27,546 nucleotides of DNA from a virus. The stretch spans positions 1 to 27,546 of IMG/VR virus record IMGVR_UViG_3300025070_000176; one strand, 5' to 3'. Position 1 is the first letter of the stretch. Each line of letters begins with the position of its first letter. Of the stretch, positions 1 to 27,546 are shown piece by piece. Made by a program: the position numbers and the translations under genes. The notes below the pieces were generated by a model. The model ran no database searches, was not told where the DNA came from, and saw only the letters and a program-made list of their open reading frames with translations.

Positions 1-78
1 TGGCGTGGTGGTTTGGTGGTGTGTGGTGGTGGTGGTGGTGGGGTTTGGTGGTGGGTGGTGGTGGGTGGTTGGGGGTGG
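1..78. repeat. G/T-rich low-complexity tract, possible G-quadruplex
   Basis: The stretch is built almost entirely from GGT, GTGG and GGG units with no A or C runs, and it ends directly against the first copy of the 17-bp palindrome. Many closely spaced G-runs on the plus strand could allow a G-quadruplex. Open frames crossing it would encode only Val/Gly/Trp repeats and are not believable genes. It may continue left of the window. Confidence 0.6.
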
Positions 79-95
79 TGTCTATTCAGTAGACG
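79..95. repeat. 17-bp palindrome, copy 1
   Basis: TGTCTATTCAGTAGACG: it matches the consensus TGTCTATTCAGTAGACA except at the last base. The half-sites TGTCTA and TAGACA are inverted around a 5-bp core. This copy lies about 52 bp upstream of the -33 box of the first promoter and directly after the G-rich tract. Confidence 0.8.
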
Positions 96-147
96 TGGGG
101 CCTACCTTATATAGGCAAAAAAAATATTCGTTTTTTTTCGTGTTTTG

Positions 148-178
148 TTTGGTGGTTTGTTTTCCTTGCCTATCTTTG
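148..178 (+). promoter_or_regulatory. Bacteroidota-type promoter P1
   Basis: TTTG (148-151), a 19-bp spacer and TATCTTTG (171-178) match the -33 TTTG and -7 TAnnTTTG consensus of Bacteroidota sigma factors. The expected transcript start, a few bases after 178, falls on or beside the ATG at 183. This makes the ATG at 210 the more likely start of the downstream gene. Confidence 0.75.
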
Positions 179-209
179 TGTCATGAATCAAACAAACACA
201 CCCAACAAA

Positions 210-494
210 ATGACTTATTCACACACCACCAACCTGTTCAGCGACTACAAACTACCCACGGGGGAGGCGCGTTATGAGTTCGCACAATTTCGGACCCGTG
301 CAATGAATTTAACCACGCGTGAACTGCATTCGGTTTGGGCCTCAAATAAAAACGCCGTCAATGACTACAAAGACACCCCGTCTTTGCAACACTACTGCAT
401 AACGGCCGCCGCACGGCGTGACTTTTGCGCCGCCGTTTTGAACGGGATGCGCGGGGTCCGTTTTGACTACGCTACGGATTCATTCGCCCTCTAA
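210..494 (+). CDS. hypothetical protein, first gene after P1
   Basis: I do not recognise this 94-residue product. It has no obvious membrane segment or metal motif and is mixed polar, with several Arg and aromatic residues. The frame is also open from an ATG at 183, but that codon would sit at the predicted transcript start. The ATG at 210 has an A-rich leader of about 25 nt, typical of Bacteroidota translation starts, so I prefer it. The gene stands alone between promoters P1 and P2. No terminator-like hairpin is visible in the 40 bases after its stop. Confidence 0.6.
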   Translation: MTYSHTTNLFSDYKLPTGEARYEFAQFRTRAMNLTTRELHSVWASNKNAVNDYKDTPSLQHYCITAAARRDFCAAVLNGMRGVRFDYATDSFAL

Positions 495-511
495 AAAAAC
501 ATTCATTTTTA

Positions 512-542
512 TTTGGTAGTTCAAATTTTCTGACTACCTTTG
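512..542 (+). promoter_or_regulatory. Bacteroidota-type promoter P2
   Basis: TTTG (512-515), exactly 19 bp, then TACCTTTG (535-542). The transcript leader up to the ATG at 581 is about 32 nt, almost free of G and made of repeated ATTC/ATTT units, with no Shine-Dalgarno sequence. A palindrome copy lies about 65 bp downstream, inside the gene. Confidence 0.8.
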
Positions 543-580
543 TTCTGTTCATTCATTTATTCATTCATTATTTTATTCAG

Positions 581-1126
581 ATGAAAAACTTCACATTCAC
601 CCCTCAAGTCTATTCAGTAGACACCCCTGCAACCGACGTCCGCAAAGACGCCCGCAAATTTGCAAAGGCGGCCACGACCAACGGCCGCACCACCCTAACC
701 AACCAACTCAAGCACGCCGCCGCATTGGCCGCGTTGGATGCCCAAAGGAAAGCGGGCGCCCTAGTCGATGACGCCACAGGCAAACCCCTAACCCAAAACC
801 AACTAATCGAATGGGTTGGCACACTTAAGCGGGCAATGTTCCTTCGCTACATTCAAGCGGCAAAGTTCACCACGTTGCAAATTGAAGACTACGTCCAAGA
901 CTGCGAAGAAAACCAGACCGCGCCAAACATTAGCGGGCTGATTAAGGCATACGCCACCAAGAAAGAAAAGGAAGGACCGAAGCCCGTGGGCACATTGACC
1001 AAGGCCAAAGGGGACACCCCCGGCTTCAATGTGACGTTGTTCGAGGACGGCACTTTCAAGGCGTCAACGGGTGCGGATGCAAAGGAGGTCGCTAAATTGG
1101 TGGCCGCATTCAAGGCCTTCAAATAA
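581..1126 (+). CDS. hypothetical protein, 181 aa, Ala/Lys-rich
   Basis: This protein is not recognised. The product is rich in Ala, Lys and Thr and mostly predicted helical, with a basic N-terminal third (residues 20-60) and a Gly/Thr-containing tail ending in a short helix. Basic helical content would suit a nucleic-acid-associated or structural role, but nothing specific supports one. The start is fixed by promoter P2 and its AT-rich leader. Codons 9-14 (VYSVDT) are the translation of a 17-bp palindrome copy, so that peptide probably reflects a DNA constraint rather than protein function. GC-rich codons (GCC, GGC, CGC) differ from the CTC/CGA-rich genes that start near 1.9 kb. Confidence 0.7.
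   Translation: MKNFTFTPQVYSVDTPATDVRKDARKFAKAATTNGRTTLTNQLKHAAALAALDAQRKAGALVDDATGKPLTQNQLIEWVGTLKRAMFLRYIQAAKFTTLQIEDYVQDCEENQTAPNISGLIKAYATKKEKEGPKPVGTLTKAKGDTPGFNVTLFEDGTFKASTGADAKEVAKLVAAFKAFK
607..623. repeat. 17-bp palindrome, copy 2
   Basis: AGTCTATTCAGTAGACA: only the first base differs from the consensus. It lies inside the coding region, 26 bp after the start codon, and is read as VYSVD. Confidence 0.8.
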
Positions 1127-1137
1127 GGTGGGCGCGG

Positions 1138-1154
1138 TGTCTATTCAGTAGACA
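1138..1154. repeat. 17-bp palindrome, copy 3
   Basis: Exact consensus TGTCTATTCAGTAGACA, 12 bp after the stop codon of the 181-aa gene and just before a hairpin and a C-rich repeat tract. Confidence 0.85.
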
Positions 1155-1167
1155 CCCGCGGCAAAGG

Positions 1168-1188
1168 GAGGGTGCAACCCGCACCCTC
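1168..1188 (+). other. GC-rich hairpin
   Basis: GAGGGTGC (1168-1175) pairs perfectly with GCACCCTC (1181-1188) around the loop AACCC. No T-run follows, so it is not a standard intrinsic terminator. Its place after a gene and a palindrome copy suggests a role at the transcript 3' end. Confidence 0.5.
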
Positions 1189-1245
1189 TCCAACCCGCCA
1201 CCCCCGCCACGTCCAACCCGCCACCCCCGCCACCCGCCACCCCCG
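1189..1245. repeat. C-rich tandem repeats (about 2.5 copies, 23-bp period)
   Basis: A 22-nt unit beginning TCCAACCCGCCACC occurs at 1189-1210 and again, identical, at 1212-1233. A shortened copy follows to about 1245. The minus strand is a series of G-runs with G-quadruplex potential. Together with the G-rich tract at 1-78, which lies on the opposite strand, it brackets the first two genes and palindrome copies 1-3. The whole stretch 1127-1442 otherwise holds no believable gene. Confidence 0.7.
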
Positions 1246-1280
1246 GAAATGCGCATACGCACACATTTATTTAAGGAAAT

Positions 1281-1318
1281 TTTCCCCCAAAAAAGTTGGG
1301 ATTTCCCCCAAAAAAAGT
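1281..1318. repeat. two direct repeats TTTCCCCC-A6/7-GT
   Basis: TTTCCCCCAAAAAAGT (1281-1296) is repeated with one extra A at 1302-1318, giving a 21-bp period. The stretch lies in the gene-poor part between 1127 and 1442. No function is assigned. Confidence 0.6.
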
Positions 1319-1442
1319 AGTCATGATTTCCAGAGTTTCCCTCCATCCCCGCCACCAAAAAATCCACCCGCATGGTTCGTGCAAATCTCCTGGTAGTAAG
1401 GCACCCAATCGTTCTTCCCGTGCCCGTTCAAAGACCGATGCA

Positions 1443-1631
1443 ATGACCACCCGCATCAGCATGTGTACTGCGTTCAATGCAGAGGTGGACATGCACGTGT
1501 CCAAGTCACCTGATGTCTATTCAGTAGACACATCCACACATTCAGATCGAGAGGTCAACCGCCAACTCAAAAAGTTGTACGGCCGTGCTTGGCAAAAGGT
1601 CAAGGCAGGTCATCCACACTATGCCCTTTGA
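1443..1631 (+). CDS. hypothetical small protein, 62 aa
   Basis: This short frame is not recognised. The frame is open further upstream from a TTG near 1296, but that part translates C-rich repeats and looks non-coding. The first plausible ATG is 1443, with another at 1461. The C-terminal half is basic (NRQLKKLYGRAWQKVKAG) and could be a small helical nucleic-acid-binding segment. Codons in the middle spell DVYSVDT because a palindrome copy lies there. It has no clear promoter of its own. Coding status is uncertain. Confidence 0.4.
   Translation: MTTRISMCTAFNAEVDMHVSKSPDVYSVDTSTHSDREVNRQLKKLYGRAWQKVKAGHPHYAL
1514..1530. repeat. 17-bp palindrome, copy 4
   Basis: Exact consensus TGTCTATTCAGTAGACA, in frame as VYSVD inside the possible 62-aa gene. 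Confidence 0.85.
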
Positions 1632-1659
1632 TTCACCCACATCCACACACACATACACC

Positions 1660-1776
1660 ATGGAACCAATGACAGCCCAGATGTCCGACGCCACGTTGGT
1701 TGGACTCTACATCGTACTCACCATCGCGGTCCTAGCTATCCTGTTCTGGGACCCACTTAAAAACCAAGTGGACTGA
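1660..1776 (+). CDS. small membrane protein, 38 aa
   Basis: From the ATG at 1660 the product is 38 residues with one strongly hydrophobic segment (LVGLYIVLTIAVLAILFW, about residues 12-29). A short polar N-terminus precedes it, and LKNQVD follows. This is a single-pass membrane peptide of unknown role. The frame also has an ATG at 1621 overlapping the upstream stop, but the sequence before 1660 is Thr/His repeats, so I prefer the shorter form. The stop codon directly abuts palindrome copy 5. Tiny membrane peptides recur through this early region. Confidence 0.5.
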   Translation: MEPMTAQMSDATLVGLYIVLTIAVLAILFWDPLKNQVD

Positions 1777-1793
1777 TGTCTACTCAGTAGACA
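1777..1793. repeat. 17-bp palindrome, copy 5 (most symmetrical)
   Basis: TGTCTACTCAGTAGACA: both 8-bp arms are perfectly complementary around a single central base. It begins at the base after a stop codon (TGA 1774-1776). Confidence 0.85.
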
Positions 1794-1811
1794 CCACATC
1801 AAACCCCGAAT

Positions 1812-1851
1812 CTCTCAACCTCTCGAGCTCTCGAGCTCTCGACCTCTCGAC
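1812..1851 (+). repeat. five tandem copies of CTCTCRAS
   Basis: CTCTCAAC, CTCTCGAG, CTCTCGAG, CTCTCGAC and CTCTCGAC follow one another without gaps in the noncoding stretch between copy 5 of the palindrome and the next gene. CTCGA is also frequent inside the downstream genes. Confidence 0.75.
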
Positions 1852-1871
1852 ATTCTCAAATCTTAGAACTC

Positions 1872-1952
1872 ATGAACATTCAACTCCATGACGTATTGTA
1901 CGTCGCATCATTCCTCATCGTCGTTTCATTCGCAATCATCTCAAACCTTTGA
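1872..1952 (+). CDS. tiny membrane peptide, 26 aa
   Basis: The ATG at 1872 opens a 26-codon frame ending at TGA 1950-1952. After a short polar start (MNIQLHD) the rest is one hydrophobic helix (VLYVASFLIVVSFAIISNL). The next gene begins three bases after the stop, so translational coupling is plausible. Its function is unknown. It could be a membrane effector or a leader peptide. A much longer frame covering this stretch (to 2529) is Ser/Thr-rich junk and conflicts with the gene at 1956. Confidence 0.45.
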   Translation: MNIQLHDVLYVASFLIVVSFAIISNL

Positions 1953-1955
1953 ACC

Positions 1956-2339
1956 ATGGCAACTCGAGCAACCATCTACATCCTCAGCGAGGACAAGCAA
2001 GGCGTCCACCAAGATTACAAAGTGTACAAGCACTGGAGCGGAAATCCCGAAGCAACTCTCGAATGGCTTGAGGACTTCAACAAGTCTTTCTCAGCCGATC
2101 GAGGCGACGACCCCCAATACAAGTTTGCTCAGCTCTTGCGCTCAAGCAGCAGGGACTCTAGAAAGTACGGACTCGACGACTCCAACACCACCGGGTGGGG
2201 CGTCGTGCCAATCGATGCCGACTGCAACGAAGAGTGGGAGTACTATCTCAACGTCGATGGCTCAGTCACTCACCGACCTGTCGAACGTCACTACGATGAA
2301 AACGGCAAGCTCTGCATTACCTATTACTCTCCGGATTAA
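1956..2339 (+). CDS. hypothetical protein, 127 aa
   Basis: This gene is not assigned to a family. The product begins MATRATIYILSE and is acidic with many Trp and Tyr residues (WSGNPEATLEWLEDF, EEWEYYLNVDG), predicted as a mixed alpha/beta globular protein. Proteins with an N-terminal ATRATIYI-type strand followed by a YKHWSG-like motif are common among short phage and plasmid unknowns, which gives some support but no function. The start ATG is the only one at the N-terminus. The gene belongs to the tightly packed early train and uses many CTC and CGA codons. Confidence 0.75.
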   Translation: MATRATIYILSEDKQGVHQDYKVYKHWSGNPEATLEWLEDFNKSFSADRGDDPQYKFAQLLRSSSRDSRKYGLDDSNTTGWGVVPIDADCNEEWEYYLNVDGSVTHRPVERHYDENGKLCITYYSPD

Positions 2340-2370
2340 CCGCTACTCCAGTAGCACAAACCTTTATACT

Positions 2371-2529
2371 ATGTCTTATACCAATCAACGCACGACCACA
2401 AAGCGTCGCCGCATCTCCCTCGACCAACTCATCAAGCGCAAGTACGCAGAGCTCGACCCGATCGAGCGAACACGAGTGGCCATCAAGCTCATGAACCAAG
2501 GTATCCAACCCACAATGCCACGACCATGA
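2371..2529 (+). CDS. hypothetical small basic protein, 52 aa
   Basis: The ATG at 2371 follows the leader CTTTATACT, very like the leader of the GP88-like gene (TTATATACT). The 52-residue product is strongly basic near the N-terminus (TTTKRRR) and helical after it (LDQLIKRKYAELDPIERTRVAIKLM), which would suit a small DNA- or RNA-binding protein. Its stop overlaps the next start at 2526 (ATGA). No family was recognised. Confidence 0.6.
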   Translation: MSYTNQRTTTKRRRISLDQLIKRKYAELDPIERTRVAIKLMNQGIQPTMPRP

Positions 2530-2801
2530 AAATGACCTCTCAAGACATCATCAACTACATCGAACAAGACCTCAAGGTCTACTCTCTCGTCAGCTCGAGC
2601 ATCTATCCAAGCGAAGCATACACACGAGTATTTGCACGACGAGAGGATGCCCTCAAGGCTTTTGCTGAGGAGCGTCAGTACGCTCTCGACAGACACCCAG
2701 AAGCCACGATCCATGACGACCATCCCAACGTCTTCTATCTCGACGACGAAGGCAGTGACGTCTTGCTGCACTTAGAAATCCACGAATCCACAATCCAATG
2801 A
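2526..2801 (+). CDS. hypothetical protein, 91 aa
   Basis: This is an acidic 91-residue protein with no recognised family. The N-terminal segment is helical (TSQDIINYIEQDLKVYSLV), followed by a region rich in Arg/Glu (FARREDALKAFAEERQYAL) and a C-terminal part with strands and an acidic turn (FYLDDEGSD). It overlaps the genes on both sides by 4 bases, so it is translationally coupled within the early train. A second in-frame Met lies two codons in. No regulatory site was seen inside. Confidence 0.7.
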   Translation: MKMTSQDIINYIEQDLKVYSLVSSSIYPSEAYTRVFARREDALKAFAEERQYALDRHPEATIHDDHPNVFYLDDEGSDVLLHLEIHESTIQ

Positions 2802-3088
2802 AAGAATTTTTAATCGAACGATGGGGCGTCGAGTCCACAGGAGAGAGCTGGGCTCGCACCACCATCAAGAGCAACGAGCTCATCGCTAGATACGAGGTCG
2901 ACGGAGGTTGCCCAGGCGACGACCTCACACCTCCCGACCCCCCAAGCGTCACGATAACTGGCTTCTTCATCGAGGTGTTCGAGAAGGGAGTCGGTACGCT
3001 CACGATACCTGTACCCGACATCATGCTCAACTCTCTCGACATCAGGGAACTCGAGGACCGCATCGCTGAAGATTTGTCTACTCAATAG
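2798..3088 (+). CDS. hypothetical protein, 96 aa, stop codon inside palindrome
   Basis: This is an unrecognised, acidic, probably beta-rich protein (VTITGFFIEVFEKGVGTLTIPV) with a proline-rich turn (TPPDPP). It overlaps the upstream gene by 4 bases. Its last codons (STQ-stop) are part of palindrome copy 6: the TAG is the TAG of the right half-site. Promoter P3 begins right after, so this gene closes the first transcription unit. Confidence 0.7.
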   Translation: MKEFLIERWGVESTGESWARTTIKSNELIARYEVDGGCPGDDLTPPDPPSVTITGFFIEVFEKGVGTLTIPVPDIMLNSLDIRELEDRIAEDLSTQ

Positions 3089-3091
3089 ACA
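3075..3091. repeat. 17-bp palindrome, copy 6, abutting promoter P3
   Basis: TGTCTACTCAATAGACA has the same arms as the other copies, with the A/G asymmetry of the core on the opposite side. Its last base is directly followed by the TTTG -33 box of P3, a typical place for an activator or repressor site. Confidence 0.85.
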
Positions 3092-3123
3092 TTTGGATAA
3101 TTAAATAAACCACCATATCTTTG
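3092..3123 (+). promoter_or_regulatory. Bacteroidota-type promoter P3
   Basis: TTTG (3092-3095), a 20-bp AT-rich spacer and TATCTTTG (3116-3123). The leader to the ATG at 3141 is about 10-12 nt. Palindrome copy 6 abuts the upstream edge of the -33 box. This is the likely promoter for the long early train to about 10 kb. Confidence 0.8.
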
Positions 3124-3140
3124 TCTCAATCTTATATACT

Positions 3141-3752
3141 ATGAATTTACTCACACAAAACTCCAAGCTCAAGAAAACGAGCAAGGCCGTCGGCCTCAAG
3201 GTTATGAACTTCGGCATCCCCGCTCTTGTCGACCCCGAGTCAGGACGACGCACCTGTCCCTTCGCAGGGTCTTGCGCCAAGTACTGCTATGCTCAGAAGG
3301 GCGCCTACTCTTGGTCCAATGTCAAGCCCGCATTCATCAAGCGCTACCAAGCTACCAAGTGCGCCGACTTTGTCGACATCATGGTTGACGAGGTCAAGCG
3401 CAAGCGAGCCGACATGGTACGGGTTCACGACTCTGGCGACTACTACTCTCGAGCCTACATCGACAAGTGGTTTGCCATCGCTCGAGCCCTGCCCGATGTT
3501 CGCTTCTACTCCTACACCAAGTCTGTCCCCCTGTTTCTCGAGCGTGACGACATCCCGGACAACTTCGACATCATCTTCTCAGAGGGTGGCACACGTGACG
3601 ATCTGATCGACACGACCAAGCACCGCCACGCTCGCATCTTCTCAACCTATGACGACATGACTGCCGAAGGTTATGTCGATGCCATGGCTTCCGACGTTAT
3701 GGCTACCAAGTGGTTCAACCCTTCACCCAATGTCGGACTCGTATTTCACTAA
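3141..3752 (+). CDS. GP88-like phage protein (cysteine cluster)
   Basis: This 203-residue product resembles the phage 'gene product 88' family known from mycobacteriophages. It has TCPFAGSCAKYCYA with Cys39, Cys45 and Cys49 near the N-terminus. VRVHDSGDYYS (residues 93-103) follows, then FYSYTKS (122-128). The three clustered Cys and conserved HDSGD suggest a metal or Fe-S site, and the family recalls radical-SAM-like phage proteins, but the spacing is C-x5-C-x3-C rather than the classical CX3CX2C. The biochemical role of the family is unknown to me. The gene is first after promoter P3, so it is probably expressed early and well. Confidence 0.7.
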   Translation: MNLLTQNSKLKKTSKAVGLKVMNFGIPALVDPESGRRTCPFAGSCAKYCYAQKGAYSWSNVKPAFIKRYQATKCADFVDIMVDEVKRKRADMVRVHDSGDYYSRAYIDKWFAIARALPDVRFYSYTKSVPLFLERDDIPDNFDIIFSEGGTRDDLIDTTKHRHARIFSTYDDMTAEGYVDAMASDVMATKWFNPSPNVGLVFH

Positions 3753-3761
3753 TTGGTAATC

Positions 3762-4076
3762 ATGAAATTCACACACTCCTTCAAGCACACACTCCCCTTT
3801 GTATCAATGCGGACAGCCCACGACGTAGACGTTGACGCTGAGAAGAATGTCGAGATGGACACCTCGGTGTCTATTGACCCTGACCATCAGTATGGTGGGT
3901 GGTACGAAACCTACGACCTCGAAACAGGTGGCGACCGCTTCTATGCAGAGGGTGTGCTCGAAACAGCGCACGATGAGGACGGCAGTGTCCGCCTCACGGG
4001 GTACGACGGATGCTTCGACCTCCCTGAGTATATAACCGATGCTCTTGAATCCAAGGGCGTAATCATTGACCTATGA
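3762..4076 (+). CDS. hypothetical acidic protein, 104 aa
   Basis: This gene is not recognised. The product is acidic (many Asp/Glu), probably beta-rich, with DLETGGDRFYAEGVLETAHDEDG in the middle and a C-terminal FDLPEYITDALESKG segment. The ATG at 3762 follows an AT-rich 9-bp gap after the GP88-like gene. A TTG at 3753 in the same frame is less likely. The stop overlaps the start of the zinc-ribbon gene. Its acidic charge would fit a DNA-mimic inhibitor, but many genes here are acidic, so I draw no conclusion. Confidence 0.7.
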   Translation: MKFTHSFKHTLPFVSMRTAHDVDVDAEKNVEMDTSVSIDPDHQYGGWYETYDLETGGDRFYAEGVLETAHDEDGSVRLTGYDGCFDLPEYITDALESKGVIIDL

Positions 4077-4255
4077 CACAACACAATAAATGCCACAAGT
4101 GCGGAGGCGAGGGCATCTTCCTCGGCTCACAAGAAACAGGGTGGTCCGCAGGAGGTTGGGTACAGCAGTGCCACGACTTCGAATGCGAGGACTGCCAAGC
4201 AACATGGGATGTAACCATGGAAATCACACCAACAACACGAGACAACCATGACTAA
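4073..4255 (+). CDS. small zinc-ribbon protein, 60 aa
   Basis: There are two Cys pairs, CHKCGGEG near residue 7 and FECEDCQATWDV near residue 37, spaced as in a zinc ribbon. This predicts one bound zinc and a compact beta fold. A His (CHDFEC) lies just before the second pair. Such ribbons in phages often contact nucleic acid or RNA polymerase, but nothing here says which. It overlaps the upstream gene by 4 bases and the downstream one by 8. Confidence 0.65.
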   Translation: MTQHNKCHKCGGEGIFLGSQETGWSAGGWVQQCHDFECEDCQATWDVTMEITPTTRDNHD

Positions 4256-4460
4256 GAAAGAACTTATTGACGCCATGTCCGACTGCAAGGATGACGACAT
4301 CGTCACGATTGTCGTCCATGACACCACGGCTTACGAGGACACCTACGATTTCTATGTAGACGCAGTATTTCTCAACCCCTTACACAATAATCACGAATCA
4401 GAAATCCAACTCACACTAATCAACCACCACGATCCCGAACCTCAATACAAACCTGCATGA
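4248..4460 (+). CDS. hypothetical acidic protein, 70 aa
   Basis: This is an unrecognised small acidic protein. MTKKELIDAMSDCKDDDIVTIVVHD suggests a helix, then a strand carrying hydrophobic residues, followed by DTYDFYVDAVFLNPLH and a polar His/Asn-rich tail. A pattern of 'KKELIDALSxxpDDxxV' at the N-terminus is common in short phage unknowns of this size. The gene overlaps both neighbours (8 and 4 bases). Confidence 0.65.
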   Translation: MTKKELIDAMSDCKDDDIVTIVVHDTTAYEDTYDFYVDAVFLNPLHNNHESEIQLTLINHHDPEPQYKPA

Positions 4461-4630
4461 CAATAGACGACATCACCATCCCACCTTTCGACCACATCTT
4501 CGATCACCCCGATGATAACTACGTGATCGTGTCGTGGCGAGAGAACAGGACTCGGTGGTTTCGGGTCGTAGAATATGACGACCTACCAAACCTTACTCCA
4601 CAAAAAATTATGAATCGTAAAAAACTATAA
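4457..4630 (+). CDS. hypothetical small protein, 57 aa
   Basis: The ATG at 4457 overlaps the previous stop (ATGA) and the frame runs 57 codons to TAA 4628-4630. The product has an acidic/His N-terminal half (DHIFDHPDDNYVIVSW) and an Arg-rich middle (RENRTRWFRVVEY). It fills a gap that would otherwise be about 170 bases and its last codons form the leader of the ParB-like gene, whose ATG is 3 bases after the stop. No family was recognised. Confidence 0.6.
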   Translation: MTIDDITIPPFDHIFDHPDDNYVIVSWRENRTRWFRVVEYDDLPNLTPQKIMNRKKL

Positions 4631-4638
4631 GCTATGAA
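4621..4638 (+). promoter_or_regulatory. repeated translation-start block, copy 1
   Basis: AAAACTATAAGCTATGAA includes the start codon (ATG 4634) of the ParB-like gene. The identical 18 bases occur at 5380-5397 around the start of the next gene. It is AT-rich with no Shine-Dalgarno sequence. Confidence 0.55.
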
Positions 4639-5368
4639 TGTCAAATACACCACAAGCCTCGACCAGTTCACCTTCCATCATCAGAACAGGTACATAAACA
4701 AGGGGGCTGTTCGGCGTCTTGCTGAGTCAATCAAGCGAGTCGGCCTCAAAACACCTATCACAGTCTCGAAGAAAGGTGTGATTCTCGATGGTCAACACAG
4801 GGTTGAAGCTATCCGTCTCATCAACAAGACAGCCAAGAAACCAGTCAAGCTATCCTACATTCAGAAGAACATGTCGATGACCGATGTGGCGGAGATGAAC
4901 GCCCATCAGTTGCAGTGGAGAATGAGTGATTGGATTCACTACTACGCTACCGGGGGCAATGAGAACTACGTCAAGTTGCGTCAGGCAGGAGAGAAATACA
5001 AACCCCACAAGATGACGTCAATTTGCGCACTACTCTCGGAGAATGAAGGCGCTCACACAAAGGTTGTCACCAGTGGCAAGTATGTGTATGAAATGACGCC
5101 GGAGAAGCACGCGATTCTTACCAAGCTCATTGCTTACGGGAAGATGAACTCCGCCTTCACAAGTAAGGCAGTGCTGATGGCTATCGTAGACATGAGAAAA
5201 CTTGATGGATTCAACCTCAAGCGCCTCTTCCACGCCCTCGATCAAAACTTCGAAAGCATTCTTACCCAAAGCGGCAAGGACAATTGGGCCAGGCACTTCG
5301 TTCGGTTCTACAACAAAGGACTTAGAACAGGGCGCCTCAGCCCAGACGATTTGCCACGCAGTCACTAA
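4634..5368 (+). CDS. ParB/Srx-like domain protein
   Basis: The N-terminal 75 residues match the ParB/sulfiredoxin-like fold. VRRLAESIKRVGLKTPITV is followed by GVILDGQHRVEAIRLI, which carries the GxHR nucleotide-binding motif. The remaining 170 residues are mostly helical (MSMTDVAEMNAHQLQW and beyond) and could include a helix-turn-helix, but I cannot place one with confidence. Phage proteins of this type act as site-specific DNA binders, CTP/ATP-binding switches or nucleases. It is the best candidate in the window to recognise the 17-bp palindrome, though only by analogy to ParB-parS. It starts at a conserved AT-rich initiation block. Confidence 0.75.
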   Translation: MNVKYTTSLDQFTFHHQNRYINKGAVRRLAESIKRVGLKTPITVSKKGVILDGQHRVEAIRLINKTAKKPVKLSYIQKNMSMTDVAEMNAHQLQWRMSDWIHYYATGGNENYVKLRQAGEKYKPHKMTSICALLSENEGAHTKVVTSGKYVYEMTPEKHAILTKLIAYGKMNSAFTSKAVLMAIVDMRKLDGFNLKRLFHALDQNFESILTQSGKDNWARHFVRFYNKGLRTGRLSPDDLPRSH

Positions 5369-5379
5369 TTAAAAATCTT

Positions 5380-5397
5380 AAAACTATAAGCTATGAA
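5380..5397 (+). promoter_or_regulatory. repeated translation-start block, copy 2
   Basis: Identical to 4621-4638 (AAAACTATAAGCTATGAA), with the ATG at 5393. It sits in the 24-base gap after the ParB-like gene. Confidence 0.55.
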
Positions 5398-5686
5398 ACT
5401 TGCACACCTCCAACTCCACGACTCTCTCGAGAACAAGCGAACACTAATCGCCAAACTCAAGGAGGGTTCTATCCACTACTCACTCTTCACGGGATGGGGC
5501 AACTACGGCACTGGCTGCTCTCTCGACGACTTGCAGGTAGGGTACAAGCATAACTCTCAACTACCCCTCGACAACGAGCGCGATCTCTCAGTCGAGGAAT
5601 GGAGGGGCTATGTAGTCGACATCATCAACAGCGACTCGACCTATGAAGTAATCAACATCATCCCTAACGAAATCACATTCAAATGA
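5393..5686 (+). CDS. hypothetical protein, 97 aa
   Basis: This is an unrecognised acidic protein. The N-terminal helix (QLHDSLENKRTLIAKLKEG) is followed by a Gly/Tyr-rich stretch (FTGWGNYGTGCSLDDLQVGY) and a C-terminal helix-strand (VEEWRGYVVDIINSDSTYEVINI). The start codon lies in the second copy of the 18-base initiation block. The stop overlaps the next gene by 4 bases. Confidence 0.7.
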   Translation: MKLAHLQLHDSLENKRTLIAKLKEGSIHYSLFTGWGNYGTGCSLDDLQVGYKHNSQLPLDNERDLSVEEWRGYVVDIINSDSTYEVINIIPNEITFK

Positions 5687-6102
5687 GACCTTACAAAGTA
5701 CGTTTCCACTTGGCCAAGGGTGAGAACTACAAGAAGTGGCAGATCAAGAACACCAAAACCAACGAGGTCACGTATATCGACCCTCAGAAGTTTTCCCTCG
5801 TTCTTGACGACTGCAAGTTTCGCAACCAACCCGGCACCGCTCGACGCATCTTCAAGGGAGAGAACAAGACGGTATGTGCATGGATCGAGTGCTACCTTGT
5901 CCAATGGATTCCTGTCAATGTCACAGACGATCCCGACAGCAACTTCCGTCGGCACCAAGTCCTTCACAGCGTCTCGTACAACCCCCGCACCCATCCCTTC
6001 TGGGCGTCTCTCCACGGAGAGAACCTCGACAACTACCAAGCTACTCGAGTAGTTTCTTGGGGCCGAGAGCTCATGTCTTCTGATTTATACCAAATGCAAT
6101 AA
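5683..6102 (+). CDS. hypothetical protein, 139 aa
   Basis: This gene is not assigned. The N-terminus (YKVRFHLAKGENYKKWQIKN) and the next segment (NEVTYIDPQKFSLVLDDCKFRN) suggest a beta-rich, basic protein. Later residues include two Cys (VCAWIECYLVQW) and a C-terminal segment with PRTHPFWASLHGENLD. It overlaps the upstream gene by 4 bases. No DNA-binding or catalytic motif is clear. The reading frame is consistent with its neighbours in the CTC/CGA-rich codon style. Confidence 0.7.
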   Translation: MRPYKVRFHLAKGENYKKWQIKNTKTNEVTYIDPQKFSLVLDDCKFRNQPGTARRIFKGENKTVCAWIECYLVQWIPVNVTDDPDSNFRRHQVLHSVSYNPRTHPFWASLHGENLDNYQATRVVSWGRELMSSDLYQMQ

Positions 6103-6106
6103 CACC

Positions 6107-6508
6107 ATGCCTAAGTTACAAATTCCTATGATCCACGATTCCTATGCTATGAACAACGTCGCATCCCATGTCAACGACAGGATGCGGTATCACCTCGGTC
6201 TCGGGGATCCCGACGACGAGATGCGCGAGGATGTCGATGGTCTTGAGTGCGACTTCGTCTTCTTCACCAACACCACAAATTTTCACCTCAAGATTCAGCC
6301 CTTCAAAGCTGACGGCAGTGTCGCTTTGTTTACTCACAATCAGTACGTCGAAGTCATCGAAGCTCTCGGTCACACGCAGACAGAGCTTCCCGACGGACTC
6401 GAGTTTTTCGAGATATACACGGCTACTGAGAACTTCTTGGTCATCTCGTTCATCATCGACAAGAACGAACCCCTTCGTAATTGGCACACTGAAAACTTCG
6501 TATCATGA
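6107..6508 (+). CDS. hypothetical acidic protein, 133 aa
   Basis: This is an unrecognised, strongly acidic protein. It contains MRYHLGLGDPDDEMREDVDG near the N-terminus, then alternating hydrophobic strands (CDFVFFTNTTNFHLKIQPF) and FLVISFIIDKNEPLRNW towards the end. It starts 4 bases after the upstream stop and overlaps the downstream gene by 4. No signal peptide or membrane helix is clear. Confidence 0.7.
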   Translation: MPKLQIPMIHDSYAMNNVASHVNDRMRYHLGLGDPDDEMREDVDGLECDFVFFTNTTNFHLKIQPFKADGSVALFTHNQYVEVIEALGHTQTELPDGLEFFEIYTATENFLVISFIIDKNEPLRNWHTENFVS

Positions 6509-7071
6509 TTTTACTTACAGAAAAGAGACTCAAGTTCATAGACAACATGGGCATGAGTAGAACCTTCTACCCTACGGTGGTGGGTAAGAGCGGAAAGGTC
6601 GAATGTCTTTTGAACTCCAAGAAAGAGCTTGCTCAGGACATGGAGCGGCAAGCCTTGCGAAGTGGCGCTGATTTTGCGACCTCCACGGAGGTTCATTGCC
6701 AATGGGACGACAAGGGGCAGTTCTCTGAGCCACCGATGTTTGTGGCTTTCGAGCACGACACCAAGGAGATTGTCTCGATCCACGATCAGACAGCCCTGAT
6801 GTTGTTTGTCGCCGGTTTAGCCATGGAGAGCCCCAACTTTAAGGAGGAGCTCAAGCTAAGCAAGGAAGATAACATTGTCTTTAAGAGCTACTGGAAGACT
6901 GTTGACAACATGATTGATCCCGGAGGCGTGACTCACATGACTCTCGATCGCTTTGGTTACAAGTTTACGATCTGGCGATGCTTTGTGAATGACTCTTACC
7001 TGCGCAAGACTTTCCCTGTTCGATTCGACCCCTTGGAAGAGCGATTTCAAAACCCTACATTTGAACGATGA
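6505..7071 (+). CDS. hypothetical protein, 188 aa
   Basis: This gene is not recognised. It is mixed alpha/beta, with a helical middle (KELAQDMERQALRSGADF), a hydrophobic helix (TALMLFVAGLAMESPNF) and a basic C-terminus with RCFVNDSYLRKTFPVRFDPLEERF. From this gene on, the strong preference for CTC and CGA codons weakens. It overlaps both neighbours by 4 bases. Confidence 0.7.
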   Translation: MILLTEKRLKFIDNMGMSRTFYPTVVGKSGKVECLLNSKKELAQDMERQALRSGADFATSTEVHCQWDDKGQFSEPPMFVAFEHDTKEIVSIHDQTALMLFVAGLAMESPNFKEELKLSKEDNIVFKSYWKTVDNMIDPGGVTHMTLDRFGYKFTIWRCFVNDSYLRKTFPVRFDPLEERFQNPTFER

Positions 7072-7418
7072 CGATACTTGTTTTCCTATTTACCCTGTCT
7101 GTTGTGCTTAACATAGCTAATGTTTGGAGAAGGGACAACATGAGGCAGGTACCCAAGAATCTACTGCGTCTCAAGGCTGGCTTTGAGAAGGGTAAGCCCA
7201 ATCGCAGGTTCTGGTACACGCTGAGAGCTAAGGAGCCAGGTTTCGACACTCACTACAGAAAAGTCCCCGGACGCATGAGCTGTTGTGTCCTGCCCCTAAC
7301 CAAGAATGGTGAGGACGTGTGGCAGCTCCGTATTGGATTCAAGGGGACCGCTGCCGACAACCCTACCAAGTACATCAGCATACCGGTATATTCAAACGGA
7401 CAGATCTATGAATACTAA
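7068..7418 (+). CDS. membrane-anchored hypothetical protein, 116 aa
   Basis: The N-terminus is one hydrophobic helix (ILVFLFTLSVVLNIANVW, residues 3-20) followed by a basic domain (RRDNMRQVPKNLLRLKAGFEKGKPNRRFW). The soluble part ends with strands and the tail PVYSNGQIYEY. The same ending, VVYNLDGSLYEY, is found in the product of 8123-8446, which also starts with a hydrophobic segment, so the two may be distant relatives. Its role is unknown. It overlaps the upstream gene by 4 bases. Confidence 0.65.
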   Translation: MTILVFLFTLSVVLNIANVWRRDNMRQVPKNLLRLKAGFEKGKPNRRFWYTLRAKEPGFDTHYRKVPGRMSCCVLPLTKNGEDVWQLRIGFKGTAADNPTKYISIPVYSNGQIYEY

Positions 7419-7435
7419 CCCAAAAACCAAAACCC

Positions 7436-7828
7436 ATGCCTAAAAAAACAAAGCCGATGACAGTCGCGGAAAAGACTTTCATTATGGACAACCCGTTCAA
7501 CCTGACGGACCACAGAATTGCAGCAACCCTGAATAGAGATGTTAAAGAGGTCCGTGAGTTCAGAAAGAACTTTACTGGCCGGATGCCTCGATGGACAGAT
7601 GAGGAGGTGCAGATGCTCAAGACTATGGTCGCTAACAACTTCACTGATCAGGAGATTGCCAAGCAGCTCGACCGTACAGTGAACTCCGTGTGGGGCAAGA
7701 AACAGCGTCTCGGACTTCTCTCAAAGAAACGTGGTCGCCCACGCAAAAAGAGCGGTGAGGAAATCAAAGTTCGTGAATTAACGAGTCTCGGTTTTCGTGA
7801 GTATCTCAAATCACTCTTGCAGCCATGA
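7436..7828 (+). CDS. SANT/Myb-like DNA-binding protein with AT-hook
   Basis: Two helical DNA-binding units are visible. Residues 8-42 look like a degenerate one (FIMDNPFNLTDHRIAATLNR), and residues 51-92 form a SANT/Myb-like repeat (RWTDEEVQMLKTMV, then TDQEIAKQLDRTVNSVWGKKQRLGL). An AT-hook-like basic motif follows (KKRGRPRKKS, near 96-105). This combination strongly suggests sequence-specific DNA binding, perhaps as an early-gene regulator, and it is a second candidate for binding the 17-bp palindrome. An A-rich leader precedes the ATG. The gene overlaps the next by 4 bases, and that next gene contains a palindrome copy. Confidence 0.75.
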   Translation: MPKKTKPMTVAEKTFIMDNPFNLTDHRIAATLNRDVKEVREFRKNFTGRMPRWTDEEVQMLKTMVANNFTDQEIAKQLDRTVNSVWGKKQRLGLLSKKRGRPRKKSGEEIKVRELTSLGFREYLKSLLQP

Positions 7829-8193
7829 AATTGTATCGTAGAATGCGCCTCTTCGCTTTGAGCGTGGGCATAAAACAGCTAAGCTTGGACGAGGAGTCCG
7901 GTTGGCAGTTAGCGGACCACCTTCGACACTACAACCACCACCTGGTTAAACTGAGGCAGTGTGAGCCATACGATGAGGGTCTATTCAGTAGACACCTATT
8001 AGCATGTGGGCAAGTGCTCTCGAAGATTGCTTTTGAAGCTTCAGTGAAAGGTGTCGATGTCGATCACGACGAGCTAACATCTATTCAGACCGAAATCAAC
8101 ACACACTTAAACATGATAGCAAATGATGTTTCTTCTGACCATATCCCCGATTCTATTGCTAGCGGCATACGCATTGCAACCGAATCTCCCTGA
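7825..8193 (+). CDS. hypothetical protein, 122 aa, carries palindrome copy 7
   Basis: This is an unrecognised, mostly helical protein (WQLADHLRHYNHHLVKLRQ, then a helix around ACGQVLSKIAFEASVKG). Palindrome copy 7 is read here in a different frame from copies 2 and 4, giving GLFSRH instead of VYSVDT. The last 71 bases overlap, out of frame, the start of the next gene, which encodes a signal-peptide-like segment. Confidence 0.65.
   Translation: MKLYRRMRLFALSVGIKQLSLDEESGWQLADHLRHYNHHLVKLRQCEPYDEGLFSRHLLACGQVLSKIAFEASVKGVDVDHDELTSIQTEINTHLNMIANDVSSDHIPDSIASGIRIATESP
7978..7994. repeat. 17-bp palindrome, copy 7
   Basis: GGTCTATTCAGTAGACA: only the first base differs from consensus. It lies inside a gene, 4.9 kb from the previous copy, and is the last copy seen in the window. 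Confidence 0.8.
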
Positions 8194-8446
8194 CGAACCT
8201 CACGTTGACATCAGGTTTGACGCCGAGTGCATAGAGCTCGGTGTCATCCCCGAGAATCTCGCTTGGCTCATCTCTCTAGACTATGTTGAGTGTGAGGGCT
8301 GGTCCATGACCTCACATATCGAGCCTACCTTTGTCAGTGAAACCAGAGAACCCAAGTGGGCTCACATGGTGACACTAACCAATCCAAAGGAAAAGCAAGA
8401 GATCCTCGTGGTGTACAATCTCGATGGCTCTCTGTACGAATACTAA
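8123..8446 (+). CDS. putative secreted or membrane-anchored protein, 107 aa
   Basis: The first 20 residues (MMFLLTISPILLLAAYALQP) look like a signal peptide or N-terminal anchor. No lipobox Cys is present. The rest is acidic and beta-rich, ending KQEILVVYNLDGSLYEY, similar to the C-terminus of the 7068-7418 product. Start and signal region overlap the upstream gene by 71 bases in another frame. An ATG at 8126 is an equal alternative start. The product probably acts in the envelope, but its role is unknown. Confidence 0.6.
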   Translation: MMFLLTISPILLLAAYALQPNLPDEPHVDIRFDAECIELGVIPENLAWLISLDYVECEGWSMTSHIEPTFVSETREPKWAHMVTLTNPKEKQEILVVYNLDGSLYEY

Positions 8447-8450
8447 TCTC

Positions 8451-8624
8451 ATGGACCTTACAACATTCATCCTTACCAACTGGGCGGCGCTCCTGCTCGG
8501 CGTGATGGCTTTCGCAAAAATCGTGGTCAATCTCACGCCTACCGACACTGATAATCAGGTGTTCGGTTACGTCGATATGCTCATCACTGCAATCACAGGA
8601 GACCGCCGCAAAAAGCGCGGTTAA
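8451..8624 (+). CDS. small membrane protein, holin-like, 57 aa
   Basis: From the ATG at 8451 the product has one hydrophobic helix (TTFILTNWAALLLGVMAFAKIVV, about residues 4-26). A conserved-looking NLTPTDTDN turn follows, then a second, weaker helix and a basic tail (GDRRKKRG). Size, topology and charged C-terminus fit small phage holins or holin-associated proteins, but it sits in the early region, far from the amidase, so this is a guess. An upstream in-frame ATG at 8424 lies inside the previous gene. It overlaps the next gene by one base (TAATG). Confidence 0.55.
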   Translation: MDLTTFILTNWAALLLGVMAFAKIVVNLTPTDTDNQVFGYVDMLITAITGDRRKKRG

Positions 8625-8896
8625 TGAACCTAGCACAAATCACGCATGTGTCAACGCTCCTGGGCAACGCAGCTCAGGAGCTTGACTTTGCAATCGAAGC
8701 TTACGGGGATCAAGTCCCTGAAGAAAAGCTCAAGAGATGGAGCGAAATTCGCGACATCATGTTCAAGGGTGAGCGAACCATCGGCTTCTTGCTGAAAGAG
8801 AAGGACGTCATGTCCGCTTACATCTGGAACGAACACAAGAACATCAAATACAACAGGGAGCTTGTCGAGCAAGTTCTCGAACTTCACGGTAAATGA
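8624..8896 (+). CDS. hypothetical helical protein, 90 aa
   Basis: This is an unrecognised, almost entirely helical, slightly acidic protein (AAQELDFAIEAYGDQVPEEKLKRWSEIRD, then KNIKYNRELVEQVLELHGK). It starts at TAATG with the upstream gene and overlaps the next gene by 4 bases. Position directly before the putative annealing protein suggests a replication or recombination accessory, without motif support. Confidence 0.65.
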   Translation: MNLAQITHVSTLLGNAAQELDFAIEAYGDQVPEEKLKRWSEIRDIMFKGERTIGFLLKEKDVMSAYIWNEHKNIKYNRELVEQVLELHGK

Positions 8897-9312
8897 GTGA
8901 GCAGAAGGATAAGTTTCGCGTCTTAGCGGAGAGACACGGCCTAGTACCTGACGACTTTTTCAAAGCGCCCCAGGGGTTCTGGATCATCAAACGTCAGGGC
9001 GTTGAGAAGATTCAGCGCAGCATGGGTTGTATTATCCACTACGAGGTGGTCCCGGAGTTCTCGGATGTAGAGAAGGGCTTCTACTGCATCAAGGCATATG
9101 GCATGGTGGAGTATAAGGTGGCGAGCGAAAAGACAGGGAAGCTTGAGGAGCAAGTGAAGACTGTCGAGTCTTACGGCGAAGCTAGCCCTAAGAACTGTCG
9201 CAATGCTTATCCCGTCGCCATGGCTGAAAAGAGGGCGCTTGGTCGCGTGGTTCTCAAGATGGCCGACTTCTATCAACTAGGAGTTTACAGCGAGGACGAA
9301 ATTGACGAATGA
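8893..9312 (+). CDS. possible single-strand annealing/recombination protein
   Basis: This 139-aa protein has an N-terminal helical region followed by strands (FWIIKRQGVEKIQRSMGCIIHYEVV, GFYCIKAYGMVEYKV). Its C-terminal block is ESYGEASPKNCRNAYPVAMAEKRALGRVVLKM and ends in SEDEIDE. A terminal 'AExRAxGRxxL..' helix followed by an acidic tail is typical of Erf/Rad52-like phage annealing proteins, and the SSB-like gene lies 400 bp downstream. The match is by pattern only. The length is short for Erf. Overlaps on both sides are 4 bases. Confidence 0.45.
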   Translation: MSEQKDKFRVLAERHGLVPDDFFKAPQGFWIIKRQGVEKIQRSMGCIIHYEVVPEFSDVEKGFYCIKAYGMVEYKVASEKTGKLEEQVKTVESYGEASPKNCRNAYPVAMAEKRALGRVVLKMADFYQLGVYSEDEIDE

Positions 9313-9419
9313 CGAAGGTAATTGCATATGTATGTGGTGCGTGGACAGCTTGTCTTGTCCTGGCCTTTGTACATGGCTTCTTGAAAGCAGCAATAAGAGA
9401 GTGGAAGAGGAATGGGTGA
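9309..9419 (+). CDS. tiny membrane peptide, 36 aa
   Basis: The ATG at 9309 overlaps the previous stop (ATGA). The 36-codon frame ends at TGA 9417-9419, overlapping the next gene start at 9412 by 8 bases, so it exactly fills the gap in the coupled gene train. The product has one hydrophobic helix (VIAYVCGAWTACLVLAFVHGF) followed by a basic tail (KAAIREWKRNG). This is the topology of a small single-pass membrane protein with cytoplasmic positive end. Function unknown. Confidence 0.6.
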   Translation: MTKVIAYVCGAWTACLVLAFVHGFLKAAIREWKRNG

Positions 9420-9702
9420 CTGGATCGACGACATGTTCGACGAGTCGCCGGAGCACGACTACACCAACGCCAACCACAACTCACGAAGGTTTGCCGCCAG
9501 ACTAGTGCGGTCAAGCGTCCTGAGTCACGAGGAGAAAGACGACCTTATCGATACGCTCATGGACTACAGTATCTCGATGGATACTGACGAGATTCAGGAC
9601 ATCATTGTTCGGATGCAGCTCAACCAACAGGACCCCATGAATTACTACGCTCCCTCAAAGCGTGAGATCGGGGACTTCATCAAGAAGGTGTGCGATCTTT
9701 GA
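9412..9702 (+). CDS. hypothetical acidic protein, 96 aa
   Basis: This is an unrecognised acidic helical protein. The N-terminus is MGDWIDDMFDESPEHDY, the middle is basic (SRRFAARLVRSS), followed by helices (HEEKDDLIDTLMDYSI, DEIQDIIVRMQLNQ). It lies between the tiny membrane peptide and the SSB-like gene. An acidic N-terminal tip followed by a small helical domain could suit a protein-protein adaptor, but nothing supports a specific partner. Confidence 0.65.
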   Translation: MGDWIDDMFDESPEHDYTNANHNSRRFAARLVRSSVLSHEEKDDLIDTLMDYSISMDTDEIQDIIVRMQLNQQDPMNYYAPSKREIGDFIKKVCDL

Positions 9703-9705
9703 GGT

Positions 9706-10014
9706 ATGGATCACACTATCCCGAAGGCGATTAACGCTTCTATCAACCTCAAGATGATCGACAAGTCTCAAATTGTCGAAGGAAAGAAAGGGTCGTACAT
9801 CAACATTCGTCTGGTCAACACACCGGACAGCGATTACGGCTACGATTACATGGTCACGCAGGACATCCCCAAAGAGCTGCGTGATCAAGGGCTGAAGGGC
9901 CCGATCCTCGGTAATGGCCGTGGATACGACTACGACCAGGGGAAACCAAGCCAGAAGGAAGCTCAGGCGGAAGTCTCGGCTGCACCACGAGTCTCTGATG
10001 ACCTCCCGTTCTGA
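9706..10014 (+). CDS. SSB-like protein with DDLPF C-terminal tip
   Basis: The 102-aa product ends SDDLPF, which matches the acidic C-terminal tip of bacterial and phage SSB proteins that recruits replication partners. A disordered linker (GKPSQKEAQAEVSAAPR) precedes it. The N-terminal 75 residues are beta-rich (INASINLKMIDKSQIVEGKKGSYINIRLV), compatible with a short OB-fold. I infer a phage single-stranded-DNA-binding protein. It is shorter than E. coli SSB (about 178 aa), as many phage SSBs are. It is the last gene before the intrinsic terminator at 10039. Confidence 0.6.
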   Translation: MDHTIPKAINASINLKMIDKSQIVEGKKGSYINIRLVNTPDSDYGYDYMVTQDIPKELRDQGLKGPILGNGRGYDYDQGKPSQKEAQAEVSAAPRVSDDLPF

Positions 10015-10038
10015 CGGGTTTTAGGTAAGTAGATTGAG

Positions 10039-10068
10039 GGGCGTCTCGATACACGGAGGCGCCCTTTT
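10039..10068 (+). terminator. intrinsic terminator after the SSB-like gene
   Basis: GGGCGTCTC (10039-10047) pairs with GAGGCGCCC (10056-10064) over 9 bp with one G-U wobble, loop of 8 nt, then TTTT. It closes the early gene train. The next ATG is only 12 bases further, so the following genes depend on read-through or an unrecognised promoter. Confidence 0.75.
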
Positions 10069-10079
10069 ATCTTTACTAC

Positions 10080-10484
10080 ATGACAAAGAAAGAGGCTTTC
10101 AAAAAGATTGCTGCCGACTTCAAGGAGGGGCTCGATGCGTACTTCCAAGCAGAGACCAACGCCCAGGGCAAGGCTGATGCCGATACCGTTTTCGACATCT
10201 TCATGAACCACTGGAAGCTCATCGAAGTGTTTGACGCCATTGGAGACATCAATGTGGAGGACGACAGCGAGACGATCGTTGACCTTGAGGAGGATGGTCT
10301 ACACATGGCACACACCTACGGAAGTGTTTTCGACAGCGGTGTGTTGAAAAGTCTGGATGGTGAAAGTCGTCAAGAAATCATTGAAGCATGTATCTATGCA
10401 TTGAACGCTCGCCAAGTTCGATTTGAGAACGAGGTACGCGCAAGATGGTATGAACAAGGATTCACTGATCACAAGCTCCGTTGA
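10080..10484 (+). CDS. hypothetical acidic protein, 134 aa
   Basis: This is an unrecognised helical, acidic protein (AFKKIAADFKEGLDAYFQAETNAQGKADAD..., then INVEDDSETIVDLEEDG). Its C-terminus (NARQVRFENEVRARWYEQGF) is more basic and overlaps the helicase start by 35 bases. Immediately after the terminator, it opens the replication segment. Given position and coupling it may be a helicase partner, an inference from context only. Confidence 0.65.
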   Translation: MTKKEAFKKIAADFKEGLDAYFQAETNAQGKADADTVFDIFMNHWKLIEVFDAIGDINVEDDSETIVDLEEDGLHMAHTYGSVFDSGVLKSLDGESRQEIIEACIYALNARQVRFENEVRARWYEQGFTDHKLR

Positions 10485-11925
10485 GAAGCTCTGCTCGCTA
10501 GCAGAGACTTTGGTCACGCCCGATCGTGTTGCTGAAGCCGTCGAGATCCCTTACGATCCCGACAAATGCAGCGCGAAGAGTGCGGCCGCGATGTTGGGCA
10601 TCAGTATCCCGATGCTTAGCACCGTCTGCGGCTACCCGGTTCTCGAGATCGGCGGCATGACGAGCATTTGGGTTGGGACTCACTACGAGCCCATCTCTGA
10701 GGGACAGAAGAAGAAAGTGGTCCAGGCTTTTGCAAAGGGTGCCGGACTGCTCCGTCCCAACATTCTAACTAGCGACTTCAAGAGAGAGTTTGACAAGAGC
10801 TTTAGCAGCTATGGCAAACCAGACGTCGTGTTTCCCAAACCCAACGGCGGGGTCCAGGGGATTGTTTTCCTTGATGGTGTCTTATCGTTTCAGGGATCCC
10901 GCCACCGTTTTGTGGATGGTCACAGGCCAGAGGATTTGTCGACCTACTGCATTCCCACCAAGTACTACGCCAAGGCGAAGTGCGAGAAGTGGGAGAAGTT
11001 TTTGAGCGAAGCCATACCCAACGAGGACTCACGCAGATATGTCCTTGCGAGCTTTGCAAATGCCCTTGCTGGAGACCCCATGAAGGCGCAAAAGATCCTG
11101 CTCTTGATAGGAGCGGCAGGAGCGGGTAAATCAACACTTATCGAGGCCATTGCTGGCTGCATCGGTCACCACAACGTCATGCGCACGGACAACCTTGCGC
11201 AGATCACGAGGGATGACAGCCGCCACCGCATGCGCCTGGCTCACGCCACCTTATGCGTCTCTGCTGACGCAAGTGAGAACATCGGGGATAAGGATGCCCT
11301 GAAAATGATCGTAAGCAAGGAACCTATCATTGCGCGTAAGCTTTACGCTGAACCCCTCGAGATTACGCCAAGAGCAAGCCTGGTAGTGGCATCAAATGAG
11401 ATGGGCCTTTCTTACGTGCTCTCAGACCCCGGTGTCGCTCGTCGTTTTGACATTGTGAGCTTCCGGAAAGCTAAGGATGAGAAGAAGCGTGACAGCGGCC
11501 TAATTTACGCTCTTACAACGGAGGAGGCCAAGGGCGGTATTGGCATGAGCCTGGCGACCGCTTTGATTGATCACCTTAAAGCTCACGACGGCATGTTGCT
11601 GCGTCCAGAGGTTCTTGAGCAGGAGTTGGAGCGTCTTAAGGTAGAGGGCGACCCCTTCATGAGCTGGATGGAGGCATGCGGGCTAAGCTGCAAAGAGAGC
11701 GACCACAATCTTGTTGAAGTACATCAGGACTCAGCTATGGAGAGCTTTAGGACCTACTGCTTGGGCAATGGATACAACACCTGGGCTATGCGTAAATTCA
11801 AGGGTCGTCTCAGGGCCCTCAACCTTGAAGAGAGGGGGCGTCACGGCGGAAAACATTCATTCATGTTCTACTGCCGAGACCTGAACCTGGCTCGGGCGTC
11901 TCGAGTGATCTCAATGGTGCCATAA
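10450..11925 (+). CDS. SF3-type replicative helicase (D5-like)
   Basis: This protein of 491 aa from the ATG at 10450 is a superfamily 3 helicase-like AAA+ ATPase. The Walker A motif GAAGAGKST lies at residues 221-229, and a Walker B-like LCVSADASE at 268-276. A B'-like segment with KMIVSKEPIIARKLY runs to about 299, and motif C / sensor 1 is VVASNE with Asn316. The first 190 residues (IPYDPDKCSAKSAAAML, then FPKPNGGVQGIVFLDGVLSF) resemble the D5-type N-terminal region; I see no clear primase active site. It probably unwinds the phage origin as a hexamer. A TTG 27 bases upstream is in frame but less likely than the ATG. Confidence 0.8.
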   Translation: MNKDSLITSSVEKLCSLAETLVTPDRVAEAVEIPYDPDKCSAKSAAAMLGISIPMLSTVCGYPVLEIGGMTSIWVGTHYEPISEGQKKKVVQAFAKGAGLLRPNILTSDFKREFDKSFSSYGKPDVVFPKPNGGVQGIVFLDGVLSFQGSRHRFVDGHRPEDLSTYCIPTKYYAKAKCEKWEKFLSEAIPNEDSRRYVLASFANALAGDPMKAQKILLLIGAAGAGKSTLIEAIAGCIGHHNVMRTDNLAQITRDDSRHRMRLAHATLCVSADASENIGDKDALKMIVSKEPIIARKLYAEPLEITPRASLVVASNEMGLSYVLSDPGVARRFDIVSFRKAKDEKKRDSGLIYALTTEEAKGGIGMSLATALIDHLKAHDGMLLRPEVLEQELERLKVEGDPFMSWMEACGLSCKESDHNLVEVHQDSAMESFRTYCLGNGYNTWAMRKFKGRLRALNLEERGRHGGKHSFMFYCRDLNLARASRVISMVP

Positions 11926-11960
11926 TGAATCTCTCACACAACACAACCATAAATTGAGGC

Positions 11961-12197
11961 GTGGAACTCAATGTCAAAATAGAGGTAGATCTTGAAGGTT
12001 ACTACATCGAAAAAGAGGAGGTATTGGAGCTTGCCGAGGCAATCGCGGACAGTTACCGTGAGGATGGGCAGTATGTTGCTTCATTTGGGTTTCTCACGTA
12101 CACAGTCAAGCGATCAAAACAGTCCTGCGAAGTCGTCATCTCGGAAGGGTTCGGATTCCATGGCCTTCATAGTGGCTTTGACCTCAACCAATGCTGA
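11961..12197 (+). CDS. hypothetical protein, 78 aa (GTG start)
   Basis: This is an unrecognised acidic protein: strand (MELNVKIEVDLEGYYI), helix (EVLELAEAIADSYRED), strands (FLTYTVKRSKQSCEVVISEGFGF) and a short tail. There is no ATG near the start, so the GTG at 11961 is the likely initiator, 35 bases after the helicase. Its stop overlaps the next start (TGATG). Confidence 0.6.
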   Translation: MELNVKIEVDLEGYYIEKEEVLELAEAIADSYREDGQYVASFGFLTYTVKRSKQSCEVVISEGFGFHGLHSGFDLNQC

Positions 12198-12724
12198 TGA
12201 ATAGGTACAAGAACATTCACTTTTACTCCGAGGAGGAAGCTCACTTGTGGGCGCATCAATACCTGGGGTCTCAGGACCGAGAGCCAACAAGGCAACAGGG
12301 GGCTGCCATGCAGTATTACATGAGTCACTTCATGTACCTTCCCAACACCTTGATCGCAGACATCCTTGGTCGAAAGCCGTGGCATGTGAACCAGACGATT
12401 CAAAGGATGATCGAAGCGTCTGAGATGACGAGGATCCCGGTAACTATGAATGAGTCCTACCAGCACTACATTGAGGATATGGACGACTTCTCGAGGGAGG
12501 AGTTCTCAGCCAAAAACCCTGAACTGTGCATGATTCTCGACGAGAAGACTCGAGCTTGGGTACTATGGAACGCGCAAAAAGCATCTGGGTGGTTCGAGGA
12601 CTCGGAGATGGAGCCCGACCAGGCCTCAATAATCGACGAGCTACTGAATGCGATTGGTTTACCCGCCGGGGGCTGGATGGCTGATATAATTACTGAGAAC
12701 TTCAAGATTGACTACCATGAGTGA
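12197..12724 (+). CDS. hypothetical protein, 175 aa
   Basis: This gene is not recognised. It is helical, with a segment that looks like a helix-turn-helix (LPNTLIADILGRKPWHVNQTIQRMI, residues about 50-75) and an acidic, Trp-rich C-terminal half (TRAWVLWNAQKASGWF). The HTH-like pattern suggests a DNA-binding regulator or a replication accessory. An ATG at 12191 is in frame, but the ATG at 12197 overlaps the upstream stop and fits coupling better. It overlaps the phosphoesterase gene by 8 bases. Confidence 0.6.
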   Translation: MNRYKNIHFYSEEEAHLWAHQYLGSQDREPTRQQGAAMQYYMSHFMYLPNTLIADILGRKPWHVNQTIQRMIEASEMTRIPVTMNESYQHYIEDMDDFSREEFSAKNPELCMILDEKTRAWVLWNAQKASGWFEDSEMEPDQASIIDELLNAIGLPAGGWMADIITENFKIDYHE

Positions 12725-13472
12725 TATGGCGCCCCGAAGCTACCTCAAAAAACGCAAGAATGACATCACGATCAGCCGAAATCGGTGGATTCTGGTGCTC
12801 GCGGACATTCATTGTCCCTATCACGACGTAAAGGCCCTAGACACGGCCATAAGGGCTGGTAAGAGAGCTGATGTGGACACCGTGATCATCCTTGGGGACA
12901 TGATGGACTTCCATCGCATCAGCAAGTACCCCAACGACCCTGGCACCCTCTCCTTCCAGGAGGAGCTCAAGGTAGGTGCTCAGATGGCTTTTTACATCCG
13001 GTCTGAATTCCCGAACGCCGACATTTACTACATCGAAGGCAATCACGAGGTGCGTTTGGAGCACTACATCGCCAAAAATGCCGATCAATTCGTGGGAATG
13101 CCAGAGCTTCAGATGTCTACTCTACTAGACCTCAGATCTCAGGAGATCGAGTATGTGCAGGACGCCTTTATTCACTGCGGGGACATGAGCTTCCTTCATG
13201 GTCACGAGATGAGGGGTGTGGGAGGTGTCAACCCAAGCAGGAAGTTGTTTGGCAAGATGAAGAAGAGCGCCATCTGTGGTCATTTGCACAGGCCGGAGAG
13301 CTTCTACACCAGAGACGGGGCTGGAAAACTGCTTCAGTGCCACGTTTTAGGACATCTTGGGGACCCAAGCCCTAATTACCACCCCAGGAACGATTGGCAG
13401 CATGGATATGGCCTCGTGGAGGTCACAAAAAGGGGGTATGTTTACGTCGACAACGTGATTCTGAATGACTGA
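12717..13472 (+). CDS. calcineurin-like metallophosphoesterase
   Basis: All metal-binding blocks of the family are visible: DIH (Asp30, His32), GDMMD (Asp61), GNHE (Asn109-His110), LHGHE (His161/His163) and GHLH (188-191). The ATG at 12717 gives 251 residues and is preferred over a TTG 9 bases upstream. Such enzymes hydrolyse phosphomonoesters or phosphodiesters using two metal ions. In phages the substrate could be a nucleotide, tRNA/DNA end or protein. The substrate cannot be read from sequence. It lies near the end of the plus-strand genes and overlaps the next by 8 bases. Confidence 0.85.
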   Translation: MSDMAPRSYLKKRKNDITISRNRWILVLADIHCPYHDVKALDTAIRAGKRADVDTVIILGDMMDFHRISKYPNDPGTLSFQEELKVGAQMAFYIRSEFPNADIYYIEGNHEVRLEHYIAKNADQFVGMPELQMSTLLDLRSQEIEYVQDAFIHCGDMSFLHGHEMRGVGGVNPSRKLFGKMKKSAICGHLHRPESFYTRDGAGKLLQCHVLGHLGDPSPNYHPRNDWQHGYGLVEVTKRGYVYVDNVILND

Positions 13473-13752
13473 CAACGAAACTTACTACGCAGATGGCTTT
13501 GATGAGTGCATTATCGGCGTTGACACGGAGGGTGAGGTACCTCGAGTTGTCTACGACAAATGGGCAATGGTGTCGTGTTTTCAACGCGCAAATCCCGATT
13601 GCACTTGGGAGGAAGCTGTTGAATTCCTGCAATACAACGTCTGGGGGTCATACATTGGCCCTGGAACACCTCACTACTTGAGGGTTGTCGAGGGATCTGT
13701 TGATGAAAAACGCATGTTTGTCGATGAGTTCGTTGAGATGAACAGGGAATAG
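13465..13752 (+). CDS. hypothetical acidic protein, 95 aa
   Basis: This is an unrecognised acidic protein with two Cys (ECIIGVDTEGEVP, FQRANPDCTWEEAVEFLQYN) and an aromatic, Gly-rich segment (NVWGSYIGPGTPHYLRVVEG). It overlaps the phosphoesterase by 8 bases and is the last gene of the plus-strand half. The ECIIGVD...RVVYD start resembles short phage unknowns whose function is not known to me. Confidence 0.7.
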   Translation: MTDNETYYADGFDECIIGVDTEGEVPRVVYDKWAMVSCFQRANPDCTWEEAVEFLQYNVWGSYIGPGTPHYLRVVEGSVDEKRMFVDEFVEMNRE

Positions 13753-13754
13753 AA

Positions 13755-13793
13755 AGGAGGGCCGAAACCCCCCTCTCCTGGCGACGAGCGCCA
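13755..13793. terminator. possible bidirectional terminator at the convergence
   Basis: The 62-bp gap between converging genes holds two hairpins. GGAGGG (13757-13761 region) pairs imperfectly with the CCCCCTCTCC run ending near 13778, and TGGCG (13779-13783) pairs with CGCCA (13789-13793) around ACGAG. On the minus strand the first hairpin is followed by TTTCTATT. There is no clean T-run on the plus strand. Confidence 0.4.
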
Positions 13794-13814
13794 CTTCACC
13801 AACCACAATGAAGT

Positions 13815-14243
13815 CTATAGTACCTTATCAGACTCTCCGAAGTACTCGTCGATCAGCTCCACGCAAGAGTTCAGCCCCTTGCATATTTCGGCCCTCCAAC
13901 CCCTTTCTTGAAGCCCTTTTTGCCACTCTTTTTGGTGCTCACTAGCGCGTCCAGACATGGTCTTGATCTCGATGGCTAACCCAACATAGCCATTGCTGGG
14001 TTCGAAGATGAGCAGATCCGGGATGCCTTTCTTGTAGCCCGCTTGCTTCATCTTGATGGCTGTACCCATGGCAACTCTCACCCCCCCGACCGTCGCCGAA
14101 TAAAGCGGTACAGTTTCCATAGACTCGAGATGATCGATAACCATGACCTGAATGTCATGCTCGGGCGATCCGTTTTTTCGTGACCCTCGTTTTTTGGGTC
14201 GACTTCCTTTTTTTCTGTACTCATACATGCTTCTGTGTACCAT
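13815..14243 (-). CDS. VRR-NUC domain nuclease
   Basis: The 142-aa product carries the VRR-NUC signature: EHDIQ (28-32), GGVRVAMGTAIKMKQAGYKKG, PD with Asp76, IEIK with Glu92 and Lys94, and Gln104 in EHQKEW. These form a PD-(D/E)XK-type active site. Phage VRR-NUC proteins are structure-specific DNA nucleases, often Holliday-junction resolvase-like. A basic N-terminus (KKGSRPKKRGSRK) may bind DNA. The start could be 14243 or the ATG at 14228; either overlaps the amidase gene by 150-166 bases in another frame. It is the last gene of the late strand. Confidence 0.8.
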   Translation of the reverse strand: MVHRSMYEYRKKGSRPKKRGSRKNGSPEHDIQVMVIDHLESMETVPLYSATVGGVRVAMGTAIKMKQAGYKKGIPDLLIFEPSNGYVGLAIEIKTMSGRASEHQKEWQKGLQERGWRAEICKGLNSCVELIDEYFGESDKVL

Positions 14244-14644
14244 GTTCTGACGTCAAAGCAGGGGCATGATTTGCTGACGCCCTTAAAATCCCTGTGTCCT
14301 AAGACAGCGGCCCCCGGGAACTCTTCTTGAAGGTGGCGAATGAGATTAAAGAGAGAAGCCGTCTGCTCAGCCGTCCTATTGTCTTGCGGCCTACCGTTCG
14401 CTTTCGAAGCGCCACCCACCCAGCATATACCGATCGAATCGGTATTGTTACCCTTAACATGGGCGCCAGGTCTCTCAAGTGGGCGACCGTTTTCGATCGA
14501 GCCGTCTCTGCGAACGACGAAATGGTACCCAATATCCGTCCATCCTCTCTCATCTACGTGCCATTTTCTGATTTCTTCTGCGCCGATGTCCATATCCTCG
14601 TGCGTGTCTGAACAATGGACGACGATTGTTTTGATGGTTCTCAT
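14078..14644 (-). CDS. N-acetylmuramoyl-L-alanine amidase (T7 lysozyme type)
   Basis: This 188-aa endolysin of the Amidase_2 family cleaves the amide bond between MurNAc and L-Ala in peptidoglycan. Zinc ligands are His10 (VVHCSD), His117 (LGHRD) and Cys127 (KSCPCFD). Tyr40 and Lys125 are at the positions of the catalytic Tyr46 and Lys128 of T7 lysozyme. The domain ends near residue 136. The remaining 52 residues are an extension with a hydrophobic/basic end (FRSWLSIISSLWKLYRFIRRR), encoded entirely in the overlap with the nuclease gene. The ATG at 14644 overlaps the upstream stop (TGATG). Confidence 0.85.
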   Translation of the reverse strand: MRTIKTIVVHCSDTHEDMDIGAEEIRKWHVDERGWTDIGYHFVVRRDGSIENGRPLERPGAHVKGNNTDSIGICWVGGASKANGRPQDNRTAEQTASLFNLIRHLQEEFPGAAVLGHRDFKGVSKSCPCFDVRTWYTEACMSTEKKEVDPKNEGHEKTDRPSMTFRSWLSIISSLWKLYRFIRRRSGG

Positions 14645-14847
14645 CACATACCTTTTTTAGCGAGTAGTATCTTGAGCTCGTTGATCCCTTCAACGCACTC
14701 TTTCAACATCAATTTTAACTCGCTTTGGTCGTTTTCGAGGCGGTACACACGCCCTTTGAGTTTGGCCACCTCGCTATTAAGCGATACCCACACCCCCACG
14801 AGGGCCACAAGAGGCCCAATCAACGCTATGATTGCTTCTGTTTCCAT
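14644..14847 (-). CDS. small membrane protein with coiled coil, holin-like
   Basis: The 67-residue protein starts with a hydrophobic helix (AIIALIGPLVALVGVWVSL, residues 5-23). An uninterrupted amphipathic helix with heptad spacing follows (EVAKLKGRVYRLENDQSELKLML...). The topology is like BhlA/XhlA-type or other small holin/anti-holin proteins. Its position directly before the amidase gene, with TGATG coupling, supports a lysis role. It could also be a tail-associated protein. No signal peptide cleavage site was seen. Confidence 0.6.
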   Translation of the reverse strand: METEAIIALIGPLVALVGVWVSLNSEVAKLKGRVYRLENDQSELKLMLKECVEGINELKILLAKKGM

Positions 14848-14851
14848 GATT

Positions 14852-17800
14852 TTAGCTACCCTGTAGTGTCCAAGTTGTGTAATAGTTTGCTGCGCTCACG
14901 CTGACCCCATCTCTGTACCAGAAGAGGAAAATCAAGTCTCCTTTCTTTACAGTGATGCCCGTGACGTCAATATCCATTTTGTAGAATCGGTAAAGCTGAC
15001 TCACAGTGATCGTGTCCGACCCTAATTCCGTCAGCGTGATAGCAGTCGTAGTCCCATCCGGCCTACCTCCCTTAGCCACCTTAACGGTGAGGTCGTCTGT
15101 TCTGTTCACAGACCTTATGTTTGCCATAAAGGACAGCGATGTTAGCGGCTTAGGGCACACGATACCGCAGTTGGCGAAAGCGTAGGAGATGGACGTGATT
15201 GTCGCTTGATTCCTGACGTAACTGCCCTCCCAGCCGGTAGATGTGTTGCCAAAGTAGTAACTTGTTCCAGTAGTTAGGTTGAGCTGCGGTGAGCGAGAGG
15301 CGATCTGAATCGTGTCTGTACTCGAAGCAGTGTTGTCCACAAAGCTGTAACCTCCAGACCCATCGGTCTGAAGGATCTGCCCTGAAGTTCCGTCAACAAT
15401 GTGGCTTAGATCGCCGTTGGAGTCCGCGATGACGATAGAGTCACCAGAAGGGAGTGGGTCGAAAGTGACTCTTTTGATCCTAGTTTCGATGTCTTCAAAG
15501 TCGAAAAGGTCTATCTTGTTATCAGCATCGTGGAAATACCGAATACTCTCCCAAAGGGTCTTACCATTCTGGGTGTTGTCCGATCTTGGGTGTATCTGAA
15601 TAGGATGAGTCTTTGTGGCGATATTTTGAACCGTGCCCCAACCGTTAAATCCGTGATCGAGCTTCCCTCCGGGAGGGTTTGGGTATCCAGGGACGTACTC
15701 GGTAGGGTCGTTATCCCCCTTTCCAAGACCACCACCACCATTACCTGTTGAGCCATTGCCCCCAGTGGGATCACCCGGGGTTGGGAAGACCCACTCGTTG
15801 ATCAAGGGGTTGACATCCCTTTCAAATCCGCAACTCAAGAAAGACCCCGAAACCCCTTGGTTCGCCGTCCATTTCATGGACATTGGCATAAGGAATTCGG
15901 TGGTGAAGACCAAGAAGTTCGGGTTGTCTTGGGTGAAAGCCGTTTCATAAACGCCGAATGGGCTGATGAGGGAGCTAGCGTCCCCTGTAGCCACCGCTGT
16001 AAGATCGTAGTAGCTTCTATGTTCACCAAATATGTCCATGTAGGCATGGCAAACATAGCTGTGTAGGGAATCGTAGACCTCGGTTGGCTGGTCCGGGCTG
16101 TCTGTGTCGCCAGCTTTGTGAGCCCTCCATTGCAGGTTCTGGACCTTGGTTCCGTTGTTGTACGGGTAAGGGCTTCCATTTGAGTCGATCTCAGACATCT
16201 CGATGATGCCGTTGGTGTGGGTGTTTACAAACCCGTATCTAGAACCGAGTCTTGACGAGCCGATGTTCACTGTCTCATACCCATTTCCGCCGTTGATCCT
16301 CGTTACGAAGTCAGAAGTTTCAGAAGTGTCACCAATAGAGATTCGACATCCTGTGAAATGAACGTGCTTGGGCAGCATCCTCCACTCTAGATAGCTCTGG
16401 GCGGCGCCCACCCATGACCCTCCAGTCCCATCTGCGTTAGCGGATCTGAAGTAAGGTACTGGACTGCCTGATGGAAAGCTTCCAGTGTTGATCCTGGGGC
16501 CGTAGTACGGAGGCCACAACTCAACCCCCATCTCAATGTAAAATTCTTCGAAATCAAGCAGGAGTTGGTTGTTTGACCCCTGAGTTTCGTAAGGTAGGGT
16601 GATTTGAAGCATCTCCTTGGTGAAGTTGTGGAACGTGTTGTCCTCACCTTCCTCAAGAATGACACCTTCACCATTGTCTTCACCATCAATCTGAGTGCCC
16701 ATGGGGCAGAAGTTGGTTTGGTTCCCGTACTGGACTGTTAGCGGGATCGTAGGAGCACCCCAAGTGTCGCCGGAATTGTTGGTGTCTTCATGAGGGCCCA
16801 TGATCTCGTACCAGGCGTCGTTGTACCCACTTGTGCCGCTCTTTACCCAGTCTACGCTTCCGTAAACCTTCCTGAAGTAAGTTCTATCGATGTTTGTGAA
16901 CTGAGGGATCCAAACACCCCCTACATTCACAAAATCAAGTGCAACCTGAATGTTGTCGATGTTAATTCCGTCGGGGCTCCCGCCTGAGTTCACGTGTGTT
17001 GTGACATGTCTACGAAGCCTCCAGTAGTCTCCGTTAGTGTCTTTGACTTGAATTCTCAGACGCCATATCACGGTGGTTCCTACCCCCATTTTTATATAAG
17101 CGGCTGGAACGGGTTCCAATGGGTTTGTGGTGGACAATGTGCCCCCATTTTCCTTCCATAGCTTGATGTTGGCTCCAAAATCGATGGTCATCAGAGCTCC
17201 GCTCTGAACTTCTAGATCCGTGGTTGTGCGGGCAGGGAAGCCCATGTAACCTGTAGGGTCTGCCGGGAAGGTGTAGAAATCCCCTAGCTGAACACCCGCT
17301 CCTCCGTTATAGAAAAACTCATCGGTGGGGTCTCCTCCGTTGTGAAAAACGTACCACTTGTCTCGTCTGCCTGACGAATTCTCTTGGAATAGGGTGCTAG
17401 TTTGCCCAGTATTCTGACCAAGAACGTTGCCTCCATTTGCCGTGTACATGTTCCACATGACCTGGTCGAAGTCAAGGTAGCTGATATTGGGGTGTTGATA
17501 GAAGCCATCAGCATACAGCCAGTCAGACCCCCCTTCTTCGTGAGTTAGGTTGACTTGCTCAATGGGCAGTGTTCGGCGCTTAACCGCTCCATTACGGATC
17601 TTGAATTTCTCGTCAAAATCCTCGTCTAAGAGGTCTGAACTCAGCTTAAAACTGTCCGCTTGTGTCGGTGTGTTGTTGTAGTTCGTCTGCTGAATCCAAC
17701 TGTCGCTACTGGGGTTGTGACTGAAGCTGATGAACTGAACTCTTTCGCCCTTCATGGTGGCGACATCCAAGCGACACACGACGTTCAAGAACCCTTCCCA

Positions 17801-18631
17801 CAAGATGATTGTTGCGCCAAAAGTGTGCGCAATATCCTCAAGTACAGCACCTGTATCGAAGTATTTAAGGGGTACTTCAAGTTCCCTGGTCCTGTCAACC
17901 TGCTTTTTGGGCTTATTGAACGTGTCTGCATGAACATATCCGTGCCAAAGCTTGCTCTCTTCGGTATCGTACTCAAGCGACCCACTTCCGTTGGGATCGT
18001 CGTGTCGGGGATCTGGAAACCCTACCTCTCGGAATATCGGTACGTTGGTTTGCCCCAACGTATTTATCACGTAGTCCCTAAAGGCGTGGTGAGCAGGGAT
18101 CTTGAGAGCTATTTCCTTTATCCAGAACGCTAGTCTCTTCCGGACGGGAGCGTATGGCTCGTCGTCATTGTCGTCCTTCCATTCTACGCCTCTCAAATAG
18201 GCCAGTCCGTCCGTAAAAGTGAGGTCGATAATGTGTCTTTCATTGCTTATTTGAACAGCAATGCCCTCCACAAGCAAGTGCCCATACCAAACGGGCTTCG
18301 CTGAGCCAGTGTGAGTGTCAAAGAACAGGGCGAACACATACCCCTCTGGCCGATCGAACAACTCCTCGAGCTTGGCTAACTGGACGTCGTTCACATTGAC
18401 CGTGAAGCTCAGTGTAGAACCCGAAATGGCGTCTGTGAACCTGTCTTGACCTCCAGCCCACTCAAGAGAGGCTCCTGGGTCCATGAGGTCCAGTTGCTTG
18501 TTGGCCGCCACGTTGACTTCAAGCTCATCAACTACGCCTCCAGTATCGCCAATAATGATCCTGTACGGCGTTTCGGAACCACCGGGTTGAGATGCCCAAT
18601 ACTTGGTGTCGAAGATGTAGTTTACTGCCAT
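14852..18631 (-). CDS. large tail tip/fibre protein (1259 aa)
   Basis: This is the gene after the tape measure, where siphoviruses encode distal tail, hub or fibre proteins. The N-terminal 200 residues (GSTLSFTVNVNDVQLAKLEELFDRPEG... then GLAYLRGVEW) look like a baseplate/hub module. A long beta-rich middle follows. A Gly-rich hinge (GGNGSTGNGGGGLGKG) precedes a C-terminal domain with the fibre-type motif GTSGQILQTDGSGGYSF and a final beta domain rich in Thr/Ser. I infer a tail-tip protein with a C-terminal receptor-binding part. It overlaps the tape measure stop by one base (TAATG). No enzyme motif was recognised. Confidence 0.65.
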   Translation of the reverse strand: MAVNYIFDTKYWASQPGGSETPYRIIIGDTGGVVDELEVNVAANKQLDLMDPGASLEWAGGQDRFTDAISGSTLSFTVNVNDVQLAKLEELFDRPEGYVFALFFDTHTGSAKPVWYGHLLVEGIAVQISNERHIIDLTFTDGLAYLRGVEWKDDNDDEPYAPVRKRLAFWIKEIALKIPAHHAFRDYVINTLGQTNVPIFREVGFPDPRHDDPNGSGSLEYDTEESKLWHGYVHADTFNKPKKQVDRTRELEVPLKYFDTGAVLEDIAHTFGATIILWEGFLNVVCRLDVATMKGERVQFISFSHNPSSDSWIQQTNYNNTPTQADSFKLSSDLLDEDFDEKFKIRNGAVKRRTLPIEQVNLTHEEGGSDWLYADGFYQHPNISYLDFDQVMWNMYTANGGNVLGQNTGQTSTLFQENSSGRRDKWYVFHNGGDPTDEFFYNGGAGVQLGDFYTFPADPTGYMGFPARTTTDLEVQSGALMTIDFGANIKLWKENGGTLSTTNPLEPVPAAYIKMGVGTTVIWRLRIQVKDTNGDYWRLRRHVTTHVNSGGSPDGINIDNIQVALDFVNVGGVWIPQFTNIDRTYFRKVYGSVDWVKSGTSGYNDAWYEIMGPHEDTNNSGDTWGAPTIPLTVQYGNQTNFCPMGTQIDGEDNGEGVILEEGEDNTFHNFTKEMLQITLPYETQGSNNQLLLDFEEFYIEMGVELWPPYYGPRINTGSFPSGSPVPYFRSANADGTGGSWVGAAQSYLEWRMLPKHVHFTGCRISIGDTSETSDFVTRINGGNGYETVNIGSSRLGSRYGFVNTHTNGIIEMSEIDSNGSPYPYNNGTKVQNLQWRAHKAGDTDSPDQPTEVYDSLHSYVCHAYMDIFGEHRSYYDLTAVATGDASSLISPFGVYETAFTQDNPNFLVFTTEFLMPMSMKWTANQGVSGSFLSCGFERDVNPLINEWVFPTPGDPTGGNGSTGNGGGGLGKGDNDPTEYVPGYPNPPGGKLDHGFNGWGTVQNIATKTHPIQIHPRSDNTQNGKTLWESIRYFHDADNKIDLFDFEDIETRIKRVTFDPLPSGDSIVIADSNGDLSHIVDGTSGQILQTDGSGGYSFVDNTASSTDTIQIASRSPQLNLTTGTSYYFGNTSTGWEGSYVRNQATITSISYAFANCGIVCPKPLTSLSFMANIRSVNRTDDLTVKVAKGGRPDGTTTAITLTELGSDTITVSQLYRFYKMDIDVTGITVKKGDLIFLFWYRDGVSVSAANYYTTWTLQGS

Positions 18632-21600
18632 TATCCGAAGGTACGGTCGATAGCGCGTGTGCCGCGCTGGTTTGAGAATACGATATTATCACCTGAAAGG
18701 GATCCTGTGATGGCTGTGCGGCCACCTGCCGCTAGACCCGATCCAGAAGATCCTGCGGGGCCGCTACCTACGGACAAGCTTTTGCTTAGCCCGAAGCCGG
18801 CAGACAAGACGTTTCCAAGTGCGGCTCCTGAGAATGCGTCTGCGCCTCCCAGGGCTTGTTTAGCAACACCCGCCCCCGCTCCACTACCACCTGCAACGAT
18901 AGAAAGGATGGTGAACAGGATGATAAGGGTGATGAGCTTGGCTACAAGCGCCCGGAATGCATCCAAGAAAGTTCTCTTTAGGACGGTAAAGAAGTTCTCT
19001 CCGCTTTGAGACGCCTCGAGGAAAGCTTGACCCAAGAAGTCAACCTGATCCTTGATGAAGGAGGTTAGCTGAGCAGCCTTCTCCATGTCCCGAATCTTGA
19101 TCTTGAGCTTATCAATCGATTCGATAGCCAGGTTGAGAGAATTGAGATCTTCATCACTGAAGACAATGTCCCCTATGCCATCCAATTTTTGGAGCGCGAG
19201 AAGGTCTTCTACTTGCTTGGTAAGAACCTGAAGCCTCTGTGAAGCTTCGTCGTTCCTGTCGATAAAACCTCCTGCAAGTGCGTCTTCAATCTTTTGAAGC
19301 TCATCCGGAACCTCTGACAAGCTGTCCCTCAGTCCAGCCGCTTCTTTTTGGGTTCTCGCAACAAGATCCGCATCCAAGAATTTTTTAACGGCGTCATTGA
19401 CTTGCTCTAGAGTGGTTGTACCGCCAGCTTGGAAGTCTGCAAACAAACCTCTAGCCTCTCGGCCAGCCCTAGCTGCTGCTTGCTCAAAGGCTACAAGGGG
19501 ATCGGTGTTGGCAAACTCATCAAAAGTCTCTGGGGCTTCCAGAACTTTTTTCAGCTTGTCTGCCAGATTACTGGCACTAATAGTCTCCTCCAGATCCTCG
19601 ATCTCCTTGTTGAGGTCTTTGATCCTATTCGACGACGTGGATACATCTTGGGCAAGGAGAGCGTTTAGCTCCGTTGTAAGCGCTGAAAGCTTCCTTTCAT
19701 TGAAGCCTTGCTCGGTTACTCTACCCAGGGAGGTAAGAGATTCGGCTAAGTCTACGGCTTTATCACTAGCTTCCTCAATGCCATTTATCTTGATCTGCCT
19801 AGCTAGATCGTCGGAAAAGTCTTTGTAAGACTTGGCTGCTTCCAGGAAGATATTCGCGAACTCCTCGCCGCTTTCAATAGCGCCCTCAATCCCAAGTGCC
19901 TTGATCTGCTTGTTTAGGGCGTCCGAGAGCTTCTTTAGCTGCTCTGGAGTTCCCTTCAAACCATCTGTCAGGCCTTTGAATACGTCGGCGCCACCGTCCA
20001 CAATGTCCGCGAGGGAGAGGTTTTGAATTTGCTCAAGCTTGCCTTGAATTTGGCCAAGGTCTTCTGTGGCGAACCCAAACTCGGCAAGAGCCTTGGCGAT
20101 GTTGTCGCCAGTTTTCTCCCACCCATTTTGGAATTTTAGCAGAATCTGCTGAGAGAAGCCCAGCGAATCGGCATATCTCTGTTGAAGGTCAAGCCTTTCT
20201 GCTGCAAGGTCCCTGAGCCTGTCTTCCCTTTGTTCAAGCTCCTTCTTGACAACGAACTGTTGAGAAATCAGCCTGTTGATCTCTGCCTGAATCTGCTTTG
20301 TCTCGCCGCTATCCTTAAGTATTTCTTTGTCTACCGCAATTTGGGAGTTGAGTGATGGTCGATTAACCCTCTCGGTAATCTCATCCTCAATCTCCTGCTT
20401 CTGTAGACGCAGCGCTTTTAAGGACTCTTCCTGTCTCGCTGCGAGCTGCTCGAGAGCGCCGGTGGAAGTGGCTGCAATCCCTCCTGGATCAAATGACTCA
20501 CCATCCTCTCCTCTTGTTAGTTCTCTGAAATTGGCAAACGTCTCATTCAATCGCTCTTGCTCACGCGCTATCCTAGCCGCTTTTAGGGCTGCTTTGGTGT
20601 ACGCTCCGACTAAGACGCCTATACCTAGCGATATGAGAACGATTGGACCCTCCAAAGCGAGCAGGGCCGCTGCGAGTCCAGCCACTGCCGTGATCGCAAT
20701 AGGCACGACCACTGCCATCACTGAGAAGTTAGCGATCGAGTCTTTTGTCTTGTCGCTAGATTCGTCAAATTTCTTAGCTAGGTACTGGAGACCGTCGGCT
20801 ACGGCTGCCACGTATGGGGCGAGGGCTCCGCCTAAGCTAATTGAAAGGTCTTCAACACCGGCTTTGGCTCTCGCTACGCTGATAAACAACTGGGTGTCGA
20901 GGCCTTCAGACATCGCATCCAAAGCCCCTTTAGCGTTAATAAGCCTTTCCTCAAGGAGGTTGATTTCTGCTCCTGACTGAGCAATAACGGCACCAGCGAG
21001 ACCTGCTCTGTTTTTGAGGAGATCGAAAATCTGAGCTGTGTCAAGAACTCCGGAGGTAAGGATTCCTGTTTGATCCTCAGTAAATCCAAACTCCCGCCCA
21101 AGACGAACAAGCGTTGTCTTTAGTCGAGTACCAGCTCTTTCTGCCTTCTGACCTTGGTTAGCCAACCCACCGAGAAGAGCGATTGTCTTCTCAAGTGTTA
21201 AACCAGACTGGTTGGCTACCGTACCTACGTTTTTGAGGGCACCGCCAAGGTTGTTAATATCTAGGGCGCTTTCCCTAAACGCAACAGCAAAGACGTCACC
21301 AATACGCTCAAAAGACCCCTCCTCTTCGGTGAGGCCGAATTGACGACGCACCTCCGCGATCGTTGAACCTACCTTGTTCAAATCACCACCGAAGAGCTGC
21401 GTGAGTTTTGTGGCCGTCTTCATGGCCCCCTGGATGCCCTGAGCATCGAAACCAAGCTTCTTTAGGCTGAGGGCAAGCTCCGCTACCTCAGTACTTGTGA
21501 ATTTTGTCGTCCGACCTAGCTCTCTGGCTGCATCGATAACAGGCTCCATTGCTGTTGAGCCACCGATGGCACGAAGTTGAGATGTGATCTCAGAGAACTT

Positions 21601-21798
21601 TTCAGCCACAGACAATGCTCCGGCCCCCAAAAGGCCAAAGCCCAGGCCTACAGAACGGAGAAGTCCCGATCCGAGAGCCTGAGCTTGAGCTTGAAACTTC
21701 TGTAGCCTAATATTCGCGATCTCAATGTTCCTAAGAAACGGTTTGATGTCAACCGTAAGGATCGCTGCTAACCGACTTGCTCCTGTAATACTAGGCAT
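18631..21798 (-). CDS. tail tape measure protein (TP901 type)
   Basis: This 1055-aa protein has the TP901-family core near the N-terminus: FSEITSQLRAIGG, TKFTSTEVAELALSLKKLGF, then the GLTLEKTIALLGGLANQG and RAGTRLKTTLVRLG blocks. Two hydrophobic stretches follow, near residue 350-390 (VMAVVVPIAITAVAGLAAAL...) and about residue 960 (ALVAKLITLIILFTILSIVAGG). Long coiled-coil regions with many Glu, Leu and Gln lie between them. Its length sets the tail length; about 1050 residues predicts a tail near 150 nm by the usual rule of thumb. It overlaps the chaperone extension stop and the downstream start by one base each. Confidence 0.9.
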   Translation of the reverse strand: MPSITGASRLAAILTVDIKPFLRNIEIANIRLQKFQAQAQALGSGLLRSVGLGFGLLGAGALSVAEKFSEITSQLRAIGGSTAMEPVIDAARELGRTTKFTSTEVAELALSLKKLGFDAQGIQGAMKTATKLTQLFGGDLNKVGSTIAEVRRQFGLTEEEGSFERIGDVFAVAFRESALDINNLGGALKNVGTVANQSGLTLEKTIALLGGLANQGQKAERAGTRLKTTLVRLGREFGFTEDQTGILTSGVLDTAQIFDLLKNRAGLAGAVIAQSGAEINLLEERLINAKGALDAMSEGLDTQLFISVARAKAGVEDLSISLGGALAPYVAAVADGLQYLAKKFDESSDKTKDSIANFSVMAVVVPIAITAVAGLAAALLALEGPIVLISLGIGVLVGAYTKAALKAARIAREQERLNETFANFRELTRGEDGESFDPGGIAATSTGALEQLAARQEESLKALRLQKQEIEDEITERVNRPSLNSQIAVDKEILKDSGETKQIQAEINRLISQQFVVKKELEQREDRLRDLAAERLDLQQRYADSLGFSQQILLKFQNGWEKTGDNIAKALAEFGFATEDLGQIQGKLEQIQNLSLADIVDGGADVFKGLTDGLKGTPEQLKKLSDALNKQIKALGIEGAIESGEEFANIFLEAAKSYKDFSDDLARQIKINGIEEASDKAVDLAESLTSLGRVTEQGFNERKLSALTTELNALLAQDVSTSSNRIKDLNKEIEDLEETISASNLADKLKKVLEAPETFDEFANTDPLVAFEQAAARAGREARGLFADFQAGGTTTLEQVNDAVKKFLDADLVARTQKEAAGLRDSLSEVPDELQKIEDALAGGFIDRNDEASQRLQVLTKQVEDLLALQKLDGIGDIVFSDEDLNSLNLAIESIDKLKIKIRDMEKAAQLTSFIKDQVDFLGQAFLEASQSGENFFTVLKRTFLDAFRALVAKLITLIILFTILSIVAGGSGAGAGVAKQALGGADAFSGAALGNVLSAGFGLSKSLSVGSGPAGSSGSGLAAGGRTAITGSLSGDNIVFSNQRGTRAIDRTFG

Positions 21799-22124
21799 TA
21801 GAATTTTCTCATTTTCTCCAGAAGTGCTTCAGCTTCTTCCTTGCTCTTCACTCCTTGATTTGACTTCCTTGCAAACGGATGGAAATCGTCCGGTTGAAAG
21901 GTTTTACCTTTTGCTGAGTTCACATTCGCTGTCATTGCCATCAATGAAGACGTGTGATCCCATGCGTAACTCATATTTTGCGCCCACCCCTCCCTGTACC
22001 AAATAAACTCTCTCAGGGTCATGTTCCAGAACTCGTCTGGTTTTAATCCTATTCCGAGAGCCGATTTGTATATGTTCTCCCAGGAGGCCTCTTCTTCCTC
22101 CGTGGTTCCAGAGGGGCCTATTAG
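21798..22124 (-). CDS. tail assembly chaperone frameshift extension (gpT-like)
   Basis: The -1 frame relative to the chaperone gene is open from 22124 to the stop at 21798. It reads LIGPSGTTEEEEASW..., then LGIGLKPDEFWNMTLREFIW, the block seen in gpT-type extensions of phage tail chaperones (GLxPDEFWxMTxxE). It is reached by a -1 shift at GGGAAAC, giving a predicted 218-aa fusion. An ATG at 22022 gives a 74-aa shorter frame that is probably not the natural start, because the conserved block begins upstream of it. Confidence 0.8.
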   Translation of the reverse strand, partial: LIGPSGTTEEEEASWENIYKSALGIGLKPDEFWNMTLREFIWYREGWAQNMSYAWDHTSSLMAMTANVNSAKGKTFQPDDFHPFARKSNQGVKSKEEAEALLEKMRKF

Positions 22125-22453
22125 TTTCCCGAGGTATCCTCGCCGGCGCCTAGGGCTTCAGTAACGGCTTGCATCATGGTGTCCAGCGTTTCTGAATCAT
22201 CCAGGGCCAGTGCGCAGAAATGCTCAAAATCTGGTAGTCCAGACTCCTTGCCCTTGCGAGCTGCCTGATTCTTCACGCCGTAGTAAGCAAAAGCTGGAAT
22301 GGCGGTCAATGGGTCGTCGCTGAGCCACTTGTCCATGTCGTTGAGCTTGACCCCCATGGCGTTGCACATAAGGCGCATCGCGTTGAGTGACAAACATGCT
22401 TGATACTTCTTCTTGTTCAGCGTAAAGCTGAATTCTCCTCTTAAGGTATTCAT
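22121..22453 (-). CDS. tail assembly chaperone (gpG-like)
   Basis: This 110-aa protein between tail tube and tape measure is at the conserved position of gpG. It has a beta start (GEFSFTLNKKKYQACLSLNAM) and a helical body (WLSDDPLTAIPAFAYYGVKNQAARKG). It binds the tape measure and directs tube polymerisation in related phages. It ends in frame at TAA, directly after the slippery heptamer. A strong terminator lies just upstream (22465-22494), so its expression relies on read-through. Confidence 0.75.
   Translation of the reverse strand: MNTLRGEFSFTLNKKKYQACLSLNAMRLMCNAMGVKLNDMDKWLSDDPLTAIPAFAYYGVKNQAARKGKESGLPDFEHFCALALDDSETLDTMMQAVTEALGAGEDTSGN
22124..22130 (-). other. -1 programmed frameshift slippery site
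   Basis: On the minus strand the heptamer G GGA AAC sits in the zero frame as X XXY YYZ and is followed at once by the TAA stop of the chaperone gene. Slipping -1 enters the open gpT frame. Siphoviruses widely use such a site here. Confidence 0.85.
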
Positions 22454-22464
22454 GTGGTTGGGTT

Positions 22465-22494
22465 AAAAGGGGCGACGATTTATCCCGCCGCCCC
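22465..22494 (-). terminator. intrinsic terminator after the second tail tube gene
   Basis: On the minus strand GGGGCGGCG pairs with CGTCGCCCC (9 bp with one G-U wobble), loop of 8 nt, then TTTT. It lies between the tail tube paralog and the chaperone gene. It probably reduces but does not abolish transcription downstream. Confidence 0.75.
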
Positions 22495-22501
22495 GTGATT
22501 A

Positions 22502-23086
22502 TTATGCTTCTTTCAAGAGCTGGTCTACACCGGTCAAGGTCACGCTGTAAGTGGCAATCTCATCGACACCACCTGAGAGCTGCACCGATTCAATCAGTAC
22601 CTGCCCATAATAGTCAATGTCGGTTCCGTCCTTGTCGATAGAGAACTTGACGATTGCATAGTACTTGTTGCGAGCCATATCCATGATGGAGACACCTGCG
22701 TCATCCGAGGTTTGGATCAGACCGTCGCATGTGATCGTCCACTCTTGATTCGATTCCTGGAGTGTGCCACCTTCGCCATCTCGAGCGACGTTCTCGATTG
22801 AGTTTGTCAAGTCGAGGTTGCTCGAGGTTGCTGCTCCAACGAGATCCAAGCGGTCGAGCTGGTCAGTGAAGGCGTCGGTGCCGTGATCGATCTCACCATA
22901 CCCGATGAAAATGTTGTTTTCACCGCTAGTCGGGTCAGAGTCGGCAACGATAGCGCGAGTGTAGTCCACTGTCGCCGCTTGTGCTGCCGAGCTTGTAGAA
23001 GCGTAAGGCGCCAGTGTCTTAATTTTTGTCTGAGAGTCTACGCTATCGATGTAGATAGCTAGACAGTTTGCGTTTACTACTGCCAT
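22502..23086 (-). CDS. major tail tube protein paralog 2
   Basis: The 194-aa product has the tail tube pattern of LDLTNSIENV, EWTITCDGLIQ, IMDMARNKYYAIVKFSID and, near the end, IESVQLSGGVDEIATYSVTLTG. It aligns along its length with the upstream gene's product (LDLSNTIDEV, SWNLSADGLIQ, LMDIARKSEYVLVRFVLD, IENVSITGGFDDTATYSVTVRG). One copy may form the tube while the other decorates or terminates it. It is followed by an intrinsic terminator. Confidence 0.8.
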   Translation of the reverse strand: MAVVNANCLAIYIDSVDSQTKIKTLAPYASTSSAAQAATVDYTRAIVADSDPTSGENNIFIGYGEIDHGTDAFTDQLDRLDLVGAATSSNLDLTNSIENVARDGEGGTLQESNQEWTITCDGLIQTSDDAGVSIMDMARNKYYAIVKFSIDKDGTDIDYYGQVLIESVQLSGGVDEIATYSVTLTGVDQLLKEA

Positions 23087-23096
23087 GATTCAATTC

Positions 23097-23732
23097 TTAG
23101 TGCTGGTACTTATAGAGTTTTCCGTAGCCACGAACTGTTACGGAGTAGGTTGCTGTGTCGTCAAATCCACCGGTGATGCTTACGTTCTCAATGATGCCTT
23201 GACCGATGTAGTTGACCTGGTTTTCATCAGTTCCTGACGTGTCCTTGTCGGTGACGTCCAACACGAAGCGAACCAAGACATATTCGCTTTTACGAGCGAT
23301 GTCCATCAAGCGAGTTGCACCCATGCGGTCAGAGGATACGACGTCCTGAATCAATCCGTCAGCGGAAAGGTTCCAGGACTGAGCTCCTCCGATGATGTAG
23401 GTTTCAGAGTTGCATTGGGTAGACTTAGCTACGACCTCGTCGATCGTGTTGCTTAGATCCAGAGTGGTGGACGTTGCTGCGGCCAGGAGGTCAAGCTGGG
23501 CTACACCGTTGGCCCAGCTACCGGCTGAATTGCTACCGATAGCTGGTACGTCTGAATCTTCCAATACATCGTCTCCGTCTACGAGAATGCCGTAATCGCC
23601 TGAACTGGTAGCTGCTAGAAAATCTGTTTTTGCAGTTGCCAAAATAGCGTTGTCCTCGACTCGGTACGCTGATGTTTGCCCCGAGTCGGCGAAGCCATAA
23701 AGGCCAAGATAGTTTGCGTTAAGTAGTGCCAT
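23097..23732 (-). CDS. major tail tube protein paralog 1
   Basis: This 211-aa protein matches the siphovirus tail tube family by its motif series (LDLSNTIDEV, SWNLSADGLI, then GIIENVSITGGFDDTATYSVTV) and its position between the gp10-like gene and the chaperone. It and its downstream paralog share a start MA(L/V)(L/V)NANxL. Only 10 bp separate the two genes. It polymerises around the tape measure to form the tail tube. Which copy is the main tube protein cannot be told from sequence. Confidence 0.8.
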   Translation of the reverse strand: MALLNANYLGLYGFADSGQTSAYRVEDNAILATAKTDFLAATSSGDYGILVDGDDVLEDSDVPAIGSNSAGSWANGVAQLDLLAAATSTTLDLSNTIDEVVAKSTQCNSETYIIGGAQSWNLSADGLIQDVVSSDRMGATRLMDIARKSEYVLVRFVLDVTDKDTSGTDENQVNYIGQGIIENVSITGGFDDTATYSVTVRGYGKLYKYQH

Positions 23733-23753
23733 TGTTTTTCATTTTATCGTCAC

Positions 23754-24263
23754 TCAGCTCTTGGGCAATTTTGCATAGAACTTAGTTCCGAAGATGTTGC
23801 CTAGGGCAAAACGAAGCTTTCGATTGTAGCTCCCTAGGTTTTTTTTAATTGCAGGGCCTACGTGGGGATGAGGCGGGTGGTGCCTTGTTCCCAATTCAGC
23901 CCAGTGATCGCGCCACCCCATAGCATTGTATTCCTCTCCGGCAGCAATGCCTGAGATGTAACCTAGCTGATTGGGTTGCACGACTCGGGGCCCGCTGATC
24001 GCTCCAACACGAATGCCGAAAACGAACGTCGGGGTTTTTTTAAGTCTGCGGATAGCGAAAGACTGGCTCAAAAGACCCGTGAGTACAGGTGACTTACCTT
24101 CCATGTCACCTCTCATATCCTCAGCAGCTTTAGCCATGGCTTTGTACAGGACATTCTTCCTGTCCTTGATCTTCTTCAATCTGCGCAACCTGCTTGGGAA
24201 GGGATCGTTTCTCTCGAACCCTGTCAAAAACAGATTTGCCTTGAATGCTCCTGACCTAGCCAT
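23754..24263 (-). CDS. HK97 gp10-like tail/neck component
   Basis: The 169-aa protein resembles the HK97 gp10 family: basic helical start (SRLRRLKKIKDRKNVLYKAMAKAAEDMRGDMEGKSPVLTGLLSQS) in which a helix ends at a SPVLTGxL-type turn, then a strand-rich part (FGIRVGAISG) and a HHPPHPHVGPA segment. Members act at the head-tail interface as tail terminator or completion proteins. It is 1 base from the head closure gene, in the standard gene order. Confidence 0.75.
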   Translation of the reverse strand: MARSGAFKANLFLTGFERNDPFPSRLRRLKKIKDRKNVLYKAMAKAAEDMRGDMEGKSPVLTGLLSQSFAIRRLKKTPTFVFGIRVGAISGPRVVQPNQLGYISGIAAGEEYNAMGWRDHWAELGTRHHPPHPHVGPAIKKNLGSYNRKLRFALGNIFGTKFYAKLPKS

Positions 24264-24670
24264 TAGGTTGCTGGGTTTGTTTCGGTGAGGTCGGTGATGT
24301 TTCCTTCGTCGTCTGTAACTGAGATAGGTAAGTTGTTGTTGTCTCGGCGGCGAGCCCTCAAGCGCATGCCTTCACGACGTCCAAAAGGAAGGATGGAATA
24401 CAGGTTGAAGTGACCCCCATTCCAAACGATGACGTCGTCGAATTGAATGCCTGAGATCCAACGGCACTTGAGCTCCATCTTCATCTCACCCACCTCCTGG
24501 TCGTCATCGGTAAATTCCGATGCCCCAGCCGATGGTGTTCCGAGAGACGTAATCTTGCACCGAACCCCCATCTTCCACTCAGTGTAATACTCTACCATGT
24601 CGCCGAACTGGTTCACAGTCCTGGTTGGACGATAGATGTCTACCTTCTCATTGAGCTCTCCTGCCTTCAT
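24263..24670 (-). CDS. head-tail joining (head closure) protein
   Basis: The 135-aa protein starts MKAGELNEKVDIYRPTRTVNQFGDMVEYYTEW, a clear match to the Phage_H_T_join/SPP1 gp16-like family (MxxGxLxxxIxIxRxTxTxDxxGxxVxxW). This beta-barrel protein closes the connector pore and receives the tail. The final 35 residues (RREGMRLRARRRDNNN) are unusually Arg-rich. One base overlaps each neighbour, in the usual head-to-tail gene order. Confidence 0.85.
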   Translation of the reverse strand: MKAGELNEKVDIYRPTRTVNQFGDMVEYYTEWKMGVRCKITSLGTPSAGASEFTDDDQEVGEMKMELKCRWISGIQFDDVIVWNGGHFNLYSILPFGRREGMRLRARRRDNNNLPISVTDDEGNITDLTETNPAT

Positions 24671-25737
24671 CAGTAGTGTCTTACGCTTTGGAGGAGGCGG
24701 TGAACACCCTCTTTGATCTCCATAGTGATACCTCCAATGTTTTCTGCCTCGCGCTGATTGTAGTAGTGACCCACCAACAGCAAAGCCGCTTGCTTGTACT
24801 GCTTAGGTATAGCAATAAGGTCTGTCCCGGCAGTGATGTAAGCTCGAGCGAAGTCATCGCCATGAGCGCTGCACTCATCGCCGATGGCTGACTTGTATTC
24901 CCGCAAGTCCATGTAGCATGGGTAGCGGTCTGTGATGATCACGTTGTCGAAGTCGGTCCCGTCGTTCGCCGTGAAGTACAGGTAGTTCGTGGTGTTCTCT
25001 TCTAGGTTCGTGTCGTCAAGAACTGCCTTGATGCGATACATCCCTTGGGGGATAACCTCGGTTCCGTCGGTCACCGTCAAAGTCCCTCCCGCAGCATTGA
25101 TTTCAGCTTGGTTGTAAGTCCTGTCCGTGAAGACATCAGATGAACTGTAGGTGCCATCACTATTCCGTTTTTGAAACTGAACATTAAGCGAAGCCAATGA
25201 AGTCTCAGAAACATCCATGAGGATAGCGATAGATACGGAAGTAACCTCTCCGCTGCTGTCCACCTCAAAGTGGCTATCCTTCAACCCGGTGATTGCGTCG
25301 GTGAAGATCTCGTTTTCGTATTCGGCCTCAAGTAGCTTGTACGGTTCGAAGTAAGATGCCTTGTCGTCGGCATCCCTGCTCCGGTACTCCAGCTTCCACA
25401 TGCGAGTCACATCGTTGATCTTAGGCAGCGTAAACGGCCGCTTCAGATCCTCCGCGTCCAGGTACACAATGACGTCGCTCTCCCCGAGGATGCGGTTCGT
25501 CAATTGCTCCATGTAGTCCAATGCAGCTTCAAGGTAGATGAGCAGGAGGTCGTCCTCCGTTTCATCGATCGCACGGACGTGATTACGCAAGAGGGCGTAG
25601 GCAGCTTCCTCTACCTCCTCCAACGATTCCCCTTCAGGGATCTCTGTCATCCCGTCTGGGATTTCCAGTGTTGGCTCTTGAGCGTAGAAGAGGCGCAGTG
25701 CCTTCTCCGTAGATTTCCGTGTGACCTTGATATGCAT
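24670..25737 (-). CDS. gp6-like head-tail connector with large insertion
   Basis: The 355-aa protein has the two halves of an HK97 gp6-like adaptor: ETEDDLLLIYLEAALDYMEQLTNRIL near residue 60 and PKQYKQAALLLVGHYYNQREAE...GVHRLLQSVRHY at the end. A gp6 protein is normally about 100 residues. Between the halves lie about 200 extra residues, beta-rich with many Ser/Thr and Asp (VTSVSIAILMDVSETSLASL...), and there is an N-terminal 45-residue Glu-rich extension. It would form the ring below the portal. The insertion probably projects outward. Confidence 0.7.
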   Translation of the reverse strand: MHIKVTRKSTEKALRLFYAQEPTLEIPDGMTEIPEGESLEEVEEAAYALLRNHVRAIDETEDDLLLIYLEAALDYMEQLTNRILGESDVIVYLDAEDLKRPFTLPKINDVTRMWKLEYRSRDADDKASYFEPYKLLEAEYENEIFTDAITGLKDSHFEVDSSGEVTSVSIAILMDVSETSLASLNVQFQKRNSDGTYSSSDVFTDRTYNQAEINAAGGTLTVTDGTEVIPQGMYRIKAVLDDTNLEENTTNYLYFTANDGTDFDNVIITDRYPCYMDLREYKSAIGDECSAHGDDFARAYITAGTDLIAIPKQYKQAALLLVGHYYNQREAENIGGITMEIKEGVHRLLQSVRHY

Positions 25738-25743
25738 GGGCAG

Positions 25744-25774
25744 AAAAAATGGGGCCAGGCCATTTCCCGGCCCC
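25744..25774 (-). terminator. intrinsic terminator after the capsid gene
   Basis: On the minus strand GGGGCCGGG pairs with CCTGGCCCC (9 bp with one G-U wobble), loop of 6, then ATTTTTT. It separates the capsid gene from the connector gene. It would raise capsid transcript levels over those of the downstream head-tail genes. Confidence 0.8.
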
Positions 25775-25792
25775 AGTTTCAGTTAAGAGTTA

Positions 25793-26875
25793 TTAGGCTG
25801 CGTCGTACCCGATGATGCCGTTGTAGTTCAGACCAGAGAAGTCCTTGTACATGTTGGCGATGATCCGGACCACGCCGTGATCAGCATCGGTGTAAGGGTC
25901 AATGATCAAGTTGACACCACCCCAGGTGCACTGCACCAACTGAGTAACGTCAGCCATGAACAACTCACCTGCATCAATCTGAGAAGACACCACTGCGTCG
26001 TAACCCAAGATCTGCTTGCGATCAGCAGGAGAGCTTGCGAAGAGCAAACCTGAACCTGCGTCCAAGCTGTTCTGACGCTCCTGGCGGTAAGCCAAAGCAG
26101 AGGCGGCTACACGCACGTTAGAGAGGTCCACATCGTTTCCGAGCAAGAACTCCTCGAGGTGCAGAGAGTTATAGCTAGTGTTGCTGTACTCCTCCATGCC
26201 TGTACCTACTGCTGCTACGTTGTGAGAGTCAGCAGCACCGTGCAATTTAGCAGCAACGTCTGCGCTAAACTTGGCGTCGATAGCCTTGCGGATCTCCTGC
26301 GCAACGAAAGCACCCATGTCCTGGCTGCTCTGAGCCAAGAGTTGCTCCGTCACTTGCACGTGAGCTGAGTAGCGCTTAGGCGCCAAGGTGCGAGCCGCGA
26401 AGGCTGGGTTGTTGATGCCCTGTGCCGTAGCTTCAGCGGGGGTTCCAACTGTTGGTGTCGTGGTCTGAACCTGGAACACTACGTCACCAGTTGCGCTAGT
26501 GATGTTGCGGACACCCATCTTGGTGGCCAAATCGCCAGCAGCGAAGGCACCGACCAATCCTGAATCAACCTTGCCGATCTGGCCTCCGAAAGCATCAGAT
26601 TCGTTATTGCCAGAGCCAGAATCCACTGTACCCAAGGCGGCACGAGATTCACCGCTAGTCAAGAAGCTGGGGACGTTGATGCCGCCAGACACATTCACTT
26701 TTGAAGAGGTAAACTCAGAGCGAGCTTCCTGGTTCATTTCTGCTTCGAGGCCAGTCAAGCGACCTTGTGCCGCTTCACGGATAGCCTTTCCGAAGTCGTA
26801 ACGCTTTTGCAGCTTTTCAGCTACATCGCCCAGACCCTGGATGTAGGCCGGAGCGTTCTTTTCTTTGTTCTCCAT
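25793..26875 (-). other. candidate internal start for separate major capsid protein
   Basis: The ATG at 26875-26873 (MENKEKN) lies in frame. It is preceded by an A/T-rich run (AATAATAACAATTCCAATAA) in the middle of very GC-rich GAG/GAA/GAC codons. This resembles a Bacteroidota translation leader. Use of this start would yield a 360-aa capsid protein, a typical size, besides the fusion. Proteolytic release of the same part is an alternative. Confidence 0.45.
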
Positions 26876-27546
26876 GTTATTGGAATTGTTATTATTAGAT
26901 CGAGCCTCCGGCTCAGGGTTTTCATCTAGAGCATAGGGATGCGGCAAGATGCTGGTGTCGACCAAAACGTCAACACGCTCTTCCTGCTCATCTTCTTCTT
27001 CCTCCTCCTCATTTTCTTCCATCTTCTTCTCTTCCTCCTCTTCGTCCTCGTCCTTAACGCCATCGTAGTCGGAGTCGACGCCTGGGCGACGGTCCTCCTT
27101 CTCCTCTTCCATACCCTCCTCTTCTTCCTCTTCCTCTTTCTTTTCGGCGCGTTGAACTGGTTCGATTGCCTTGTCACCGCATCCGCAATCTTCCTTCTCT
27201 TCAACTTCTTCTTCTGACCGAATCACCTCCTCTTCCAGCTCTGCAACCGCCTCGTTAGCGAAAGCCGCTTCCATTGAGCGGAGACCAACTTCGGTGGTGG
27301 GGTAAGCCCCCTGGGTTGTGGGTGAGACGTCGAACAAGAGATCGACTGCTTCGATTGTGCGGAGATTCATTCCATCATCGCGACGCTCCCAGCTATCGTC
27401 TTTGACTGTGAAGCCAAAGCTGCTGGTACCTACGTTGCCCATGCGGATGTTCTCGGCAAGATCCTTTGCGTAGCTCTGGTTGCCCAATTCGAAGCGGTAC
27501 TTGAGTCCGCGCTCGTCAACCTCGAGCTCCAATCCATGACCTACGC
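25793..27546 (-). CDS. prohead protease fused to HK97-type major capsid protein (5' end cut by window)
   Basis: One open frame runs from the window edge to 25793. The first part is the prohead serine protease (S78/U35-like): LELEVDERGLKYRFEL, MGNVGTSSFGF with the Ser of the SSFGF block, and DLLFDVSPTTQGAYPTT. The catalytic His region is at or beyond the edge. An extremely acidic linker follows (runs of Glu, DSDYDG, EEEEDEQEE), then RSNNNNSNN, then MENKEKNAPAYIQGLG. The capsid part has an HK97 fold pattern (helix-rich delta-like start, FLTSGESRAALGTVDSG, ARTLAPKRYSAHVQVTEQLL, DAKFSADVAAKLHGA). The linker could act as scaffold and be removed after assembly. It starts off-window; no in-window start is credible. 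Confidence 0.85.
   Translation of the reverse strand, partial: VGHGLELEVDERGLKYRFELGNQSYAKDLAENIRMGNVGTSSFGFTVKDDSWERRDDGMNLRTIEAVDLLFDVSPTTQGAYPTTEVGLRSMEAAFANEAVAELEEEVIRSEEEVEEKEDCGCGDKAIEPVQRAEKKEEEEEEEGMEEEKEDRRPGVDSDYDGVKDEDEEEEEKKMEENEEEEEEDEQEERVDVLVDTSILPHPYALDENPEPEARSNNNNSNNMENKEKNAPAYIQGLGDVAEKLQKRYDFGKAIREAAQGRLTGLEAEMNQEARSEFTSSKVNVSGGINVPSFLTSGESRAALGTVDSGSGNNESDAFGGQIGKVDSGLVGAFAAGDLATKMGVRNITSATGDVVFQVQTTTPTVGTPAEATAQGINNPAFAARTLAPKRYSAHVQVTEQLLAQSSQDMGAFVAQEIRKAIDAKFSADVAAKLHGAADSHNVAAVGTGMEEYSNTSYNSLHLEEFLLGNDVDLSNVRVAASALAYRQERQNSLDAGSGLLFASSPADRKQILGYDAVVSSQIDAGELFMADVTQLVQCTWGGVNLIIDPYTDADHGVVRIIANMYKDFSGLNYNGIIGYDAA

Follow-up and report, generated by a model that had tools for sequence, protein, structure and literature searches.

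A gene at the end of a marine phage genome fragment probably produces two proteins from one reading frame by internal initiation, namely a minority fusion of prohead protease, acidic linker and major capsid protein, and free capsid protein in larger amounts. The fragment, IMG/VR record IMGVR_UViG_3300025070_000176, was analysed as a single stretch of 27,546 nucleotides (hereafter the window). Support for this reading comes from the fusion itself, a conserved ATG at the start of the capsid part, the nucleotide pattern of the leader before it and RNA-level selection on a hairpin further upstream. The host may be a member of the Bacteroidota, judging by the start pattern of the window's genes and by one distant relative with split genes in a Flavobacteriales MAG.

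A protease and a capsid protein in one frame

The fusion ORF is a single uninterrupted open frame of 583 amino acids on the minus strand (27544-25793). Its 5' end is cut because the contig, a 27.5-kb virus fragment, stops within the protease; the missing first 74 protease residues are supplied by relatives, in which the complete protein starts MANNVEKRY. The C-terminal part of an S78 prohead protease (27544-27257) matches Peptidase_S78 (PF04586) at fusion residues 4-92 with an E-value of 1.1e-23, and even this truncated copy scores 84.6 bits against a cut-off of 21, with 138.3 bits for the full-length relative L002. A TSSFGF stretch lies at 27427-27410 and presumably holds the catalytic serine, as placed by family knowledge. 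The conserved NHD stretch (FNHD) falls off the contig but is present in the protease of relatives, and it is these two conserved stretches that mark the enzyme as putatively catalytic. The HK97-fold major capsid protein (26875-25796, 360 amino acids) matches Phage_capsid (PF05065) at residues 347-578 (E 1.5e-15; 57.8 bits, cut-off 24.2), and Foldseek places its domain with the capsid proteins of R4C (8gta_A, E 9.9e-13) and HK97 (2ft1_F, E 1.4e-9). An AlphaFold model built with 49 relatives shows a protease domain, a low-confidence linker and a capsid domain, with pLDDT below 50 in segments between residues 184 and 314. Directly 3' of the capsid stop, in the gap before the connector gene, is a strong intrinsic terminator (25775-25750, minus strand) that the first-pass annotation had missed; its sequence is identical in close relatives and is replaced by different hairpins in distant ones.

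Scans of IMG/VR gathered about 70 distinct relatives. Every relative with a close capsid match either has the two domains in a single frame or is truncated at a contig end, and none is split. With so many distinct relatives preserving the in-frame fusion, a frame error can be ruled out. The first-pass annotation was right to place protease and capsid in one frame, but not to treat this as a rarity. Protease-capsid fusions are already known, and many phages have them: protease-(scaffold-)capsid fusions occur in Microbacterium cluster EE, Arthrobacter AM/AU/AN and Rhodococcus RRH1 actinophages (PMC7302621, PMC5513430). They are also common among named phages, including Murka, Mano, RcCronus, Persinger, S-CBS3, CRP-823 and Dinoroseobacter R4C, although the protease part is assigned from position and length in R4C, where Pfam sees only the capsid, and in RcCronus. 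These small-siphovirus and other phage fusions resemble the window in combining a prohead protease with an HK97-fold capsid protein.

Two other features of the window were seen in passing. The adjacent genes at 23097-23732 and 22502-23086 have similar lengths and first codons, and the latter gene has a match to a tail tube family; the pair may thus be a duplicated tail tube gene. The palindrome GTCTAYTCARTAGAC occurs in seven copies (at 80, 608, 1139, 1515, 1778, 3076 and 7979), four of them within the full 17-mer TGTCTAYTCARTAGACA; all are in the arm of plus-strand genes, some intergenic and others within the starts of genes, and they may be the operator of a phage regulator.

The internal ATG and its leader

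The probable start of the free capsid protein is an internal ATG at 26875-26873 (minus strand). It follows the codons for RSNNNNSNN (26902-26876). The A-rich, unstructured leader (26901-26876), which codes for SNNNNSNN, is free of G except at its first base. The ATG is retained in all 72 listed sequences and is near-invariant in alignments. We counted the composition of the 24 nucleotides preceding it over 62 distinct upstream sequences and found 46% A and 6.9% G, whereas G makes up 27% of the capsid part and 34% of the linker. A is found at -3 in 71%, at -6 in 50%, at -11 in 63% and at -12 in 69% of these sequences; G is almost absent from -1 to -16, and absent or nearly so at -1, -2, -4, -5, -7, -8, -10, -11 and -13. 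The first-pass annotation had proposed conservation of the A-rich block as a check, and at the nucleotide level the block is indeed conserved. The encoded residues vary among clades (NNNNSNN, SQNSKSED, QNSENRD, HNKSQNKNST). Because the G depletion and the A positions stay while the amino acids change, selection acts on the nucleotides of the leader and not on its residues.

Profiling in Flavobacterium johnsoniae has shown that initiation is stimulated by A at -3, -6 and -12/13 and by low structure between -20 and +20 (PMC6847099). The leader before 26875 has this Kozak-like character of Bacteroidota starts, with A at the same positions, little structure and no Shine-Dalgarno sequence. The F. 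johnsoniae signal was described at ordinary gene starts, whereas that of the window lies inside a coding frame and has a conserved hairpin upstream. A start model trained on the 35 other genes of the window gave the internal ATG a score of 3.54 (median of true starts, 3.31) and ranked it first of the 12 in-frame ATGs, the other 11 all scoring below -1.6. Among 25 relatives, the site scored higher than any other internal ATG in 20, in which it ranked first or second overall, usually beside the protease's own start; it was not the best internal ATG in the remaining five. The conserved Met of GLRSME, which follows the protease domain, was rejected as a further internal start with scores of -0.4 to -7.0.

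Judged by sequence, the likely capsid start proposed in the first-pass annotation holds up, as an internal start codon with a host-matched initiation signal in the manner of the nested lambda C/Nu3 genes. In phage lambda, an in-frame start inside the protease gene C yields the downstream product, Nu3, in excess. The short product of lambda is a scaffold, whereas that of the window would be the capsid protein itself. PMC5513430 mentions the scaffold-protease fusion of lambda.

A hairpin upstream of the leader

A short RNA hairpin, GAGCC-GGA-GGCUC, is encoded at 26914-26902 (minus strand) within the codons for EPEAR (GAG CCG GAG GCT C). Its stem of 5-6 bp, missed by the first-pass annotation, ends 25-26 nt before the internal ATG. 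GAGCC-N3-GGCTC occurs only once in the window (0.04 expected), and 53 of the 57 matches to GAGCC-N3-6-GGCTC in 417 kb of relatives lie at the hairpin site before the capsid start. Codon usage is constrained where the stem forms: the Ala codon of the 3' arm is GCT in 58 of 58 sequences, ranking first of 207 columns for excess codon identity, and the Glu codon of the 5' arm is GAG in 49 of 50 (rank 3 of 207). The third codon position in the loop varies, and the third base of the Arg codon, just outside the stem, is unconstrained. Loops range from 3 to 6 nt through codon insertions that enlarge the loop alone, as in GAGCC-AACCGA-GGCTC.

Several relatives keep a stem in altered form. Relative L031 has a compensatory GAGCT/AGCTC stem; L039, L042 and L043 have the G-U variant GAGTC/GGCTC; the L073 clade has CGAG-GAAA-CTCG; L265 forms GAGC-GTTCA-GCTC despite changed protein residues; L277 carries an insertion that folds on its own within the stem-loop; and L036 has an unrelated stem, GGTGC-CGTTC-GCACC. 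These stems were extracted one by one, because MAFFT put the codon gap in the stem and not in the loop, which precluded automatic covariation pair counts. Two clades are without a GAGCC-type hairpin: L059-L065, with no strong predicted hairpin, and the L044 clade, with a different predicted stem. L059-L065 also are without the acidic linker, but the correlation between hairpin and linker is weak because each clade represents one event.

Hairpin strength alone was rejected as proof, since it is not significant in single sequences. The fold of the whole region has a z-score of only -1.2, synonymous recoding of single sequences produces comparable stems in 4-27% of trials, and other segments of the capsid gene often contain them. 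The hairpin is short and comparable stems are common; therefore, the case rests on conservation rather than stability. Its GGAGG was considered as a Shine-Dalgarno sequence and discarded, being too far upstream and lost in relatives with CGA or TGA loops, and a terminator was discarded because no T run follows the stem. Rfam has no match in 26700-27546. On this comparative evidence, the hairpin is well supported as an RNA element under selection. It may act by keeping the leader open, by pausing or by protecting a processed 5' end.

Part of the conservation at the junction could be explained by an old inherited start codon or by a protein-level cleavage motif. If only the full-length fusion were made, every shell subunit would bring a protease with it, the protease would cut near the border of linker and capsid, and the block of EPEAR, Asn-rich stretch and Met would be a cleavage site or a flexible hinge. 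The modelled shell chain of R4C starts at residue 362 of 629, the N-terminal parts being absent from the modelled mature shell, and most members share EPEAR at the protein level. However, the residues at the site vary freely (GAVRTEQTA, ELEAQNSENRD, ERSAQNKSKSN) while the hairpin, the G depletion and the ATG stay, codon choice is constrained exactly at the stem positions, and a start-like nucleotide context would have no reason at a cleavage site, all of which makes cleavage of a sole product improbable. We give very little credence to the idea that ATG and leader are a relic of a separate capsid gene that predates the fusion and are now little used. Separate genes with A-rich leaders do exist in more distant relatives and in Cellulophaga phage phi39:1, but relatives with as little as ca. 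50% protein identity still show the ATG, the hairpin and the composition of the leader, whereas a relic would be expected to drift. Moreover, the capsid proteins of the separate relatives open with a delta-like coiled coil; because this is missing after the internal start here, the site cannot simply be equated with the start of the old gene.

The same ATG would also serve if the message were processed, the hairpin giving rise to a cleavage or an internal 5' end and hence to an mRNA for the capsid alone, with a stem-loop protecting its 5' end. A stem followed by 11-32 nt of single-stranded leader resembles the known class of 5'-stabilising stem-loops, and the terminator closes the unit after the capsid, yet a search for sigma-70-like promoters, a type of scan that does not cover Bacteroidota promoters, found none; we consider RNA processing unlikely. 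Finally, the acidic stretch itself might abort ribosomes by intrinsic ribosome destabilisation, which would lower the amount of fusion and add free protease with an acidic tail. PMC9718836 describes acidic runs as destabilising bacterial ribosomes, and linkers across the family contain 29-56% Asp+Glu over 69-142 residues. Against this, the acidic runs in the window are no longer than eight residues, and a folded domain precedes the linker, so that the exit tunnel is already filled; abortion is thus highly doubtful as an explanation.

In the separate-gene relatives (L119-L134) and in phage phi39:1, too, a stem stands ca. 25-30 nt upstream of the capsid ATG, and an A-rich leader comes after it. 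Such stems, noted in L122, L119, L106 and L011, have the form CCGCAA-N4-TTGCGG or, in phi39:1, a bulged TGAG..CTCA. Because similarly scoring stems, some of them terminators, also lie close to the start of 7 of the 35 remaining genes of the window, these cases are only suggestive.

The acidic linker, other fusions and capsid stoichiometry

The linker between the two domains (27256-26876, minus strand; fusion residues 97-223) is predicted to be disordered. It was annotated in the first pass as more than 100 residues, mostly Glu; the length is correct at 127 residues, but Glu makes up 35% and Asp+Glu together 44%, with a longest acidic run of eight. The DSDYDG stretch within it (27076-27059), in the context DSDYDGVKDED, looks like a Ca site of the thrombospondin type-3 or EF-hand-like kind. 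Only 14 of 72 relatives have the D.D.DG..D pattern, so the suggested Ca-binding motif is not a conserved one, and we dropped it as functional.

In the model, no delta-type coiled-coil scaffold directly precedes the capsid domain: residues 186-314 are of low confidence and mostly unstructured, and the part from the internal start to the N-arm of the capsid contains no long helix. Separate-gene relatives have ca. 80 delta-like coiled-coil residues after the capsid start, and a coiled-coil-like stretch is found there also in the fused L107 group, but in none of the window family. The acidic linker of the window family lies upstream of the internal start and would therefore be carried by fusion copies only. 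No scaffold gene is recognisable between the terminase and tail genes of relative L004, in which two small ORFs (one phrog_2859, the other unmatched) lie between portal and protease and the connectors follow directly. The idea that the linker serves as a scaffold removed by the protease is a guess; it is possible and fits by elimination, given that there is neither a delta-like coiled coil after the start nor a recognisable scaffold gene nearby. The phrog_2859 protein of L004 (L004:3455-3772, 105 amino acids) precedes the protease, and a similar domain is seemingly fused to the protease N-terminus in the more distant L107, L140 and S-CBS3.

HK97 likewise pairs an S78 protease (gp4) with an HK97-fold capsid protein (gp5), but it encodes them in separate genes and places a delta scaffold on every capsid subunit, whereas the internal-start product of the window would have no delta. 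The nearest solved relative is R4C, whose mature capsid chain comprises residues 362-629 of the 629-residue ORF and whose ATG at codon 189, at the protease/scaffold junction, is preceded by GGAGG at Shine-Dalgarno spacing. The junction ATG is likewise preceded by AAGGAG in CRP-823 and by weaker Shine-Dalgarno-like sequences in RcCronus, Mano and Persinger, matches for which no chance rate was computed; no such match is found at the junction ATG of S-CBS3 or Murka. In R4C, RcCronus, CRP-823 and Mano, the candidate ATG precedes a stretch of ca. 100 residues in the scaffold or delta position, whereas the window has an acidic stretch of ca. 100 residues before the ATG and none after it, and a Bacteroidota-type start with a hairpin in place of a Shine-Dalgarno sequence. 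These comparisons suggest that host-matched internal starts are a common companion of protease-capsid fusions. The open-access literature searched, which misses most subscription journals, contains no description of an internal start in such a fusion. The in-frame junction ATGs at L171:2677 (R4C), L169:2518 (CRP-823) and L167:2707 (RcCronus) are possibly unannotated capsid starts.

From these features we infer how internal initiation would operate. One mRNA would yield two products that share a frame: ribosomes starting at the protease would make the protease-acidic linker-capsid fusion, and those starting at 26875 would make an excess of the free capsid protein. The latter site would function as a Bacteroidota-type start, with an A-rich, G-poor leader and no Shine-Dalgarno sequence. 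The hairpin, located where the expected 30S footprint has its upstream edge, would keep the leader single-stranded or otherwise favour initiation while ribosomes also read through the same mRNA. A small number of fusion subunits would then co-assemble with free capsid protein, bringing protease and acidic linker into the procapsid, where the protease would cut off itself and the linker, as in HK97-type maturation. More tentatively, and with doubt outweighing confidence, the in-frame hairpin might be a dedicated cis-element for non-Shine-Dalgarno internal initiation in Bacteroidota that fixes the capsid:protease ratio, with scaffold function confined to the few linker-bearing full-length subunits and the bulk of the capsid protein assembling without a scaffold domain of its own.

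Protease-capsid fusions raise an open question of stoichiometry, as a shell needs hundreds of subunits and few proteases and both are encoded in one frame. The window family offers a sequence-level answer that reporters can test directly, and the Shine-Dalgarno-like junction ATGs in several fusions of proteobacterial phages suggest a general, host-matched solution. They also suggest that annotations of fusion genes record just one of the products. If internal initiation at 26875 is true, this family would provide a natural assay for what Bacteroidota ribosomes need when initiating inside a translated message.
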